DNA from: Ochrobactrum vermis
Lineage (GTDB): Bacteria; Pseudomonadota; Alphaproteobacteria; Rhizobiales; Rhizobiaceae
Reading direction: 5' to 3'
Assembly (NCBI RefSeq): GCF_002975205.1
Contig: NZ_PCOC01000001.1
Location: 1,178,001-1,242,000 of the forward strand
DNA: 64,000 nt
The translations under genes and the position numbers were made by a program. A model generated the notes under the pieces. The model did no database searches. It saw only the letters and a list, made by a program, of their open reading frames with translations, and had not been told where the DNA came from. Shown here piece by piece: positions 1 to 64,000 of the stretch; the stretch's first letter is position 1, and the number at the start of each line of letters is the position of its first letter.

Positions 1-1
1 G

Positions 2-1312
2 CGCGCGTTCATCGCTGCCGACGATATGAAGTGGGCGATGCGCGTCGTGAATATCGGCGGCAAGCGCACCAGCGCAAAGTCGCCGGAAGGTGTTTTGAAG
101 GCGGGTGACATCGTCTATGTCTCCAAGGAAGGCGATTCCCGCTATCGCCTCCAACAGCCGCCGAAACTTGAGGGTGCGCTCGTTGCCATGGACCCGCATA
201 CGGGCCGTGTTCTGGCCATGGTCGGCGGCTTCTCTTACGCTGAATCGGAATTTAATCGCGCAACGCAGGCCTATCGCCAGCCAGGTTCCTCGTTCAAGCC
301 GTTCGTTTATGCTGCGGCACTCGATAACGGCTATACGCCTGCTTCCGTGGTTCTGGATGGCCCGCTGGAAGTCAATCAGGGTGGCTCGCTTGGCGTCTGG
401 GCCCCGAAGAATTATTCCGGCAAGTTCTCCGGCCCTTCCACGCTGCGCTACGGTATCGAACAGTCGCGCAACGTGATGACCGTGCGTCTGGCGCAGGACA
501 TGGGCATGAAGCTCGTGGCCGAATATGCTGAACGCTTCGGGATCTACGACAAGATGCTGCCGGTTCTTTCGATGGCGCTCGGCGCAGGCGAAACGACGGT
601 TCTGCGCATGGTGACGGCCTATTCCATCATGGCGAATGGCGGCCAGAGCATAACGCCGTCCATGATCGACCGCATTCAGGATCGCTACGGCAAGACTGTA
701 TTCAAGCACGATGCTCGCCAGTGCGAGGGCTGCAACGCGCAAGACTGGGCCAATCAGGACGAGCCAACATTGATCGATAATCGCGATCAGGTGCTCGACC
801 CCATGACCGCCTATCAGATCACCTCGATGATGGAAGGTGTCGTTCAGCGCGGTACGGCGCAGATCTTGAAGAGCCTCGATCGTCCAATGGCCGGCAAGAC
901 CGGTACGACGAACGACGAGAAGGACGCTTGGTTTGTAGGCTTCACGCCTGATCTCGTGGTTGGTGTCTTCATGGGCTATGACACGCCGACGCCGCTCGGA
1001 CGCGGCAACACGGGTGGCGGTCTGGCGGCGCCAGTGTTCAAGTCCTTCATGGAGCAGGCTCTGGCCGGAACGCCGAAAGTGGATTTCCGCGTACCTGAAG
1101 GCATGACGGTTATCGCTATCAACCGGAAGACCGGCATGCGGGCCAATCAGGGTGATCCGAATGTGATCATGGAGGCTTTCAAGCCGGGCACAGGTCCGTC
1201 TGACAGCTATTCGGTCATTGGTATGGATTCGTTCCGTGAAGGCTCACCAGTTGCGCCACAGTCGCCGCAGGCAACACGTGCGATCAACTCCGGTTCCGGC
1301 GGGCTTTACTGA
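2..1312 (+). CDS. mrcA: penicillin-binding protein 1A, C-terminal part (5' end outside window)
   Basis: This is the C-terminal part of a class A penicillin-binding protein, a bifunctional enzyme that polymerises and cross-links peptidoglycan in the periplasm. The frame is already open at base 2, so the glycosyltransferase half and membrane anchor lie to the left of the window. The transpeptidase signature is complete. SSFK at 287-298 is the SxxK box with the acylated serine, SRN follows at 464-472, and KTG is at about 896-904. The tail is rich in Gly, Ser and Pro, as usual for these proteins. It stops with TGA and prfB follows 157 bases later. Assignment to PBP1A rather than another class A enzyme rests on overall similarity and on my memory that mrcA precedes prfB in Rhizobiales. 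Confidence 0.9.
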   Translation, partial: RAFIAADDMKWAMRVVNIGGKRTSAKSPEGVLKAGDIVYVSKEGDSRYRLQQPPKLEGALVAMDPHTGRVLAMVGGFSYAESEFNRATQAYRQPGSSFKPFVYAAALDNGYTPASVVLDGPLEVNQGGSLGVWAPKNYSGKFSGPSTLRYGIEQSRNVMTVRLAQDMGMKLVAEYAERFGIYDKMLPVLSMALGAGETTVLRMVTAYSIMANGGQSITPSMIDRIQDRYGKTVFKHDARQCEGCNAQDWANQDEPTLIDNRDQVLDPMTAYQITSMMEGVVQRGTAQILKSLDRPMAGKTGTTNDEKDAWFVGFTPDLVVGVFMGYDTPTPLGRGNTGGGLAAPVFKSFMEQALAGTPKVDFRVPEGMTVIAINRKTGMRANQGDPNVIMEAFKPGTGPSDSYSVIGMDSFREGSPVAPQSPQATRAINSGSGGLY

Positions 1313-1343
1313 TCGGGAAAAGCAGGGCTTTACCCTTTACACT

Positions 1344-1373
1344 GCGCCGCGCGCTCACTATGGTCCGCGGCGC
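1344..1373. other. 8-bp GC hairpin between mrcA and prfB
   Basis: GCGCCGCG at 1344-1351 is exactly complementary to CGCGGCGC at 1366-1373 across a 14-base loop. No T-run follows, so it is not a typical intrinsic terminator. It could be a weak terminator or an mRNA-stabilising hairpin after mrcA. Confidence 0.4.
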
Positions 1374-1469
1374 CTGGACTGACCGTCCATACCCGAAAGT
1401 CTGAGCCTCATAATTGACCGGCTCAGCTTCTCAGATGAAATAGACTGATATTGAAGGAACGATTTGCCC

Positions 1470-2598
1470 ATGCGCGCGGAAATCGAGACGCTGGTTGACG
1501 AAATCAAGCAGGCCATAAGCCTGCTGAGGAGGCATCTTTGACTGGGATCAGGCGATAAAACGTCTCGGCTATCTCAATCAGAGAGCTGAAGATCCCACGC
1601 TTTGGAATGATGCACAGGAAGCCCAGAAGCTGATGCGCGAGCGCCAGCAGCTGGAAGACAGCATCAATGGCATCAATCAGCTTACCCAGACGCTGAACGA
1701 CAGCATCGAACTCATCGCCATGGGCGAGGAAGAAGACGACAAGTCGATCATTCAGGATGCGGAAAACACCATCCGTGAACTGAAGGTCGAGATTGATCGT
1801 CGCCAGATCGACATGCTGCTATCGGGCGAAGCCGACGCGAACGATACCTATATCGAAGTGCATGCCGGTGCTGGTGGTACGGAAAGCCAGGATTGGGCGT
1901 CGATGCTGCTGCGCATGTATACGCGCTGGGCGGAACGGAGCGGCCGCAAGGTCGAAGTGATGGAAGTGCATGATGGCGAAGAAGCAGGCATCAAGTCCGC
2001 GACCATCCTCGTCAAAGGGCACAATTCATACGGCATGATGAAGACAGAATCGGGCGTCCATCGTCTGGTCCGTATCTCGCCTTATGACTCCAACGCTCGC
2101 CGTCACACGTCCTTCGCCAGCATCTGGGTCTATCCTGTGATCGACGACAATATCGACGTTCAGGTGACCGAAGCGGATGTTCGCATCGATACCTATCGCG
2201 CTTCGGGCGCTGGCGGCCAGCACGTCAATACCACCGATTCAGCGGTGCGTATCACGCATATCGCGACCGGAATTGTGGTGCAGTGTCAGGCAGAACGCTC
2301 ACAGCACAAAAACCGCGAAAAGGCATGGTCGATGCTGCGTGCGCGCCTCTACGAAGAGGAGCTGAAAAAGCGCGAAGCGGCGACGGATGCAGCGAATGCC
2401 ACGAAGACCGAAATCGGTTGGGGGCATCAGATTCGCTCCTACGTCCTGCAGCCTTACCAGCTCGTCAAAGACTTGCGCACGGGTGTTGAAAGCACGAACC
2501 CACAGGAAGTGCTGGATGGTTCCGTTACGCCATTTATGGAAGCCGCGCTTGCCCATCGTATTCAGGGCGGCGGCGAAATGGTCGACGACATCGACTGA
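1470..2598 (+). CDS. prfB: peptide chain release factor 2 (programmed +1 frameshift)
   Basis: Release factor 2 recognises UGA and UAA stop codons and triggers peptide release on the ribosome. The gene starts at ATG 1470, after GAAGGA. It reads 23 codons to an in-frame TGA at 1539, shifts +1 on CTT-TGA-C, and continues in the second frame to 2598. The GGQ loop that enters the peptidyl-transferase centre is visible in [10 protein letters not shown]. The stop-recognition tripeptide appears as SPY in the context VRISPYDSN, where gammaproteobacteria have SPF. A caller that ignores frameshifting would start it falsely at 1633 and lose about 54 residues. Translation is autoregulated: low RF2 makes the ribosome pause at UGA and favours the shift. 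Confidence 0.97.
1527..1542 (+). promoter_or_regulatory. prfB programmed +1 frameshift site
   Basis: The site is AGGAGG (1527-1532), three bases, CTT (1536-1538), TGA (1539-1541) and C. An internal Shine-Dalgarno close to a CTT slippery codon, then a UGA in the poor C context, is the conserved prfB recoding signal. Bases 1540-1542 (GAC) begin the +1 frame. Confidence 0.95.
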
Positions 2599-2600
2599 TT

Positions 2601-2676
2601 AGAGCGCATCCCGAAAAGTGTGAAACGGTTTTCGGAACAAGATGCGCGTTAAAACAAGCAATCAGATCGGCGCTCT
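2601..2676. repeat. dispersed palindromic repeat, copy 1
   Basis: The core is GCGCATCCCGAAAAGTGTGA followed by AACGGTTTTCGG and a closing GATGCGCG arm. The unit is bounded by AGAGCG (2601-2606) and CGCTCT (2671-2676), which are complementary. The same core recurs near 9206, 9265, 9323, 22675, 24278 and 33312. It lies just after the prfB stop. Confidence 0.85.
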
Positions 2677-2705
2677 AATTGCACATATGCGTGCATAGAA
2701 ACAAA

Positions 2706-2729
2706 ACCCGGCTTCTGGCCGGGTTTTTT
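2706..2729. terminator. bidirectional intrinsic terminator after prfB
   Basis: ACCCGGC (2706-2712) pairs with GCCGGGT (2718-2724) around a five-base loop, followed by five more T. An A-run precedes the stem, so it can also end the convergent M23 peptidase transcript. Confidence 0.85.
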
Positions 2730-2741
2730 CGTTTCAGGAAC

Positions 2742-4091
2742 TCAAAGCAATGGTTCTATCTGTTTGCCCGCTTTGAGAAAATTGACAGGATTGACCGCGC
2801 GCCCGTTTTCACGGACTTCATAATGCAAGTGACTGCCAGTCGAGCGTCCCGAGCTTCCTGCTTCGCCAACAATGGTCCCCGCGGCAACCTGTTGTCCGTC
2901 GCGCACGAGAACGCGGCTTAGATGTGCGAAACGGGTCGAGAACCCATTGCCGTGGTCGATCTCGACCATATTACCGTATCCGCCGAAACGACCAGCCTTC
3001 GTGACCTTGCCTGCTGCGGTGGATTTCACCGTCTGGCCGTAAGCGGCGCGAAAGTCGATACCGGAGTGGAACGCAGCCGTTCCGAGAAACGGATCGCGGC
3101 GTACGCCGAACAGGCTCGTTACTGGCTTGTCGGGTGCCGGATTGGCGAGGGGCAGGGCACTTACACGCTCACGCACCTGATCAAGCCGGTCAAGCGCGCT
3201 GTCGAGGTTACGCAACTGCATATCAAAATCATTGACGACGGTTCCGGGTGACGAAACCGGAATAAGTGGGCCACCCATCGCAATTGCAGCATTGTGTGAT
3301 GTTTCGATCCGCAAGCCAGCCGCATTCAAAGTATCGATAATACTGTCCGCCTTTTCATAAGCGGCATCGGCCAGCACACGCACCTTGCCATTCTGTTCGC
3401 TTTCGATGCGATGAAGGTTCCGGGTGATGGTGGCCAGTATCTTGTCGGAGGTCTCAAGTGTCGATTCACCCGAAAGTCCGCCTGAAAGACGCAACCCTAT
3501 CGAACCAGCGTCTGCGCGCCGGTCTGGCTTTCCAACTGGAGATTTTCCGGGCACTGGCCCAGTGATGATCGGGTCGATGCCCGGATTGCGTCCTGCCAGA
3601 GCCTCGTCAGGGATAAGCTGGCTATGCTGCTCCAGATCCGGCGCCCTCTCCGTTGGCATTTCCGGCATCGGCTGCAATTGCGAAGCTCGTTCCAGGAGAG
3701 GTGCGAGTTTGCCATCGCGCGCGCTCAACGTCTGTTGGCGCTGCATCAATTCGGCTACCTTGTTCTCCATCACCTGCTGATCGAGCATTTGTCGACTGGT
3801 AATGCGATCAACCTCAGTGCGAAGGGCGGAAATTCGATCTTCATAGAGCTGCTGGTTGCGGGCATGACGCGCGATACCGGCGCTCATGAGGTCGTCGCGC
3901 AGCACGAGATAGGCAGTCGCTCCAAGATATCCCGCCGAAAGCGCCAGAAAAGCTGCACCACCAAGGGCGGCCATCCAGGGACGAAACGTGAAATGGCTGA
4001 TCTTTTCGCCGCGCGCAATAATCAGGACAGGCGGTTCTTTGCGCTCTCCGAACACCTTTTTTGTCGATGTTTTTGCCTGCTTCCCAGTCAT
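2742..4091 (-). CDS. M23 family metallopeptidase (LytM/NlpD-type), membrane-anchored
   Basis: A 449-residue inner-membrane protein with a periplasmic C-terminal M23 (LytM) peptidase domain, the class that cuts or regulates cutting of peptidoglycan cross-links. One membrane segment lies at about residues 38-62. A charged region rich in Gln, Glu and Arg (about 75-130) is likely coiled coil. The peptidase domain fills the last ~110 residues. HSGID (about 342-346) and HLHYEV (about 421-426) carry the expected zinc ligands, so it should be active rather than a degenerate EnvC/NlpD-type activator. It converges on prfB through a shared terminator. Its exact partner in division or elongation cannot be told from sequence. 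Confidence 0.85.
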   Translation of the reverse strand: MTGKQAKTSTKKVFGERKEPPVLIIARGEKISHFTFRPWMAALGGAAFLALSAGYLGATAYLVLRDDLMSAGIARHARNQQLYEDRISALRTEVDRITSRQMLDQQVMENKVAELMQRQQTLSARDGKLAPLLERASQLQPMPEMPTERAPDLEQHSQLIPDEALAGRNPGIDPIITGPVPGKSPVGKPDRRADAGSIGLRLSGGLSGESTLETSDKILATITRNLHRIESEQNGKVRVLADAAYEKADSIIDTLNAAGLRIETSHNAAIAMGGPLIPVSSPGTVVNDFDMQLRNLDSALDRLDQVRERVSALPLANPAPDKPVTSLFGVRRDPFLGTAAFHSGIDFRAAYGQTVKSTAAGKVTKAGRFGGYGNMVEIDHGNGFSTRFAHLSRVLVRDGQQVAAGTIVGEAGSSGRSTGSHLHYEVRENGRAVNPVNFLKAGKQIEPLL

Positions 4092-4222
4092 GCCAGCCGC
4101 ATGCCCCTTCTCGATTCCCTGGTTTGATTACAACTTATTAGGGTTAACAGACCTTTACATTTGAGGCTTGCGCGGGCCATGCGATCAGGTTTGTTTTCAC
4201 TAGGGTGCATTTGAGGAAGCGG

Positions 4223-5050
4223 CTAGATCGATACAGGTGACAGAGAGCGGTAAAAGGACGGCGTCAATCCTGCTTCGGCGCGTGCCAGTTCATTGAACGG
4301 CGGTTTCAGGTCACCTCGGAAATTGGCGCGAACCAGTTCCTGAAATCTTGCCGCGGGATCAATTCTGTTCTTGGCACAGAAGAAACGGAACCATTTGGCG
4401 CCCACGGCGACATGCGTTTTCTCATCATTGTAAATGATGTCGAGAATAGCAGCGGTCTCATGGTCACCGGTCTCAATCATTTTCTCGAGCAGGGATGGCG
4501 TCACATCCAGTCCGCGCGCCTCAAGAATAAGCGGCACGACGGCGAGACGAGCTTCAAGGTCGTTGCGTGTCTGGTGTGCAGACTGCCAAAGCCCGTCATG
4601 AGCGGGCATGTCTCCATAGTCCGCGCCGAGCGACTTGAGACGATCACGCAACAGCGTGAAATGGCGAGCTTCATCATCGGCGACTTTCATCCATCCATCG
4701 AAGAAACTGCGCGGTATGGGTTTGGCGGCAAACCGGGCAATGATGTCGAGTGCAAGATCAATGGCATTCAGCTCGATATGGGCGAGTGCATGCATGAGCG
4801 CAATACGCCCATGTTCCGTGTGAAGCGAGCGCTTCTTCATCATGCGCGGCGGCACAAGTTCAGGCTTTTCAGGGCGTCCGGGACGCTCAGGCAATGGTGG
4901 ATCGAGCGGGCTGCGAACCGAGAGCCTGCGCCCGAACCAGCGATGAGCGGTTTCCCGCGTCAGCCTTACCTTTTCATCAAGATTGCTGGCAGATATTGCG
5001 CGGATGGCGTTACCGCGCAGCGTCTGCTCGTGCGATGGCTTGTTCGTCAT
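4223..5050 (-). CDS. DUF455 ferritin-like domain protein
   Basis: A 275-residue protein of the DUF455 family, which adopts a ferritin-like four-helix fold. The expected di-metal pattern is visible as Glu and His pairs in HIELNAIDLALD, ADDEARHF, ETGDHE and NDEKTHV. No enzymatic function is established for the family that I know of. The start lies three bases after the stop of the upstream bcp gene on the same strand, so the two are almost certainly cotranscribed. Pairing a ferritin-like protein with a peroxiredoxin suggests a role in oxidative stress or iron handling; this is inference. Confidence 0.85.
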   Translation of the reverse strand: MTNKPSHEQTLRGNAIRAISASNLDEKVRLTRETAHRWFGRRLSVRSPLDPPLPERPGRPEKPELVPPRMMKKRSLHTEHGRIALMHALAHIELNAIDLALDIIARFAAKPIPRSFFDGWMKVADDEARHFTLLRDRLKSLGADYGDMPAHDGLWQSAHQTRNDLEARLAVVPLILEARGLDVTPSLLEKMIETGDHETAAILDIIYNDEKTHVAVGAKWFRFFCAKNRIDPAARFQELVRANFRGDLKPPFNELARAEAGLTPSFYRSLSPVSI

Positions 5051-5053
5051 CGT

Positions 5054-5518
5054 TCAAAGTACGCGAGCGGCTTCCAGCACGGCCTCGGCATGGCCGTCGA
5101 CTTTGACCTTGTTCCAGATTCGGGCAATGCGCCCATTCGCATCGATCAGGAAGGACGTGCGTTCCACACCCATATATTTGCGGCCATACATGCTCTTTTC
5201 GACCCACACGCCATAGGCTTCAAGGGCGACACGATCTTCATCGGCGGCAAGATCGACAGTCAGGTCATGTTTCTTGCGAAATTTCGCATGTTTCGTCGCG
5301 CTATCAAGAGAAAGGCCGATGACGCGGACTCCTATCTTGTCGAACTCCGGTTTCAACCGAGAGAAAGCAATCGATTCCTTGGTGCAGCCGGACGTGTCGT
5401 CTTTCGGGTAGAAGTAGATGACGACTGGTTTGCCTTTGAGGGAAGACAGGGAGATTTCGCCATTATCCGAAGGCAGAGTGAAATCGGGTGCCGGATCGCC
5501 AACTTGGGGATGAGCCAT
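5054..5518 (-). CDS. bcp: thioredoxin-dependent thiol peroxidase, Bcp/PrxQ family
   Basis: A 154-residue cytoplasmic peroxiredoxin that reduces hydrogen peroxide and organic hydroperoxides. The peroxidatic cysteine is in DDTSGCTKES (about residue 45), with the thioredoxin-like AhpC/TSA core around it (PAPDFTLPSDNGE, VVIYFYPKDDT). The resolving cysteine found five residues later in E. coli Bcp is absent and there is no other cysteine. The enzyme must therefore work as a 1-Cys peroxiredoxin with an external thiol. It is the first gene of a probable two-gene operon with the DUF455 gene. Confidence 0.9.
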   Translation of the reverse strand: MAHPQVGDPAPDFTLPSDNGEISLSSLKGKPVVIYFYPKDDTSGCTKESIAFSRLKPEFDKIGVRVIGLSLDSATKHAKFRKKHDLTVDLAADEDRVALEAYGVWVEKSMYGRKYMGVERTSFLIDANGRIARIWNKVKVDGHAEAVLEAARVL

Positions 5519-5761
5519 ATCTGCGCCTTTCTTTTATGGATTAGGATGGAAACCACCTGTTACAAGTCAGAGCTATCGCATTCAGGCAAAGCTTGTGCAA
5601 CCATTGATGCCGACGTCGTTGTGATGTGGGATGATTGGCGCAGGGCTGCCAGCGCAAACGCGTGAACCGGGCTGGAAGTCGTTATAAAACAGATGATTAC
5701 GATCATTTAATGAAGTAAACTCTAAGAGATCGTAGGGCATGGCACTCTTTTTCTGGCTGGG

Positions 5762-8700
5762 TTGTTGACAGAGAAACCGCAGAAGATCCGCTTCAGCAAG
5801 CGGGAGATGGAAAGAATCGAGCGTCTCGCCGCCGATGGCGAGTATGGCTATTTGCCCGGCCCGGCGCGTTCGAGCCGTTCCTTTCTGTCGCGCTGTTCCC
5901 ATGCAATTTTGTCGATCTGTATTCTGCTGGTTCTCGTCGTCGGTGCCGGTTTCGTCATCCTTCGCAGTGGCGTTGACAGCAATCTTCTGCGTGACGAAGC
6001 ACAGAAAAGCCTGACCCATATTCTTGGCGAAGGTGCCTCCGCGTCCATCGGAAGCGCGGCGCTATCTCTGGATCAGGATAGCCATGTCGCGCTGGAAGCC
6101 CGCAACGTGTCGATTGCCGATCCAAAACAGGGTCTCGAAATCAGCGGGATCAAGTCCGTGCGCCTGGGGCTGGCGCCGCTTCCGCTTTTGACCGGCAAGG
6201 TGCGCGTGGCTCAGCTCGAAGTGGATGGTGTTTCTTTTGAAATGCCGGAAACGAAGGGGCCAGGCTTCTGGAAATCTTTGCCTTACGACGAACATGGCAT
6301 TCTCGATTTTGATGCGATTTCGGGTGAGCTTTTCGCTGCCATGCGCCGTAGCCTTGAGCTTTTGCGCGCGCAGGACACGCATGTCATAGGCATTTTCAAC
6401 AGTACGATTGCTTTCAAGGTCGGCGACGAGCAGCAGGTTCTGGACATAGAACAGGCGCGTCTCATCGAAAATGGCGGGAAGATCGGCATTACCGGCAGTG
6501 TGGTCTGGAAAGGCAAGAAAATTGCACTGGACGGCACGATTGACCGTCATGCGGCTGACAACAGCCTTGCTGGCTTTGAGCTAAACATCCGTGACATCCC
6601 GGTTGCATTGGGGTCTCCGCCTGAAGTTTCTCCGGTTATAAATGGCAATCGCGTCAATCCGGCCCATTTTGAACTGGAAGCTGTGGCGCGGTTGTCATTG
6701 ACGGGATCCGCAGCCGACGGCGACAAACCCGAACGTCTCGCGGCTGAACTCGCTGTCGACGGCATAGATATGCAGATTGGCAGGGTCGAAGATGTGCGTG
6801 GCGGCATTCGTCTTAATCTCGAACACGCGGTGGGCAGCCGTAAGATCGAGATCAAGCCTTCCCGGCTACAGCTCGGTGGGATGCAGGCGCAGTTTAACGG
6901 CGCCTTCGGCCCCGAACCGGAAGCTGAAAACAACACTGGCGGGCCGACTTATCGCTTTGAGGTCCTGACCACGTCAGCGACAAGCATGCCATCGGAATCG
7001 ACCGACCCGCCGCTATCATTCGCCACGCGCATCGCCGGACGTTACATGGCCGACCAGCAGCGCATCCAGTTTGCCAATCTCGACGTGCAGACGGAAACAG
7101 GACAGCTTTTTGGTCAGGGCAGCATGGGTTTCGGCGATGGCTCGCCGGAAATGATCTTCATGCTGCGCATTCCCGAAATGCCGGTAGCCGACGCCAAGCA
7201 TCTCTGGCCAATCGATGTCGCGGACGGCGCTCGCGAATGGGTGCTGAAGAATCTCTTCGGCGGGACTGTCAAGGATAGCCGCATCGATATTTCGCTTGCA
7301 GGCGGTCGCTTCAATGGGCCGGGCTTGCCTCCACCGCTGACGGGCGATGAAATCAAGGCTGATTTCAAGGTTTTCGATACGCGCTTCGATGTCGTTGGAG
7401 AGCTTCCGCCCGTGCGGGATGCCGATGGCGAAATATCGGTCCGTGGCGCCTATACGACCATCAAGCTTTTGAAAGGCGTGGCCTACACGTCGAACAACCG
7501 CAAGGTCGAGGTTTCCGACGGTACGCTTATCATTCCCTGGGGACCGCAGCGCCCTGTTATTGCTGAACTGGATCTCGGTGTTTCTGGTGAAGCATCGGCA
7601 ATCGCTGAGATTGCCGGAAACAAGCCGATCGACGTTTTGAAAAGTGTGCCGTTTCTACCCGGCGATGTGACTGGTGATGTGAAGTCACGGGTCAAGGTGA
7701 ATTTTGCTGTTTCCAAAGATCCGCCGCCCGGTACGCTTAAATGGAACGCTGATATTGGCTTCACTGGTCTTGATATCTCGAAGCCGATCGCGGGATCGTC
7801 AGTCAGTGATGCGACCGGCAACATCAAGGTTGATCAGTCGGCAGCTATTATTACTGCTGATGCGAAGCTCGACGGCATTCCCGCAAAAGTCAGTATGACT
7901 GAACCGGTGGATCGATCGGGACCGGCAAAACGCGAACAAAAAATCAAACTTGATATCGACGACAAGAGCCGTGACGCGGTATTTCCGGGCCTGAACTCCA
8001 TCTTTTCCGGCCCGATGTCGGTCGATCTTGGAATGGAAGATGGCGGCAAGCGTCGTGTTTCAGCCGATCTTGGCAAGACACAGATTGATCTACCATGGCT
8101 CGGATGGCGCAAAGGCGCAGGCATACCGGCAAAGGCGACTTTCGATCTGGTCCAGAGTGCTGACGACAAAAGCAGGATGGACATCAACAATCTTGTCTTT
8201 TCCGGCGACGCTTTTGGCGCAAAGGGAGACCTTTCCATTGCGAAAGGCGATTTCCAATCGGCGAATTTCAGCGAGATCCGTCTGAACAGAAATGACAACC
8301 TAGCAGTCAAGGCTACCAAAAGTGGCGGCGGTTATCGGGTCAACGTGCGCGGGTCGCAATTCGACGCGCGTGCTTTGATCAAGCAGGTTTCCGATCTTGG
8401 CGAGAAGGGTAGCAGCGGTGGAAAATCCAACAATCCACGCGTGGTCGTAAGTGCCCAGATTGACGAAGTCAGCGGCTTTAACAGCGAAACTTTGCGCAAT
8501 GTTGCTGTTTCCTATGAAAGTGCTGGCAGCAAAGTTTCAGGCGTATCGGTCAATGCCGTCACATCGTCCGGCGAATCCTTCGTGGCCACGAACAATGATC
8601 AGGGCGATGCGCGGTCCATCTCGCTCCAGTCGAACGATGCCGGAGCGGTGCTTCGGTTTTTCGATTTCTATGACAAGATGCGCGGCGGCAAAATCACGGT

Positions 8701-9205
8701 TGGACTGGCCGCGCAGGGCAACGGTCCGTTGCGCGGACAGATCGATGCGCGCAACTTTGCTATCATCAATGAACCGCGTCTTGCGAAAATCGTTTCCAGC
8801 TCGCCATCCAGTGGCGGCACAAGTCTCAATCAGGCCGTAAAGCGCGATATTGACGTTTCACGGGTTGATATCGAGCGCGGTTTTTCACTGATTGAGAAAG
8901 GCAACGGTTATCTGAACCTGTCTAAGGGGGTCGTGCGTGGGCCGACTGTCGGCACCACTTTCCAGGGAACGCTCTATGACAAGCAGGGTAACATGTCGAT
9001 CACCGGCACATTCATGCCAGCCTATGGCGTCAACCGGCTATTCGGCGAGGTTCCCATCTTCGGTGCATTGCTTGGAAACGGTCGTGATCGGGGCCTGATC
9101 GGAATTACCTACAAGCTTGTTGGCAGCGCCAAACAGCCACAGGTAATGGTCAATCCGATCTCCGTCATTGCACCTGGCATATTCCGCTCGATCTTCGAGT
9201 TCTAA
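5762..9205 (+). CDS. AsmA/YhdP-type large periplasmic-spanning protein (DUF3971)
   Basis: A protein of about 1,147 residues. A short basic cytoplasmic N-terminus is followed by one membrane helix (about residues 45-70) and a very long beta-rich body of repeated short strands. It ends in an AsmA-like C-terminal domain (VGTTFQGTLYDKQGNMSITG onward). Proteins of this family (YhdP, TamB, AsmA) form elongated grooves that carry phospholipids between inner and outer membranes; that role is known for relatives and inferred here. The start is uncertain. TTG codons at 5762 and 5765 are the earliest usable starts, and ATG at 5807 would still leave the membrane segment intact. The gene stands alone and is followed by a tandem repeat array. 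Confidence 0.8.
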   Translation: MLTEKPQKIRFSKREMERIERLAADGEYGYLPGPARSSRSFLSRCSHAILSICILLVLVVGAGFVILRSGVDSNLLRDEAQKSLTHILGEGASASIGSAALSLDQDSHVALEARNVSIADPKQGLEISGIKSVRLGLAPLPLLTGKVRVAQLEVDGVSFEMPETKGPGFWKSLPYDEHGILDFDAISGELFAAMRRSLELLRAQDTHVIGIFNSTIAFKVGDEQQVLDIEQARLIENGGKIGITGSVVWKGKKIALDGTIDRHAADNSLAGFELNIRDIPVALGSPPEVSPVINGNRVNPAHFELEAVARLSLTGSAADGDKPERLAAELAVDGIDMQIGRVEDVRGGIRLNLEHAVGSRKIEIKPSRLQLGGMQAQFNGAFGPEPEAENNTGGPTYRFEVLTTSATSMPSESTDPPLSFATRIAGRYMADQQRIQFANLDVQTETGQLFGQGSMGFGDGSPEMIFMLRIPEMPVADAKHLWPIDVADGAREWVLKNLFGGTVKDSRIDISLAGGRFNGPGLPPPLTGDEIKADFKVFDTRFDVVGELPPVRDADGEISVRGAYTTIKLLKGVAYTSNNRKVEVSDGTLIIPWGPQRPVIAELDLGVSGEASAIAEIAGNKPIDVLKSVPFLPGDVTGDVKSRVKVNFAVSKDPPPGTLKWNADIGFTGLDISKPIAGSSVSDATGNIKVDQSAAIITADAKLDGIPAKVSMTEPVDRSGPAKREQKIKLDIDDKSRDAVFPGLNSIFSGPMSVDLGMEDGGKRRVSADLGKTQIDLPWLGWRKGAGIPAKATFDLVQSADDKSRMDINNLVFSGDAFGAKGDLSIAKGDFQSANFSEIRLNRNDNLAVKATKSGGGYRVNVRGSQFDARALIKQVSDLGEKGSSGGKSNNPRVVVSAQIDEVSGFNSETLRNVAVSYESAGSKVSGVSVNAVTSSGESFVATNNDQGDARSISLQSNDAGAVLRFFDFYDKMRGGKITVGLAAQGNGPLRGQIDARNFAIINEPRLAKIVSSSPSSGGTSLNQAVKRDIDVSRVDIERGFSLIEKGNGYLNLSKGVVRGPTVGTTFQGTLYDKQGNMSITGTFMPAYGVNRLFGEVPIFGALLGNGRDRGLIGITYKLVGSAKQPQVMVNPISVIAPGIFRSIFEF

Positions 9206-9345
9206 AGCGCATCCCGAAAAGTGTGAAACGGTTTTCGGATGAGATGCGCGCCAAAAAAGCTGGAACGCATCCCGAAAAGTGTGAAACGGCTTTTGGATAA
9301 GATGCGCGTCAAAAAAGCTAGAACGTATTCCGAAAAGTGAAATGG
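9205..9345. repeat. dispersed palindromic repeat, tandem array of three copies
   Basis: Three head-to-tail copies begin near 9206, 9265 and 9323, a period of about 58-59 bases. The first two carry the full GCGCATCCCGAAAAGTGTGA...GATGCGCG structure. The third is cut short after CGAAAAGTGAAATGG. Copies 1 and 2 are each followed by CAAAAAAGCT and a G/A-rich linker, so the linker was duplicated with the core. Confidence 0.85.
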
Positions 9346-9360
9346 TTCGAGTATGCTAAC

Positions 9361-9391
9361 AACAAAGCCGGGCGCGAAGCCCGGCTTTGTT
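9361..9391. terminator. bidirectional terminator between the AsmA-type gene and tyrS
   Basis: AACAAAGCCGGG (9361-9372) pairs perfectly with CCCGGCTTTGTT (9380-9391). It is a 12-bp stem with a seven-base loop and T-rich flanks on both strands, placed between two convergent genes. Confidence 0.8.
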
Positions 9392-9414
9392 GGTTTAATT
9401 ATCGTTCGTTTGGC

Positions 9415-10668
9415 TTATGCTGGACGGATCAGCACGTGGCGCTTCTTGCCGAGCGACAGCTTGATGACGCCCTGATCGTTCAACGCACTTGCATCAACGG
9501 TCATACGCGGATCGCTCACAGGCTCGTCATTGATACGTACAGCACCGCCTTCGACATGACGGCGGGCTTCGCCATTGGTCGTGCAAAGCTCGGCCAGAAC
9601 CATCAGCGCCAGCACACCGATGCCGCTATTCAGCGTCGCCTTGTGAACGCCGACCGTCGGAAGGTTTTCCGAAAGTTCGCCATCCTCAAAGGTCTTGCGG
9701 GCAGTCTCGGCAGCTTCCTCGGCCGCGTCGCGGCCATGAAGCATGGCGGTAACTTCCGTTGCGAGGATTTTCTTCGCTTCGTTGATTTCGACGCCTTCAA
9801 GTGCCGCCAGCTTGGCAATTTCGTCCAGCGGAAGCGTGGTATAGAGCTTGAGGAACCGTTCGACATCGGCGTCTTCCGTGTTGCGCCAGTATTGCCAGAA
9901 ATCGTAAGCGCTCAGCATTTCGGCGTTCAGCCAGATGGCGCCGCCAAGCGACTTGCCCATTTTCTGGCCCGATGCGGTCGTCAGCAGCGGCGAGGTGAGG
10001 GCATAAAGCTGCGAGGTCCCCATACGGTGACCGAGATCGATACCGTTGATGATATTGCCCCACTGATCCGAGCCGCCCATCTGCAGGCGCAGATCGTAAC
10101 GCTTGCTCAGTTCCACGAAATCGTAGGCCTGAAGGATCATGTAGTTGAATTCGAGGAATGACAACGACTGCTCGCGGTCGAGGCGTGTCTTCACCGAATC
10201 GAAGGAAAGCATGCGGTTGACCGAGAAATGACGGCCAACATCGCGCAGGAATTCCAGATAGTTGATGTTGCGCAGCCAGTCGGCATTGTTGACCATCAGG
10301 GCGTCGGTCGCGCCATCACCGAAGGTGAGGTAGTTGGCGAAGACGCGCTTGATGCCGGCAATATTCTCGGCAATTGTATCCTCGGTCATCAGCTTGCGGG
10401 CTTCGTCCTTGAAGGACGGATCGCCGACCATGCCAGTGCCGCCGCCCATCAGCGCAACAGGCTTGTGCCCGGTCTGCTGGAGCCAGTGCAGCATCATGAT
10501 CTGGATCAGGCCGCCAGCGTGAAGGCTCGGAGCCGTGGGATCGAAGCCGATATAGGCTGTCACGGTTTCCTTGGCCAACAATTCGTCGAGGCCACTTTCA
10601 TCGGAAATCTGATGAATGAAGCCACGCTCGGAAAGCGTGCGAAGAAAATCGGATTTGAAACCGGACAT
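9415..10668 (-). CDS. tyrS: tyrosyl-tRNA synthetase
   Basis: Class I aminoacyl-tRNA synthetase that charges tRNA-Tyr in the cytoplasm; 417 residues, the usual bacterial length. The HIGH-equivalent is PSLHAG (about 47-52). The tyrosine-binding pocket includes GFDPTAPS and the QAYDF...GGSDQWGN block. The KMSKS-equivalent is KMGKS (about residue 237). An S4 RNA-binding domain forms the C-terminus ([16 protein letters not shown]). The gene is monocistronic on the minus strand and ends at a bidirectional terminator. Confidence 0.97.
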
Positions 10669-10842
10669 TCCTTTTCCCTGACTGATAAGGCGAAGTTGAA
10701 ACTGGTCGCAAGCGGCTGCTTACACCCATGTGATAAGTCCGCCTTTAGCACCAATCAACCGCCAAAAACAAGGAAACTCCCGAATTGGCGGGTTTCGAAC
10801 CAGTAATTTGGCTCCAGTGGTCGCAAGCAGCTGGCGTTAGTC

Positions 10843-11175
10843 TCAGTGTTGCGCCGTGTTCGAAAACAGATTGAGCACAATGACACCGGCAATGATCAAT
10901 CCCATGCCGAGTACTGCGGCCATATCGAGCTTCTGACCGAACAGCAGCCAGCCGATCAGAGCGACGAGTGTGACACCGATCCCGGACCAAACCGCGTAAG
11001 CGACACCGACGGGAATGCTCTTCAGCGTCATGGAAAGAAAGTAGAAGGCCAGACCGTAAGCGACCACGACGATCAGGGACGGTCCCAGCCGTGTGAATCC
11101 TTCCGATGCCTTGAGGCTTAGCGTCCCGATGACTTCGGACACGATGGCGATAGCAAGGAAAGCATAAACCGGCAT
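10843..11175 (-). CDS. small multidrug resistance (SMR) family efflux protein
   Basis: A 110-residue inner-membrane protein with four transmembrane helices, the EmrE/SugE architecture. The essential membrane-embedded glutamate is present in the first helix (IVSEVIGT, about residue 14). The aromatic ligand-binding positions are visible in YGLAFYFLS and [10 protein letters not shown]. The family works as antiparallel dimers exchanging protons for quaternary ammonium or guanidinium compounds. WSGIG in helix 3 fits the EmrE-like branch, but the substrate cannot be fixed from sequence. Confidence 0.9.
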
Positions 11176-11235
11176 GTCACGCCCATAAGATGGTTTTGAG
11201 AAAACGAATCATTTGATGGTGATAGTAGCATCGCA

Positions 11236-11264
11236 TAAAAAATCCGGCGGGAAGCCCGCCGGAT
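11236..11264 (-). terminator. intrinsic terminator downstream of the alpha/beta hydrolase gene
   Basis: ATCCGGCGGG (11242-11251) pairs with CCCGCCGGAT (11255-11264) around a three-base loop. Reading leftward the stem is followed by a run of six T, so it ends transcription of the hydrolase gene at 11311-11985. Confidence 0.85.
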
Positions 11265-11310
11265 GAGACGCTGCAAATCTGGAAAGCGACCTGCTGTATG
11301 GTTAAGCAGT

Positions 11311-11985
11311 TTAACGCAAACGCTTCGGGCGCGCTTCAACCAGTTCGCCAGCCAGACGACGATCCAGATATTCGGCGCAATCCTCTATGAGTTCATCGCC
11401 TTGTCCCGCAAAGAAATGGTTTGCGCCCGGAATCGTGGTCTGGGTAATCGTGATACCCTTCTGGGTCTTCAGCTTGTCGACCAGCGCCTGCACATCCTTC
11501 GGCGGGGCAACCTTGTCCTGATCCCCATGGATGATGAGACCGGATGAAGGGCAGGGTGCGAGGAAAGCAAAATCATAGGTATTGGGCTGTGGCGCAACGG
11601 AAATGAAGCCTTCGATTTCCGGGCGGCGCATCAAAAGCTGCATGCCGATCCATGAACCGAACGAGTAACCGGCGACCCAGCAGGTCTTGGAATCAGGATG
11701 AAGCGCCTGCACCCAGTCGAGTGCGCTTGCCGCATCCGACAGTTCGCCTGCACCATGGTCGAATTCGCCCTGGCTGCGGCCAATCCCGCGGAAGTTGAAG
11801 CGCAACGTGGTGAAGCCGCGCTGCTGGAACATATAGAAAAGATCGTAGACGATCTTGTTGTTCATCGTTCCGCCGAACTGCGGATGCGGGTGAAGGATGA
11901 GCGCGATCGGAGCATTCTTTTCTTTGGAAGGCTGATAGCGACCTTCGAGGCGTCCGGCAGGGCCGTTGAAAATGACTTCTGGCAT
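11311..11985 (-). CDS. alpha/beta hydrolase
   Basis: A 224-residue cytoplasmic alpha/beta hydrolase without signal peptide. The nucleophile elbow is GYSFGSW (about residue 109). HGDQDKVAPP supplies the acidic residue and GANHFFAG the catalytic histidine. HPHPQFGGTMNN near the N-terminus is the oxyanion-hole block typical of the small YtfE/COG2945-like esterase group. Substrate unknown. It lies between its own terminator and the divergent suf-operon desulfurase. Confidence 0.85.
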   Translation of the reverse strand: MPEVIFNGPAGRLEGRYQPSKEKNAPIALILHPHPQFGGTMNNKIVYDLFYMFQQRGFTTLRFNFRGIGRSQGEFDHGAGELSDAASALDWVQALHPDSKTCWVAGYSFGSWIGMQLLMRRPEIEGFISVAPQPNTYDFAFLAPCPSSGLIIHGDQDKVAPPKDVQALVDKLKTQKGITITQTTIPGANHFFAGQGDELIEDCAEYLDRRLAGELVEARPKRLR

Positions 11986-12180
11986 GTGTACTCCGCTCGT
12001 AACGGGAAGACCGGACTTAGGCGGCGAAACTTGACGTTATTGGACGCCGCTTCTAGAACCGGTTTGAAATTTCGACAGACTGAAAGCAGGTTTCAGTTCC
12101 TATGGGGGCTTAATAGGCTTTTCTTGATTGAAAATTCAAGAAAATTGCGCTTCCAGAATTTTGTTTAGGAGATAGGTACG

Positions 12181-13341
12181 GTGAACGGGAGCAGCAAGAG
12201 GCTCTATCTGGATTATAATGCCAGTGCTCCGTTGCTCGATGAGGCGCGGGATGCGGTTATCAACGCTCTCGGCATTACGGGCAATCCATCTTCCGTGCAT
12301 CGTGAAGGCCGCGCCGCGCGAACCCTCGTTGAAGCCGCGCGCCGCAGCGTTGCCTCGCTCGCCAATGCCAGACCGGATCATGTCTTTTTTACATCGGGAG
12401 CAACGGAAGCCGCATCGATGCTGCTGACGCCCCACTACATGATGGGACGTTCGCCTGTCCGCTTGTCGCATCTCTATGTGAGCGGAACCGAACATCCGTG
12501 CATGTTGTCCGGTGGTCAGTTCGCCCAGCAGGACGTCACTGTTCTGCCAGTCGACGGAAACGGCATCGTAGAACTCGATTCCCTGAAAACAGTTCTTGCA
12601 AGTCACGACAAGAGCCAGGGACTGCCGCTAGTGGCTATACAGGCCGCCAATAACGAAACAGGCATCATCCAGCCGATCGCGGAAATTGCCGCCATCGTCA
12701 AGGCTGCTGGCGGGATCTACATTGTTGATGCTGTCCAAGCAGCAGGGCGAATTAAATTAGATATTACAGATAATTGCGGAGATTATCTCATAATCTCCTC
12801 ACACAAGATCGGTGGGCCGAAAGGTGTCGGTGCAGTTATCGCGATTTCCGATCTCATGATGCCCCGCGCGCTTGTTCGCGGTGGTGGTCAGGAGAAGGGG
12901 CATAGGGCTGGAACCGAGGCCCTGCCGCTTATTGCAGGATTCGGTGCTGCGGCCGATATTGCCAAGGCGCGACTGGACAGCGAAGGCTGGTCCCCGGCGA
13001 TGCGGGACAGGCTGGAAGCCGGGTTGAAGGCAATCGCTCCGGATGCCGTGATCTACGGCACATCGGTCGACAGGTTGCCGAACACGACGTTCTTTTCTCT
13101 TGATGGGCAAAAGGCGGAAACCGTGCAGATTGCCTTTGATCTTGGCGGCGTCGCGCTTTCGGCAGGGTCGGCCTGCTCGTCTGGAAAAGTCGGCCCCAGC
13201 CATGTGCTGTCGGCCATGGGACACGGAGACAGTCTCGGAGCGATCCGCGTGTCGCTTGAACCAACAGCGACGCCGGATGACGTCGATGCGTTTCTCGACG
13301 TGTTTCGCAGAATCGCGGCACGCCGCGCCGGGAAAGCTTGA
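12181..13341 (+). CDS. cysteine desulfurase, NifS/IscS type, at the head of the suf region
   Basis: A PLP-dependent enzyme of 386 residues that removes sulfur from cysteine for Fe-S cluster assembly. The start is GTG 12181, well placed after AGGAGATAG. The PLP lysine is in SSHKIGGPKGVG, and the catalytic cysteine sits in the flexible loop SAGSACSSGK, the group I (IscS/NifS) form. Lying upstream of sufB, it is the first of two desulfurases in this region; the second, sufS, is of group II. Alphaproteobacterial suf operons often contain both. A small gene on the opposite strand separates it from sufB, so it may have its own promoter. Confidence 0.9.
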   Translation: MNGSSKRLYLDYNASAPLLDEARDAVINALGITGNPSSVHREGRAARTLVEAARRSVASLANARPDHVFFTSGATEAASMLLTPHYMMGRSPVRLSHLYVSGTEHPCMLSGGQFAQQDVTVLPVDGNGIVELDSLKTVLASHDKSQGLPLVAIQAANNETGIIQPIAEIAAIVKAAGGIYIVDAVQAAGRIKLDITDNCGDYLIISSHKIGGPKGVGAVIAISDLMMPRALVRGGGQEKGHRAGTEALPLIAGFGAAADIAKARLDSEGWSPAMRDRLEAGLKAIAPDAVIYGTSVDRLPNTTFFSLDGQKAETVQIAFDLGGVALSAGSACSSGKVGPSHVLSAMGHGDSLGAIRVSLEPTATPDDVDAFLDVFRRIAARRAGKA

Positions 13342-13348
13342 TCCCAGT

Positions 13349-13585
13349 TCAGAAATCGAGACCGAGCTTCTGTTTTGCAGCCGCAATATAACCTTCGTAG
13401 CGCGTTTTGAACTCTTCCCGCTTGGCTATATCAGCGGCGATATCGTTTGAAGCGCTGGCGTTTGAAATATTGAACTTGTCATGGGCGTCCTGAAAAAACT
13501 TCAATTGCTCGATGGTGCGGCCCTCGTCATTCACCTGTTGTTCGAGAAATTTTACGTAGTCCTGCAGGTTCTGGGTGCTCATCAT
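13349..13585 (-). CDS. conserved small protein of unknown function
   Basis: A 78-residue, highly charged, probably alpha-helical protein with no membrane segment or cysteine. It contains heptad-like stretches (FLEQQVNDEGRTIEQLKFF) and an Ala/Asn-rich middle. The start is one of two consecutive ATG codons, preceded on the minus strand by AGGGAGACC. It lies convergent to the desulfurase gene, seven bases from its stop, and divergent from sufB. I do not recognise the family. Confidence 0.65.
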   Translation of the reverse strand: MMSTQNLQDYVKFLEQQVNDEGRTIEQLKFFQDAHDKFNISNASASNDIAADIAKREEFKTRYEGYIAAAKQKLGLDF

Positions 13586-13924
13586 GGTCTCCCTTTCCCT
13601 TGGCTATGTATGTTCCTGCATGCGTTGGGCAAGGGCGAGCATGATTCTGATCAGCAGATCGGCCACGCCATTTTTTTAAAGGAAATCAAGGCGTCAAAGC
13701 AGGAAGGCATCCCCTGCAATCCACGTATCATCAGCTTGTTTCATTAAGTTGATCGTTTTAATCGGCATTTTTAGGGGCAAATTTGAACCCGGTGCTTGAA
13801 ATTCAGTTTAGAGAGGTTTTAAAGAAGGGCCTAGCACACTATATTGAGGCGGTATTGTTCAAGACATATCACCTTGACGTTTGCAACTGTCGGGCCTTGA
13901 CCCCGACGAGGATGGAGAACGCCA
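13586..13924. promoter_or_regulatory. suf operon upstream region with candidate Irr (ICE) box
   Basis: This 339-base gap precedes sufB. TTTAGAGAGGTTTTAAA at 13807-13823 matches the Rhizobiales iron-control element (as I remember it, TTTAGAA-N3-TTCTAAA) at 12 of 14 defined positions. That suggests Irr control of the operon by iron. A good ribosome-binding site (GAGGATGGAG) lies just before the sufB ATG at 13925. I found no clear TGA-N9-TCA RirA-type palindrome. Confidence 0.45.
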
Positions 13925-15448
13925 ATGCCTGCAGTGCAGGAGACCATTGATCAGGTCCGCGGCCTTGACGTGGACCAGTACAAGTACGGCTTCGAAACGA
14001 CGATCGAAGCAGAAAAGGCTCCAAAGGGCCTGAACGAAGATATCATTCGCTTCATTTCCGCCAAGAAGAACGAGCCGGAATGGATGCTGGAATGGCGTCT
14101 GAAAGCCTATGAACGCTGGCTCACCATGGAAGAGCCAAGCTGGGCGCGCGTCGATTATCCGAAGATCGATTTCCAGGATGCCTATTACTATGCGGCTCCG
14201 AAGAACCAGAGCGGCCCGAAGTCGCTGGATGAAGTCGATCCGGAATTGCTTCGCACTTACGAAAAGCTTGGCATTCCGCTGCGTGAGCAGGAGATTCTTG
14301 CCGGTGTCCGCAAGCAGGGCGATCCGAGCGAAATCGACGACAATCCCTCCGACAATGTCTATGCATCCGGCCGCGTGGCCGTCGATGCGGTGTTCGACAG
14401 CGTGTCGGTCGTAACCACCTTCAAGGCAGAGCTCGCCAAGGCGGGCGTGATCTTCTGCTCGATTTCCGAAGCAATCCGCGAACATCCTGAACTGGTGCAG
14501 AAATATCTGGCGTCGGTCGTTCCGGTGTCGGACAACTACTACGCCACACTGAACTCGGCTGTCTTCACGGATGGTTCGTTCGTTTACGTTCCGAAGGGCG
14601 TTCGCTGCCCGATGGAGCTTTCGACCTATTTCCGTATCAACGAGAAGAACACCGGCCAGTTCGAACGCACGCTGATCATCGCGGAAGAAGGCGCTTACGT
14701 CTCCTATCTGGAAGGTTGCACCGCACCGCAGCGCGACGAAAACCAGCTGCACGCCGCTGTGGTTGAGCTGGTCGCGATGGAAAACGCCGAAATCAAATAT
14801 TCGACGGTCCAGAACTGGTATCCGGGCGATAGCAGCGGCAAGGGCGGCATCTACAACTTCGTTACCAAGCGTGGCGATTGCCGTGGCGACAATTCCAAGA
14901 TCTCCTGGACGCAGGTTGAAACCGGCTCCGCCATCACCTGGAAATACCCGTCCTGCATTCTGCGCGGCGACAATTCACGCGGCGAGTTCTACTCGATTGC
15001 CGTGTCGAACGGTCATCAGCAGATCGACTCGGGCACCAAGATGATCCATCTCGGCAAAAACACGTCGAGCCGCATCATCTCCAAGGGTATTTCGGCTGGC
15101 AAGTCGAACAACACCTATCGCGGACAGGTTTCGGCCCATCGCAAGGCTGAGAATGCCCGCAACTTCACCCAGTGCGACTCGCTTCTGATCGGCAACGATT
15201 GTGGCGCGCATACGGTGCCGTACATCGAAGCGAAGAACGCTACGGCGCAGTTCGAGCACGAGGCAACCACCTCCAAGATTTCGGAAGACCAGCTGTTCTA
15301 CGTGATGCAGCGCGGCATTCCGGAAGAGGAGGCAATCGCTCTCATCGTCAATGGCTTCGTCAAGGAAGTCATTCAGGAACTGCCGATGGAGTTCGCCGTC
15401 GAAGCTCAGAAGCTTATCGGCATATCGCTTGAGGGCAGCGTCGGTTAA
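13925..15448 (+). CDS. sufB: Fe-S cluster assembly scaffold SufB
   Basis: A 507-residue subunit of the SufBC2D complex, on which new Fe-S clusters are built in the cytoplasm. The C-terminal half is the right-handed parallel beta-helix of the family, with conserved [21 protein letters not shown] and the [17 protein letters not shown] block that carries the cysteine thought to receive sulfur. The C-terminal [18 protein letters not shown] segment forms the SufC-binding helix. It is the first clear gene of sufB-sufC-sufD-sufS-sufT; sufC follows after 74 bases. Confidence 0.97.
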
Positions 15449-15522
15449 GCGACGCATTCCTCCCTTCTCGCATCAGATTTTCTGGCCAGCCTTTTCCTGG
15501 CATTAGAACAAGGTTTACATTC

Positions 15523-16278
15523 ATGCTTGAGATCAAGAACCTCCATGCAAAAATCGCCGACACGGATACCGAGATCATCCGTGGCCTGAACCTCACCGTG
15601 AACAAGGGTGAAGTGGCTGCGATCATGGGTCCGAACGGTTCGGGCAAGTCCACGCTGTCCTACATCCTGGCTGGTCGCGACGACTATGAAGTGACCGAAG
15701 GCGACATTCTCTATAACGGCGAGTCGATCCTCGAACTCGACCCGGCAGAACGCGCCGCCAAGGGCATTTTCCTCGCTTTCCAATATCCGATGGAAATACC
15801 GGGGGTTGCCACGATGGAATTCCTGAAAGTTGCGATGAACAGCCAGCGCAAGGCGCGCGGCGAGCCGGAACTGAAGATTCCGGAATTCATCAAGCGCGTG
15901 AAGGACGTCGCCGGCGGCCTCAACATCGACATGAACATGCTCAAGCGCCCGCTCAATGTCGGCTTCTCCGGCGGCGAAAAGAAGCGCGCTGAAATTCTTC
16001 AGATGCAGCTTCTGGAACCAAGCCTCTGCGTACTCGACGAAACCGACTCCGGCCTCGACATCGATGCGCTGAAGATCGTTTCGGAAGGCGTCAACGCGCT
16101 GCGTTCGCCAGACCGTGCCGTGATCGTCATCACCCACTATCAGCGTCTGCTCGAATACATCGTTCCTGATAGTGTGCATGTGCTTTACAAGGGCCAGGTC
16201 ATCAAGTCCGGTGACAAGACCCTCGCTTTGCACCTTGAAGAAAACGGTTATGCCGAAGTAATCGGCGAAGCAGCCTGA
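15523..16278 (+). CDS. sufC: Fe-S assembly ATPase SufC
   Basis: A 251-residue ABC-type ATPase that powers rearrangement of SufB-SufD during cluster assembly. The Walker A is GPNGSGKST (about 35-43). The signature motif appears as FSGGEKKR, and the Walker B is CVLDETDSGLD, in which D replaces the usual second E-P of transport ATPases; this is characteristic of SufC. The H-loop is ITHYQR. It is a soluble protein despite ABC homology. The stop is 13 bases before sufD, whose start is preceded by TGAGGAGGATTGG. Confidence 0.97.
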   Translation: MLEIKNLHAKIADTDTEIIRGLNLTVNKGEVAAIMGPNGSGKSTLSYILAGRDDYEVTEGDILYNGESILELDPAERAAKGIFLAFQYPMEIPGVATMEFLKVAMNSQRKARGEPELKIPEFIKRVKDVAGGLNIDMNMLKRPLNVGFSGGEKKRAEILQMQLLEPSLCVLDETDSGLDIDALKIVSEGVNALRSPDRAVIVITHYQRLLEYIVPDSVHVLYKGQVIKSGDKTLALHLEENGYAEVIGEAA

Positions 16279-16291
16279 GGAGGATTGGATT

Positions 16292-17569
16292 ATGAATATC
16301 CAGACCGCTCAGACCGCAAAGCCGAGGACGCCCGCTGAAAGCGCGCTGATCGATAGTTTTGGCGATCTTATCGGCAATTTGTCCGGTAACGGCGATGTCG
16401 TTGTCGCACGCGATACGGCGCTTGAACTGCTCAAGACCCACGGGCTTCCGTCCCGCCGCGTTGAAAGCTGGCATTACACGGATTTCCGCACGCTTTTGAA
16501 GGGCGTTGCCGCGTTCGACAGTTCTGCTGGTACCCAGCCGCTTTCCGCATTGCTCGCCGGTTCCACCATTCTGGCCGCCAGCAATGGCGTTGCGCTTGAC
16601 GCAAAGGCGCCCGAAGGCGTGTCGCTGACGCCGGTGCGTGAAGCGCTGGCCGACGGCTCGCTGGCTCTCCAGCTCAAGACACGTGGCACAGACGATACAA
16701 TCGGCCAGATCAACGCTGCTTACGTCAGCGATGGCTGGATGATTTCGATTGCCGACGGCACCGAGCTGGAAGCGCCTCTCGAAATCCAGAACATCCAGAA
16801 GACCGGACAGGGCCACACGCGCTTTCCGGTTCGCATCGGTTCGGACGTCAAGGCAACGATCATCGAGCGCCAGAACGGCGGCGAGGGCGATGCTTTCTCG
16901 ACGTCGGTAAGCCATGTTTCAGTTGGCGACGGCGCAGAAGTCCTCTGGGTCATCCTGCGCGACTTCGGTCAGGCAACACAGCTTTCGCAGTTCAATGCGA
17001 CGATTGGCAAGGGCTCCAAGCTCACGCTCTACATCGTCAATGCGGGCGGCAAGCTGGTTCGTCAGGAAGTGCACGTCAATGTGACGGGCGAAGATTCCGA
17101 CTTCGAGCTTCGTGGCCTCAATCTTCTGGCCGACGACACCCACACCGACATCACCATGACTGTCGGCCATCTGGTGGAAAACACCCGTTCGACCCAGATC
17201 ATCCGCAATGTGGTGAAGGACCGCGCGCGCGGCGTTTTCCAGGGCATGATCCGCGTTGCGCAGATCGCCCAGAAGACCGATGCCCGCATGGCCTGCAACA
17301 CGCTTCTGCTTTCGGACGAAGGCGAGTTCGACGCCAAGCCGGAACTCGAAATCTTTGCCGATGACGTGGCCTGCGGTCACGGCGCAACGGTTGCCGAGCT
17401 TTCCAAGGACTATCTGTTCTATCTGATGGCCCGTGGCATTTCGGAAAACGACGCACGGGGCCTGCTGATCAAGGCATTTATCGCCGAGATCATCGAAGAG
17501 CTGGAAGACGAAACGCTGGTGGAAGCGCTGGAAGAAGTGCTGTCCAACTGGCTCGCCATTCATGCCTGA
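16292..17569 (+). CDS. sufD: Fe-S cluster assembly protein SufD
   Basis: A 425-residue SufB paralogue and third component of SufBC2D, needed for iron acquisition by the scaffold. The beta-helical core ends with the family block containing CNTLLLSDEGEFDAKPELEI. A conserved histidine near the interface lies in CGHGATVAEL, and the SufC-binding tail is KDYLFYLMARGISENDA. The N-terminus is variable and helical, with the GLPSRRVESWHYTDFR motif typical of SufD. ATG 16292 is preceded by a near-perfect AGGAGG. Confidence 0.96.
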   Translation: MNIQTAQTAKPRTPAESALIDSFGDLIGNLSGNGDVVVARDTALELLKTHGLPSRRVESWHYTDFRTLLKGVAAFDSSAGTQPLSALLAGSTILAASNGVALDAKAPEGVSLTPVREALADGSLALQLKTRGTDDTIGQINAAYVSDGWMISIADGTELEAPLEIQNIQKTGQGHTRFPVRIGSDVKATIIERQNGGEGDAFSTSVSHVSVGDGAEVLWVILRDFGQATQLSQFNATIGKGSKLTLYIVNAGGKLVRQEVHVNVTGEDSDFELRGLNLLADDTHTDITMTVGHLVENTRSTQIIRNVVKDRARGVFQGMIRVAQIAQKTDARMACNTLLLSDEGEFDAKPELEIFADDVACGHGATVAELSKDYLFYLMARGISENDARGLLIKAFIAEIIEELEDETLVEALEEVLSNWLAIHA

Positions 17570-17592
17570 GTAAATCGGGCCTGATTGAGTGC

Positions 17593-17618
17593 GACAGCGC
17601 GCGGATGCGCGCGCTGTC
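17593..17618. other. perfect 10-bp hairpin between sufD and sufS
   Basis: GACAGCGCGC (17593-17602) is exactly complementary to GCGCGCTGTC (17609-17618) across a six-base loop, 24 bases after the sufD stop. No U-run follows. In the middle of an operon it may act as an mRNA-processing or stabilising element, or partly attenuate sufS expression. Confidence 0.5.
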
Positions 17619-17647
17619 CTTCCTGCCGAACGGCAAAGGGAACGATC

Positions 17648-18892
17648 ATGGACCAGAAGAATCCGCTTGTTGCGGCCTATGACGTGGAAGCCATCCGCCG
17701 GGATTTCCCGATCCTGTCGCGCGAAGTCCACGGCAAGCCGCTTGTCTATCTCGACAATGGCGCTTCGGCGCAAAAGCCGCAAAGCGTCATCGATGCGGTG
17801 ACGCATGCTTATTCCAATGAATATGCGAATGTGCATCGCGGCCTGCATTTCCTGTCGAATGCCGCAACCGATGCCTATGAAAAGTCGCGCGAGACCGTCC
17901 GTCGTTTTCTGAATGCCGGCTCGGTCGATGAGATCGTCTTCACCAAAAATGCTACTGAAGCCATCAATACGGTCGCCTATGGTTATGGCATGCCGAATAT
18001 TGGCGAAGGTGATGAAATCCTGCTGTCGATCATGGAGCATCACTCCAATATCGTGCCATGGCATTTCATTCGCGAGCGTCAGGGCGCGAAGCTGATCTTT
18101 ACACCGGTTGATGACGAAGGTGTGTTCCATATCGAGGAATTCGAAAAGCGTCTGACCGAGCGTACGAAGCTTGTCGCAATCACCCACATGTCCAACGCGC
18201 TTGGCACAGTCACCCCGATCAAGAAGATCGTTGAACTGGCCCATGCGCGCGGCATTCCGGTGCTGGTCGACGGCAGCCAGGGTGCGGTGCATCTGCCGGT
18301 CGATGTGCAGGATCTGGGCTGCGACTGGTATGTTTTCACTGGACACAAGGTCTATGGTCCGTCCGGTATCGGTGTCCTCTATGGACGCGCGGAGATGCTG
18401 GAAAAGATGTGTCCCTTCCAGGGCGGTGGCGAAATGATCGAGGAAGTGACGGAAGAAAACGTTACTTACAATCATCCGCCGCACCGTTTTGAAGCGGGCA
18501 CACCGCCCATCGTTCAGGCGATCGGCCTTGGTGCAGCACTCGAATATATGGAAAAGATCGGCCGTCACGCCATTCTCGCCCATGAGGAAGATCTGCGTGA
18601 CTACGCGCATGAGCAGCTCGGGCGGATCAATTCGTTGCGCATTTACGGCAACGCGCCAGATAAGGGCGCAATCATCTCGTTTGCGCTGGAAGGAATTCAT
18701 GCGCATGACGTGTCGATGGTGATCGACAGGGCCGGGGTGGCCGTGCGTGCCGGAACGCATTGCGCACAGCCGCTCTTGAAACGTTTCGGCGTTACCTCTA
18801 CATGCCGTGCATCCTTCGCCCTGTATAATACCCGTGCTGAAGTGGATGCATTGGCGGAAGCCTTGGAAAAGGCAAGGAAGTTTTTCGGATGA
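17648..18892 (+). CDS. sufS: cysteine desulfurase SufS
   Basis: A group II cysteine desulfurase of 414 residues supplying persulfide sulfur to the SufBC2D scaffold. The PLP lysine is in FTGHKVYGPSGIGVLYG. The active-site cysteine is in RAGTHCAQPLL, the RxGxHCA motif that defines SufS-type enzymes. ATG 17648, after AAAGGGAACGATC, is preferred. An in-frame TTG at 17585 would add 21 residues encoded by the intergenic hairpin and is not credible. No separate sufE is visible here. The stop overlaps the sufT start by four bases (ATGA). Confidence 0.96.
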   Translation: MDQKNPLVAAYDVEAIRRDFPILSREVHGKPLVYLDNGASAQKPQSVIDAVTHAYSNEYANVHRGLHFLSNAATDAYEKSRETVRRFLNAGSVDEIVFTKNATEAINTVAYGYGMPNIGEGDEILLSIMEHHSNIVPWHFIRERQGAKLIFTPVDDEGVFHIEEFEKRLTERTKLVAITHMSNALGTVTPIKKIVELAHARGIPVLVDGSQGAVHLPVDVQDLGCDWYVFTGHKVYGPSGIGVLYGRAEMLEKMCPFQGGGEMIEEVTEENVTYNHPPHRFEAGTPPIVQAIGLGAALEYMEKIGRHAILAHEEDLRDYAHEQLGRINSLRIYGNAPDKGAIISFALEGIHAHDVSMVIDRAGVAVRAGTHCAQPLLKRFGVTSTCRASFALYNTRAEVDALAEALEKARKFFG

Positions 18893-19311
18893 CCGATATG
18901 GAACAGAAAGTTCACGACCAAACGGTCGATACCACGTCCGTCGAGGGCGGAGAAAAGGCTGAAGGCAGTTCGGTGTTTTCTGCTTCTGCCATTCCGCAGG
19001 AAGACCTCCTGCGTATGACGGACGACATCATCGCGGCCTTGAAGACGGTTTATGATCCCGAGATCCCAGCCGACATCTACGAGCTTGGTCTCATCTACAA
19101 GATCGACATCGAAGACGACCGCACCGTGAAGATCGAGATGACCCTGACAGCCCCTGGGTGCCCCGTTGCTGGTGAGATGCCTGGCTGGGTTGAGAATGCC
19201 GTCGGTGCCGTCGAAGGTGTCTCTCTCGTAGAAGTTACGATGACATTTGACCCGCCGTGGACCGCGGACCGTATGTCCGAAGAGGCTCAAGTGGCTGTCG
19301 GCTGGTATTGA
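18889..19311 (+). CDS. sufT: SufT / MIP18 (DUF59) family Fe-S maturation protein
   Basis: A 140-residue protein with an acidic N-terminal extension (about 40 residues) and a DUF59/MIP18 domain. The signature VYDPEIPADIYELGLIYKI is followed by LTAPGCPVAGEM with the conserved cysteine. Family members assist Fe-S protein maturation in bacteria and are the core of the eukaryotic CIA targeting complex. It is translationally coupled to sufS by a four-base overlap and is the last gene of the operon, which ends in a strong terminator. Confidence 0.93.
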   Translation: MTDMEQKVHDQTVDTTSVEGGEKAEGSSVFSASAIPQEDLLRMTDDIIAALKTVYDPEIPADIYELGLIYKIDIEDDRTVKIEMTLTAPGCPVAGEMPGWVENAVGAVEGVSLVEVTMTFDPPWTADRMSEEAQVAVGWY

Positions 19312-19330
19312 AATTTGATCGAGATAAACA

Positions 19331-19358
19331 AAATGCGGCTCTTGGGCCGCATTTTTGA
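19331..19358 (+). terminator. intrinsic terminator of the suf operon
   Basis: AAATGCGGC (19331-19339) pairs with GCCGCATTT (19346-19354) across a six-base loop and is followed by a T-run. It lies 19 bases after the sufT stop. Confidence 0.9.
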
Positions 19359-19489
19359 TTCCCGACTACAGGTCGCACAAAATGAAGCCTGACCGCTTCT
19401 TTTGCATTGTTGCTGAAGTTTTCCGAAACAACGTTTTGCGGGGCTTTGGCGATGTCGCAGGACATGCAAAGACAAACAGCAAAGAAAAG

Positions 19490-19565
<76 letters not shown>

Positions 19566-19718
19566 ACTTGCGCCCGATTAGCACAAATGCAGCGGCTGTA
19601 AAACGAAAATTCATCGCAAGCAGGTCATGGCAACCGGGTTTTTCATGTGATAGCCAATAGCGGGTTGTGGAAACAGCGGCAAACTTGTCAGAGTTAGGCC
19701 GGATTCGGGACGGTAAAT

Positions 19719-20492
19719 ATGGAAGATAAATCGCTCGCGCTTCATTTTCTGTCATCGGGAACCGAAGAATCACTTGTCGCCCAAAAGGAGCTGGTGGCTC
19801 GCTACGGCCATGTGGCTGCCGAAGACGCCGATATTATCGTCGCGCTCGGCGGCGATGGAACCATGCTTCAGGCACTTCGCGACTTCATGAACAGTGGTAC
19901 ACCGATTTACGGCATGAATCGCGGGTCGGTCGGTTTTCTGATGAACGAGTTCAGTGTGGACGATCTGCCGGAGCGTATTCTGGCCGCCCAGATGGAAACC
20001 ATTCGCCCGCTTGTTATGGCCGCAGAAACCGATTCCGGGCAATCGTTCGAGGCTTTGGCGATCAATGAAGTTTCATTGTTCCGCCAATCCTATCAGGCCG
20101 CAAAAATCCGCATAACGATTGACGGCAAGGTACGCCTGGACGAGCTCGTTTGCGATGGCGTTATGGTCGCGACGCCCGCTGGCTCCACCGCCTACAATCT
20201 TTCGGCACAAGGGCCTATTCTGCCGCTCGAAGCGCCGCTTCTGGCACTGACACCGGTGAGCCCGTTTCGTCCGCGCCGGTGGGGCGGTGCCCTGCTGCCA
20301 AAGCATGTGACGGTCCGTATGGATTTGCTGGAAACCGAAAAACGTCCCGTCAATGCAGTTGCCGATAATAACGAGGTCAAATCGGTCAAGTCTGTAACGG
20401 TACGGGAAGCGCCGAACAGCCAGGTCGCCATCCTGTTCGATCGAAATCATTCCTGGGATGAGCGCATCCTGACGGAACAGTTCAGGCACTAG
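19719..20492 (+). CDS. nadK: NAD kinase
   Basis: A 257-residue ATP-NAD kinase producing NADP+. The diphosphate-binding GGDGT motif is in [15 protein letters not shown] (about residues 41-50). The NE/D block appears as AINEVSLFR, and the second conserved glycine-rich block is [23 protein letters not shown]. The protein is of the short alphaproteobacterial form without an N-terminal extension. The start is ATG 19719, with only a weak purine stretch upstream. It stands alone downstream of and divergent from tRNA-Thr. Confidence 0.95.
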
Positions 20493-20792
20493 TTCTGGCA
20501 GATAAATGCCGCGCGACTTCAGCTATGCCGAATGCTCTTTAGCTGTTGATAATTTGAGTAAATTTGTTCATGTGTCTCCTTGATTTCGTTTATTACAGCA
20601 CAATCGAAGCAATTTGATATCCTTGGATGGTATTTTAGTTGACTTTTGCACGCTGTGGACGTACGCGATGCTGCAAGAAGACGCATATTGCGTTGCAGAC
20701 GCCTTATTCTGCCTTGGTTCCTGCGCCCGATGACGCGGCCGCAATGACAGGATGGGTGGAAATCATTTCCAAACCAGAGAGCTGCGCCTCCA
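20493..20792. promoter_or_regulatory. 300-base gap before the DEAD-box helicase gene
   Basis: No convincing gene is seen. The first half is AT-rich (from ATAATTTGAGTAAATTTG on) and contains TTGACTTTTGC at about 20639, a possible -35 region. The second half is GC-rich and would form a long 5' leader before the TTG start at 20793. Long leaders are common for RhlE/DeaD helicase genes, but no specific element was recognised. Confidence 0.35.
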
Positions 20793-22262
20793 TTGACGAC
20801 ATTTGCCGAACTCGGTCTTTCCCCGAAAGTGCTCGCTGCTGTAGAAGCGGCGGGATATACTGCGCCCACACCCATTCAGGCAGGAGCCATTCCTCCGGCA
20901 CTTGAACGCAAGGACGTTCTCGGTATCGCGCAGACGGGCACCGGCAAGACGGCGTCTTTCGTGCTTCCGATGCTGACGCTTCTGGAAAAGGGCAGGGCGC
21001 GGGCTCGCATGCCGCGCACGCTCATCCTGGAGCCGACCCGTGAACTCGCGGCTCAGGTCGAGGAAAATTTCACCAAATACGGTGTCAATCAGCGGCTGAA
21101 TGTTGCCCTTTTGATTGGTGGCGTTTCGTTCGATGAACAGGAGCGCAAGCTGGAACGCGGTGCAGATGTTCTGATCGCGACACCCGGTCGTCTTCTCGAT
21201 CATTTCGAGCGCGGCAAGCTGCTGTTGACCGGCGTTGAGATTCTCGTCATCGACGAGGCAGACCGCATGCTCGACATGGGCTTCATTCCCGACATTGAGC
21301 GTATCTGCAAGCTCATCCCATTTACGCGTCAGACCTTGTTTTTCTCGGCCACCATGCCGCCGGAAATTACCAAGCTGACCGAACAGTTCCTGCACTCTCC
21401 TTCACGCATCGAGGTTGCCAAGGCTTCCTCCACGGCGAAGACCGTGACCCAGCGTCTGGTAAAGTCCAGCAAAAAGGATTGGGACAAGCGTGCGGTCCTG
21501 CGTGATCTCATCCGTGCCGAAGGCGATACGCTCAAGAACGCGATCATCTTCTGCAACCGTAAGAAGGATGTGTCCGAGCTTTTCCGTTCGCTGACACGGC
21601 ACGAGTTCAATGCCGGTGCCCTGCATGGGGACATGGATCAGCGCGCTCGCATGGCCATGCTGGCTAACTTCAAGGACGGCAAACTGCAGCTTCTGGTCGC
21701 GTCCGATGTCGCTGCGCGCGGCCTTGACATTCCTGATGTGAGCCACGTTTTCAACTTTGATGTTCCCATCCATTCGGAAGATTATGTTCACCGCATTGGT
21801 CGCACCGGTCGCGCCGGACGTTCTGGCAAGGCATTCACTATCGTAACGCCTTCGGATACGAAATATCTGGCTGCTATCGAAAACATGATTGGTGAAAAGA
21901 TCGAATGGCGGGACGGGGATTTGTCAACGTTGCCAGTTTCTGACGAGGCGGATGAGCCGCGCAAGGGCAGAAATGCTCGCAGCAAAGGCAAGGATGCCCA
22001 AGGCAAGGACGCCAAGGGCAAGGAAAAATCGAAAGACAAGGCAAAAGCCAAGCCTGTCGAGACGATGGATCCTGCCGAACAGCCGCAGCCGGTGATTGAA
22101 GCCAGTGATCGCCGTGACGCGATCCGCGCTTCGAACGACGAGCGTCGTGGCAGGCCTCAGCATGAACCGAAGCGCCGTCGTGATCGTGACGACGACGGTC
22201 CGACACCTGTTGGATTCGGTGATGATATTCCGGCTTTTATGCTGATTCCGACTGGCGTTTAA
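20793..22262 (+). CDS. DEAD-box ATP-dependent RNA helicase, RhlE-like
   Basis: A 489-residue superfamily 2 RNA helicase. All motifs are visible in order: Q motif (PTPIQ), I AQTGTGKT, Ia PTRELA, Ib TPGR, II DEAD (DEADRMLDMGFIPDI), III SAT, IV IIFCN, V ARGLDIP and VI HRIGRTGRAG. After about residue 375 comes a low-complexity, Lys/Arg/Asp-rich tail (KDAQGKDAKGKEKSKDKAK) expected to bind RNA non-specifically. The start is TTG 20793; an in-frame stop at 20745 and the absence of ATG in between force it. RhlE-like helicases act in ribosome assembly and RNA decay, and cold induction is common; neither is shown directly here. Confidence 0.9.
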   Translation: MTTFAELGLSPKVLAAVEAAGYTAPTPIQAGAIPPALERKDVLGIAQTGTGKTASFVLPMLTLLEKGRARARMPRTLILEPTRELAAQVEENFTKYGVNQRLNVALLIGGVSFDEQERKLERGADVLIATPGRLLDHFERGKLLLTGVEILVIDEADRMLDMGFIPDIERICKLIPFTRQTLFFSATMPPEITKLTEQFLHSPSRIEVAKASSTAKTVTQRLVKSSKKDWDKRAVLRDLIRAEGDTLKNAIIFCNRKKDVSELFRSLTRHEFNAGALHGDMDQRARMAMLANFKDGKLQLLVASDVAARGLDIPDVSHVFNFDVPIHSEDYVHRIGRTGRAGRSGKAFTIVTPSDTKYLAAIENMIGEKIEWRDGDLSTLPVSDEADEPRKGRNARSKGKDAQGKDAKGKEKSKDKAKAKPVETMDPAEQPQPVIEASDRRDAIRASNDERRGRPQHEPKRRRDRDDDGPTPVGFGDDIPAFMLIPTGV

Positions 22263-22289
22263 CAGAAGAAACACCGAAATGAACTGATC

Positions 22290-22325
22290 GGCTGCAGGCT
22301 AGCGCTTTGCAGCCGGTTTCTTTTT
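22290..22325 (+). terminator. probable terminator of the helicase gene
   Basis: GGCTGCA (22290-22296) pairs with TGCAGCC (22308-22314) and is followed by GGTTTCTTTTTGG on the plus strand. It overlaps the last codons of the convergent TfoX-like gene. Confidence 0.5.
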
Positions 22326-22655
22326 GGGCTTGGTTTTCTCGCTTCGCAAAGCGGCGTCATAGGCAAGACGTGCCCAGCGTGTCATCACTTCCGGGTCATC
22401 GAAAGCCTCGCTCGGCACGCTCCAATAAGGCATGGCAATTGGATCCCCACCTTTGCGGCCTTCATAGGTCCATTGGTTGGCACCGGCGTCGAGAAATTCA
22501 GGAATGGTTATTTCGTCGGCCTTGAAGAGCAACTCGTCGCGGACGACGAGCGCAAAAATCAGGCCTTGATGATAAATGCCCTTGCCGCCGAACATGCGTC
22601 GGATGCTGATGGGGCCAAAGTCCTGCAACAGATCGCGAAGAGCTTCGTCATCCAT
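22299..22655 (-). CDS. TfoX N-terminal domain protein
   Basis: A 118-residue protein with the TfoX N-terminal domain (LQDFGPISIRRMFGGKGIY) and a Lys/Ala-rich tail (KTKPKKKPAAKR). Full-length TfoX/Sxy regulates competence in gammaproteobacteria. Stand-alone N-domain proteins of this size are common in Rhizobiales and have no assigned role. ATG 22655 is chosen because the reading frame further upstream (to 22688) runs into a degenerate copy of the dispersed repeat, and AAAAGG lies about ten bases before 22655. Confidence 0.8.
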   Translation of the reverse strand: MDDEALRDLLQDFGPISIRRMFGGKGIYHQGLIFALVVRDELLFKADEITIPEFLDAGANQWTYEGRKGGDPIAMPYWSVPSEAFDDPEVMTRWARLAYDAALRSEKTKPKKKPAAKR

Positions 22656-22674
22656 TGGCGAACGAACCTTTTCT

Positions 22675-22742
22675 GGAGCACGTCCCAAAAAGCGTGAAAC
22701 GGCTTGCGGAACTAGAGGCGCATAAAAACAGGAAGTGCTCTA
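22675..22742. repeat. dispersed palindromic repeat, diverged copy
   Basis: TGGAGCACGTCCCAAAAAGC, then GTGAAACGGCTTGCGG and AGTGCTCTA, keep the layout of the repeat (complementary GAGCAC and GTGCTC ends, central GTGAAACGG) with several changes. It fills the space between the TfoX-like gene and the sufA gene. Confidence 0.65.
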
Positions 22743-23120
22743 GGCTGCGCCTTGCATATCGCGAAGGCTTTCAGGAGAGGCAGCCTGGATTTCGACGGAT
22801 TCGCCACAGCCGCAAGCCGATGTTTGGTTCGGATTGTTGAAGACAAAACCCGTTCGCAGCGTCGTCACTTCGAAATCCATCTGGGTGCCAAGCAGGAAAA
22901 GAACCGCTTCCGGTGCGATGAAAACATGGGCACCGTCCTTCTTGATCACATCGTCGCCAGCTTTGGCCTCCGTGACGAGATCGATGGTGTATTCCATTCC
23001 GGCGCATCCGCCTTTTTTCACACCCACCCGGATACCAAGCGCGCCATCGCGCGATGCGATAATCTCGCGAACGCGATCAGCTGCTTTATCGGTTAGCGTC
23101 ATGACTGCGAAACGGCCCAT
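22740..23120 (-). CDS. sufA: A-type Fe-S carrier, SufA/HesB family
   Basis: A 126-residue A-type carrier protein that takes Fe-S clusters from the SufBCD scaffold to apo-proteins. The three cluster-binding cysteines are present in GGCAGMEY and in the SACGCGES C-terminal motif. ATG 23120 is preferred, since GGAAGAG lies four bases upstream; an in-frame ATG at 23147 adds nine basic residues. It is on the opposite strand to the suf operon and 3.4 kb from sufT, whereas many relatives have it directly after sufT. Its regulation may therefore be independent. Confidence 0.92.
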   Translation of the reverse strand: MGRFAVMTLTDKAADRVREIIASRDGALGIRVGVKKGGCAGMEYTIDLVTEAKAGDDVIKKDGAHVFIAPEAVLFLLGTQMDFEVTTLRTGFVFNNPNQTSACGCGESVEIQAASPESLRDMQGAA

Positions 23121-23309
23121 TTTTCTCTTCCGGTATCGTGCTGGCATATGGACGGAGAATCGTCCATTCTTGTCGCAACAGGCTGAGTTTCCTCTGCGAT
23201 TGCCACGTTTTCACTATAGTTAGTGTTGTAACATCATTACTGCAATACACCAAATTGGGAGCGCTCATGACGCGCTCCGCAAAAAGTTTGCTAGGAAGAG
23301 GAGAAGCGA

Positions 23310-23954
23310 ATGTCGAATGACCGGATGAAACCTCTCATGCTGGCTGCTGTGATCGGCCTTCTGAGCACGGGGCTGGCGGGCCTTTCGGCCGGAGGTGCCT
23401 CGGCGCAAAATCCACAGAAGGCTGCGCCCGAAGAGACTCCCAGAAACGTTCAGGAGAAGCATGACAATGCTTCCGAGCCGGTGGAAGAAACCAAGCCTTC
23501 CGAGCAGACACAGGATGCAGCCGGAGGGGTGACGGTCCCGGACTATCGCGATGATCGTTCCACGCCGCAGGCGCTGATTGAATCTTATTACAATGCGATC
23601 AATCGCAAGGAATATACCCGGGCCTACGGCTATTATTCCGAAGAGGGGCGGGAGCCTGATTTCAAGACCTTCGTAAAGGGCTACGAGACCACCAAGAGCG
23701 TGAAGGTCGCGCTGCGGAAAACCGATCCCGATCCAGGCGCAGGCCAGATCTACTGGAGTCAGCCGCTGGCTATCGAAGCGGAGACGGCGGATGGAAAGAA
23801 GGAAGTCTTTACAGGCTGCTACACGATTCATCTCACAAATCCGGGTATGCAGGAAGAACCGCCGTTCAAGCCGATGCAGATCATGACAGGCTCGTTGACC
23901 AAGTCGCCGCTGGAACTGGAAAAGAGCGTGCCGGAGACGTGTGAAGCGCCCTAG
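23310..23954 (+). CDS. exported protein of unknown function
   Basis: A 214-residue protein with a clear Sec signal peptide: a hydrophobic stretch MLAAVIGLLSTGLAGL, then GGASA before QNP (cleavage near residue 32). A Pro/Glu/Lys-rich linker (about 33-75) leads to a compact domain beginning STPQALIESYYNAINRKEY, which resembles the N-terminal helix of NTF2-like (SnoaL) folds. It has two cysteines (TGCYTIH and ETCEAP) that could form a disulfide. ATG 23310 follows AGGAGAAGCGA. Periplasmic location is likely. No function is assigned. Confidence 0.75.
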   Translation: MSNDRMKPLMLAAVIGLLSTGLAGLSAGGASAQNPQKAAPEETPRNVQEKHDNASEPVEETKPSEQTQDAAGGVTVPDYRDDRSTPQALIESYYNAINRKEYTRAYGYYSEEGREPDFKTFVKGYETTKSVKVALRKTDPDPGAGQIYWSQPLAIEAETADGKKEVFTGCYTIHLTNPGMQEEPPFKPMQIMTGSLTKSPLELEKSVPETCEAP

Positions 23955-24038
23955 ACGGCGATTGACAAAATAGCTCTTGACCTTACCACGATGGGAAGCT
24001 CCATCTTAGTGTCATATCCAAAAGGAGTGACCAACTTG

Positions 24039-24236
24039 ATGAAGTTTTCCGTTCCCAAGATGAAATGCGGTGGTTGTGCCGATAACGTTACCGTCGCGCT
24101 GCGTAAACTCGATGCAACTGCGCCAATCGATATCGATCTCGACAAGAAAGAGGTGGAGTTCGGCGGCACTGTTTCACAGGATGCTGTGCTTTCCGCATTG
24201 GCTGCAGCCGGATATCCGGCAACGAGTGCGCAATAA
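24039..24236 (+). CDS. heavy-metal-associated (HMA) domain protein, CopZ-like
   Basis: A 65-residue single HMA domain with a CxxC metal site in PKMKCGGCADNV and the beta-alpha-beta-beta-alpha-beta length of CopZ/Atx1 chaperones. The usual GMTCxxC methionine is replaced by K before the first cysteine (MKCGGC). AAAGGAG at 24021-24027 fits either ATG 24039 or TTG 24036; an upstream start at 23991 would include the ribosome-binding site in the protein and is rejected. No copper ATPase is next to it, so the metal (copper is usual) is inferred from the family. Confidence 0.85.
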   Translation: MKFSVPKMKCGGCADNVTVALRKLDATAPIDIDLDKKEVEFGGTVSQDAVLSALAAAGYPATSAQ

Positions 24237-24275
24237 TGTGATTTGAGAGGCGCTTGTATCAAAGTGCTGCAAAAG

Positions 24276-24320
24276 CTAGAGCGCATCCCGAAAGTGTGAA
24301 ACGGTTTCGGGATGCGTTTT
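24276..24320. repeat. dispersed palindromic repeat, copy in the gap 24237-24604
   Basis: AGAGCGCATCCCGAAAGTGT, then GAAACGGTTTCGGGATGCG, forms a shorter, more perfect palindrome than other copies (one A lost from the AAAA run and one T from the TTTT run, preserving pairing). A T-run follows on the plus strand, so this copy could terminate transcription. The rest of the 368-base gap up to the pcm start holds no supported gene. Confidence 0.8.
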
Positions 24321-24604
24321 TTTGAATACGCATCAGGATGCCGGGAAGCCAAAGGCTTTCCGGTTTTTCTGTATCCCGATTCCGATAATCAATGGCGGGG
24401 TATCCGTGAGCATGAATGCCGCAAATGCTGTGTTTCATTGACTGGACCCGCGATTTTTGCCACATCAACGGCAAATCTCGTTTATGGTGCCTTGGCAGCG
24501 AGAAACGGATTTGAACCGCTCATTAGGAAGAGCGGATCAATCTTGGCTGACAGGCGCTGATGGCATGAAACATCGCATTCCGCGACAAGGAAGGGTTTAG
24601 GGCT

Positions 24605-25273
24605 ATGGCAGCCGATTTCCAGGATCTTCGCACAAAGATGGTCGACAATCAGATCCGTACGACGGACGTAACCGATCTGGCGGTTATCGATGCTTTCCTG
24701 ACTGTCCCGCGCGAGGCTTTCGTTCCCGCCGCCCGTCAGGTGCTTGCCTATATCGATGAAGATCAGCTTCTCGAAAGCGAAGGCAAGCAGCCTCGCTACC
24801 TCATGGAGCCTTCGCCCTTTGCCAAGCTCGTGCAGCTTGCGCGCGTCAAGAAGACCGATGTGGTTCTCGATATCGGCTGCGGCACCGGATATTCTGCAGC
24901 TATTCTCTCCAACCTTGCAGGTTCGGTCATCGGCCTCGAAAGTGATTCCGCATTGTCGGCCGCTGCGACTGCCCGTCTGGCAGAATTGGGCCATGACAAT
25001 GTTGTGATCGTTTCAGGTGAGCTGCAGGCAGGCTATCCGTCGGAAGCTCCATATGACGTGATCGTAATTGAGGGTGCAGTCGATTTCATTCCTGATACGC
25101 TTCTCAGCCAGTTGAAGGATGGTGGACGCCTCGTCGCTGTTGAAGGCCGCGGGAATGCGGGAGTTGCGCGGATTTATGTTAAAGAAAATGGTGTTGCATC
25201 GGGACGCGGTGTGTTCAACACTGCGGTTCGTCCGCTGCCTGGATTCGAGCGCGTTCCACAGTTCGAGTTTTAA
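24605..25273 (+). CDS. pcm: protein-L-isoaspartate O-methyltransferase
   Basis: A 222-residue SAM-dependent methyltransferase that starts repair of isoaspartyl residues in damaged proteins. SAM motif I is VVLDIGCGTGYSAA (about 85-98). The family N-terminal block is seen in MVDNQIRTTDVTD and VPREAFVP, and the C-terminus shows the typical GGRLVAVEG. Rhizobiales commonly have this gene next to the tolC homologue, as here. The protein is somewhat divergent from E. coli Pcm, so the substrate is inferred from the family. Confidence 0.85.
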   Translation: MAADFQDLRTKMVDNQIRTTDVTDLAVIDAFLTVPREAFVPAARQVLAYIDEDQLLESEGKQPRYLMEPSPFAKLVQLARVKKTDVVLDIGCGTGYSAAILSNLAGSVIGLESDSALSAAATARLAELGHDNVVIVSGELQAGYPSEAPYDVIVIEGAVDFIPDTLLSQLKDGGRLVAVEGRGNAGVARIYVKENGVASGRGVFNTAVRPLPGFERVPQFEF

Positions 25274-25416
25274 TTTTAGCGGATGATACAATTCTGCAAC
25301 GCTGCGGAATTTGTTTGTGCAAGCTCTGGCGGGGGCAATGGAAATAACCGAATTTAGAGGTTATTAGGTTTTGCCCGAACCGATCGGTTCGATAGTTGGA
25401 TTCGTTTGTTCTTAAA

Positions 25417-26796
25417 ATGAGGTACCCGGTGTTCAAAACGTGCAAAGGACTGGTAGCGGCCGCAGCATTGTTGTCTGGCACCATCTTAACGGGGCAGGCG
25501 GCGTTCTCGGAGACGTTAACCGGCGCTCTCGTGAAAGCCTACAAGAACAATGCTAACCTGAACTATTCCCGCGCAGGGGTCCGTGTCACGGACGAAGGTG
25601 TCGCAATCGCCAAGTCCGGTTATCGCCCGCAGATTACCGGTTCTTATAACGTAGGGCGTGGCAAGACACCTTCAAGTCAGGGATATCGTACGACAGGCAC
25701 GTTCGGCATCGAGCTGAACCAGATGCTGTTCGATGGGTTTCAAACCAAGAACAATGTCGCTGCCGCAGAAACCCAGGTCTTCGCCCAGCGCGAAAATCTC
25801 CGCAATGAAGAGCAGAACAGACTCTATGAAGCGGTGACCGCTTACATGGATGTTTATCAGTCTCGCCAGATTGCGGTACTGCGTGAACGTAACCTTGCAG
25901 CCTTGAACGAACAGGTTCGCGCCGCTCGCGCTCGCCTTGATGTTGGTGAAGGTACGCGCACAGACGTTGCACAGGCCGATGCAAGCCGTTCGACAGCTGT
26001 CGCTGCGCTGAATTCAGCCCGTGCGGATGTCAAATCGGCTGAAGCGACCTATGTGCAGGTTGTCGGCGTTCAGCCGGACAAGCTTGCGACGGCTGCTGCT
26101 GCCAGGAATCTGCCAAGTTCGCCAAATCAGGCCTTCAACATTGCGACGACCGGGCATCCTGGCATTCTCGCAACGCAGTATGCCGTTAACGCCGCCGGAT
26201 ATAACGTGAAGGCCAGAGAGGGCGCTTTGCTTCCTTCTGTCGGCCTTACCGCAAGTGCCAGCCGTCTCGATACCTATGCCGGTGAAGGCGGTTCGCAGAC
26301 TGATGGTAATTCAGCATCGATCGGCGTTGGTGTCAGCATTCCGATCTATACCGGTGGCCGCACTTCGGCTCAGGTCCGCCAGTCCAAGGAACAGCTCGGT
26401 CAGGCGCGCATTGAAGTTGATGTCGTTCGCGATCAGGTCCGTCAGGCTATCGGTTCGGCGTGGTCGCAGCTTGAAGCGGCTCGTGCATCGGTCAAGGCGA
26501 ATCGTGACGGCATTGCCGCCGCGCAGCTTGCTCTCGATGGTGTCATCGAAGAGCGCAAGGTTGGTCAGCGTACGACGCTCGACGTTTTGAATGCGCAGAA
26601 CGACCTGATTACCGCACAGATCGCTCTGGTCGAATCCGAGCGCAATGTGATTGTCGCCAGCTATGCGCTTCTGAACGCGACAGGCCGTATGACTGCCAGC
26701 CAGATGGGCTTGCAGGTTGCCGAGTACAAGCCGGAAGAACATTACAAGGCCGTCAAGGACAAGTGGTTCGGCCTGCGCACGCCAGACGGTCGTTGA
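25417..26796 (+). CDS. bepC: TolC-family outer-membrane efflux protein, BepC-like
   Basis: A 459-residue outer-membrane channel of the TolC family. It begins with a signal peptide (hydrophobic residues about 10-25, cleavage after GQAAFS or nearby). Two repeats of beta-strands and long coiled helices follow, with the second-repeat hallmarks VGLTASASRLD, SIGVGVSIPIYTGGRT and EERKVGQRTTLDVLNAQNDL. In Brucella suis, BepC is the outer-membrane exit for the BepDE and BepFG drug pumps. Start choice is uncertain: ATG 25417 gives a normal signal peptide, TTG 25396 adds seven residues, and GTG 25429 is possible. Confidence 0.92.
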   Translation: MRYPVFKTCKGLVAAAALLSGTILTGQAAFSETLTGALVKAYKNNANLNYSRAGVRVTDEGVAIAKSGYRPQITGSYNVGRGKTPSSQGYRTTGTFGIELNQMLFDGFQTKNNVAAAETQVFAQRENLRNEEQNRLYEAVTAYMDVYQSRQIAVLRERNLAALNEQVRAARARLDVGEGTRTDVAQADASRSTAVAALNSARADVKSAEATYVQVVGVQPDKLATAAAARNLPSSPNQAFNIATTGHPGILATQYAVNAAGYNVKAREGALLPSVGLTASASRLDTYAGEGGSQTDGNSASIGVGVSIPIYTGGRTSAQVRQSKEQLGQARIEVDVVRDQVRQAIGSAWSQLEAARASVKANRDGIAAAQLALDGVIEERKVGQRTTLDVLNAQNDLITAQIALVESERNVIVASYALLNATGRMTASQMGLQVAEYKPEEHYKAVKDKWFGLRTPDGR

Positions 26797-26822
26797 TCGT
26801 TGGCGCGCTGAACTGGAAGTTG

Positions 26823-26850
26823 AAAGGCACCTTCGGGTGCCTTTTATTTT
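26823..26850 (+). terminator. intrinsic terminator after bepC
   Basis: AAAGGCACC (26823-26831) pairs with GGTGCCTTT (26836-26844) around a TTCG tetraloop, followed by TATTTT. Confidence 0.9.
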
Positions 26851-27027
26851 GCTCTCGATTCGGCATTTCGCGGCACCTTCAATTCTTAATAAATCCATAA
26901 AGCTGTGAGTTTGAACCATCGTGTCTTGGCTGGGGATTCTCAAACAGGGGATCGTCCGCTACCCTTAATCCATTGATTCTCTGTCTTTTGCAGACAATGT
27001 CGCAATACAGGAAAGCGGATAGTAGCC

Positions 27028-27807
27028 ATGGCACAGACATCCAGCGCAGCACGTGAACCGTCGATGGAAGAGATTCTCGCTTCCATCCGCAGGATCATTG
27101 AAGATAGCGATGTCACCCGCCAGCCCGCGTCCGGGGCCGCAGCAACTTCTCCGGTTCGTGGGGAGGTTGCAGAATTCCGTCGTCCGGTTCCGGAACAACC
27201 GGTTGTGCAGCCGGAAAAACCCGCAATGATGCGCAATGTGTTCCAGGATGAGCCGACATTGCGCGGTTCGATTGTCGAACCTTCGCAGGCAGCGCCAGAA
27301 CTTGAAGGCGAAGCCGACGACGAGGACGAAATTGTTCTCGATGCTCAAAACGATGATCATTCCAAAACTGCGGCTACGACGTCGTTTGATCAACCCGCCG
27401 ACGCCGATATATCTCTGGAAGAAGCCGATCTGTCGGTTGAAGAGGGAGTGGCCGAGACGGTTGATGCCCTGCTCGAATCTGAACTCGATGCGGAAATAGA
27501 GCAGGAGCCTGCCATTGCCGAGCAGGAAACTCCGGTTCAGCCCGAGGCTGCAGCGCCTGTCGTAGAGCCGCTGGCCAAGACGCAGCCTATTGCCCATATG
27601 ATGTCGCAGATCGCGGAACGTCAGGTGGCTGCGGCATTTCAGGACTTAAATCATGCCGTTCGGGCGGAACCGCGTCGTTCGTTTGACGACATCGCAACGG
27701 AACTCTTGCGGCCGATGCTGCAAGACTGGCTCGACAATAATCTGCCGACGCTTGTAGAGCGGCTTGTTCGGGAAGAAATCGAACGCGTTGTGCGTGGCGA
27801 CCGATAA
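27028..27807 (+). CDS. popZ: PopZ-family polar organising protein (DUF2497)
   Basis: A 259-residue protein with the PopZ arrangement. A short N-terminal helix (REPSMEEILASIRRIIEDSD) is followed by a long acidic, Pro/Glu-rich disordered region (about 30-190) and a conserved C-terminal helical region (FDDIATELLRPMLQDWLDNN). In Caulobacter and Agrobacterium PopZ self-assembles at cell poles and tethers ParB-parS and polarity factors. A position directly upstream of valS is shared with other alphaproteobacteria. ATG 27028 is the only good start. It is followed by a terminator, so valS has a separate promoter. Confidence 0.9.
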   Translation: MAQTSSAAREPSMEEILASIRRIIEDSDVTRQPASGAAATSPVRGEVAEFRRPVPEQPVVQPEKPAMMRNVFQDEPTLRGSIVEPSQAAPELEGEADDEDEIVLDAQNDDHSKTAATTSFDQPADADISLEEADLSVEEGVAETVDALLESELDAEIEQEPAIAEQETPVQPEAAAPVVEPLAKTQPIAHMMSQIAERQVAAAFQDLNHAVRAEPRRSFDDIATELLRPMLQDWLDNNLPTLVERLVREEIERVVRGDR

Positions 27808-27836
27808 CCGGCAACGGGTGATTTTTTTGAAATGTT

Positions 27837-27864
27837 ACCCGTCTGTTCAGCAGGCGGGTTTTCA
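27837..27864 (+). terminator. probable terminator between popZ and valS
   Basis: ACCCGTCTG (27837-27845) pairs with CAGGCGGGT (27851-27859), with one G-T pair, around a five-base loop, followed by TTTCACTTTTAG. Confidence 0.6.
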
Positions 27865-27972
27865 CTTTTAGAACGACCGACAGTGGCGCCGTCACTTTTA
27901 AAGTGATTTGTCACCTGTTAGTTGCTATTGAGCCTTCAATCCATTCATCGCGCATAAAGACCGGATAATTCC

Positions 27973-30705
27973 ATGCTTGAGAAGACCTATGACGCCGCGG
28001 CGATAGAGCCGAAAATTGCTGAACGCTGGGAAGAAGCGGGTGCATTCAAGGCGGGTGCAGGCGCTAAGCCGGGAGCCGATCCGTTCGCAGTGGTTATTCC
28101 GCCGCCGAATGTTACCGGATCGCTGCATATGGGCCACGCGCTCAACAATACGATTCAGGACATAATGGTCCGCTTCGAGCGCATGCGCGGCAAGAATGTG
28201 CTGTGGCAGCCTGGCATGGATCATGCGGGCATCGCAACGCAGATGGTCGTCGAACGCCAGTTGATGGAACGGCAGGAGCCGAACCGTCATGCCATGGGCC
28301 GCGAGAAGTTCATCGAACGGATCTGGCAGTGGAAGGCTGAATCCGGTGGCATGATTTCCAACCAGTTGCGCCGTCTGGGTGCATCATGCGACTGGTCGCG
28401 CGAGCGATTCACCATGGATGAGGGGCTGTCGCGCGCGGTTCTGGAAGTGTTTGTCTCGCTCTACAAGCAGGGACTCATTTATCGCGACAAGCGTCTGGTC
28501 AACTGGGATCCGAAGCTGCTGACGGCGATATCGGACATCGAGGTCGAATCGCGTGAAACGAAAGGCCATCTCTGGCATTTCCGTTATCCGCTTGAGAATG
28601 TTCCTTTCGATCCAGAAAACCCGCATACCTACATTGTGGTCGCGACGACGCGTCCGGAAACCATGCTGGGCGATACCGGCGTTGCGGTCAATCCTAAGGA
28701 TGAGCGTTACCATGCTCTGGTTGGCAACGATGTCGTGTTGCCGCTTGTCGGTCGCCACATTCCAATCGTTGCCGACGATTATGCTGATCCGGAAGCCGGT
28801 TCCGGCGCTGTCAAGATCACGCCTGCGCACGACTTCAACGATTTCGAGGTCGGAAAGCGGAATGAACTACGCGCTATCAACATTCTAACGACGAATGCCT
28901 CGATAACGATCAAAGACAACGTTGATTTCCTCGAAGGGCTGCAACTGACGCCGGAATTGAAGGCGCTTATTCACGAACTCGAAGGGCAAGACCGCTTCGC
29001 AGCGCGCAAGCGCATTGTCGAACTGATGGACGAACGCGGCTATCTGGAAAAGATCGAGGACCACGCACACGCGGTTCCCCATGGCGACCGTGGCGGCGTT
29101 CCGATCGAGCCTTACCTGACCGACCAGTGGTATGTGAACGCTGGCGAACTGGCCAAACCGGCAATGGCGGCAGTACGCGAAGGCAAGACAAAAATCGTCC
29201 CGGCGAACTGGGAAAAGACCTATTTTGACTGGATGGAAAACATTCAGCCATGGGCGGTTTCCCGCCAGCTCTGGTGGGGACACCAGATACCGGCATGGTA
29301 CGGCCCGGACGGCCAGTATTTTGTCGAAAAAAGCGAAGAGGAAGCGAAAGCTGCTGCACGTGCTCACTATGGTGAGGATGTCGTGCTGGAGCGTGATACT
29401 GACGTTCTCGACACATGGTTTTCGTCGGCACTGTGGCCATTCTCGACTCTCGGCTGGCCGGATAAGACGCCGGAACTCGCCACCTACTATCCAACCAGTG
29501 TACTGGTTACGGGCTTCGATATCCTGTTCTTCTGGGTTGCCCGCATGATGATGATGGGCCTCCATTTCATGGAAGAGATCCCGTTCCATACGGTTTATCT
29601 CCATGCTCTGGTTCGCGACAAGCATGGCGCGAAAATGTCGAAGTCGAAAGGCAACGTCATTGATCCGCTGGAGCTGATGGATGAATACGGCGCTGACGCG
29701 CTGCGGTTCACCCTTGCTATCATGGCTGCTCAGGGTCGTGACGTGAAGCTCGATCCGGCTCGTATTGCTGGCTATCGAAATTTTGGCACCAAACTCTGGA
29801 ACGCCACGCGTTTTGCTCAGATGAATGGTGTGAAACTCGATGCCGGATTCCAGCCGGAAAATGCCAAACTTGCCGTCAATCGCTGGATTCTGACCGAGCT
29901 GACCAAAGCAACGCGCGCCGTGACGGACGGTATCGACACATATCGCTTTAATGAAGCAGCCGGTGCGGCCTATCGTTTTGTATGGAACCAGTTCTGCGAT
30001 TGGTATCTGGAGTTGCTGAAGCCGATCTTCATGGGTGACGATGAAGCTGCCAAGGCGGAAGCTCAGGCCACCGCAGCCTATTGTCTCGACCAGATCTACA
30101 AGCTGCTGCATCCGTTCATGCCTTTCATGACGGAAGAACTCTGGACCTTGACCGCAGGCGAGGGGCAGAAGCGCGACACGGTGCTGGCACTTGCTGCGTG
30201 GCCGGAATTGTCCTTTGAGGACGAGGAAGCGGCAGCGGACATCAACTGGCTTGTCGATCTCGTTACCGGCATTCGTTCGGTACGTGCAGAAATGAACGTT
30301 CCGGCAGGCGCAATTGCCCCGGTCGTGGTTCTGGACGCCAATGCGACAAGCGTCGAGCGGTTTGCCCGACATGACGCAGCGATCAAGCGCCTTGCCCGCG
30401 TGGAAAGCGTCTCGTTCGAAGCGCAGGCTCCCAAAGGCTCGGCGCAGATGCTGCTCGGCGAGGCGACAATCTGCATTCCGCTTGGCAATCTGATCGACCT
30501 CAAGGCCGAAGCTGCACGTCTCGCCAAGGAAGCTGGCAAGATTGCTGCTGAAATGGATCGCATCGAGAAGAAGCTCTCCAACGAGAAATTCGTTGCAAAT
30601 GCGCGCGAAGACGTCGTTGAAGCAGAGCGTGAACGACTGATCGAGCTCAAAGAAGCGGCGCAGCGTGTGGCAACTGCTGAGTCACGCATACGTGATGCAG
30701 GCTGA
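27973..30705 (+). CDS. valS: valyl-tRNA synthetase
   Basis: A 910-residue class I synthetase charging tRNA-Val. The catalytic core has the HIGH-type motif GSLHMGHAL (about 53-61) preceded by PPPNVT, and the KMSKS motif in GAKMSKSKGNVIDP (about residue 557). The CP1 editing domain that hydrolyses Thr-tRNA-Val lies between them (VVATTRPETMLGDTGVAV). The C-terminus is a coiled-coil arm rich in Lys, Glu and Ala (RLAKEAGKIAAEMDRIEKKL). ATG 27973 is the start. A strong terminator follows. Confidence 0.97.
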   Translation: MLEKTYDAAAIEPKIAERWEEAGAFKAGAGAKPGADPFAVVIPPPNVTGSLHMGHALNNTIQDIMVRFERMRGKNVLWQPGMDHAGIATQMVVERQLMERQEPNRHAMGREKFIERIWQWKAESGGMISNQLRRLGASCDWSRERFTMDEGLSRAVLEVFVSLYKQGLIYRDKRLVNWDPKLLTAISDIEVESRETKGHLWHFRYPLENVPFDPENPHTYIVVATTRPETMLGDTGVAVNPKDERYHALVGNDVVLPLVGRHIPIVADDYADPEAGSGAVKITPAHDFNDFEVGKRNELRAINILTTNASITIKDNVDFLEGLQLTPELKALIHELEGQDRFAARKRIVELMDERGYLEKIEDHAHAVPHGDRGGVPIEPYLTDQWYVNAGELAKPAMAAVREGKTKIVPANWEKTYFDWMENIQPWAVSRQLWWGHQIPAWYGPDGQYFVEKSEEEAKAAARAHYGEDVVLERDTDVLDTWFSSALWPFSTLGWPDKTPELATYYPTSVLVTGFDILFFWVARMMMMGLHFMEEIPFHTVYLHALVRDKHGAKMSKSKGNVIDPLELMDEYGADALRFTLAIMAAQGRDVKLDPARIAGYRNFGTKLWNATRFAQMNGVKLDAGFQPENAKLAVNRWILTELTKATRAVTDGIDTYRFNEAAGAAYRFVWNQFCDWYLELLKPIFMGDDEAAKAEAQATAAYCLDQIYKLLHPFMPFMTEELWTLTAGEGQKRDTVLALAAWPELSFEDEEAAADINWLVDLVTGIRSVRAEMNVPAGAIAPVVVLDANATSVERFARHDAAIKRLARVESVSFEAQAPKGSAQMLLGEATICIPLGNLIDLKAEAARLAKEAGKIAAEMDRIEKKLSNEKFVANAREDVVEAERERLIELKEAAQRVATAESRIRDAG

Positions 30706-30743
30706 TTTGACCTAACGTCAGAAAGCGTCCTGCTTCCGAATCA

Positions 30744-30783
30744 AACACCCGGCCGTGTGCATTTCACGGCCGGGTGTTTTTTA
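30744..30783 (+). terminator. intrinsic terminator of valS
   Basis: A long stem, AACACCCGGCCGTG paired with CACGGCCGGGTGTT around TGCATTT, is followed by six T. It begins about 40 bases after the valS stop. Confidence 0.92.
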
Positions 30784-30784
30784 T

Positions 30785-31102
30785 CCGCAATGATAGAACT
30801 TCCGAGCGTTTCAATGGCTGGAGAGCATGATCGAACTCCGATTTCGATTGTTTTTCTGCAATGTTGCGCTTTCGCAACAAGGCGAAAAATGGGCCGAAAA
30901 TAGGCCAATTTAGGCATATTTCGCCATGTGCTTGGTTGAATTCTTCTAATGAAATGGTGAGGTACTTAATGTTTTAGCCATTTTCGACGGATGCGTCGAA
31001 AATCCGACGATGCTAATCCAAGTTAGTGGGTCTTGCGGCCCGAATCCTTCCTGATTTACGTTTTCGTCAACGTTAATACTGATGCTCTGTGGGAGGACAT
31101 TT
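30785..31102. promoter_or_regulatory. upstream region of the FadL-like gene with a perfect palindrome
   Basis: The 318-base gap is AT-rich for this genome. It contains ATTTTCGACG (30980-30989) and its exact complement CGTCGAAAAT (30994-31003) around GATG, a 10-bp inverted repeat about 100 bases upstream of the start. A regulator binding site is likely; the regulator is unknown. GGGAGGA at 31091-31097 is the ribosome-binding site. Confidence 0.5.
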
Positions 31103-32350
31103 ATGAGTGTACAGCGCGTGAAAATGGCGGGAATGGTCGCGGCTCTCCTTGGGAGCGCGGTTGCTGCCAACGCCGGTGGCTTCGAGCGTAGCTCGCAGGA
31201 TTTCGATATTCTCTTCGAAAAAGGCAATGCAGTTGATGCGACGGGCACCTATGTCGCTCCGCAGCGTAAGCTGAAGAACATCCATGGCTCACGGGTCGGT
31301 GCGGCCACTGGTGGCATCAATCCGATCACGCGCCAGCCCTATGAAACCAGCGTTGACGAAGCAAAGAGCTATTGGGTTCCTAAAGCTTCTGCAAAGTTCG
31401 ACTTGACTGACGATCTTGCTTGCGCGGCGCAATATCGTCAGCCTTGGGGTATCGAAACCGACGTTGGCACCAACACCGTTCGTATGTTCACTGCTATCGA
31501 GCAGAAGATTTCTTCGAACGATTACGGCGTGAATTGTTCGTATCGTTTTGCAGCCGGTGAAAAAAGCTACTTTCGTATCCTCGGCGGTGTGAGCTATCAG
31601 GAGCTCAAAGGTGAGCAGACCAAGATGGTCCCTCCCGGCTCGGCATTCGGCGGCTCATTTCGCGTAGCGTCGCTGGATGTTGAAGACGAGGCTGTAGGTT
31701 GGCGCCTTGGTGCGGCCTATGAAATTCCTGAATATGCGATGCGTGCCACGCTCGTCTATCAGTCAAAAGTCAAATACGATCTCGAAGGTACGATTGATAA
31801 TCTCGCACTCAATCCGCTCACGGGTCGCGGCATACCAATTAATGTCGAAAGTGACGTCGCGACACCTCAGTCGGTGGAATTCAAGTTTCAGACCGGTATT
31901 GCTCCTGACTGGCTCGCATTTGGTTCGGTGAAGTGGACGGATTGGTCCAGCATTGAATCGGTGGACTTCGTGTCCGCTGATAGCAAAGTCGCTCCGCAGG
32001 GGACAAAAATCACCAGCTTGAGCCTATACTATCAAGATGGCTGGACAGTGAGCGGCGGTGTTGGGCACAAGTTCAATGACCAGTGGTCGACTGCTGCAAC
32101 TGTTACCTGGGATCGTGGCACCAGCACGGGCCTGACTTCCCAGACCGATATCTGGCTCTTTGGTCTAGGCACGAATTATAAGCCGAACGATCAATTCGAA
32201 GTTCGTCTGGCTGGCGCTGCTGGCTGGCTTTCTTCAGGTGAACTCGATGACACCGTCGTCGATGGTAAACCGAGCCTGACCGGCTCCAAGGGCGAATTCG
32301 GCAACGATTTCGTTGGTGCGCTTTCGCTGACGGCCAAAGTGAAGTTCTAA
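31103..32350 (+). CDS. OmpP1/FadL-family outer-membrane transporter
   Basis: A 415-residue outer-membrane beta-barrel of the FadL/OmpP1/TodX family, which import long-chain fatty acids and other hydrophobic compounds. It has a signal peptide (residues 1-25, cleavage near ANA-GG), N-terminal hatch residues (GGFERSSQDFDILFEKGNAV), alternating barrel strands and a C-terminal phenylalanine (SLTAKVKF) as needed for barrel assembly. ATG 31103 fits the GGGAGGA site; an ATG at 31082 lies upstream of that site and is rejected. The natural substrate is unknown. Confidence 0.87.
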   Translation: MSVQRVKMAGMVAALLGSAVAANAGGFERSSQDFDILFEKGNAVDATGTYVAPQRKLKNIHGSRVGAATGGINPITRQPYETSVDEAKSYWVPKASAKFDLTDDLACAAQYRQPWGIETDVGTNTVRMFTAIEQKISSNDYGVNCSYRFAAGEKSYFRILGGVSYQELKGEQTKMVPPGSAFGGSFRVASLDVEDEAVGWRLGAAYEIPEYAMRATLVYQSKVKYDLEGTIDNLALNPLTGRGIPINVESDVATPQSVEFKFQTGIAPDWLAFGSVKWTDWSSIESVDFVSADSKVAPQGTKITSLSLYYQDGWTVSGGVGHKFNDQWSTAATVTWDRGTSTGLTSQTDIWLFGLGTNYKPNDQFEVRLAGAAGWLSSGELDDTVVDGKPSLTGSKGEFGNDFVGALSLTAKVKF

Positions 32351-32365
32351 GCTTAGGATACTAAT

Positions 32366-32397
32366 AAAAAAGCCCGGCATCGTTACCGGGCTTTTTT
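32366..32397. terminator. bidirectional terminator after the FadL-like gene
   Basis: AAAAAAGCCCGG pairs with CCGGGCTTTTTT across an eight-base loop. The symmetrical A and T runs allow use from both convergent genes. Confidence 0.92.
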
Positions 32398-32414
32398 CAT
32401 TTGGATGGTATTGA

Positions 32415-33293
32415 TCACTTTTCAAGCCGCGCGAGCAGTGAAGACGTATCCCAGCGGTTGCCACCGATCTTCTGCACTTCCTTATAGAATTGATCCACAA
32501 GCGCCGTGACGGGCAGCAGCGCGCCATTACGGTCGGCTTCTTCAAGGCAGATGCCAAGATCCTTGCGCATCCAGTCAACGGCAAAGCCGAAATCATATTT
32601 GCCCTGGTTCATGGTTCCGGACCGGTTTTCCATCTGCCATGAACCAGCGGCCCCCTTCGAGATCACCGAGATCAGCTTTTCGATATCGAGGCCGGCTTTC
32701 TTGCCGAAATGGATGCCTTCAGCCAGCCCTTGAACAAGACCGGCAATACAGATCTGATTGACCATCTTCGCAAGCTGGCCGGAACCAACTGGCCCCATAA
32801 GACCAACCATGCGCGCATAAGAATCGATAACCGGTTGGGCGCGCTCGAAAACGGATTCAGATGCACCGACCATGACGGTGAGCACGCCGTTCTCGGCTCC
32901 TGCCTGTCCGCCGGAGACTGGTGCATCGATGAAATGAAAACCGAGCTTTTGCGCTTCTGCGTCGAGTTCACGGGCCACCTCGGCGGATGCCGTCGTATTG
33001 TCGATGAAAATTGCGTCCTTCTTCATGGTTGAGAAGGCTCCGTCATGGCCGATGGTCACGAAGCGAAGATCATCATCATTGCCGACACAGGCGAAAACAA
33101 AATCCGCATCGTGCACAGCTTCGGCGGGTGTCGCTGCGAAGCTGCCACCGAATTCCTTGGCCCACTTCTCGGCTTTAGCGGTTGTTCGGTTGTAAACCGT
33201 AACGTCGTGACCGCCTTTGTTCTTGAGGTGACCTGCCATGGGGTAACCCATGACGCCTAAGCCCAGAAATGCGACCTTAGCGGGTGTCGTCAT
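32415..33293 (-). CDS. NAD(P)-dependent beta-hydroxyacid dehydrogenase (HIBADH family)
   Basis: A 292-residue member of the 3-hydroxyisobutyrate/tartronate-semialdehyde reductase family. The N-terminal Rossmann motif is VAFLGLGVMGYPMAG (about residue 8). The substrate-binding motif DAPVSGGQAGAENGVLTVMVG and the catalytic-lysine region GSGQLAKMVNQI are intact. Likely substrates are small 3-hydroxyacids such as 3-hydroxyisobutyrate or D-glycerate/tartronate semialdehyde; sequence alone does not decide. ATG 33293, with GGAGGA upstream, is preferred. An in-frame ATG at 33320 would draw its first residues from the dispersed repeat. Confidence 0.87.
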   Translation of the reverse strand: MTTPAKVAFLGLGVMGYPMAGHLKNKGGHDVTVYNRTTAKAEKWAKEFGGSFAATPAEAVHDADFVFACVGNDDDLRFVTIGHDGAFSTMKKDAIFIDNTTASAEVARELDAEAQKLGFHFIDAPVSGGQAGAENGVLTVMVGASESVFERAQPVIDSYARMVGLMGPVGSGQLAKMVNQICIAGLVQGLAEGIHFGKKAGLDIEKLISVISKGAAGSWQMENRSGTMNQGKYDFGFAVDWMRKDLGICLEEADRNGALLPVTALVDQFYKEVQKIGGNRWDTSSLLARLEK

Positions 33294-33311
33294 TCGTTTG
33301 TTCCTCCGAAT

Positions 33312-33413
33312 AGAGCGCATCCCGAAAAGTGTGAAACGGTTTTCGGAAAAGATGCGCGTTAAAGCAAATATCTAGAGCGCCGATCTGATTCAATCAGATC
33401 GAAACGCGCGCTA
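33312..33413. repeat. dispersed palindromic repeat, copy upstream of the HIBADH gene
   Basis: AGAGCGCATCCCGAAAAGTG begins at 33313, with the closing GATGCGCG at 33351-33358. A second palindromic element follows: CGATCTGATT pairing with AATCAGATCG (33377-33400). The same TCAGATCGGCGCT sequence ends copy 1 at 2664-2676, so this tail belongs to the repeat unit. Confidence 0.8.
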
Positions 33414-33424
33414 GCTGTAGTGAA

Positions 33425-34045
33425 TCAGGTGAGGGGCGTCATAACGGCCGCTTTATAGGCCGTGCGCTGCTTGAGGCGGTCATACCAGTCTTCAAGATGG
33501 GGAAGAGAAGGGCGCTCGATCGGAAATTCAAACCATGCATAAGCGTAACAGCCAACGGGAATGTCGCCGATACCGAAATTGTCACCCGAGAACCAGGGGG
33601 TGTCCTTGAGACCTTCGTTGGCGATCTGCATCGACTGCGCAAGGCCATTCAGACCTCGCTCCAAAACGGCTGAATCCCGTTCTGCTTCCGGCAGTCGGAT
33701 CAAGTGCTTCATGACGTCGCTAAAATTGACGTAGAAGGACGCAGAGGCCCAATCCATCCACTTTTCGGCCTGAGCGCGTTTGGCCGGGTCTTCAATCCAC
33801 AGCGTGCCTTTACCGTAAGCTGCAGCGAGATAGCGCGTGATGGTGTTGGATTCCCAAAGCGCCGTGTCACCATCCTCCAGTAATGGAATCAACCCGTTCG
33901 GATTGCGGGCTAGGTAAACCGGATCTTTCAATCCGCCGAACTGGCCACCGACGTTTATCTGTTCGTATTCGAGATTAAGTTCATGCGCTATCCAGAGCGC
34001 CTTCTTCACATTCGTGGAATTGATACGACCCCAGATTTTCAGCAT
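33425..34045 (-). CDS. glutathione S-transferase family protein
   Basis: A 206-residue cytosolic GST. The N-terminal thioredoxin-like domain has the GSH-contacting block NPNGLIPLLEDGDTALWESNTITRYL in two parts, with a Ser in the active-site helix (GRINSTNVKKA). The helical C-terminal domain contains the N-capping motif FGIGDIPVGCYAYAW. It resembles the theta/beta-like bacterial GSTs that act on electrophiles. Specific substrate unknown. It is monocistronic, with a strong hairpin upstream of its start that terminates the transporter operon. Confidence 0.88.
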   Translation of the reverse strand: MLKIWGRINSTNVKKALWIAHELNLEYEQINVGGQFGGLKDPVYLARNPNGLIPLLEDGDTALWESNTITRYLAAAYGKGTLWIEDPAKRAQAEKWMDWASASFYVNFSDVMKHLIRLPEAERDSAVLERGLNGLAQSMQIANEGLKDTPWFSGDNFGIGDIPVGCYAYAWFEFPIERPSLPHLEDWYDRLKQRTAYKAAVMTPLT

Positions 34046-34088
34046 GACTCAACCTGTTAGATTACTGTTGGAAGAGCATTCTAAACAG

Positions 34089-34128
34089 ATCGCCCCCGGA
34101 AACCGCAAGGGTTCCGGGGGCGATATTT
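34089..34128. terminator. strong hairpin terminator between the transporter operon and the GST gene
   Basis: ATCGCCCCCGGAA pairs perfectly with TTCCGGGGGCGAT (13 bp), with further pairing inside the loop (ACC/GGG-type). The plus-strand flank is ATTTT. Reading leftward it follows the permease stop at 34154 and ends the minus-strand operon. Confidence 0.75.
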
Positions 34129-34153
34129 TCGGCTTATGCTGGTTTACAGCTCC

Positions 34154-34987
34154 CTAGCGAACGAGATGCCGGGTAAGGCGTCGTTCGAGGAAATCCCAGA
34201 TGTGTCTCAAACATTCGACCATCAGCAGATAGATAACCGCTGCCCAGAGATAAGTCTGGAAATCGAATGTCCGCGAATAGGCACGGCGCGTTTCACCCAT
34301 GAGGTCAAGCACGGTGATGATTGCGACGATAGCCGACCCCTTGATCATCAGGATGATTTCATTGCCGTAAGGACGCAGGGCCACGATAAGCGCCTGCGGA
34401 AGAATAACCTTCCAGAATGTCACGCGCTTCGAAATGCCAAGCGCCGCGGCCCCTTCCCACTGGCCCAGTGCCACGCTCTGAATAGCGCCGCGCAGAATTT
34501 CAGCCTGATAAGCTGCCGTGTTGAGCGAGAAGGCCAAAATGGCACAATTCCATGCATCACGGAAAAACACCCAGAGCCCGATGCTTTCAAGGAAAGGACG
34601 GAATGTACCGAAACCGTAATAAATAAGGAATGTCTGCGCAAGCAGCGGTGTGCCACGGAAGAAATAGACGTAACCGAAGGCAAGTCCGCGCAGCCACCGG
34701 TTGTTGGACATGCGCGCGGCGGTAATCGGCAATGAGAGCAGGGCGCCTATGACGATCGATACGGCAACCAGTTTCAGCGTTATCAGAAGTCCGGACCAGT
34801 AGCGTGGACCATAGGTTTCGAACAGATCGATACGCCATGCATTGTAAAGGTAGATCGCAAGACCCGCGAAAAGAAGAAACCAGAGCGCGACGATGATATG
34901 ACCGGCAATGCGCATGCCCGTCCATTGCTTCACCACCGGCGGCGGAGCCATTACGTCGCCTACAGGATTGGAAATAGTCTGGCTCAT
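34154..34987 (-). CDS. amino acid ABC transporter permease, HisM-type
   Basis: A 277-residue inner-membrane permease of the polar amino acid (HAAT) family. About five transmembrane helices follow a Pro-rich cytoplasmic N-terminus. The EAA loop that contacts the ATPase is seen as QWEGAAALGISKRVTFWKVILPQA. FFRGTPLLAQ is the family signature. ATG 34987 is chosen; it begins one base after the stop of the HisQ-type gene, so the two are coupled. It forms a heterodimer with the HisQ-type subunit. Confidence 0.9.
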   Translation of the reverse strand: MSQTISNPVGDVMAPPPVVKQWTGMRIAGHIIVALWFLLFAGLAIYLYNAWRIDLFETYGPRYWSGLLITLKLVAVSIVIGALLSLPITAARMSNNRWLRGLAFGYVYFFRGTPLLAQTFLIYYGFGTFRPFLESIGLWVFFRDAWNCAILAFSLNTAAYQAEILRGAIQSVALGQWEGAAALGISKRVTFWKVILPQALIVALRPYGNEIILMIKGSAIVAIITVLDLMGETRRAYSRTFDFQTYLWAAVIYLLMVECLRHIWDFLERRLTRHLVR

Positions 34988-34988
34988 A

Positions 34989-35711
34989 TCATGCACCTCG
35001 CGAACGATTGGAGCCCGCATCGGCCCAGCGGGCAATGCGGTTGATAAAGTAGGAGGAGATGATTGCGAGAACCAGATACAGCAGGCAGGCTATGCCGAAG
35101 AACAGAAACGGTTCTTTGGTCACGCGTGCCGCAATGGAGGTCTGCCGCAGGATATCGGACAAGGTGATGACCGAAACCAGCGATGTATCCTTGAGCAGCA
35201 CCAGCCAAAGATTGGCAAGGCCGGGCAGCGCGATGCGGATGAGCTGCGGCAGGATCACCTTACGCATGGTCTGCCAATGCGACAGACCAACTGCATAACC
35301 ACCTTCATATTGCCCGCGCGGGATAGCACGGAACGCCGAAAGGAAGACTTCGCTCGAATAGGACGAGAAGACGAAGCCCAGCGCTACCATACCCGCGCCG
35401 AACGCATTGATTTCGACATTGGCCTCGATACCGAACATGCTCAAAAGCCGCTGCAGCCCAAGCGAGGCGCCGAAATAAACAAGGAAGAGCGTGAGAAGCT
35501 CAGGCAGGCCGCGAAAGATCGTGGTGTAGATGTTTGAAGCCAGCCGTATCGATGGTTCGCTGGATTGTTTGCCAATGGCTACCAGAAACCCCAAAGCAAG
35601 ACCGACTGGAAGTGTCGCCAGAGCCAGCGAAACAGTTACCAGAAGCCCCCACGCTATACTTGCACCCCAACCATCGGGGCCGAAACTCAACAAAGTGGCG
35701 TAATGTTCCAT
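34989..35711 (-). CDS. amino acid ABC transporter permease, HisQ-type
   Basis: A 240-residue inner-membrane permease with about five transmembrane helices. FRGLPELLTLFLVYFG is the HAAT permease signature, and the EAA loop is GQYEGGYAVGLSHWQTMRKV. ATG 35711 is chosen; a frame extension to 35843 would add 44 basic residues not found in the family. It lies between the binding protein gene and the HisM-type gene in one minus-strand operon. Confidence 0.9.
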   Translation of the reverse strand: MEHYATLLSFGPDGWGASIAWGLLVTVSLALATLPVGLALGFLVAIGKQSSEPSIRLASNIYTTIFRGLPELLTLFLVYFGASLGLQRLLSMFGIEANVEINAFGAGMVALGFVFSSYSSEVFLSAFRAIPRGQYEGGYAVGLSHWQTMRKVILPQLIRIALPGLANLWLVLLKDTSLVSVITLSDILRQTSIAARVTKEPFLFFGIACLLYLVLAIISSYFINRIARWADAGSNRSRGA

Positions 35712-35858
35712 GCGCCTATTCTTTTTTTTCCTAAAAGCATTCGCCCATGTTCTTATCACCTGCAAGGTCTTGCGCGGCGATATCTGTGCTGTATGCCCGT
35801 ACAAAATGTTTTGCGCCGATTTGCGGAAAGCAAACCGGCGCATATGTGTTAGTTTTGA

Positions 35859-36665
35859 TTAATTTTCGGCGCCGTAGGCATCGAAATCAAAGTACTTGTC
35901 GTTGACTTCCTTGTACTTGCCGTTCGCACGGATTGCCTTGATGGCTGCGTTGAACTTTTCTACCAGTTCCGGGCGTCCCTTCTTGAAGGCAACGCCAGCG
36001 CCTGGGCCATGAATCTCGATAACCGGCGGGAAAGTGCCGACCATCTTGCAGCAGGCGCCATCTGGCGACTTCAGCCATTCGGCGAGCGTCACGCTGTCAT
36101 CGTTGACGGCGTCGAGGCGACCATTGGCGAGATCGAGACGATATTCTTCGGCTGTCGGATAAGCCTTGATCGTGCTGTCAGTGAAGGTCTTTTCGGAATA
36201 ATTCGAGTGTGTCGTGGAAACCTGAACGCCTATGGTCTTGCCAGCGAGATCTTCCTTGGTCACGCCCTTGATGTCGGTGTCCTTCGGAGCGGCGATACCG
36301 GGAGGCGTGTTGTAATATTTGTTGGAGAAGTCGACCTGCTTCTTGCGCTCATCCGTGATGGACATGGAGGCGATGAATGCATCGAACTTGCCTGCCTGAA
36401 GTGCCGGAATCGCGCCATCCCACTCCTGGGTGACAAATTCGCACTGTGCCTTCATTTCATCGCAGAGCGCCTTGGCGATATCAACGTCAAAGCCCGAGAG
36501 GGTGCCGTCCGGCTTGATGAAGTTGAAGGGAGGATAGGCGCCTTCGGTGCCGATCTTGAGCTTGAGTGGCTCTTCCGCATTTGCAACGCCAGCAGTCATG
36601 CTGCCAATTGTGATCGCCAATGCTGCAACCGAAGCCGCAGCAGCTATACGCTTCAATACGCGCAT
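35859..36665 (-). CDS. periplasmic amino acid-binding protein, HisJ/ArgT-type
   Basis: A 268-residue solute-binding protein with a Sec signal peptide (cleavage after GVANA, about residue 30). The type II binding fold has KIGTEGAYPPFNFIKPDGTL and SGFDVDIAKALC, and the amino acid-binding loop DFSNKYYNTP. Sequence resembles the lysine/arginine/ornithine, histidine and octopine/nopaline binders; basic amino acids are the best guess. It is the first gene of an operon with two permeases. No ATP-binding subunit gene is next to it. Confidence 0.9.
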   Translation of the reverse strand: MRVLKRIAAAASVAALAITIGSMTAGVANAEEPLKLKIGTEGAYPPFNFIKPDGTLSGFDVDIAKALCDEMKAQCEFVTQEWDGAIPALQAGKFDAFIASMSITDERKKQVDFSNKYYNTPPGIAAPKDTDIKGVTKEDLAGKTIGVQVSTTHSNYSEKTFTDSTIKAYPTAEEYRLDLANGRLDAVNDDSVTLAEWLKSPDGACCKMVGTFPPVIEIHGPGAGVAFKKGRPELVEKFNAAIKAIRANGKYKEVNDKYFDFDAYGAEN

Positions 36666-37006
36666 TTTTAGTCCTCTCGTTTGTTCTGGCTGGTTCCCTG
36701 ATTATTTCTTCTGGTTCAGCCGCTTAAGGGGTAGTCACGACCGTGAAACTCTAAATTGCACGTTTGGTAGTGGATTCCCCCGCCGCTACCAATAGATGGT
36801 TGAGCCGATCATGCGCAATATTTTTTCGCACTTACGTTTCCGCCACCCGTTCCGGTGACGATATTCCCACCATTTCGCGATGATTGGCAAGATGGTCAAC
36901 GCAATTAAATTGTGTGTCTTTAGCGAGAAATTCTCGGCGTTTTCTGCAATATTCCGTTTCAATATGGTGAAGTATATCGTTGAATTGCAAAAATTTAGAG
37001 GATTCC
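36666..37006. promoter_or_regulatory. 341-base gap upstream of the amino acid-binding protein
   Basis: No gene is supported. It contains TTGGTAG (36764-36770) and CTACCAA (36786-36792), a 7-bp inverted repeat, and an AT-rich stretch around 36880-36990. The promoter of the leftward transporter operon is expected here. ATG 36665 is preceded on the minus strand by GAGAGGAC. Confidence 0.4.
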
Positions 37007-37510
37007 CTAGATAGCCATCTGGCGTTCGATGAAATCAGCTATCTTATCAATATCATTGATGCCGAACACAGGCACTTTTTCGTCGGGCTGCGGCTGATCG
37101 CTGGCTATGGCGACGATAGTGGGGTCATCGACAGAGAGAGCCGGTCCTTCATGCCCTCCTTCGCGACGCAACTCGATTTTCTTGTGCGTCTCGCGTTTGT
37201 ATCCTTCGACCAGAACCAGATCACAAGGCGCCAGTTTGGCCGCTATTTCCCAAAGGGAAGGCTCATCTTCGCCCAAGCCTTCATGCATGATCGCATAGCG
37301 TTGTGATGAGACGATAGCGACTTCCGCTGCGCCCGCTTTTCGATGACGCCAGGAATCGGTGCCTTCATGATCGATATCGAAGTTATGATGAGCATGCTTG
37401 ATCGTGGCGATACGGTATCCGCGTGCTGTGAGGCATGTGATCAGACGTTCGGTCATTGTCGTCTTGCCGGAGTTTTTCCATCCGGTAATGCCGAAAAGCT
37501 TCTGGTTCAT
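37007..37510 (-). CDS. mobB: molybdopterin-guanine dinucleotide biosynthesis protein B
   Basis: A 167-residue P-loop GTPase-like protein that assists MobA in forming the guanine dinucleotide form of the molybdenum cofactor. The Walker A is ITGWKNSGKTTM (about residues 8-19), followed by KHAHHNFDIDHEGTDSWRHRKAGA, the family block. It overlaps the mobA stop by four bases (ATGA), which implies coupled translation. Confidence 0.93.
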   Translation of the reverse strand: MNQKLFGITGWKNSGKTTMTERLITCLTARGYRIATIKHAHHNFDIDHEGTDSWRHRKAGAAEVAIVSSQRYAIMHEGLGEDEPSLWEIAAKLAPCDLVLVEGYKRETHKKIELRREGGHEGPALSVDDPTIVAIASDQPQPDEKVPVFGINDIDKIADFIERQMAI

Positions 37511-38139
37511 TCCATTGCCTCAGCCAGTTTTCGGGCGGCGACCAGATCGTCGGGCCGATTGATGTTGAAGAATGGATCATATGTTTCCGGGCTATCGCCA
37601 GCGAAGGCAAGTGGAAAATCGAGTGTCTCGAACCCGATATGTTCCGCGAATGCGAAGACACTGGCCCTGTTCGTGTTTGCGAGCCAGACGGAGAGTTCAC
37701 CCTTCAGCCCGGTTTCCCATAGTCCGAAAATTGGATGGACCCGGCCAAGAGAGCTGGCGAGAATGACGCGCGCCCTGGTTTCGTTCCGACGCGCGAGAAG
37801 GCGGTCGGCGATGTCGCGAGGCAGGAATGGCGTATCGGCCGCTGTCGTCAGCAGCAGTGAAGCTTCTCGCGCATGCGTCAGCGCGGTCAGAATGCCGACC
37901 AACGGGCCGCCGTGCTTCGCTGGAAGATCGGCTATCACTGGTATGCCAAGATCAGTCAGCCGGGAAACATCGCCATTCGCATTGATCACAAGGCTTTCGA
38001 CCTGCGGTTTGATCCGCCTGACGACATGGGAAATGATCGTGCCGGTTTTTCCAAGCGGCTGAAGGAATTTATCGCCGACAACGCCGCCTTCCTGCATACG
38101 GCTGGAAAGTCCGCCAGCGATTATTGCCGCAGCAATCAT
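37507..38139 (-). CDS. mobA: molybdenum cofactor guanylyltransferase
   Basis: A 210-residue enzyme attaching GMP to molybdopterin to give the MGD cofactor. The nucleotide-binding start is IIAGGLSSRMQEGG, with the lysine in GDKFLQPLGKT. TAADTPFLPRDIADRL carries the metal-binding aspartate. It overlaps the upstream DMT transporter gene and the downstream mobB gene by four bases each, so all three are translated as a coupled set. Confidence 0.93.
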   Translation of the reverse strand: MIAAAIIAGGLSSRMQEGGVVGDKFLQPLGKTGTIISHVVRRIKPQVESLVINANGDVSRLTDLGIPVIADLPAKHGGPLVGILTALTHAREASLLLTTAADTPFLPRDIADRLLARRNETRARVILASSLGRVHPIFGLWETGLKGELSVWLANTNRASVFAFAEHIGFETLDFPLAFAGDSPETYDPFFNINRPDDLVAARKLAEAME

Positions 38140-39059
38140 GACGGCTCCACGCCGGTCGGAATTGTTGCAAGCGTGCTTTTGTTGCGCTCCCGCTTCTTCA
38201 ATACGTTCTCGCGATAGACCATGTAGACGCCGCTCCCGACCACCAGAACTGATCCGGCAATCGTATACATGTCGGGCGCTTCGCCGAAAATCAAAGTGCT
38301 GAGGCCTATTGCCCAGAGCAGGCTGGAATAGCGGAACGGCGAAACAAACGATACTTCACCTTCGCGCATCGCCAGAATGATGAAGTGATACCCCACGAGA
38401 AGCAGAATGGCGGCAATCGCAATGGCACCGATTGCAACAGTGCCGATGGGCTGCCATCCGCCCATAGGAACTGTCAGTGCGCCACCAGTCAGTGTTATCG
38501 CGCCTGCTGTCAGTGTGGATAAATAAAGGGTCGGCACGTGCGCGGGCACGCGGCGGGTGGCGATATCCCGCGTGGCGGCAAAACACACACTGGCAAGAAG
38601 CACGGCGATGGCCGCAAAGCTCGCAGCTCCGTCCGTTCCGGGCCGGATGATGATAAGGACTCCGATGAAACCGACCAATATGCATGACCAGCGGCGCCAG
38701 CCCACTCTCTCCTTGAGGAAGAGTGCAGCTCCCAGGGTCACGACAAGCGGCGTTGCCTGAAAGACAGCCGAGCAGAACGCCTGGGAAAGATGGCCAAGGG
38801 AATAAATGTAAGTGACGGTGGCCACGACTTCACCTGCAATACGCAGCATCGTCATTCTTTCAAACGACAGGTTGCGCAGTGCACCATGTCGCCAGGCCAG
38901 AAAACCGATGAGCACCGTCGCGAATATACCCCGGATCAGCATATACTGTCCGCTGTTCATCTCGGTCAGGAGGTATTTTGTGATCGTATCGCCAATGGTG
39001 AAGGTGCCCATGGCGAGAAGCATGAAAATACTTGCACGAAAGTTTGCTGACTGCGGCAC
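38136..39059 (-). CDS. DMT superfamily (EamA) transporter
   Basis: A 307-residue inner-membrane protein with ten predicted helices arranged as two EamA repeats (residues about 8-140 and 155-290), followed by a basic tail. The family exports metabolites, amino acids or drugs; no substrate can be named. The gene lies between moaA and mobA on the same strand and overlaps the mobA start by four bases. Its cotranscription with cofactor genes may be incidental or may point to transport linked to pterin metabolism. Confidence 0.87.
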   Translation of the reverse strand: MPQSANFRASIFMLLAMGTFTIGDTITKYLLTEMNSGQYMLIRGIFATVLIGFLAWRHGALRNLSFERMTMLRIAGEVVATVTYIYSLGHLSQAFCSAVFQATPLVVTLGAALFLKERVGWRRWSCILVGFIGVLIIIRPGTDGAASFAAIAVLLASVCFAATRDIATRRVPAHVPTLYLSTLTAGAITLTGGALTVPMGGWQPIGTVAIGAIAIAAILLLVGYHFIILAMREGEVSFVSPFRYSSLLWAIGLSTLIFGEAPDMYTIAGSVLVVGSGVYMVYRENVLKKRERNKSTLATIPTGVEPS

Positions 39060-39150
39060 GATACAGAATCCAGTTTAGGATTCCATACCGTTTTAAAGTC
39101 AATCTCGCGACAATTATTTCAGGTCGTTGGCTTTTTTAAGTATAAGCCGA

Positions 39151-40188
39151 TCAGCCGCCGGTAAGGCTCATATGACGCGCCACCGCAGGGCGATTGTGAT
39201 CGCGGTCGATAATGAAGTCATGGCCTTTGGGCTTGCGCGCAATGGCTTCGTCGATAGCCTGGCTGAGCAGCAGGTCGCTTTCGCTTTCCCGCAAGGCTTT
39301 GCGCAGATCGGCATCGTCATTCTGACCGAGGCACATATAGAGCATACCGGTGCAGGTGAGCCGAACGCGATTGCAGCTTTCGCAGAAATTATGCGTCATC
39401 GGTGTGATGAAACCGAGTCGCCCACCTGTTTCGGCAATCGTCACATAGCGGGCAGGGCCGCCTGTGCGGTAAGGGATATCGGAAAGCGTGAATTGCTGCG
39501 ACAGATCCTCGCGTACCTGCGAGAGCGGCAGGTACTGGTCGGTACGGTCGAATTCGATCTCGCCCATCGGCATTGTCTCGATGAGCGTCATGTCCATGCC
39601 GCGACCATGGGCCCAGCGTATCAGCTCGGGAATCTCGCGGTCATTGAAATCTTTCAACGCAACAGCATTGATCTTGACGTGGATACCGGCGCGCTGGGCA
39701 GCTTCTATGCCCTCGAGAACGCGAGGGAGATCGCCCCAACGGGTAATCTGGTGAAATTTTTCGGGATCGAGCGTATCCAGCGAGACATTGATGCGCCGCA
39801 CACCGCATTCTGCCAGTTCGTCGGCAAAGCGCGAAAGCTGCGATCCGTTCGTGGTCAACGTCAACTCATCCAGCGCACCCGACTTCAGATGGCGTGACAG
39901 CTGCCGGATTAGATGCATGATATTCTTGCGCACCAGTGGTTCGCCGCCGGTGAGGCGTAATTTCCTGACGCCCTTGTCGATAAAGGCGGTGCAGAGCCGA
40001 TCCAGCTCCTCAAGCGTCAGCAAATCCTTCTTAGGCAGGAACGTCATATGTTCCGCCATGCAATAGGTGCAGCGAAAATCGCAGCGGTCCGTCACTGAAA
40101 CGCGAAGATAGGTAATGGCGCGCCCGAAAGGATCGATCATAGGTCCGTTCGGGGAAACAAGTGGCCGGGCTTGGTTTGTGTGCATCAT
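39151..40188 (-). CDS. moaA: GTP 3',8-cyclase (MoaA)
   Basis: A 345-residue radical SAM enzyme that makes the first intermediate of molybdopterin synthesis with MoaC. The N-terminal 4Fe-4S cluster motif is CDFRCTYC. The C-terminal cluster is bound by [13 protein letters not shown], and the C-terminus ends in the conserved Gly-Gly (SLTGG) that reaches the active site. ATG 40188 (or 40185) gives normal length; a more distal ATG at 40293 adds 35 unlikely residues. It heads a minus-strand cluster moaA - DMT transporter - mobA - mobB. Confidence 0.95.
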
Positions 40189-40368
40189 TAAGCCGTTGTT
40201 TCCACATGAGGCGGAGGAATATCCGCGTCGTCCACCTAGAAATAGGATCTGCGGGCCTCGTTGTCCAGTTTCGCGCGCGTGAAGCTCTTTCAATAATGGC
40301 TGTGACTATTGCGATATTTTAGCGCGGGGCCTATCAGAAGTTGGCAAGAACCAAGCTGGAGAATGGTG

Positions 40369-40728
40369 ATGAGTGACGTCTGGCCGACTGAATTGCGTGT
40401 TTCGCACGACCGCAAACTGCTGACTGTGGCGTTCGACGACGGCCAGAAATTCGAACTGACCGCAGAATTGCTCCGGGTCTTGTCGCCCTCGGCAGAAGTG
40501 CAGGGGCATTCGCCGGAACAACGTGTGACAGTCGGCGGTAAGCGCAATGTCGAAATCATGAAGGTCGAGCCGGTCGGCAATTACGCCGTCCGCATAACTT
40601 TCGATGATATGCACGACACTGGCCTGTTCTCGTGGACCTATCTGCATAAGCTCGGCACGGAAAAGGACACACTGTGGCAAACCTATCTCGATGAGCTTGC
40701 CCAGAAGGGCCTGAAGCGGGATCGCTGA
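40369..40728 (+). CDS. DUF971 (gamma-butyrobetaine hydroxylase-like N-domain) protein
   Basis: A 119-residue stand-alone DUF971 domain (WPTELRVSHDRKLLTVAFDD, RVLSPSAEVQGH). The same fold forms the N-terminal domain of gamma-butyrobetaine hydroxylase and is found next to Fe-S assembly or Mrp-type genes in bacteria. Its biochemical role is not established. The usual metal-binding His/Cys residues of the hydroxylase domain are not all present. ATG 40369 follows TGGAGAA; another in-frame ATG lies two codons upstream. It is divergent from moaA. Confidence 0.82.
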   Translation: MSDVWPTELRVSHDRKLLTVAFDDGQKFELTAELLRVLSPSAEVQGHSPEQRVTVGGKRNVEIMKVEPVGNYAVRITFDDMHDTGLFSWTYLHKLGTEKDTLWQTYLDELAQKGLKRDR

Positions 40729-40741
40729 TCCGGATTCCAGC

Positions 40742-41206
40742 CTATTCGTTTTCCAGCATTTCAGATATGCGCCGCATCACATCGCCCATCGAATTGCATT
40801 GCGCGGTTGTCGATTGCGCCATGACGCGATCAATCAGTTCTGTATAGACCGTCAGCGCATGCCCCAGAAGCTTCTCGCCCTTGGTGGTTAGCGTCAATCG
40901 CATTACGCGCTTGTCTGCCGGATCGCCCTCACGCACCAGCAAACCGCGCTTTTCGAGCTTCGGCAGCAGCATGGTGATGTTCGAACGTCCGACGAGAATG
41001 CGGCGCGCAAGATCGTGCTGGGATTCGCCCGGATGGCGATAAATATTCATCAGCACATCGAGATCGGCGATCTTGAGATCGAAAGCCGATAACCCCTGGG
41101 CGAGGGCGCGTTCCACTGCCTTGCCGGCCCGCGCGACAGCGATCCAGTTCTTGAAACGCGGGTTGTCCCACGGCAGCTTTGAAGTCTTGTCTTGCATTTT
41201 GTTCAT
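40742..41206 (-). CDS. MarR-family transcriptional regulator
   Basis: A 154-residue winged-helix regulator. The recognition region is GESQHDLARRILVGRSNITMLLPKLEKRGLL, split by the wing KRVMRLTLTTKGEKLL. No cysteine is present, so a redox switch is unlikely and a small ligand is expected. It is divergent from an alpha/beta hydrolase gene. The 47-base space between them contains two palindromes, so it very likely represses both itself and that hydrolase. Confidence 0.9.
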   Translation of the reverse strand: MNKMQDKTSKLPWDNPRFKNWIAVARAGKAVERALAQGLSAFDLKIADLDVLMNIYRHPGESQHDLARRILVGRSNITMLLPKLEKRGLLVREGDPADKRVMRLTLTTKGEKLLGHALTVYTELIDRVMAQSTTAQCNSMGDVMRRISEMLENE

Positions 41207-41208
41207 TC

Positions 41209-41237
41209 TTGTACAATTATTTGTTCATGATTGAACA
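41209..41237. promoter_or_regulatory. probable MarR operators between divergent genes
   Basis: TTGTACAA (41209-41216) is a perfect palindrome. TGTTCA (41222-41227) and TGAACA (41232-41237) form a perfect inverted repeat around TGAT. Both lie in the 47-base intergenic space of the MarR gene and the hydrolase gene and share the TTGT..ACAA-type sequence typical of MarR operators. Confidence 0.65.
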
Positions 41238-41253
41238 TAATTGAGGCCCCGTC

Positions 41254-42159
41254 ATGACATCGTTTTCTTTGCAGGTTACGCGATTCGGCCTGGGTGTGCT
41301 TGGGCGCATTGATGCCGATAAGGCAGGCCGCGCCGCGTTCAAGATTTTCTGCCGAACGCCAAGCCGCAGGCCGAAGACCAAGGCTTATGCGGCACGGCTT
41401 CATCGGGCGAGCAAAGATCTGAATCAAGCAAAGCGGCTTGATCTGATTATCGATCGCGGGCTTGTTGCAACTTATCTGTTCGAGCCTGACACTTATGTGG
41501 GAAGAACATCGCTTGTCGTCCACGGCTGGGGATCACGCACGGCAGATATGATGACAATCATTCACGAACTTGTCGCGCGTGGTGAACGGGTTGTTTCCAT
41601 CGATTTGCCGGGACATGGCGCATCTGCCGGCCGCACTCTCAACATGATACAGGCAATCGCTGCCGTCGATGTGGCGTGGCGGCAGTATGGTCCGTTCGAT
41701 GCAATGATCGGCCATTCCTTCGGCGGCGCGGTCATCGTCAACGCGGCCGCTGGCTCTCTTGGCTGTTATCGGTCGCACCGGCCGGCAAAACTGGTGACGA
41801 TTGCTTCGCCTCACTCCATGGCGGGCGTTTTTGACGGCTTCGGAAAAGTGCTTGGGCTCGGTCGTGACGTGCGCAATGCAATGAAGGAACAGGTGCGTTA
41901 CATCGCGGCTCGCCCGATCACTGACTTCGACACGGACGTGCATTTGCGCCGTATGACGATCCCGACGCTTGTGGTTCATGCTCATGACGATAAGGAAGTT
42001 CCCGCAATATGTGCGGAAATGGCTGGCAAGGCAGGCGCTCACGTCAGGGTTCATTGGGCTGACGGCCTCGGACATCGCCGCATTATCGCAAGTGCCGACG
42101 TCGGATCGCTGGTGGCGGATTATCTTGATGACAGCCCGAGATTAAGACTGGTTGCCTGA
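41254..42159 (+). CDS. alpha/beta hydrolase, MarR-linked
   Basis: A 301-residue alpha/beta hydrolase. The oxyanion region is VVHGWGSRTADM, the nucleophile GHSFGGA (about residue 152), the acid in VHAHDDKEVP and the histidine in DGLGHRRI. There is no signal peptide, so it is cytoplasmic. The divergent MarR regulator suggests induction by an aromatic or lipophilic ester or a related toxic compound. Its 3' end overlaps the convergent TetR gene by 18 bases. Confidence 0.85.
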   Translation: MTSFSLQVTRFGLGVLGRIDADKAGRAAFKIFCRTPSRRPKTKAYAARLHRASKDLNQAKRLDLIIDRGLVATYLFEPDTYVGRTSLVVHGWGSRTADMMTIIHELVARGERVVSIDLPGHGASAGRTLNMIQAIAAVDVAWRQYGPFDAMIGHSFGGAVIVNAAAGSLGCYRSHRPAKLVTIASPHSMAGVFDGFGKVLGLGRDVRNAMKEQVRYIAARPITDFDTDVHLRRMTIPTLVVHAHDDKEVPAICAEMAGKAGAHVRVHWADGLGHRRIIASADVGSLVADYLDDSPRLRLVA

Positions 42160-42771
42160 TTTCCCTTGCGGGGAAACCAGTTTCTCCCAGCCTGCCATCG
42201 CCCCTAGCGCCGTTGCGGTAAGGTCTTCTCGCGTTCCGCCGTCGCGCGCGAGAATGGACATGCCGTTCTGAACCGTCGCGTAAAAGGTGGCGACCGCCTC
42301 ACAATTAACGGATGCGGGAATGTCGCCGTCTCGAACACCGCGTTCGAGCCGCTTTTTCAGGATTTCGATATTGGACTGGCGGCGATTGCGCAGCACCGCG
42401 CAGACGTTTTCGCTTGAATGCGTTCGATGCAGTGCATCCAGCGCGATCATGCAGCCGCGCGGCACGGATTCCTGGCAGTAGGCGTCTATCGTCGCAAACA
42501 GGAACTTTTCGAAAGCTGTGCGGGTATTCGGCGTTTCATCCAGTGTCGACCAGATTTCAACGCCGACTTCACCCGCATAAAGCGTGAGGGCCTCCAGATA
42601 GAGCCCTTCTTTGCTTGCGAATGCTGCATAGAGACTGGGAGCATTAACGCCCATGGCGGTCGTCAGATCGGCTAACGACGATCCATCGAACCCTTTTTCC
42701 CAGAATATGAACATTGCAGCGCGGAGGGCATTTTCGCGGTCAAAGCTGCGGGGACGTCCTTTTTCTGCCAC
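42142..42771 (-). CDS. TetR-family transcriptional regulator
   Basis: A 209-residue repressor. The N-terminal HTH is typical: ALRAAMFIFWEKGFDGSSLADLTTAMGVNAPSLYAAFASKEGLY. The C-terminal domain contains the TetR_C-like block SVPRGCMIALDAL with two cysteines in the protein overall. It is divergent from an SDR gene with matching operator sequences in between, so it most likely represses that gene and itself, like the AcrR/NemR group acting on electrophiles. Confidence 0.9.
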   Translation of the reverse strand: MAEKGRPRSFDRENALRAAMFIFWEKGFDGSSLADLTTAMGVNAPSLYAAFASKEGLYLEALTLYAGEVGVEIWSTLDETPNTRTAFEKFLFATIDAYCQESVPRGCMIALDALHRTHSSENVCAVLRNRRQSNIEILKKRLERGVRDGDIPASVNCEAVATFYATVQNGMSILARDGGTREDLTATALGAMAGWEKLVSPQGKSGNQS

Positions 42772-42784
42772 GTCTGAACCTTTC

Positions 42785-42856
42785 TGTATCGATCATTAAA
42801 TAAATCGCTTGACGGTTCTATGCAAGCCTGTCAGCAATTATGTATCAATCGATACA
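42785..42856. promoter_or_regulatory. paired TetR operators between the TetR and SDR genes
   Basis: TGTATC-AATC-GATACA (42841-42856) is a perfect 6-bp inverted repeat. Its flank, read on the minus strand as TTTCTGTATCGAT, occurs again on the plus strand at 42781-42793. TTGACG at 42810-42815 is a possible -35 for the SDR gene. The two sites flank the divergent promoter. Confidence 0.65.
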
Positions 42857-42869
42857 GAAAGGAAATGGC

Positions 42870-43616
42870 ATGCCATCTGAATCTCTGAACGGAAAGGTTG
42901 CCTTTGTTACCGGCGGAAGTCGCGGCATTGGCGCAGCAATTGCGCACCGGCTCGCAAAAGATGGCGCAGCAGTTGTCGTCACCTATGTCAACGGTAAGGA
43001 AAAAGCCGACGCCGTGGTTTCCGAAATCGTGGCAAATGGCGGCAAGGCGGTGGCACTGAAGGCCGACAACCGGGATGCCGATCAGATCGCCGCTGCGATC
43101 GAGAAAACGGTCAAGGATTTCGGTCGTCTGGATATATTGGTCAACAGCGCTGGCATCTGGCATGCGGCCCCGCTGGAAGAGGTCACACTTGCCGATTTCG
43201 ATGACGTGATGGCCGTGAATTTTCGCGCTGTCTTTGCTGCTGTTTCCGCAGCAGCTCCGCATCTCGGCGCGGGCGGGCGTGTTATCACCATCGGCTCTAA
43301 TCTGGCAGAAAGCGTGCCGTGGCCAGGCATCAGCCTTTATGCGGCGAGCAAGGCGGCTCTGATCGGCTTGACGAAAGGTCTGGCGCGCGATCTCGGCCCG
43401 AAAGGCGTGACGGTCAACGTCGTTCAGCCAGGGTCTACCGATACGGATATGAATCCGGCGGCAGGAGAGCATGCTGAACAGCAACGTGAACTTATCGCAA
43501 CCGGCAGCTTCGGTTCGCCTGACGATATTGCAAGTCTGGTGGCTTGGCTTGCCAGCGCGGAAGGGCGCTTCGTATCGGGAGCTTCGCTCACCATCGACGG
43601 CGGTACAAATGCCTGA
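42870..43616 (+). CDS. short-chain dehydrogenase/reductase
   Basis: A 248-residue classical SDR. The cofactor motif is TGGSRGIG (about residues 14-21), the structural NAG appears as NSAG, and the active-site serine and YxxxK are in TIGSNLAESV and YAASKAAL. VTYVNGKEKAD, lacking an acidic residue at the end of beta-2, favours NADPH. ATG 42870 follows AAAGGAAATGGC; an upstream in-frame ATG at 42840 overlaps the operator and is rejected. The likely substrate is a small ketone or quinone, induced through the divergent TetR protein. Confidence 0.9.
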   Translation: MPSESLNGKVAFVTGGSRGIGAAIAHRLAKDGAAVVVTYVNGKEKADAVVSEIVANGGKAVALKADNRDADQIAAAIEKTVKDFGRLDILVNSAGIWHAAPLEEVTLADFDDVMAVNFRAVFAAVSAAAPHLGAGGRVITIGSNLAESVPWPGISLYAASKAALIGLTKGLARDLGPKGVTVNVVQPGSTDTDMNPAAGEHAEQQRELIATGSFGSPDDIASLVAWLASAEGRFVSGASLTIDGGTNA

Positions 43617-43621
43617 AAAAA

Positions 43622-43645
43622 GAAGGGCGGCTTGCGCCGCCCTTC
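43622..43645. terminator. bidirectional terminator between the SDR and fumarase genes
   Basis: GAAGGGCGGC (43622-43631) pairs with GCCGCCCTTC (43636-43645) around TTGC. Six A precede it on the plus strand, which read as a T-run for the minus-strand fumarase transcript. Confidence 0.85.
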
Positions 43646-43651
43646 ATTCCG

Positions 43652-45271
43652 TTAGCCCAGATTGAGCTCCTTGAAGAAATCGTTGCCCTTGCCGTCGATG
43701 ACGATGAAGGCCGGGAAATCTTCCACTTCGATACGCCAGATCGCTTCCATGCCGAGTTCCGGATATTCGACGACCTCGACCTTCTTGATGCAATCCTGCG
43801 CCAGACGTGCAGCCGGTCCGCCGATGGAACCCAGATAAAACCCGCCGTGCTGGCCGCAGGCCTCGCGCACCTGACGCGAACGGTTGCCCTTGGCGAGCAT
43901 GACCATCGAACCACCGAAGGACTGGAACTGGTCCACATAGGAATCCATGCGGCCCGCCGTGGTCGGTCCGAAGGAGCCGGAGGCATAACCTGCTGGCGTC
44001 TTGGCCGGTCCGGCATAATAGATCGGGTGATTCTTGAAATAATCCGGCATGGCTTCGCCGTTTTCAAGCCGTTCGCGAATCTTGGCATGTGCCAGATCGC
44101 GCGCCACGATGATCGGTCCGCTCAGCGACAGGCGCGTCTTGACCGGATGCTTCGACAATTCCTTGAGAATGTCCTGCATCGGCTGGTTGAGGTCGATCTT
44201 GACCACATACGACGACAGCTTTTCCTCGTCGATATCCGGCATGTATTTGGCCGGATTGGTTTCCAGCTTTTCAAGAAAGATACCGTCTTTGGTGATCTTG
44301 CCCTTGGCCTGACGATCCGCAGAGCAGGAAACGCCAATGCCGATAGGCAGCGAAGCGCCGTGGCGGGGCAGGCGAATGACGCGAACGTCATGGCAGAAAT
44401 ATTTGCCACCGAACTGCGCGCCGACACCCAGAGATTGCGTCAGCTTGTGAATTTCAGCTTCCATTTCGAGATTGCGGAAAGCGTGACCGGTTTCGGAGCC
44501 CTGGGTCGGCAGGCTGTCCAGATAACGCGTCGAGGCGAGCTTGACCGTCTTCAGGTTCATTTCAGCCGAAGTGCCGCCGATGACGATTGCCAGATGATAT
44601 GGCGGGCAGGCGGCTGTGCCGAGGCTCAGGATCTTGTCCTTGAGGAAGTCGATCATGCGGTCGTGCGTCAGGAGCGACGGTGTTCCCTGATAAAGAAACG
44701 TCTTGTTCGCCGAACCGCCGCCCTTGGCAACGAAAAGGAATTTGTAGGCGTCTTCGCCTTCTTCGTAGATATCGATCTGGGCGGGCAGATTGTTCTTGGT
44801 GTTCTTTTCCTCGAACATCGAAAGAGGCGCAAGCTGCGAATAACGCAGGTTCTTCTTGTTGTAGGCGTCGAGAACACCAGCACCCAAAGCATCGGCATCG
44901 CCGCCTTCGGTCCAGACGCGACGACCCTTCTTGCCCATGATGATGGCCGTGCCGGTATCCTGACACATGGGCAGCACGCCGCCAGCAGCGATATTGGCGT
45001 TCTTCAGAAGATCGTAAGCAACGAAACGGTCATTGTCAGTCGCTTCCGGATCTTCGAGAATATGGGCAAGCTGCTGCAGGTGGCCGGGGCGCAGCAGATG
45101 ATTGATGTCGGCAAAAGCCGTTTCCGAAAGCAGGCGAAGTCCTTCCGGGTCGACGGTCAGTACTTCCTGCCCCTTGAAACTATCGACAGAGACATGATCG
45201 GAAGTCAGCTTGCGGTATGGGGTGTCGTCTTCACCAAGAGGAAAAAGATCGGCGGCGCTTGCTTCTGCCAT
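43652..45271 (-). CDS. fumarate hydratase, class I (Fe-S)
   Basis: A 539-residue class I fumarase of the FumA/FumB type, interconverting fumarate and malate in the TCA cycle. The three 4Fe-4S cysteines are visible in [19 protein letters not shown] and GVSCSADRQ. The C-terminal beta domain contains [22 protein letters not shown] 45271 gives the family length; the frame is open to 45418, but the extra 49 residues lack similarity to the family. Oxygen-sensitive Fe-S enzymes of this kind depend on the suf system found elsewhere in the window. Confidence 0.93.
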
Positions 45272-45613
45272 CGTGGTACCTCGCTTGCTTGCCAGTTGCG
45301 CCTGCCGGACAACGTCATCGTTGCCGGTCTGCGCGATAACAGGTTGATCGAAGCTCCGAGGAAGAGCATCGGAGCCATAGTCTGCGGGGCTTTTAGCGCG
45401 ATGCGGAGGGGATGCCACTGCGTCACTTTGTTCATTTGGGTCTTCTGGCAGATCTCCCCGGAAGATGCCTCAAACAATTGTGATAAACGCAAAACAGAAA
45501 ATTGCTTCAGAAAACATTAGCGTTAAAAGTTTCTAAACGAGATTCATAAATTCTGTGCGCGAGATTCGGACGGATTCGCTCTTTAGCGAACGCATTAACT
45601 TTGGCGGTTTGAA
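45272..45613. promoter_or_regulatory. 342-base divergent promoter region, fumarase / L,D-transpeptidase
   Basis: No separate gene is supported. The stretch 45470-45600 is AT-rich and probably holds both promoters. No palindrome stood out. Confidence 0.3.
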
Positions 45614-47614
45614 ATGCAGTTTTCCAGACACTCGCAGATGGATGAGAAGAGCATCGCTGGGCGCGGACTGAATATCCGTCGCGCGGCTGCACTGGCTCTG
45701 GCAGCTTCGGTGTTTCTCCCGACGGCACAGGCACAGGCTGCAAACTCATTGTTGGAACTCTTCCAGCAGCGTCGACAGCAGCAGGCGCAGCCTGTCCAGC
45801 CACAGGTTGCTCCTCCTAGGGCCCCGGTTTCACCGAACACCGTTTCTGCTCCGCGTGCCGCCGTGCGCAGCCTTCCGCCAGCCCAGCGCGTGACCGTCAA
45901 GGGGCCGCAGATTTACGACTACAAGCCAGACACTCTGGTCAATATCGACTTCAGCGCGCTCGACATGCAGGTGACAGCGGCAACCGAGCCAACCACTGTC
46001 GATCCGCTGACATCCGGCATGTCACCGATCCGCCCGCAGGTTCGGGAAGAAACACCGGGCGAGCGCGCATTCGATGCCGCAACGGATTATCTGAAATCGG
46101 TCAACGTCAAAGCCGAGAAAGAAATCGCCGAGGCGATCGTGGATTATTATTCACATCAGCGCGCGTTTATCTGGTCGGCCGATGACAAGGTACTCGAGCG
46201 CGCCAAGAATGTCGCAGCCTTCTTCGCCCGCGCCGATGAAGACGGGCTCAACCCCGACGAATACGCAGTTACGATCCCGGCTGACAGTTTCGACACTGCG
46301 GCTGAATCCGAGCGCCAGCAGAAGCTTGCAGAATTTGAAATCCGCATGTCAGCTCGCGCCTTGCGTTATGCCATAGATGCAGGCGAGGGACGCATAATCG
46401 CCGACCGCCTCAGCGGTTTCCACGATTTGCCGCGCGATCGCGTTAATCCGAAGGCTGTTCTGGAACGGCTGGCCTCGGAAAACGATCCGGCTGCCTATCT
46501 GCATGGTTTCCAGCCGGACAACGAACAATATGCGGCATTGAAACGCGAACTGGCGAACACGGAGCCACCTTCTGCCGAACCGATCCGCATCTCGCTGAAT
46601 GGCATCATCAAGCCGGGCGATACCAACGATCAGCTCAGCAAGGTCGTCGCTCTGATCGCAAGACACGCACCTGCCAGTTATCTGGCAGAGCACAAGCAAG
46701 TGCTGGATAGGCACGCGAGCGCTGATGTCTACGACCCGGAACTCGTTGCGGCAATCAAGGACTACCAGAAGCTTTCCGGTGGGGCACCTGACGGCGTCAT
46801 CGGTCGCAATACGGTTTCCGCCCTTCAAGGCGAGCAAACTTCCATCAAGCGTGACCGCATCCTTTATTCCATGGAGCGCCTGCGCTGGCTGCCCCATGAT
46901 TTCGGCACGCGTTACGTCATGGTCAACCAGCCGGCCTACCGTGCGGAATATTTTGAGGACGGAAAAGAAAAGCTGGCCATGAATGTGGTCATCGGTTCCT
47001 CGACCCATCAGACCTACTTCTTCTATAATAAGGTCCAGACGGTTGTTTTCAATCCGTCATGGGGGGTGCCGCGTTCGATCATCCTGAACGAAATGCTGCC
47101 CAAGGTCATGCGCGATACGAGCTATCTCGACCGCAATGGCTATGAGGTCTATGCGGGCGGCAAGAAAGTTGCGGCCAGTGCCGTCAACTGGAGTGCGGTT
47201 GCTGCGGGTAAAGCCCATGTAGGCATTCGCCAGAAACCGAGTCTCGACAACGCTCTCGGCGAGCTCAAAATTCTGTTTCCGAACGCGCATGATATTTACA
47301 TGCACGATACGCCGGCCAAATCCTATTTCAGTCGCGATATGCGGGCCCTGAGTCACGGCTGCATTCGCCTGGAACGACCACGCGACATGGCAGCGGCTGT
47401 TATGGGAACATCGGCGACGGACCTCGAAAAATATTTCGGCAAGAACGAGCGAGGCATCAAGGTCAAGGACCCTGTGCCCGTCTACATTTCCTATTTCACC
47501 GCATGGCCGGGGGCAGACGGAAAAATCCACTATTACGGCGATGTCTATGACCGTGATTCCGGATTGCAGAAAGCTTTCGACAAGACCGCAGGTTCGCGTC
47601 TCGCCGCACTTTGA
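45614..47614 (+). CDS. L,D-transpeptidase, YcbB/LdtD-type
   Basis: A 666-residue exported enzyme forming 3-3 cross-links in peptidoglycan. It has a long signal peptide (hydrophobic RRAAALALAASVFLPTAQAQA, cleavage near residue 43) and a Gln/Pro-rich linker. An N-terminal scaffold domain precedes a peptidoglycan-binding domain (DYQKLSGGAPDGVIGRNTVSAL), and a YkuD catalytic domain follows. The catalytic motif is HDTPAKSYF followed by SHGCIRL, with the nucleophilic cysteine. The size and domain order match YcbB. 3-3 links are abundant in Rhizobiales walls, and this is probably one of many paralogues in the genome. Confidence 0.92.
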   Translation: MQFSRHSQMDEKSIAGRGLNIRRAAALALAASVFLPTAQAQAANSLLELFQQRRQQQAQPVQPQVAPPRAPVSPNTVSAPRAAVRSLPPAQRVTVKGPQIYDYKPDTLVNIDFSALDMQVTAATEPTTVDPLTSGMSPIRPQVREETPGERAFDAATDYLKSVNVKAEKEIAEAIVDYYSHQRAFIWSADDKVLERAKNVAAFFARADEDGLNPDEYAVTIPADSFDTAAESERQQKLAEFEIRMSARALRYAIDAGEGRIIADRLSGFHDLPRDRVNPKAVLERLASENDPAAYLHGFQPDNEQYAALKRELANTEPPSAEPIRISLNGIIKPGDTNDQLSKVVALIARHAPASYLAEHKQVLDRHASADVYDPELVAAIKDYQKLSGGAPDGVIGRNTVSALQGEQTSIKRDRILYSMERLRWLPHDFGTRYVMVNQPAYRAEYFEDGKEKLAMNVVIGSSTHQTYFFYNKVQTVVFNPSWGVPRSIILNEMLPKVMRDTSYLDRNGYEVYAGGKKVAASAVNWSAVAAGKAHVGIRQKPSLDNALGELKILFPNAHDIYMHDTPAKSYFSRDMRALSHGCIRLERPRDMAAAVMGTSATDLEKYFGKNERGIKVKDPVPVYISYFTAWPGADGKIHYYGDVYDRDSGLQKAFDKTAGSRLAAL

Positions 47615-47637
47615 AATTGGTTTCGCACCGAAACTGG

Positions 47638-47670
47638 ACGGCAATCATCAATGGGTGATTGCCGTTTTTG
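47638..47670 (+). terminator. intrinsic terminator of the L,D-transpeptidase gene
   Basis: ACGGCAATCA (47638-47647) pairs with TGATTGCCGT (47656-47665) around an eight-base loop, followed by TTTTG. Confidence 0.9.
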
Positions 47671-47791
47671 TTTGAACTGTGATTGGGTGCAAATGATCCG
47701 AAATCAATTTGGGAAACAGGCTTGCGAGACGCTTGACTCATGCCGCCGCAGGCCAGTATATCCGCACCACCTTGATTGAGCATGGCTCATC

Positions 47792-47866
47792 GGGCGTGTA
47801 GCTCAGCGGGAGAGCACTCCCTTCACACGGGAGGGGTCACAGGTTCAATCCCTGTCACGCCCACCA
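47792..47866 (+). tRNA. tRNA-Val (anticodon CAC), prophage integration site
   Basis: GGGCGTG pairs with CACGCCC in the acceptor stem. The D-arm is AGCTCAGCGGGAGAGC. The anticodon stem CTCCC/GGGAG encloses TTCACAC, giving anticodon CAC. The T-arm is CACAGGTTCAATCCCTGTC, and CCA is encoded at 47864-47866. A phage integrase follows 112 bases downstream, so its 3' half is the probable attL core. Confidence 0.96.
47842..47866. other. putative attL core within the tRNA-Val 3' end
   Basis: Tyrosine integrases of this type usually recombine at the T-arm/acceptor end of a tRNA and restore the gene on insertion. The tRNA is intact here and the integrase is immediately adjacent. The exact core cannot be fixed because the second copy (attR) lies outside the window. 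Confidence 0.5.
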
Positions 47867-47978
47867 TTTAACCAATTGATATTTAATCATAATCTGTTGT
47901 TTTTAAAATTGCTCGCTCGGCAAATACGGGAAAACGAAAGCAGAACATGGCCGAGCCAAGCGGGTAAAATCCGTGGAA

Positions 47979-48974
47979 TTAGTTCTTCTTCCGTTCCAGC
48001 TTCTTTGACACCGGCAAGAGATTCGAGCGCTTCGCCTCATCAGTTGCCACCACGTGCGCATATCTGGCTGCAGATGCCATATCTGTCCAAGCGCCAGTTC
48101 CTACCAGTCCACGCACGTCCAATCCCCCGTATTTTCGCATCCACGTAGCCCATGTGTGTCTAAACACGTGGAACGTCACAAAGTCCACATCAGGACCGGC
48201 TTTCGTTTTCACGTCTTCCAGCCATGTGTAAAGTCGTCCTGACTTTCGGAACCGGAATAGCTTTCCTTCGCGGTCCAGACCCCGAGGATGATTCGCGATT
48301 GCTGCAACCACTGTCGGCGGCAGATGAACCGCTCTGGGCTTCCCGTTCTTTGTTGCTGGCAGGTATGCCATACCTTCGGTCAGATCCAGTCTGGCTATTT
48401 CCAGCGTTGTTAGCTCACTGAGCCGCATGCCGGTATAGAGCAGGGTATGCAGGAATATTCCGAACTCAGCATCTTTTTTGTATGCCGCGTCCAGAATCTT
48501 GAATGCCTGCTTGTCTGTCATCCAATCGGTCTTCATCTGGCCTCGGGAGCCCTTCGGACGCTTCCATTGCTGGTTAAGCCCTGCATGCTTCAGGATGGCT
48601 GAAATGACCGTGTAGACCTGCCTATTGCGCGTCGCTGCGCTCGCGTTCGGATAGAGAGCAATTGCCGTGGTATCGATCAACTGCTGGTCGATGTCGATCA
48701 AACGGTAATGGCCGATCCTTTCAACGATCGGCTCTATAAAGCGCTCATTGTGAGTGGCCGCGATATAATCCGTCACCGCGTCTAGGAATGTCGGCTCTCC
48801 GGGTTTCCTGAAAACTCCTGCTTCGATTTCTTCTTTCCAGAGTTTGAGGAGCTTTGCTGCCGTATTTTTGTCAGTCGTCTTTGTACTTCTGTCCATTGCG
48901 ACCCCGAAGTGGGTGCCGCGAACGTAGTAGTACGGCGATTTGCCCGCACGGGGAGGGATGAGCTTGAGTGGCAT
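47979..48974 (-). CDS. int: phage tyrosine-type site-specific integrase
   Basis: A 331-residue tyrosine recombinase. A basic arm-binding N-terminus (MPLKLIPPRAGKSPYYYVRG) and a SAM-like core-binding domain precede the catalytic domain. The catalytic set is complete: Arg in TGMRLSEL, Lys in TKNGKPR, HxxR in HVFRHTWATW, and the final Tyr in ARYAHV. The C-terminus is Lys-rich. It lies 112 bases from tRNA-Val and marks the left end of the prophage. Its 5' end overlaps the excisionase-like gene by 193 bases in another frame. Confidence 0.95.
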   Translation of the reverse strand: MPLKLIPPRAGKSPYYYVRGTHFGVAMDRSTKTTDKNTAAKLLKLWKEEIEAGVFRKPGEPTFLDAVTDYIAATHNERFIEPIVERIGHYRLIDIDQQLIDTTAIALYPNASAATRNRQVYTVISAILKHAGLNQQWKRPKGSRGQMKTDWMTDKQAFKILDAAYKKDAEFGIFLHTLLYTGMRLSELTTLEIARLDLTEGMAYLPATKNGKPRAVHLPPTVVAAIANHPRGLDREGKLFRFRKSGRLYTWLEDVKTKAGPDVDFVTFHVFRHTWATWMRKYGGLDVRGLVGTGAWTDMASAARYAHVVATDEAKRSNLLPVSKKLERKKN

Positions 48975-49144
48975 TTCGTTTCTCGTCTTAATCCTTCAAC
49001 AATTGCGTCCAGGTCCTTCTCAGTGAAGAATTTCTTGTGACCGACTGTGAAGTAGAATGCATGGCGCTTTATAATTTCTTGCAGCGTTCGCCTGCCAATC
49101 CTCAGACGGTCGGCAGCTTCGTTCATGGAAAAGATCGCTGACAT
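48782..49144 (-). CDS. excisionase/AlpA-like helix-turn-helix protein overlapping int
   Basis: A protein of up to 120 residues. Residues 1-60 form a MerR/excisionase-type winged helix (IFSMNEAADRLRIGRRTLQE, then KFFTEKDLDAIVEGL). This fits a directionality factor that helps integrase excise the prophage. The second half is low-complexity Ser/Arg/Thr sequence translated from DNA that also encodes the integrase start in another frame, and is probably unstructured. The layout recalls the xis-int overlap of lambda. ATG 49144 is chosen. Confidence 0.75.
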   Translation of the reverse strand: MSAIFSMNEAADRLRIGRRTLQEIIKRHAFYFTVGHKKFFTEKDLDAIVEGLRRETKCHSSSSLPVRANRRTTTFAAPTSGSQWTEVQRRLTKIRQQSSSNSGKKKSKQEFSGNPESRHS

Positions 49145-49146
49145 CC

Positions 49147-49476
49147 TCACTCCCTTTCCCGCAGTGCGGCGCGGCCAGAATGATCGACCGTCAGCAGGTG
49201 TTTTCGGGCCTTGCCTTCCCACTCGTGCAGATCGCGCTCGTACTGATCGAGTACCCAGAGGTGCAGTGTTCCGCTTTTCGTTGCCATCGGAGCATGCTCA
49301 TTATCAATGTTGTGCCTCTCGACATAATCATCAAAACGGCCTGACGCTTCCCATTCTTCGCGGCACTTCGAAGCTTTCAGAGCGTTTTCTCTCCTATCAA
49401 TCGCATCCATCTGGCGGGCGCGAACGACAAGGTTCAAAGCTTCATTGAGCAATTCGGTGCATGTCTCGCAGGTCAT
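49147..49476 (-). CDS. phage protein of unknown function
   Basis: A 109-residue hydrophilic, mostly helical protein with a CxxC near the start (MTCETCTELLNEALNLVVRA) and a Trp/Tyr-rich C-terminal half (LHLWVLDQYERDLHEWEGKA). The CxxC might bind metal with another cysteine (ASKCREEW). Its stop is two bases before the excisionase-like start, and its own start abuts the stop of the next upstream gene. Not recognised. Confidence 0.7.
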   Translation of the reverse strand: MTCETCTELLNEALNLVVRARQMDAIDRRENALKASKCREEWEASGRFDDYVERHNIDNEHAPMATKSGTLHLWVLDQYERDLHEWEGKARKHLLTVDHSGRAALRERE

Positions 49477-49665
49477 CTACTCACCGCCTTTCAGGGCTTG
49501 GCGACCGGCAGACGTAAACTCGGCACTGTTTTTCAGAATATTGGCCTTGATGATTTCAAAGGCGACAATCGCCTCATCAACCGAGTATTTAGCTCGGAAG
49601 TTTTCTTGTCTTGCTGCCATTGCCAAAACCATCTGTTGACAGAACTCTTCGCGGTCCAGCTTCAT
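49477..49665 (-). CDS. small phage protein of unknown function
   Basis: A 62-residue helical protein (MKLDREEFCQQMVLAMAARQ). ATG 49665 is chosen since it forms an ATGA overlap with the stop of the upstream gene; the frame is open to 49737, but that part overlaps the neighbour heavily. No recognised domain. Confidence 0.65.
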   Translation of the reverse strand: MKLDREEFCQQMVLAMAARQENFRAKYSVDEAIVAFEIIKANILKNSAEFTSAGRQALKGGE

Positions 49666-49925
49666 TCGCTCTGCTCCCCTAGTGGGCTTCTGTCCAACAT
49701 AGCGCGCCAAGCCTTTTCTGGATCGTCGGAATACCAAAGACCACGTTTCCGCATCCTCTCTGTCGGCTCCTGTAGAGCGGCGAGGAACGATTTACGCGCC
49801 GCTTCTGCATCGTCAAGGTACGGCACCTTATGCGACCATGGCAATTGCGACCACGGTGTGCGACCTGCACCATTACGGCTTTCGTAAATCGCCTTCGCAG
49901 CGTTCGTGACTTCCTTACTCGCCAT
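49662..49925 (-). CDS. small phage protein of unknown function
   Basis: An 87-residue protein, MASKEVTNAAKAIYESRNGA onward, with a Trp-rich middle (PWSQLPWSHKVPYLDDAEAA). The pattern A-x-A-I-Y-E-S/x...PW...PYLDDAEAAR is common in small phage early proteins of Rhizobiales as I remember them, but it has no assigned role. It overlaps the next gene by four bases and the preceding one by eleven. Confidence 0.7.
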   Translation of the reverse strand: MASKEVTNAAKAIYESRNGAGRTPWSQLPWSHKVPYLDDAEAARKSFLAALQEPTERMRKRGLWYSDDPEKAWRAMLDRSPLGEQSE

Positions 49926-50346
49926 GGCTGGCCTCCCTTAAAATAGCATCCCTTTCAATCTCAATCGTGTTGATGCAGTTCGCTATGCTGTCGGTGATGG
50001 CCTTTTCGATGTTGTGCTTCGCAAAGGCAGAGATGGTTGTCAGGGCTTCATTCACGCCCGTGCCGGTGTGAGCAAAGTTAGATGAAATCGAAACGGTAAC
50101 AGTGAACAGACCGGAGCTAACAAGCTTCTCATGGTTAAGCTTTATCCACTTCAATGCCTTTTCATTGCTATCGATGCACTCTGTGGCCTTGTTGATGCGC
50201 TCAAGGTTCATTTGCTGCCCTCCTTTGCGCGCAAGGGGGGCGATGCATGGCTTAGCGTCCTTGAAAGCATCACGGATTTTCTGTTTGGTTGCCGCTATAG
50301 TCGCGTCAGGCCCGTCCAGCTTGGATAGTCTGTCAATGAGGGTCAT
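49915..50346 (-). CDS. phage protein with two possible in-frame starts
   Basis: A 143-residue protein if started at ATG 50346 (MTLIDRLSKLDGPDATIAAT onward). A second in-frame ATG at 50211 (MNLERINKATECIDSNEKAL) has its own strong ribosome-binding site, AAAGGAGGGCAGCAA. The first ATG also has a good site, GGAGAAGGAGC. So either one protein is made in two lengths, or two genes have fused by loss of a stop. The N-terminal 45 residues look like a separate small phage protein. The second part is helical, with no known domain. Confidence 0.65.
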   Translation of the reverse strand: MTLIDRLSKLDGPDATIAATKQKIRDAFKDAKPCIAPLARKGGQQMNLERINKATECIDSNEKALKWIKLNHEKLVSSGLFTVTVSISSNFAHTGTGVNEALTTISAFAKHNIEKAITDSIANCINTIEIERDAILREASHGE

Positions 50347-50495
50347 GCTCCTTCTCCCGATGACCAAGCCCCAAGAACAATGCTGAAAATGCCTAGTGCG
50401 AAGAATACTCCCGCAATTTGCGGATTTGGCATTGAATGGTAACCGGACGAGAAAAATCCGCCTGCCATCAAAGTAAAAGCGTATGAGAATTTCAT
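50343..50495 (-). CDS. 50-residue membrane protein
   Basis: A very small gene encoding 50 residues: MKFSYAFTLMAGGFFSSGYH, then a helix IAGVFFALGIFSIVLGAW and a short acidic end. One or two membrane segments are predicted. The ATG overlaps the stop of the upstream gene (ATGA), and the stop overlaps the ATG of the next gene in the same way, which strongly supports translation. Inner-membrane location is likely. Function unknown. Confidence 0.75.
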   Translation of the reverse strand: MKFSYAFTLMAGGFFSSGYHSMPNPQIAGVFFALGIFSIVLGAWSSGEGA

Positions 50496-51142
50496 GGCTT
50501 GGCCTCCAAGGCGGCGCGGGCAATCTTTTCAGCGCTATCGTCGTATGTGTCGCCCGCGATCTTTTGCAACGCCTTTCTTGCCGCCGCGAGTTTGGTTTCG
50601 AGGGCTTCGGCGCGGGATTTAATTTTTGAGAAGTCTGAAATCATTCCGGCGAATAGCATTTTTATGTCTTCTGGAGAGTTAGGGGGGCAACCACCATCCC
50701 AGCCAGTATTCAAGCAGTCGGAGCACCCGTAAGGTTCGGGCGAACCTGTTAGGCAAGTTATGCAGACGCCAGACTTTTTAGAACTTTCTTCCAACTCCTT
50801 AACCCGCGCAGTCAGGGCCGCGTTGTCGGCTTCTAAATCTTCCTTTTTCAAGGTTAGGGTTACGATCTGATTTTGAAGCTGTTGTGCGACAGTGTCGGAC
50901 GCAGCAAGCAACCGATCCTTCGCGACAATGATGGCCTCAGACTGCGAGCGGGTGACGAGTTCGCGAGTTTCTTTCGGCTCGTCTTCAAAGATCGGTCCGA
51001 ACGCTTTCCATTTAGGATCGCCGCCCCATCGCCATTGACGGGCAACCGTCTCCAACCCTTCGACCGGCGCGGCGGGGCGGGTGTTCAAGGCGGAAGCGTC
51101 TCGTTCAAATGCACAGGCGTCGGGGAATAGCTTAATGCTCAT
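50492..51142 (-). CDS. phage protein with coiled coil and CxxC pairs
   Basis: A 216-residue protein. A central coiled coil (LQNQIVTLTLKKEDLEADNA and on, about 90-120) precedes a short cysteine cluster CITC...CSDC (about 127-145), probably a zinc knuckle. The C-terminal helical segment is KLAAARKALQKIAGDTYDDS. The last motif is widespread in Rhizobiales prophage early genes. No defined function. It overlaps both neighbours. Confidence 0.7.
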   Translation of the reverse strand: MSIKLFPDACAFERDASALNTRPAAPVEGLETVARQWRWGGDPKWKAFGPIFEDEPKETRELVTRSQSEAIIVAKDRLLAASDTVAQQLQNQIVTLTLKKEDLEADNAALTARVKELEESSKKSGVCITCLTGSPEPYGCSDCLNTGWDGGCPPNSPEDIKMLFAGMISDFSKIKSRAEALETKLAAARKALQKIAGDTYDDSAEKIARAALEAKP

Positions 51143-51368
51143 CGCTGCCTCCTGTCGGGCGGGTGGCTTTGGCTATCGCCTTGGATATTTCCTTGAATAG
51201 TTTCTTTGTGATGGCGTCTCGCTGGCTATCCGTGACATACCCACGGATACGAAGCCTCAGCATAGCTTCACTGTCCTTCTGGAAGTGCTCTGCAACATGG
51301 TCTGGCAATTCAGGGAACTGTTCTTTGAATTTGGGCGCACCCCAACCTAATATGATTTGCTTTATCAT
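51132..51368 (-). CDS. small phage protein of unknown function
   Basis: A 78-residue basic, helical protein (MIKQIILGWGAPKFKEQFPE). It overlaps the next gene by eleven bases and the MazG-fusion stop by four. Not recognised. Confidence 0.65.
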   Translation of the reverse strand: MIKQIILGWGAPKFKEQFPELPDHVAEHFQKDSEAMLRLRIRGYVTDSQRDAITKKLFKEISKAIAKATRPTGGSDEH

Positions 51369-52339
51369 TCCGACCCTCCCGGTGAGGCTGGGAGGGGGCG
51401 GAACAAGACGTATTCATGTTTATGAAGAACGGGCCAGTACCCAGCTTTCCCATACAGAACGAACATTTCATTTTGCCATAGGACTGTGGTTTCACCCCAC
51501 GTATAGCCCTTGTCGTCATCGCAATTTGGGCCGCTTATTTCGCAAACTTCGCCTATTGCCGGGGAGTACGCGGGATTAACCCGGCGACCTTTCAATGCGT
51601 GGCTGATTTCAATTTCTCGCCACTCGCCCTTTCCGCCATCCGCAACCGTTTTACCGGCGTCGGCAATATGGTCCGCTACAGGCTGAGACGAGAGGGCGCG
51701 GATTGCGGCGGCGGCGTCTGAAAACAGTTCTTGCGCGGCTTCGACGTTGAAAAGCTCAATGTGGTCGTTTTCAGTTTCCAAGTCGCCTTCATATTCAAGG
51801 CCAGCGTCAAGGCGTTCTAGCAATTCTCGCAGGTCGCCTTCCTCCAACGCCTGCGCACGCGGGGATGGGTCCGTGACGGAAAGAGTTGTCGAAAGGCCGT
51901 TCTTCTCGCTTGTCGAGTTGAATTTTTCGACCACTGCGGGAGCCAAATCGATGCCTGCTGTGATTGCGCACAAAATAGCAGTATGAACTACATCTGCTAA
52001 TTCATCAGCAAGCTGCTGTTTAGTTGCTCTGGAACCTCGCCAGCCTTGGCGTTCACGTTCCAGTTTTTTGATAACATTGCAGGCTTCCCCAACTTCCCCG
52101 GCCATTTCATTGCCTCGGAATGACAAATCTGGCTTCTGATCAGGACACCATTCTTCCTGACGTTCGACGTGAGCTTGTTGTAATTGCCCTAAAGTCACCC
52201 CTTGCAGGAAAGGCAGGGCGGCTGTGAGTATGCGGCGAGCCTTTTCTTTCTGCTTGTCGAAGGCGTTTCCATACGCAATAGGATCGGATTTACACATGGC
52301 GCTTACTGCCGCTTGTACTGCTTCATCTGGGATGGTCAT
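51365..52339 (-). CDS. MazG-like NTP pyrophosphohydrolase domain fused to phage-type tails
   Basis: A 324-residue protein. Residues about 1-45 are a short N-terminal helix pair. Residues about 50-150 match the all-alpha MazG/dUTPase-like fold: GNEMAGEVGEACNVIKKLER holds the EExE-like metal site and QLADELADVVHTAILCAITA the second metal helix. The C-terminal ~170 residues are unrelated: an acidic linker and a beta-rich domain (GRRVNPAYSPAIGEVCEISG) rich in Trp. MazG enzymes hydrolyse NTPs or alarmones, and phage versions alter host nucleotide or stress signalling. Substrate here is unknown. It overlaps the upstream HNH-like gene by four bases. Confidence 0.75.
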   Translation of the reverse strand: MTIPDEAVQAAVSAMCKSDPIAYGNAFDKQKEKARRILTAALPFLQGVTLGQLQQAHVERQEEWCPDQKPDLSFRGNEMAGEVGEACNVIKKLERERQGWRGSRATKQQLADELADVVHTAILCAITAGIDLAPAVVEKFNSTSEKNGLSTTLSVTDPSPRAQALEEGDLRELLERLDAGLEYEGDLETENDHIELFNVEAAQELFSDAAAAIRALSSQPVADHIADAGKTVADGGKGEWREIEISHALKGRRVNPAYSPAIGEVCEISGPNCDDDKGYTWGETTVLWQNEMFVLYGKAGYWPVLHKHEYVLFRPLPASPGGSE

Positions 52340-52731
52340 GGGCGCACCTTCGCGTTTCGAATGATGACAAGAGCGGCGTCATCGTCGCCAGTGATGTTTG
52401 AGAGGGCTAGAGCAACACGACAGGGATCAATCCCGTACTTGGTCCAGAACTTCTGTTCGTTCATGGAATGCTGCTCTCGGTGCATTTCAGGTGAAAGAGG
52501 AACCACCCAACCGTCATCCGGCTTTTCAGCCTTCCCGGTGTCTCGCTTGCCATATTCGGGCGCTGCGTAACGGATGTGAGCGGCTTCCACGCCATACTGA
52601 CCAGTCACCACGCACGGTAATGTTCTGATCCAGGCGAGGTGTTTCCCGTTCTCTTTCCTTGGTCGCTTCTGCCCCTTTGACGGGGCATTGCTGAATGCTT
52701 CGGGGTGTCGGCGGATAGCAAATGCTCCCAT
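52336..52731 (-). CDS. HNH-type nuclease-like phage protein (DUF968/Ref-like)
   Basis: A 131-residue protein with a compact nuclease-like core: WIRTLPCVVTGQYGVEAAHI, then a loop and VVPLSPEMHREQHSMNE. The AHI histidine and the HREQH histidines occupy positions expected for an HNH beta-beta-alpha metal site, as in the Ref/NinG-type recombination nucleases of phages. Position next to recT fits a role in recombination or junction processing. The zinc cysteines of larger HNH proteins are mostly absent. Confidence 0.7.
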   Translation of the reverse strand: MGAFAIRRHPEAFSNAPSKGQKRPRKENGKHLAWIRTLPCVVTGQYGVEAAHIRYAAPEYGKRDTGKAEKPDDGWVVPLSPEMHREQHSMNEQKFWTKYGIDPCRVALALSNITGDDDAALVIIRNAKVRP

Positions 52732-52733
52732 AA

Positions 52734-53738
52734 TTACACCTCCGGCAGATCGTTGATCTGGTCAGCTTCAAGCTTCGCCATGTTGGCAATGCGCTGCTTG
52801 TCGAACTCTTCTTCGCCGTCTAACACGCCTTTCAGGAAGACAGACACGGTATCGACACGACCAAGTGTTGGCTGATCGACCCATTCCGGTGCGCCCTGTT
52901 TGATGCTTCGGTATTGGTTGCGCATGATTTCGATGTCGCCACCGATGAATACCGAGGCGATCAGCATGTTTACCGCTGTCACAACCCACGCATTCGCATC
53001 TTCATACTCGCCATCATTTCTAGGCTGGTCCTGTTCGCCCGCATCCGGCTCGCTGGCTGGCGTTTCGGGTTCGTCGGCAACAATCTCAGCCTCTTCAACT
53101 GTCGCGCTCTGTGGCTCTTCTCCGAATGGATCGGCAACGGTCTGAACCGGCGTGATGTTCTTGGCATTGTCTGCGCCTTGGAATGATTGCGCTTCGTCAC
53201 GGTCATAAACACCAAGCAGAACTTCCGGCACATATCGGCGCGCCCACGAACGGGCTGCAAAATAGCCAAGCTGCTGTTGCGGGTCTGACTTCCAAAGCGG
53301 GCTGTTCTTGGTCGTGATCGAACCGACTGACGGGGAGGTGTATTCGTATGTCTCGCCATCCAGAATACCCGACACGGTGCACGTCAGGTCGTTGCCGGTG
53401 CCTTTGTATTCGTACTTCAGACGGCCCTTGATGCCTGAGCGGGTATTGACCACCGCAGCGATAAGTTGGGCTTCGTAAGCGATTGTTCCATTCACCGAAT
53501 AGGACTTGGACGCGACCGCAAAAGGCGACATCTGCCACTCAAGGGCCTGCATAGCCACAGCCATACACGCACCGGCGTTACCGCGTAGATGCTTCGGAAG
53601 GGCTATATCGGCCTTGCTCATTACCTCGGCAAAGCGAACCACTTCGCCAAGGTTCTGTGGTGCGATGCTCGATCCGTTTGCGCCAGCTGTTACCGAAACG
53701 CTGTTTATCGAGTTCTCGCGGGTTGCTACCTGGTTCAT
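52734..53738 (-). CDS. recT: RecT-family single-strand annealing protein
   Basis: A 334-residue phage recombination protein that anneals complementary single strands. The RecT core lies at about residues 30-190: LPKHLRGNAGACMAVAMQAL, then YSVNGTIAYEAQLIAAVVNT and QLGYFAARSWARRYVPEVLL. The C-terminal third is acidic (EEAEIVADEPETPASEPDAG) and probably disordered, followed by a helical end. ATG 53738 follows GAGGCATCGAA; the frame is open to 53843, but the extra residues overlap the upstream gene. It pairs with the RecE-like nuclease one gene upstream. Confidence 0.88.
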   Translation of the reverse strand: MNQVATRENSINSVSVTAGANGSSIAPQNLGEVVRFAEVMSKADIALPKHLRGNAGACMAVAMQALEWQMSPFAVASKSYSVNGTIAYEAQLIAAVVNTRSGIKGRLKYEYKGTGNDLTCTVSGILDGETYEYTSPSVGSITTKNSPLWKSDPQQQLGYFAARSWARRYVPEVLLGVYDRDEAQSFQGADNAKNITPVQTVADPFGEEPQSATVEEAEIVADEPETPASEPDAGEQDQPRNDGEYEDANAWVVTAVNMLIASVFIGGDIEIMRNQYRSIKQGAPEWVDQPTLGRVDTVSVFLKGVLDGEEEFDKQRIANMAKLEADQINDLPEV

Positions 53739-53953
53739 TTCGATGCCTCTATGTTTTTGAGGATGCTTGCTGGCAGGGCTATGAAAAAGCGTCCCATGCC
53801 TGTTTCTCTCTTGATCTGACTGATGCTCCAATTCTGGAGCCACCCGGCGTTCTGTGGCTTGTGTCCGTTGAAAACGACATCGCCAGCGAGGATGAAATCG
53901 ATCACAATTTGCGGGTCATCTATCCGCCCGCCTTTGATCCACTTTGCTGCCAT
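53735..53953 (-). CDS. small phage protein between the RecE-like and RecT genes
   Basis: A 72-residue protein (MAAKWIKGGRIDDPQIVIDF), with aromatic-rich middle and hydrophobic C-terminus. It overlaps the recT start by four bases and lies three bases after the nuclease gene stop. It might assist the recombination pair, but no domain is recognised. Confidence 0.7.
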   Translation of the reverse strand: MAAKWIKGGRIDDPQIVIDFILAGDVVFNGHKPQNAGWLQNWSISQIKRETGMGRFFIALPASILKNIEASK

Positions 53954-53956
53954 CGC

Positions 53957-54961
53957 TCACGCTCCGATAAGCTTCTGCTGGTACCAAACCGGAAAATCCG
54001 TTTCCGTGGCTTCTTCAAGAGGTGTGGATGGAACCCATGCCGTGTCTGTCCCGAACTCGCCCATGAAGCGGCGGTAGTTCTCAATGGCTTGGGCTATGCG
54101 TTCTGATGCGCGATCAAACAGCGGGTTTCCCGGCGACAGCATGATACCGTGCGATATCGGAGCACCCTTTTTCTGCCAGAACACGAATACGAAGGCGAAA
54201 ACCGGGTTGCTCGCTACCTTGGACAGCCAGTCTTCTTGACCGCTTGGCAGACCGAAAACCTTGTCGGATTTGAATAGCCCTTTCATCTGGCGGCGACCGT
54301 CTGTGTAATGGCCAGCTGATACGATATAGTCATAGCTCGCCATTGCATCGCGACAGGCTTGCTTGAACTCTTTGTCGCTCCGGTTCTCGATGGACTTGAG
54401 ATCGACAATCGAATTGATCTGAAGGTAATCGAACCGTGCCTTGAAGCGGATGCCGTTCACGGTCCAGAAAACCGACACTTCCGGCTGACCACCTTCAAAT
54501 GCTCGTGCCAGCGTCTTGTTAGCCTTGATGAAAGCCGATGCCGCAAGGATCTTCGAATAGTCACGGAACTTGATTGGCTCGCGTCCAGATGCCTTGATAC
54601 CCGCTATCTCATCCTTACCGGCCTTGATGTTGCCTGGGTTCATGTATGGCGTGTGAAGTGCCTTGAACCTGTCAGCGCCTTCCAGAACGCATGTGTGCAA
54701 CTGTCTGCCGAATATCTTGGCTGGCGTATCGTCGTTATCATCTTCCTTGGCAGGATTGAACGAGCTACCCCACCAGAAGTCAGGCGCGTTACCAATAAGC
54801 TTTTTCAGTCCGGTTGAACCGAGTGCTGTATCGGAGTGGTAAACCGCGTCAGACATTCCGAAATAAATGCCGTCTTCGTGATGCGTGAAGCCTGCCTTCT
54901 CTGCCGCATCGGTCACAATGTCTGCAGACAGATCGCCTATATGCTGGAAGGTGTCAGTCAT
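53957..54961 (-). CDS. RecE/exonuclease VIII-like PD-(D/E)XK nuclease (DUF3799)
   Basis: A 334-residue nuclease of the RecE C-terminal family, which digests linear duplex DNA to give 3' single strands for RecT. N-terminal YFGMSDAVYHSDTALGSTGL and GRQLHTCVLEGADRFKAL are typical. The catalytic core is VNGIRFKARFDYLQINSIVD, followed by LKS, with the D-(x)n-xxK arrangement (DLKS). QACRDAMASYDYIVSAGHYT follows. The gene order nuclease - small gene - recT is a standard phage recombination module. Its stop is four bases from the small gene's start. Confidence 0.85.
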   Translation of the reverse strand: MTDTFQHIGDLSADIVTDAAEKAGFTHHEDGIYFGMSDAVYHSDTALGSTGLKKLIGNAPDFWWGSSFNPAKEDDNDDTPAKIFGRQLHTCVLEGADRFKALHTPYMNPGNIKAGKDEIAGIKASGREPIKFRDYSKILAASAFIKANKTLARAFEGGQPEVSVFWTVNGIRFKARFDYLQINSIVDLKSIENRSDKEFKQACRDAMASYDYIVSAGHYTDGRRQMKGLFKSDKVFGLPSGQEDWLSKVASNPVFAFVFVFWQKKGAPISHGIMLSPGNPLFDRASERIAQAIENYRRFMGEFGTDTAWVPSTPLEEATETDFPVWYQQKLIGA

Positions 54962-55623
54962 GCTGCACCTCCAAGGGCTACCTCAAGCGCCTTTGCCTTG
55001 TCGTTTTGCCAGTCGTGTTCGACATAATCGCTGATAGCTTCAAGTATCTCGGCCTTGTCGCCAGCTTCCTTGATTTGTTCGAAGAGGTCTTGCAGGCGAT
55101 AGAGCATAGATCTGGACGCATGCGCTTTGTCCGAAGCGAGCTTAAGGGCAGCGCTTCCAAGCTGATAATCTGAGATTTCAAGCGTCTTGTTGAACTGCTT
55201 AACCACCCAATCAACGGTTTGATTTTGATCGTTGGCGATCAGCTGAGCGGCTGCAATGGCGTCAGCTTCCGAAAGGTGAAGATCGTTTTCCTTGTAAACA
55301 GAGCCAGAGCCCACGCCTGTTTCGACACACATGTACCTAAAGCCATGGTCGTGTGCACCTTCAGCACTGTTGAACTGGACGCTACCGATAGTCAGCTTTG
55401 TGATGGATGGCTCAAACAGGGAGTAATCCAGCGACATTTCGTGGTTGCCACGATATGAACTGCCACACCGTGGGCAGGAAAACTCATAATCTGTGCCAGC
55501 TGGTGAGGTGGCTTTCCACTTCCGTGTGCCAAGGCAATCAGGGCAAGGGCGCTGCTTTTTATTGGCTACAGTCGAACCCCGGTAAACCTTATCGCCAATC
55601 GAATATTTGCTCTCGATTTTCAC
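54958..55623 (-). CDS. phage protein with zinc-ribbon N-terminus
   Basis: A 221-residue protein with two CxxC pairs near the N-terminus (RPCPDCLGTRK and FSCPRCGSS), a DnaJ-type or ribbon zinc site. A beta-rich middle and a long helical C-terminus (QLGSAALKLASDKAHASRSM) follow. It overlaps the RecE-like start by four bases and the upstream small gene by four. Related proteins occur in siphophage early regions. Function unknown. Confidence 0.7.
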   Translation of the reverse strand: MKIESKYSIGDKVYRGSTVANKKQRPCPDCLGTRKWKATSPAGTDYEFSCPRCGSSYRGNHEMSLDYSLFEPSITKLTIGSVQFNSAEGAHDHGFRYMCVETGVGSGSVYKENDLHLSEADAIAAAQLIANDQNQTVDWVVKQFNKTLEISDYQLGSAALKLASDKAHASRSMLYRLQDLFEQIKEAGDKAEILEAISDYVEHDWQNDKAKALEVALGGAA

Positions 55624-55805
55624 TTCAACTCTCCCGGAAACTCTTGTGCCAGTGCCTTTTCGACTGCGAGGACGAAGCTTGCGTCTATCTCGGTCTGTAT
55701 CTGGCTGGCTGTTGTGATCTGGTCTGGGGTGAACCGTGGGCGCTTCTCATCGCCCTTGGCTGACTGGCGGCGCACATAGCCGTTTACTTGGAGGAGGGCG
55801 GTCAT
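55620..55805 (-). CDS. small phage protein of unknown function
   Basis: A 61-residue protein (MTALLQVNGYVRRQSAKGDE) with a basic N-terminus and helical C-terminus. Four-base overlaps at both ends with its neighbours support that it is translated. No domain recognised. Confidence 0.65.
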   Translation of the reverse strand: MTALLQVNGYVRRQSAKGDEKRPRFTPDQITTASQIQTEIDASFVLAVEKALAQEFPGELK

Positions 55806-56434
55806 GAAGCTAACTTGTCGATTGCTTCACGGATGCGGGCTTTCTCAGCCTTTAGAAACTCAGCATGTTTCGTATTTATTGCCGTTTGAATTTCTCTGAC
55901 GGCCGCATTCGTGGCCTTCTCGATCTCATCCTTGAACTTGCGTTCCATAAACTTGAAGGCAAGCAATTCCATACGAGTGTAGGTGGTTCCGCCCCATGCA
56001 TCGCGTTTGGCTGGCTTGCCGTCTCTATCAACGGTTTCAGCTAGGTATTCGCGACCGGTAAGACCGATAAACTCACGCATGGTAACTGGCTTCTTGTCGC
56101 CAAAGGATGGAGTAAGGGGCTGGTCAATGATCTCGGTCGTTACAGCGTCAAGAGCTTTGTCCGCCTTGGCTGTGACGAGAGCTATAGCCTTTGCCTCTAT
56201 CTCTTTGGCAAGACGAGCATCACCGAATTTACCAACGATTTGCATCGCTGCGGCTTCGATAATCAGGGTTTCCATGTCCCGCATCGTGTAATCGCGCATG
56301 GATACATGAAATTCGATGCCTTTGCCTTCTGCCTCTTTTGTCGCCACCATATCGGTGTCAACGTCCTGTGGCTCGGTGTGGCCGTCCCATTCTTGCTCGG
56401 CCAGATCGTGCGTGTTGATGATTTCGTTTGTCAT
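55802..56434 (-). CDS. phage protein of unknown function
   Basis: A 210-residue, mainly helical protein. The middle has DYTMRDMETLIIEAAAMQIV and the C-terminus is a long charged helix (KFKDEIEKATNAAVREIQTA). The helical, Lys/Glu/Ala-rich pattern may reflect a coiled-coil oligomer. ATG 56434 is preferred, as it follows the stop of the 31-residue gene by five bases. No family recognised. Confidence 0.65.
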   Translation of the reverse strand: MTNEIINTHDLAEQEWDGHTEPQDVDTDMVATKEAEGKGIEFHVSMRDYTMRDMETLIIEAAAMQIVGKFGDARLAKEIEAKAIALVTAKADKALDAVTTEIIDQPLTPSFGDKKPVTMREFIGLTGREYLAETVDRDGKPAKRDAWGGTTYTRMELLAFKFMERKFKDEIEKATNAAVREIQTAINTKHAEFLKAEKARIREAIDKLAS

Positions 56435-56439
56435 ATCAC

Positions 56440-56535
56440 TCACACTTTCTCGGCTAGAGCGGCCCAATACAGGAACACGCCACAGAAGGTTGAAACGGCA
56501 ACAAAGCCAGCGATGTCTTCGATAAGGTCACGCAT
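56440..56535 (-). CDS. 31-residue membrane peptide
   Basis: A very small reading frame, MRDLIEDIAGFVAVSTFCGV followed by FLYWAALAEKV, forming one membrane helix. Its ATG has GAGG just upstream. It sits exactly in the space between two genes, seven bases from the first and five from the second. No other explanation for this gap was found. Confidence 0.55.
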   Translation of the reverse strand: MRDLIEDIAGFVAVSTFCGVFLYWAALAEKV

Positions 56536-56542
56536 GGGAGCC

Positions 56543-56767
56543 TCAGAATGGAATATCGTCAGCTTTGATCAGCTTGACGGTGTTGATCATGGGAATGTCA
56601 GCCTGAAACCCAGACACGGCTTTGACGACGAAGAAGACCGCTCCCGGTTCTTTCAAAGCCAGCCTTCCTGCTTCCTTCTCAGCTTCTTCTTTGCTGAAAT
56701 GCTTGTAGGTTGGGGCTGAACCGCCATTGCGCCAGACAAGCCAGAACCTGCTAAATTCCAGAGCCAT
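56543..56767 (-). CDS. small phage protein of unknown function
   Basis: A 74-residue alpha/beta protein (MALEFSRFWLVWRNGGSAPT, then YKHFSKEEAEKEAGRLALKE). The pattern of one beta-strand, a charged helix with EEAEKEA and a C-terminal strand (FFVVKAVSGF) is common among small phage proteins. ATG 56767 shares a base with the stop of the upstream gene; an ATG at 56803 inside that gene is less likely. Confidence 0.7.
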   Translation of the reverse strand: MALEFSRFWLVWRNGGSAPTYKHFSKEEAEKEAGRLALKEPGAVFFVVKAVSGFQADIPMINTVKLIKADDIPF

Positions 56768-57096
56768 CACGCAACCTCGTCGCGTGAGCCGTACTTCGCC
56801 CATTCAGTTGCTTCCTGAAGCGATCCGTCTCGATCATCGTTTGTCTTTTCACGGAGCATCTTACGGTCGACACGGGTCATAGGAGGTTGATTGCCCCAGC
56901 CGCGTACCTCATCAATCAGGCCCATACGGGTGTCAGTGACGATCTCATCAAATTCCCGGAGATATTCCGCGAATTGAAAGAAGCTCTCGGACTGAGCCTT
57001 GTTGTCGAAACATGCGCCCGGCTGAATGCGGAGCTTCAGGGCTTCAAGCCGAGCCTGCATGTTGGTGATTAGTGCTTGGGTACCGGTCTGAGACAT
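56767..57096 (-). CDS. first gene of the leftward prophage operon, unknown function
   Basis: A 109-residue charged helical protein (MSQTGTQALITNMQARLEAL). ATG 57096 has GGGG upstream; ATG 57111 or 57108 are alternatives. It is the first gene after the leftward promoter at 57167-57194, in the place of lambda's N or early regulatory gene. Nothing in the sequence shows an antitermination role. Confidence 0.6.
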   Translation of the reverse strand: MSQTGTQALITNMQARLEALKLRIQPGACFDNKAQSESFFQFAEYLREFDEIVTDTRMGLIDEVRGWGNQPPMTRVDRKMLREKTNDDRDGSLQEATEWAKYGSRDEVA

Positions 57097-57166
57097 ATTC
57101 GACCCCATCATTTGGCCAGATCAGCTTTCGCGTCTTGCGTGGCCGGTTGCGTTCGGTGATGGGTTC

Positions 57167-57248
57167 AATATATACGCAAAAAACGTATACGCAAGGGAAA
57201 AATACGAAGTTTGCGTAAAATAATTGACTATACGTACGTAACGAGCGT
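57167..57248 (-). promoter_or_regulatory. leftward prophage promoter with three repressor half-site pairs
   Basis: Read on the minus strand, TTGCGT (57194-57189) and TATATT (57172-57167) are separated by 16 bases. A repeated pattern ACGx-N5-xCGT occurs at 57174-57186 (ACGCAAAAAACGT, between -35 and -10), 57204-57216 (ACGAAGTTTGCGT) and 57236-57248 (ACGTAACGAGCGT). Centres lie about 30-32 bases apart, close to three helical turns. The same pattern appears, more perfectly, between the CI-like and Cro-like genes. Confidence 0.7.
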
Positions 57249-57249
57249 A

Positions 57250-57286
57250 AAAGAAAAGCCCCGGAGCGGTGATGCTGCCGGGGCCT
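57250..57286 (-). terminator. leftward terminator just upstream of the early promoter
   Basis: GCCCCGG and CCGGGGC pair around a 13-base loop (about 57260-57286). On the minus strand the stem is followed by CTTTTCTTTTAC, so it would stop transcripts of the HTH gene and upstream small genes before they reach the early operon. Confidence 0.6.
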
Positions 57287-57289
57287 GAA

Positions 57290-57752
57290 AGCGGTCTTCG
57301 TCACGGGAATGTGTAGCAAAATAAGGAACGTTACACAACCGAAATGATCGTTTCAGGGTGTCGAAACACTAAAATTCTTGGGTCTGCTCGGAGGTTCCCG
57401 CCAAGAATTTGCGTAAATCAGACACGAAAGAAACGGTCTTTGTTTGGATTTGACCCGTTTTCACCGATCACCCGGCGCATGAAATCCACAGCGGATCCTC
57501 GGCCCAGTCTGTCGAGGCGGTCTTAGCGGGTTAGACGCCGCTCGACTGGTTTGGATGCGACCTGAGAGAGTGAACTGCCGATATAGCCTTCATGCATGGA
57601 GACGGACTGGCCCACCGGAGAAACAGGGCAGGCAGGGATACTAAGACTTCATGGCATCCCGGTTCATCGCGATACGGTGAACTGCAAACGACGGAACCCT
57701 TCTCGTATGAAGGTGAACGTCTTGATAGCCAGAGGTGTGCCTAAAATCAGGC
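57290..57752. other. 463-base stretch without a supported gene
   Basis: Short open frames exist on both strands but none has a ribosome-binding site, known domain or close packing like the surrounding genes. Several short inverted repeats are present, such as GTCGAGGCGG...CCGCTCGAC (about 57509-57546). It may be the trailing part of a transcript or a non-coding RNA region of the prophage. Confidence 0.3.
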
Positions 57753-57977
57753 TTAGGCGAGGAAATGCTTGCCTTTTAGAGAAACCGGTTGGCCTTCCTC
57801 GGCAGCTCTGTGACAAGCGGCGAGGGCGGTTATCCATGCTGCAGCCTTTGGAGGAATTTCAGCTTCACTCGACAACCAAGCTTCCACGAGCGCGACATGA
57901 CACTCCAGCTTGCGCGCCAGAATAGCCAGCGTCCAGCCGATATCATCAAGGCAGTGCTGCAACGCTTCGGACTTCAT
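57753..57977 (-). CDS. small helix-turn-helix protein of the prophage
   Basis: A 74-residue protein with an XRE-type helix-turn-helix: MKSEALQHCLDDIGWTLAIL, then ARKLECHVALVEAWLSSEAE and the IPPKAA turn. The pattern L-A-x-x-L-x-x...V-E-x-W-L-S-G/S-x-x-x-I-P matches the small DNA-binding proteins common in Rhizobiales genomes. It is leftward and ends before the terminator at about 57,260. Role unknown; an auxiliary phage regulator is possible. Confidence 0.7.
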   Translation of the reverse strand: MKSEALQHCLDDIGWTLAILARKLECHVALVEAWLSSEAEIPPKAAAWITALAACHRAAEEGQPVSLKGKHFLA

Positions 57978-57997
57978 GGTCTGGTCTCGTGATCCAA

Positions 57998-58153
57998 TCA
58001 GACGAACATCATCACGATAATGCCACCAAGAACGACAAGGACAAGTCCTCCAATCAGCATCGGGGTGAGCGTGCTGCCTTTGGAATCCCCGCCGCTTGAC
58101 CGGTCACCGTCAATAATTACGGCGTTATTCCGGGGTTTCTTATCATCCGCCAT
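57998..58153 (-). CDS. 51-residue membrane protein
   Basis: A small gene encoding 51 residues: a charged N-terminus (MADDKKPRNNAVIIDGDRSS) and one C-terminal membrane helix (LIGGLVLVVLGGIIVMMFV). GGAGG lies seven bases before the ATG, a strong ribosome-binding site. The stop is 20 bases before the HTH gene on the same strand. In a prophage such a protein could act in superinfection exclusion, but nothing shows this directly. Confidence 0.75.
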   Translation of the reverse strand: MADDKKPRNNAVIIDGDRSSGGDSKGSTLTPMLIGGLVLVVLGGIIVMMFV

Positions 58154-58275
58154 GATGATCCTCCGTCGAGGAAATCATAGCTTACCATGTATCGCCGCTA
58201 TTTGCGCTAGCGCAAAGAAGATGTAGCGGGGTGCGGCGGCTTGCCGACTTTGGTGCAGCCAGCTACAAGCGCAAC

Positions 58276-58467
58276 ATGATTTCATTTTCTTGGTGGGTTG
58301 CCGTTCTCGTCATCATGTCGATCTATTGGCCGATTACCGTAATGGTGGCGGCGGCAATAGTCATGACGGCATTTATGGGGACGAAAAGCGTTGGATGGCG
58401 GGCTGCCTGGACTATGTTGGCAATTCTGTTGGTGGTGCCGGCTATCTGGTTCTATTCGCTCGCATGA
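58276..58467 (+). CDS. small membrane protein of the prophage
   Basis: A 63-residue protein with two membrane helices (ISFSWWVAVLVIMSIYWPIT and AAWTMLAILLVVPAIWFYSL). No strong ribosome-binding site precedes ATG 58276; an in-frame GTG at 58231 would add 15 residues. It is the only rightward gene between two leftward units. Function unknown. Confidence 0.5.
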   Translation: MISFSWWVAVLVIMSIYWPITVMVAAAIVMTAFMGTKSVGWRAAWTMLAILLVVPAIWFYSLA

Positions 58468-58498
58468 AAACCCCCGCCGAAGCGGGGAGTGGATGTTA

Positions 58499-58693
58499 CT
58501 ACTGTCTGTTGCGCTTGTGAGGCTCATCCCGCGACAAGAATGTTATGTAAAAATTGTCGTCGATCTTGGCACTTCTGAAATCATCGATAGTGCGCTTTTT
58601 CGGTGAAGTAGACGCACTCGTAACCACACCGCTTACAGATCGAATCTGCGAGCGTTTCACGTAGTTGCCGGGGGTGTTCTTCACTTTTCGCAT
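58499..58693 (-). CDS. 64-residue basic protein, third gene of the kinase cassette
   Basis: A 64-residue Lys/Arg/Ser-rich protein (MRKVKNTPGNYVKRSQIRSV, then SGVVTSASTSPKKRTIDDFR). Its ATG shares a base with the kinase stop (TAATG), so its translation depends on the kinase. Several Ser/Thr residues next to basic residues could be kinase substrates. No domain recognised. Confidence 0.6.
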   Translation of the reverse strand: MRKVKNTPGNYVKRSQIRSVSGVVTSASTSPKKRTIDDFRSAKIDDNFYITFLSRDEPHKRNRQ

Positions 58694-59736
58694 TAATATG
58701 CCTTGAAGATTTTCCTCAGATCGCTGTCAGAGATTTGATCCCTACATGCTTCGCCGATACGACGTGGCTTACTTCCATTAACGCTTTTATAGCACGTCGT
58801 GGTTCCATCACCATGAAGAGAAAGTTCATATTGGGTTTCGTCTACGATTTTCGTCCAGGTCTTTCGATCTGGATGTACAGACAATCTCCAGTCGAGCGTT
58901 TCTCCGTCGATATCTGCCATTGCATTTGCCACGTCCAATGCTGACTGATATCGATTATCGGAACGAACCTCTAAACATTTCTTAATCACATTACGCAATT
59001 TAGATGGCACATTTGGGGCGAAGGATTTCCGGTCTGGGAATCTTCCATTCCGCACATCGAAGCGAAAACGATCTCTGTCGAAGGCGCCATGCTGGCCGTA
59101 ATCACGTAACTGTTGATAGAAGTGCTCATTTCCATTGCACATGCGATATAAAGTCAAACCGACTTGGTAGATATCAAACGTTCGATCGAAGTGATCAGTT
59201 TCCATGCCCTCGGGAGTTATCATTGGCCCGTAGAGCCGATCTTGCGCAGCCTTACCTGCGTAATTCATCTGTTTCGCTTGCCCAAAGTCGGACACTAACG
59301 CTTCCCGCCTGGGCGACAACAGAATATTGTCCGGCTTCACGTCGAAATGGATCAGCCCTTTAGAATGAATGTTGTGTAAGCCTGCAAGAATCTGCGAACC
59401 GAGAGTTATAATTTCACGCACAGTCATGTGGCGACCGGTGATTAGATCCTTGATTGATCCATTTTGATAGTATGGCATCGCGACATATACGTGTTCATCA
59501 TCAAAGCAAGCGTAGTGAATTTGAACCACGTTCGGATGAGCGCTGGAATAAAGCGCTTTTGATTCCGCGAAGAACTCTTCAGTGCAATTCAGCGTCTTCT
59601 TTTGAATTTGCTTTGTGACAATTTCAGCATCTAGCTGGTGGTCACGTGTGACGTATGTTCTCGAATTTCGACCGTCTTGCCCAATTTCGCGGATGATGTC
59701 GAATGCCAACTCGGCTTTCTGATATGGCTTAAGCAT
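58693..59736 (-). CDS. eukaryotic-type Ser/Thr protein kinase in the prophage lysogeny region
   Basis: A 347-residue cytoplasmic protein kinase with all catalytic elements. A degenerate glycine loop (IGQDGRNSRTYV, about 17-28) is followed by the ATP lysine in IVTKQI (about 42), the helix-C glutamate in FFAESKAL (about 58), and catalytic loop HFDVKPDNILL (about 134-144). DFG is in VSDFGQAK, and a PEG occupies the APE place. The HRD arginine is replaced by Phe, so it is a non-RD kinase, not needing activation-loop phosphorylation. Residues about 265-347 form a separate C-terminal domain. There is no membrane segment. The DNA is AT-rich (38-45% GC in the lines I counted), unlike its surroundings. 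Confidence 0.9.
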   Translation of the reverse strand: MLKPYQKAELAFDIIREIGQDGRNSRTYVTRDHQLDAEIVTKQIQKKTLNCTEEFFAESKALYSSAHPNVVQIHYACFDDEHVYVAMPYYQNGSIKDLITGRHMTVREIITLGSQILAGLHNIHSKGLIHFDVKPDNILLSPRREALVSDFGQAKQMNYAGKAAQDRLYGPMITPEGMETDHFDRTFDIYQVGLTLYRMCNGNEHFYQQLRDYGQHGAFDRDRFRFDVRNGRFPDRKSFAPNVPSKLRNVIKKCLEVRSDNRYQSALDVANAMADIDGETLDWRLSVHPDRKTWTKIVDETQYELSLHGDGTTTCYKSVNGSKPRRIGEACRDQISDSDLRKIFKAY

Positions 59737-60184
59737 CCTCAGCTCCTATAGCACAAAGGATTGCTTCTCGCTCTTCCTTTCCCATCTTCTTCCAATTATC
59801 AACGCCGAGATCATCCTCGCCATCTATGAGTGGCTTGAACCTTTTTCGATCAATGCCTACGCGTTTTGATATCGATGAAATTTGTCCAACGTAGTAGGAT
59901 TTTAGCTCGCTGCTGGCGAATGCCTCTTGAATGACGCCTTCGATTTGAATTCGTTCGATATTCGGATAGCTCGCTACCGATTCCGTCACTCTTACGCCTG
60001 CACGCTCTACCCGATATTCACGAAGGACATCGAGAAGATTTGAGCGAACGTATTTCAGAGCGGCGGGTGTTTCGAACGCAGCCGGAATTTTTATATCCTC
60101 AACGTTCAAGATGGATTTTGCTTCTGCGTCGTAGATAGCAAAAGTCACGCACTTAGGCGTCGCGCGAATGCCGATTGTAATCAT
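59729..60184 (-). CDS. RNase H-fold-like protein, first gene of the kinase cassette
   Basis: A 151-residue protein. The first part (MITIGIRATPKCVTFAIYDA, then VEDIKIPAAFETPAALKYVR) reads as the strand-turn-strand opening of an RNase H/RuvC-like fold. RVERAGVRVTES follows as a central strand with a Glu. The usual first catalytic Asp is Arg here (GIRA), so a nuclease function is doubtful. This reading is tentative and DUF3010-like proteins are an alternative. ATG 60184 is preferred over 60214. The stop overlaps the kinase start by eight bases, so the two proteins are made together. Confidence 0.55.
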   Translation of the reverse strand: MITIGIRATPKCVTFAIYDAEAKSILNVEDIKIPAAFETPAALKYVRSNLLDVLREYRVERAGVRVTESVASYPNIERIQIEGVIQEAFASSELKSYYVGQISSISKRVGIDRKRFKPLIDGEDDLGVDNWKKMGKEEREAILCAIGAEDA

Positions 60185-60311
60185 TGCCTCAACCCATTTA
60201 CCCCTAGTGGGCAAACGATACAGCGAGTCTCTGATCTGTCTATAAACTTCTTCGTTTTAACAGACACAACATCTAGCGGCGACAAAAAGTCATTAACGTT
60301 TCGTCAAGAAT

Positions 60312-60326
60312 GTTCTTGTTCCGTTC
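60312..60326. promoter_or_regulatory. LexA-box-like site between the kinase cassette and the rightward genes
   Basis: GTTC-TTGTTCC-GTTC matches the alphaproteobacterial LexA consensus GTTC-N7-GTTC exactly. It overlaps a perfect palindrome, CAAGAATGTTCTTG (60305-60318). It lies 53 bases before the rightward gene at 60379 and about 130 bases before the cassette start. About two chance matches are expected in a window of this size. Confidence 0.4.
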
Positions 60327-60378
60327 TTTTTTGTGAGTCATCCTGTCGCACATAACAAGCGTACAGGGAGTAACGGGT

Positions 60379-60636
60379 ATGAGCATGCAAACCAATTTTA
60401 TCGTGCAGAGCTACAGCAAGGGGCCGAGGGGCAAACTGATTGCCGACACACCGTTCGTCGCGAAGGACGTAGCCCACGCAAGGCGCACCGCAGAACGCAT
60501 GGCAGCAAGCAGCCCAATGGTGATCGCTTTCGCGAACACTAGTGACGCTGAGACCGGCGATTTCGAAGAGCCCAAGCTCATTTATGCTCACGGCGATCCG
60601 CTTCCACCTGAAGTCGAAGAGATGGAGCGTGTCTGA
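60379..60636 (+). CDS. phage protein of unknown function
   Basis: An 85-residue protein (MSMQTNFIVQSYSKGPRGKL, then IADTPFVAKDVAHARRTAER). The alpha/beta pattern with an Ala-rich helix and the IAFANTSDAETGDFEEPKLI segment is seen in many Rhizobiales prophages near the repressor, as I remember them. A ribosome-binding site, CAGGGAGTAACGGG, precedes ATG 60379. Its stop shares a base with the next ATG. Confidence 0.7.
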   Translation: MSMQTNFIVQSYSKGPRGKLIADTPFVAKDVAHARRTAERMAASSPMVIAFANTSDAETGDFEEPKLIYAHGDPLPPEVEEMERV

Positions 60637-60905
60637 TGTTGGACGGGGGGATTGTTGAAGAGGGCAAGCGCCTCGTTATTGAGTTATCCAGCGTATACGT
60701 GGCCTGCGACGACTGCGGGCACTCGCGTATCCTGTACCTATCCAATCTGCGAAAAGCTGCGGAGCTAGGAGTACAGAACTACAGGGAACTGTGCCGCAAG
60801 ATCAGGTGCGGGGAGTGTCCGAAGGCGCCGCCGAATGCACGTAACCTCACCATTCGGCCATGCTGGCGTTGTGATGAGATTGAAGTCGATCAGACGTGCG
60901 CTTGA
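60636..60905 (+). CDS. phage protein with three CxxC motifs
   Basis: An 89-residue protein with CDDC (about 24-27), CGEC (about 58-61) and CWRC (about 76-79) plus an extra Cys at residue 53, likely binding one or two zinc ions. The central segment SRILYLSNLRKAAELGVQNY is helical. Zinc-binding proteins of this size often act on nucleic acids. It overlaps the end of the convergent repressor gene by 16 bases. Confidence 0.65.
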   Translation: MLDGGIVEEGKRLVIELSSVYVACDDCGHSRILYLSNLRKAAELGVQNYRELCRKIRCGECPKAPPNARNLTIRPCWRCDEIEVDQTCA

Positions 60906-61660
60906 AATACGATCTTGTGAACTGAGAAGACCTTATCGGCGTCGAACTCCAGCTCTTTGTCTTCGCCTTCGTCAGGATTGTACTGATAGAGGCGAAGCAC
61001 TCGCGACGATCGGGATTCGAACCGTTTGATATAACTGTCGACGGGCTGGTCTTCTCCCTCTTCGATGATCTGGGCGATAACATCGTCTCCAGCCCGCACG
61101 GGCAGATGAGGGTTAACCCAGACCGTCTCGCCCGCGAAATAGCGCGGTTCCATCGATGTGCCGTAGACCATGACGGCATAAGCTCCTTCGACGCCTTCCA
61201 GCATAGGAGGGCAGAATACGCGGCCAATCTCCGTTCCATTAAGAATGAACCTGCCGTTTGGGCCGCCTGCAGTTTGTCCGAGCAAAGGTACCGTGTGATC
61301 CTGCGGGAACTCCTGGTATCGCGGTGGAAAGCTTGCGTTCGGCTTAGGGCGAGGGCGCTCTACTGTTTCAAGAGTTAGACTGCCACCCATACCAATAGTG
61401 CCGGATCCGCCGATCGGAACGCCAGTCAGAGCCCAAATTTCCTCTTTCGTGATTGGTGGCGTACCGAGGCCAACTAACGCCGCCTCCAGCTTCACGGCAA
61501 TCTTGTTCGGAAGAACCGGGTCTTTGAAGTGTTCGTCACTCAAATATCTTTGAATGCTCGATGCGCCTTTGAAGCCCATACGATGCGCGAGTGAACCCTG
61601 AACAAGGCCAGCCCTGCTCATAAGCTCCCGAATTTGCTGCGGAATCGTTTTTTCCATCAT
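60890..61660 (-). CDS. CI-like phage repressor with S24 (LexA-type) peptidase domain
   Basis: A 256-residue repressor maintaining lysogeny. An N-terminal helix-turn-helix (IRELMSRAGLVQGSLAHRMG, then FKGASSIQRYLSDEHFK) binds DNA. A linker leads to an S24 domain: cleavage site Ala-Gly in LLGQTAGGPNG, nucleophilic serine in YGTSMEPRYFAGE, and the general-base lysine in SYIKRFESR. It is therefore expected to cut itself when RecA is activated, inducing the prophage. ATG 61660 or 61657 starts it, with a weak ribosome-binding site. It is divergent from the Cro-like gene. Confidence 0.93.
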   Translation of the reverse strand: MMEKTIPQQIRELMSRAGLVQGSLAHRMGFKGASSIQRYLSDEHFKDPVLPNKIAVKLEAALVGLGTPPITKEEIWALTGVPIGGSGTIGMGGSLTLETVERPRPKPNASFPPRYQEFPQDHTVPLLGQTAGGPNGRFILNGTEIGRVFCPPMLEGVEGAYAVMVYGTSMEPRYFAGETVWVNPHLPVRAGDDVIAQIIEEGEDQPVDSYIKRFESRSSRVLRLYQYNPDEGEDKELEFDADKVFSVHKIVFQAHV

Positions 61661-61671
61661 TCGCGCACTTT

Positions 61672-61727
61672 ACGCTTATTGCGTTTACGTTTTCCACGTT
61701 GACATTGTTACGCATCATGCGTATAAA
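61672..61727 (+). promoter_or_regulatory. rightward prophage promoter with repressor operators
   Basis: TTGACA (61699-61704), a 17-base spacer and TATAAA (61722-61727) give an almost perfect sigma-70 promoter for the Cro-like gene. The spacer contains the 15-base palindrome TACGCATCATGCGTA (61709-61723). A second ACGC-N5-GCGT site, ACGCTTATTGCGT, lies at 61672-61684, 38 bases away centre to centre. The -10 overlaps the first site, so bound repressor would block it. Confidence 0.8.
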
Positions 61728-61756
61728 TGCGTATTACCAACAACGCGGAAAGACCA

Positions 61757-62014
61757 ATGACCATCACTCCAGCCGAATATGTGATCACTAAGCTTGGAGG
61801 TCTCACTAAGACCGCCAGAGCTTGCGGAAAGCCTGTTTCGACGGTTCAGGGATGGAAAGAACGTGGCACCATTCCACAGACCCACTGGTCTTCCCTCAAG
61901 CAAGCAGCCGAAGTTGATGGCGTATCTCTCGAATACGCAGATTTCGTAGATCACCATCCTTCGACAGAAACAGCGACAGGCAGCCCGTCAGAACGTCATG
62001 CGTGTTCCGGCTGA
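61757..62014 (+). CDS. Cro-like regulator of the prophage
   Basis: An 85-residue helix-turn-helix protein of the Cro/YdaS type: YVITKLGGLTKTARACGKPV, then STVQGWKERGTIPQTHWSSL. The W-K-E-R-G-x-I-P turn is the family mark. It is divergent from the CI-like repressor behind the strong rightward promoter and so takes the place of cro, favouring the lytic choice. ATG 61757 follows GGAAAG. Confidence 0.85.
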   Translation: MTITPAEYVITKLGGLTKTARACGKPVSTVQGWKERGTIPQTHWSSLKQAAEVDGVSLEYADFVDHHPSTETATGSPSERHACSG

Positions 62015-62037
62015 ACTTCACTCATCGATTTAACTGA

Positions 62038-62224
62038 TTACCTGCCGGGCCCCCAAGCCCCCTGCCTGTTACCCGGCAGGTAACGCCCGACGCGACGGGC
62101 ACTCCTCCGAAGTCGCGTCGGGCAAACATTCCTCGCGAAAGCGTCTCGATGAAACTGTGGCTGCCATGGAATGCGAAACCACAGTGGAGAGCGTGAGTAG
62201 GCTCGCTCACCGGCGAAGGTGAGC
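62038..62224. ncRNA. run of perfect hairpins, candidate structured RNA
   Basis: Four stems occur in a row. TTACCTGCCGGG (62038-62049) pairs with CCCGGCAGGTAA (62072-62083). GCCCGACGCGAC (62085-62096) pairs with GTCGCGTCGGGC (62112-62123). ACTGTGG (62154-62160) pairs with CCACAGT (62179-62185). GCTCACC (62205-62211) pairs with GGTGAGC (62218-62224). The loop of stem 2 contains CTCCTCC, which could mask ribosome-binding sites. GAGCG (62189-62193) can pair with CGCTC (62204-62208) as an alternative to stem 4. No T-run follows any stem. No known RNA family was recognised. Confidence 0.45.
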
Positions 62225-62297
62225 TGCAACGTCTGAGTGAATGGGCGTGACAGTCGGGAGAGACCGGCACCGAATTTCAAACTGAAGGAACTCGACC

Positions 62298-62489
62298 GTG
62301 AACAGCAATTGGATCATCGCATGGCTTTACGTCGCGGGTTTCATTTCCTGCGCGGTTCTGGAGTTCGCTCCACCCAGCCGATCACCAAAATGGATCAAGT
62401 GGGTTCTCGTTATAGGTTGGCCGCTTTGCGTGATGATTGCGGCTGCGGCTGGCCTTTGCCGGGGTGTCTTTCGAGGTTTCCGGCCATGA
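62298..62489 (+). CDS. small membrane protein of the prophage
   Basis: A 63-residue protein with two membrane helices (WIIAWLYVAGFISCAVLEF and WVLVIGWPLCVMIAAAAGL) and a basic C-terminus. The start is GTG 62298, eight bases after GAAGGA. It lies directly after the hairpin region. Function unknown. Confidence 0.65.
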   Translation: MNSNWIIAWLYVAGFISCAVLEFAPPSRSPKWIKWVLVIGWPLCVMIAAAAGLCRGVFRGFRP

Positions 62490-62674
62490 CCATAAGACAA
62501 GTTGGACGCCCGTATCAGTTTTCCAGGCCTTACGAGCTGTCCGTTTCATCTTCATCTCAGTTTCCTCTTTGTAACCGGTTGCGGCTTTACCGCCGCTCCA
62601 ACCGACAATCTCAACGTACTGAAGGGGTTGTCGGAAATGTCCGAAAAGTTGTCGGAGAAATCAGAAATGTCTGA
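62486..62674 (+). CDS. possible 62-residue basic protein
   Basis: ATG 62486 overlaps the stop of the membrane protein (ATGA). It encodes MTIRQVGRPYQFSRPYELSV and a basic, Ser/Arg-rich remainder, overlapping the next gene by 38 bases in another frame. Packing supports it; composition does not clearly do so. Confidence 0.3.
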   Translation: MTIRQVGRPYQFSRPYELSVSSSSQFPLCNRLRLYRRSNRQSQRTEGVVGNVRKVVGEIRNV

Positions 62675-63017
62675 GTTGGTTTTTGCGTCCAAAGTTTTGA
62701 AAAGCCACATCGCGCCGCCTTCACTGGCGAGCGGCATTGGCGCGCGCATTCTCGCAGCTTCTCGGGCTCTCAAATGGTCTTTCAATCGAACCAAGGACGT
62801 TTGGTACGCGGATGAGCGCGTTTCGATCAAGCCTCGGGAACTACGCAAACTAGAGGAGGTGTCCGGTGTCAAATACGGACAGCAAGAACTCAGTGAAGTC
62901 GACAAGCTCATCAGCCGAGCACAGGAAATCTTGGGTGACGAAGATCAGGATCTCGCTCGCTCGTTCCTTGCTGCGTTCCGCGCGTTCCTTGGCGCTGTGG
63001 ATCGCCCCAGAGCTTAA
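62637..63017 (+). CDS. phage protein of unknown function, possibly DNA-binding
   Basis: A 126-residue protein: a Ser/Glu-rich start (MSEKLSEKSEMSELVFASKV), then IGARILAASRALKWSFNRTK and DVWYADERVSIKPRELRKLE. The last ~40 residues are helical. The domain with W-S-F-N-R-T-x-D-x-W-Y-A-D-x-R-V occurs widely in Rhizobiales prophages next to cro, as I remember it, and may bind nucleic acid. ATG 62637 follows GAAGGGG. Upstream the DNA repeats GTTGTCGGA-like units, which give the Ser/Glu repeats. Confidence 0.65.
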   Translation: MSEKLSEKSEMSELVFASKVLKSHIAPPSLASGIGARILAASRALKWSFNRTKDVWYADERVSIKPRELRKLEEVSGVKYGQQELSEVDKLISRAQEILGDEDQDLARSFLAAFRAFLGAVDRPRA

Positions 63018-63029
63018 GGAAGATCAGCG

Positions 63030-63224
63030 ATGACGGGCCCGGTCGATCAACGAAAAACACCGCCCGTCATTCTGAAATGGTTGCCACTGGTGAAGCGAAT
63101 GCGACTGGCAACCACGATCAAACGGATCGCCAAATCAATCGCAAATCGGGTTTGTCCAGAAATGGCTGAGTACCCGTCGATTGAACAAGAATTCAACATT
63201 CCACCATCGGGAGCCCGGAAATGA
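63030..63224 (+). CDS. small basic phage protein
   Basis: A 64-residue, Lys/Arg-rich protein (MTGPVDQRKTPPVILKWLPL, then VKRMRLATTIKRIAKSIANR). AAGGAAG precedes ATG 63030. Its stop overlaps the next start by four bases. Not recognised; the basic helix suggests nucleic acid binding. Confidence 0.6.
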   Translation: MTGPVDQRKTPPVILKWLPLVKRMRLATTIKRIAKSIANRVCPEMAEYPSIEQEFNIPPSGARK

Positions 63225-63748
63225 ACGCAGGACATAATTCCAAACTCACCCAAGGCGAGTACGACGCGCTCCTGATGGATTGCGCACGGAAGGAAAGCGC
63301 CCATCTGGCACGTATCGCCGGGTTGCAAGCCGATCGCAAAGCGGACCGTAAGATATTCCAGAGCTACGGTTTCACTCTCAATGAAGTCGACACGCTTGTG
63401 AAGGCGATGAACGCCGAAGACAAGGACAAGGTCGGAGAAAAGCACCGTCGGCAGGCTAATGCTCTCTCACTTCTCGGTATCATCAAGAAGCAGGGCGATC
63501 TGTTCGGGGACGACCGCGACTATCTCGACAAGGTGTTTGATGACGGCAAGGTCGCCGGTCTCAAGGCTCTGGATCGTGTCAGCGAGTTCATGGCTGGTAC
63601 TGACGAGGATCAGGCGTGGCTGCGCGGATACGATGCCGGGCAGGAAGAACAGCGCAAGAACCTGCTCTCCGCGATGGAAAAGATCAACGCAGAAGCCGAT
63701 CGCGACCACGGCGACAATCCTGAATTTCCAGATCAGGAGGCGGCATAA
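63221..63748 (+). CDS. phage protein of unknown function with RMF-like C-terminal motif
   Basis: A 175-residue helical protein. The N-terminal half is charged (YDALLMDCARKESAHLARIA). The middle has KHRRQANALSLLGIIKKQGD. The C-terminus has EDQAWLRGYDAGQEEQRKNL, similar to the W-x-x-G-Y-x-A-G motif of ribosome modulation factor-like proteins, though this may be chance. It overlaps the preceding gene by four bases and shares one base (A at 63748) with the next start. Confidence 0.65.
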   Translation: MNAGHNSKLTQGEYDALLMDCARKESAHLARIAGLQADRKADRKIFQSYGFTLNEVDTLVKAMNAEDKDKVGEKHRRQANALSLLGIIKKQGDLFGDDRDYLDKVFDDGKVAGLKALDRVSEFMAGTDEDQAWLRGYDAGQEEQRKNLLSAMEKINAEADRDHGDNPEFPDQEAA

Positions 63749-64000
63749 TGGCCAAGCAACTCCCGATCATCGCCCGGACAAACAAGTCCGGGCTCGACCT
63801 CCTGACCGTTCACAAGTCCCAGACTTTGGTTCTGCCAGATGGCGACAGTGCACCGGACTGCGATGTAGCTCTGACACTTCATAGCGAGGCGCAGGAGATT
63901 ATCGACAGCCTTGTTGGGGCCGTGGAGCACTGCAAGCAGTTGATTATTCGATACGAGATCAACGCCGTCGACCATATGGAAATCGAAGACAAGGCTTTGA
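63748..64000 (+). CDS. phage protein, 3' end outside window
   Basis: ATG 63748 follows AGGAGG and is open to the end of the window: 84 codons with no stop. The protein begins MAKQLPIIARTNKSGLDLLT and contains ALTLHSEAQEIIDSLVGAVE, an alpha/beta mix without a known domain. The frame is clearly genuine from its position in the operon; the product cannot be named. Confidence 0.6.
   Translation, partial: MAKQLPIIARTNKSGLDLLTVHKSQTLVLPDGDSAPDCDVALTLHSEAQEIIDSLVGAVEHCKQLIIRYEINAVDHMEIEDKAL

What the first reader, a model, noticed from the sequence alone, without database searches (positions are those of the whole stretch)
58499..60184. Three-gene kinase cassette in the prophage lysogeny region: candidate undescribed defence or conversion system
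Seen: an RNase H-like protein (59729-60184), a complete non-RD Ser/Thr kinase (58693-59736) and a 64-residue basic protein (58499-58693) overlap end to start by eight bases and one base, so they are made as a unit. The DNA is 38-45% GC in the lines counted, against about 60% in the repressor gene line I counted. The cassette sits between small membrane-protein genes and the CI repressor, the place where phages carry genes expressed in the lysogen. Known: prophage-encoded kinases can block infection by other phages by phosphorylating host proteins (for example Stk2 in staphylococci). Inference: this is a superinfection-defence or host-modifying cassette. I know no described system with this gene order.
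Basis: partly seen in the sequence, partly recalled or inferred. Interest (0 to 1): 0.85.

Follow-up and report, generated by a model that had tools for sequence, protein, structure and literature searches.

The report
Prophage kinase cassette, 933W Stk kind
A bacterial prophage carries a compact three-gene unit, related to a known phage-blocking kinase (Stk of phage 933W), that most likely stops rival phages; the two partner genes that always travel with this kinase seem to have gone unnoticed.

Summary
In detail: a RuvC-fold protein (59729-60184), a Hanks-type kinase (58693-59736) and a 64-residue basic protein (58499-58693) overlap by 8 bases and 1 base in a prophage at tRNA-Val. 'Undescribed' does not hold: the same three genes in the same order form the stk locus of 933W-type Stx phages and of two Bacillus SPbeta phages (34-37% identity for kinase and RuvC-like protein). 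933W Stk is a published lysogeny-expressed kinase that aborts HK97 infection (seen in citing papers only). Not found in my searches is the partnership: 94 of 94 testable RuvC-like loci have the kinase next door, and 64 of 64 testable viral kinase loci have the RuvC-like gene, over four phyla. The RuvC-like protein keeps the fold, but the first catalytic Asp is Arg in 60 of 60 relatives, so it is probably nuclease-dead, a sensor or regulator. A small basic gene follows the kinase. Genomic neighbours include many known defence genes. Best reading: a mobile superinfection-exclusion (abortive infection) module. Function is inferred from the homologue; nothing was tested at the bench.

The parts
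59729..60184 (-). RuvC-like protein, 151 aa, probably nuclease-dead (Arg7 in place of the first catalytic Asp)
58693..59736 (-). Hanks-type protein kinase, 347 aa, HFD (non-RD), with a folded C-terminal tail (residues 284-347)
   Evidence: PF00069 130.7 bits; phrog_2361 220 bits; catalytic residues in 53 of 53 relatives; model pLDDT 90.1
58499..58693 (-). Small basic protein, 64 aa, calculated pI 10.7
   Evidence: ORF; pI; small gene in this place in related loci
58471..58488 (-). Terminator-like hairpin with T tail just after the small gene
   Evidence: 5 such sites in the 4.6 kb scanned against 4.8 expected by chance, so the place, not the count, speaks for it
60185..60378 (-). Upstream intergenic region that must hold the cassette's promoter (inferred); part of the conserved block
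   Evidence: 95.9% identical to the related prophage L056, against 67% in the gene beyond it; one weak promoter-like match at 60242-60215, not above chance
60379..60636 (+). Neighbouring gene of 85 aa, read away from the cassette; the other side of the conserved block, function unknown
   Evidence: homologue in the same place in L056 at 69% protein identity
60890..61660 (-). CI-like repressor (context)
   Evidence: phrog_4 71.1 bits; PF00717
47979..48974 (-). Integrase beside tRNA-Val (47792-47866): left end of the prophage (context)
   Evidence: PF00589 66.9 bits; tRNA; repeated tRNA end

Best explanation
A mobile three-gene superinfection-exclusion (abortive infection) cassette of the 933W Stk kind, carried by a prophage as a self-contained unit (a 'moron'). 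SHOWN here by sequence: the genes travel together, the kinase keeps its catalytic residues, the partner has the RuvC fold with Arg in place of the first catalytic Asp, and a small basic gene follows. FROM PRINT, on the homologue: 933W Stk is made in the lysogen, is activated by infecting HK97 and aborts that infection. INFERRED: the lysogen makes all three proteins; the RuvC-like protein does not cut DNA but binds the kinase and/or branched or recombining DNA and sets the trigger; early replication or recombination of an infecting phage releases the kinase; the kinase phosphorylates itself and other proteins and the infection stops; the small basic protein is a kinase partner (inhibitor, adaptor or substrate).
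For: Kinase and RuvC-like protein are homologous to the Stx-phage proteins in the same order. Kinase next to the RuvC-like gene in 94 of 94 testable loci and RuvC-like gene next to the kinase in 64 of 64 testable viral loci. Distances in the two families agree (Mantel r 0.879, 0 of 2000 permutations as high). Catalytic residues intact in the kinase, Arg7 in the RuvC-like protein. Block boundaries fit a moved unit. 933W Stk excludes HK97 (passages). In phi24B, mRNA of P2, which by mass is the RuvC-like protein, is reported as lysogen-restricted. Defence-gene neighbours (against 101).
Against: No phage test, no expression data for this host. Identity to the characterised kinase is only 35%, and the tail is the least alike part. 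In 933W stk is co-transcribed with cI; here two genes of opposite direction lie between cI and the cassette, so expression in the lysogen rests on an unseen promoter. The sensor role of the RuvC-like protein is inference from fold and linkage. P2's mass-spectrometry score was not marked significant and its qPCR change was not significant by ANOVA.
Confidence: 0.7

Rival explanations
1. The cassette is first of all a phosphorylation-based toxin-antitoxin or addiction unit: the kinase is the toxin and the RuvC-like or small basic protein the antitoxin; phage defence is secondary.
For: Tight overlap and obligate pairing; KKP, another prophage kinase module, is reported as a tripartite toxin-antitoxin system and a defence (passages of PMC11341870).
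Against: Neither partner resembles a known antitoxin: the RuvC-like protein matches only RuvC-like models, the small protein nothing clear. [quoted passage not shown] Not exclusive with exclusion.
Confidence: 0.15
2. The kinase module chiefly controls its own prophage (maintenance or induction of lysogeny), as KKP does for Pf prophages.
For: Place beside the repressor genes in this prophage and in Stx phages; KKP controls Pf lysogeny through MvaU (passages).
Against: The cassette also stands in genome loci whose neighbours match CRISPR, CBASS, restriction or other defence models, where there may be no prophage to control; this was not checked locus by locus.
Confidence: 0.08
3. The RuvC-like protein is an active nuclease (a resolvase or effector) and the kinase regulates it.
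Against: Arg7 replaces the first catalytic Asp in 60 of 60, while the chromosomal RuvC of the same genome keeps GIDPG.
Confidence: 0.07
4. A lysogenic-conversion gene set that modifies host physiology or fitness, not phage infection.
Against: The one characterised homologue excludes HK97, and one paper saw no change of the A/E lesion phenotype when stk was absent in an etk wzc double mutant (passage).
Confidence: 0.05

Closest known systems
Stk of coliphage 933W and the stk loci of phi24B, P27 and other Stx phages
   Same: Same three-gene order; kinase 35% identical over its length, RuvC-like protein 37%; lysogeny region
   Different: In 933W stk is co-transcribed with cI (passage) and in P27 a DUF3024 gene lies between cI and the RuvC-like gene; here two genes of opposite direction lie between. 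The small proteins are only weakly alike. The 933W record itself was not in the collection
Cassette of Bacillus phages SPbetaL6/L7
   Same: RuvC-like gene, kinase (34% identical), then a 60-residue gene
   Different: Gram-positive host; all three annotated as hypothetical
KKP (kinase-kinase-phosphatase) of Pf and other prophages
   Same: Prophage-borne Hanks kinase module with antiphage effect (passages of PMC11341870)
   Different: Two kinases and a phosphatase, no RuvC-like gene; here one kinase and no phosphatase
PD-T4-6 and MAD6 kinases
   Same: Best PADLOC kinase models by score: mad6 142.1 bits, PD-T4-6 124.6 bits
   Different: The matched stretches lie in the kinase domain; the RuvC-like and small proteins match no PADLOC model. 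That PD-T4-6 is a single-gene system is recalled
RuvC Holliday junction resolvase
   Different: 12-16% identity; first catalytic Asp is Arg in 60 of 60

Membership tests
933W-type stk locus | Kinase homologous over its whole length to Stx-phage Stk | tested here: met
   35% identity in the alignment, tblastn E 4e-66 over residues 1-287
933W-type stk locus | RuvC-like gene directly upstream, small gene directly downstream | tested here: met
933W-type stk locus | Expressed in the lysogen | not testable with these tools
   No expression data for this prophage; promoter scan not above chance
933W-type stk locus | Activated by an infecting phage and aborting its growth | not testable with these tools
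   Needs infection experiments
RuvC resolvase | RuvC fold | tested here: met
RuvC resolvase | Acidic catalytic site, with Asp at the end of strand 1 | tested here: not met
   Arg7 in 60 of 60; GIDPG in the own chromosomal RuvC. That this Asp is catalytic in RuvC is recalled
KKP | Two kinases and a phosphatase | tested here: not met
   The cassette has one kinase, a RuvC-like gene and a small gene
PD-T4-6 | Stand-alone kinase gene (recalled) | tested here: not met
   Kinase always with the RuvC-like gene, 64 of 64 testable viral loci
Staphylococcal Stk2 | Sequence membership | not tested
   No Stk2 model among the 25 rows shown of 34 PADLOC matches; no direct comparison made

The most novel reading that the evidence does not exclude
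The textbook 933W Stk is only one part of a widespread three-protein defence system in which a nuclease-dead RuvC-fold protein senses branched or recombining phage DNA (or the phage recombinase that makes it) and switches on a Hanks kinase, with a small basic protein as brake or adaptor. A DNA-structure sensor wired to a eukaryote-like kinase would be a new signalling logic among phage defences. A lead that rests on recall: I remember HK97 'orf41' as the activator of Stk, and by gene order HK97 gene 41 is erf, an ssDNA-annealing recombinase.
Probability: 0.35. Interest if true: 0.8.

Novelty: new member of a known kind. Interest (0 to 1): 0.6.

Why it matters
The passages I could read treat 933W Stk as a lone kinase. 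These data make it the middle gene of a module found in four phyla, in prophages and among defence genes. That offers two concrete partners for an open question (what keeps the kinase off, and what turns it on?), and a clear signature for finding the module: neither the RuvC-like nor the small protein of the window matched any PADLOC model.

Tried and rejected
LexA/SOS control: a GTTC-N7-GTTC site at 60312-60326 looked inviting, but 3 such sites in the window against 2.2 expected (44 of 100 shuffles have as many) make it worthless. Promoter scan: one weak match, fewer than shuffles give. Repeats in the upstream region: none.

Sequence search of solved structures with RuvC-like profiles gave only chance matches; the fold comparison was needed. 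DUF3010 (PF11215), the name given to one Pandoraea homologue, was not matched by the window protein, and a paper says DUF3010 has conserved active-site residues (passages of PMC3985635), unlike this family. RuvC (PF02075) is matched at or below its cut-off by three distant members, not by the window protein.

Kinase tail: no Pfam match for the tail alone; the viral structure library returned kinases (50 rows shown). The tail was never folded or searched alone, so nothing can be said of its novelty.

Small protein: alphaproteobacterial profile against the cyanobacterial sequence 97%, against Stx-phage sequences 2.8% and Bacillota 4.7%. A first 83.5% match to a mixed group fell to 0.5% once L042 and L065 were taken out. 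So homology across all clades is not proven; groups were drawn by eye. A column-shuffle control crashed and was not rerun. dN/dS could be computed in 14 of 17 pairs: 12 lie at 0.11-0.32, two at 0.48 and 1.00.

Recombinase test: of 34 cassette-bearing phage records (32 virus contigs, P27, SPbetaL7) 1 has Erf and 13 have RecT; HK97 has Erf. I chose long contigs by hand; no background was measured, so this is only compatible with an Erf trigger. The one Erf record (L058) is also the one whose cassette is cut after the RuvC-like gene.

Placing RuvC's strand-4 Glu on R65 rests on one MAFFT alignment whose C-terminal part was poor; an hhalign run of the same pair failed to align.

Full report
WHAT IS THERE. 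On the minus strand lie three overlapping genes: a 151-residue protein (59729-60184), a 347-residue kinase (58693-59736) and a 64-residue basic protein (58499-58693). The first two overlap by 8 bases, the last two by 1. A hairpin with a T tail follows at once (58488-58471; the number of such sites in the region is not above chance). The cassette is 46.5% GC, against 52.7% in the prophage to the left, 54.3% in the cI gene and 55.3% in the host part. It lies in a prophage: integrase and RecT, exonuclease VIII-like gene, CI-like repressor, and the last 25 bases of tRNA-Val found again 50,504 bases further on the same contig (a third copy is on another contig, and the right end lies outside the window).

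NEAREST RELATIVES IN PHAGES. tblastn against 50,697 phage records finds the kinase in 41 and the RuvC-like protein in 14. All 14 also hold the kinase: 12 records of Stx-type or related coliphages (some are two records of one phage) and SPbetaL6/L7 of Bacillus. The other 27 kinase records match at 32% identity or less and look like other kinases. In P27 the order is cI, DUF3024 gene, RuvC-like, stk, a 54-residue gene; an O157:H7 chromosome has the same; the phi24B immunity record names the kinase stk and is described as similar to 933W; SPbetaL7 has RuvC-like, kinase, a 60-residue gene. Identity to the window is 35% and 34% for the kinases and 37% for both RuvC-like proteins. The P27 cassette is found in 223 of 5,426 complete E. 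coli genomes (221 over at least 80% of it), always chromosomal. So the gene order is not new.

WHAT IS IN PRINT ON THE RELATIVE. The primary 933W papers were not held (one look-up failed). [quoted passage not shown] Friedman 2011 was seen only as a reference. In PMC3342100 (sections 7 and 9 read; passages) the phi24B protein P2, 17,096 Da, was found in lysogen cultures; the RuvC-like protein of phi24B computes to 17,096 Da and the DUF3024 protein to 13,472 Da, the figure given for P3. So P2 is the RuvC-like protein; this is my identification, and the paper's Table 3 accessions are hard to square with it. P2's MASCOT score (39) is not marked significant. The authors call P2 and P3 expression restricted to stable lysogens, though their ANOVA found no significant change for either.

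THE PAIR IS OBLIGATE. A scan of genome contigs (one genome for each of 84,980 species) with the RuvC-like alignment gave 52 loci, a scan of viral contigs 44. In 94 of these 96 the kinase is the next gene on the same strand; the other two (L019, L058) are cut off by a contig end. A reverse scan with the kinase alignment gave 65 viral loci: 64 have the RuvC-like gene upstream, and L144 begins at a contig end; 21 of the 64 lie on contigs that the first viral scan had not returned (counted). The loci are not independent: many viral ones are near-identical E. coli prophages, and 72 distinct RuvC-like proteins remain among 98 loci. The scans use conserved peptide patterns, so distant members are missed. 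Genome hits span Pseudomonadota, a cyanobacterium, Bacteroidota and Bacillota (record titles). Where both starts could be set (94 loci: 51 genome, 41 viral, 2 phage records) the genes overlap by 8 bases in 47, by 7 in 23, by 4 or 1 in 11, and are 1-12 bases apart in 13; the 8-base overlap is in 41 of the 51 genome loci. Distances in the two families agree (51 loci, r 0.879; best of 2000 permutations 0.314). In two viral copies (L069, L075) the kinase frame is split.

THE THIRD GENE. Under a loose rule an ORF of 45-90 codons follows the kinase in 97 of 97 testable loci, but that rule also passes 78 of 228 other long genes, and in L025 the ORF is clearly not a relative (by eye). Under a strict rule it is 88 of 94, against 22 of 228. 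A [VILT][KRGT]N motif near the N terminus is in 42 of 69 distinct sequences, at most 8 in 500 shuffles (the motif was chosen after seeing the sequences). dN/dS is 0.11-0.32 in 12 of 14 computable pairs, among them Stx-phage (0.19) and Paenibacillus (0.12) pairs. Profile links between distant clades are weak. Only 5 database proteins match the window's copy, perhaps because such short genes are seldom called (inference).

A MOVABLE UNIT. Against a related prophage (L056, from IMG/VR) nucleotide identity is 95.9% in the upstream intergenic region, 99.6%, 98.7% and 97.9% in the three genes and 91% at the terminator, but 67% in the next gene upstream and 73% in a stretch downstream (57768-57962). 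The block runs from about 58467 to 60378. A RuvC-like relative is absent from 99 of 99 other related genomes and present in 1 of 397 others of the phylum sample (the kinase was not checked there). Four of 72,556 plasmid records match the kinase at E 1e-50 or better.

COMPANY IT KEEPS. From 51 genome loci I listed up to two nearest ORFs of at least 90 codons on each side, 92 upstream and 95 downstream, and scanned 90 and 93 (L047 upstream and L017 downstream left out). At E 1e-10 they match 48 and 109 PADLOC families (25 shown of each): dCTP deaminase in four ORFs, SAVED-HNH CBASS effector in two, and among single ORFs DarT, DarG, CRISPR type I-F proteins, restriction enzymes and methyltransferases, and DISARM-, Druantia- and Shedu-type proteins. 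Ninety-one of 105 ORFs from 18 arbitrary places in the window's genome and its relatives match 4 families. The tallies count families, not ORFs; one ORF can match many models, and the control genomes are not those of the loci, so this is a strong hint, not a measured enrichment. In PHROGs, upstream neighbours include phage repressors (phrog_4 in 5 of 90, phrog_8 in 4).

HOW IT PROBABLY WORKS. A complete kinase, quiet in the lysogen and released by an infecting phage, follows from the 933W precedent. That the RuvC-fold partner is sensor or switch is inference from its fold, its lost Asp and its strict linkage. The small basic protein may be inhibitor, adaptor or substrate. A lead on the trigger: I recall, without having read it here, that HK97 orf41 activates Stk. 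In the HK97 record the genes run 40, erf, 42.1 and 42, kil (43), so gene 41 would be erf, an ssDNA-annealing protein (the record labels erf 'Gp40', apparently a slip). Of 34 cassette-bearing phage records 1 has Erf and 13 RecT, without a background.

NOVELTY. By homology and gene order this is a new, distant member of the 933W stk locus family. I found no paper on the RuvC-like/small-protein partnership: of ten paper searches, three asked for RuvC together with a kinase (0 papers; 50 with three of four terms, 20 listed, none on this subject by title and abstract start; 0). The library holds open-licence papers only, so absence from print is not shown; one E. coli RefSeq record already names the first gene 'RuvC family protein', and phage records name it 'RuvC-like Holliday junction resolvase'.

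Noticed in passing
L037, L038, L039, L041, just downstream of the cassette: Four marine Rhodobacter-type loci seem to carry a dCTP-deaminase defence gene (about 500 codons, opposite strand) next to the cassette; the scan gave four members, the assignment to these loci is by ORF length.
   Followed up: partly
L001:3137-3478, between cI and the RuvC-like gene of Stx phages: A DUF3024 gene; its mass fits P3, a protein reported as strongly expressed in phi24B lysogens.
   Followed up: no
window 60379-60636 and 60636-60905, + strand: Two small genes read away from the cassette (85 aa, and 89 aa with several Cys pairs); among the loci held, the 85-aa protein has a relative only in L056, on the same side of its cassette.
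   Followed up: partly
window 57998-58153 (-) and 58231-58467 (+): Two small genes, probably membrane proteins, between the cassette and a YdaS-like gene; no relatives of them at E 1e-4 in the loci held, L056 included.
   Followed up: partly
L069 and L075: E. coli prophage copies in which the kinase reading frame is split in two while the RuvC-like gene stays open.
   Followed up: no
window kinase residues 284-347 (58696-58887, - strand): A confidently predicted small tail domain (four strands and a helix) with no Pfam match; could be the contact site for a partner.
   Followed up: partly
AF069529.1 24175-24780 (L190): HK97 erf is labelled 'Gp40', the same number as its neighbour; gene 41 is otherwise missing from the numbering.
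   Followed up: yes
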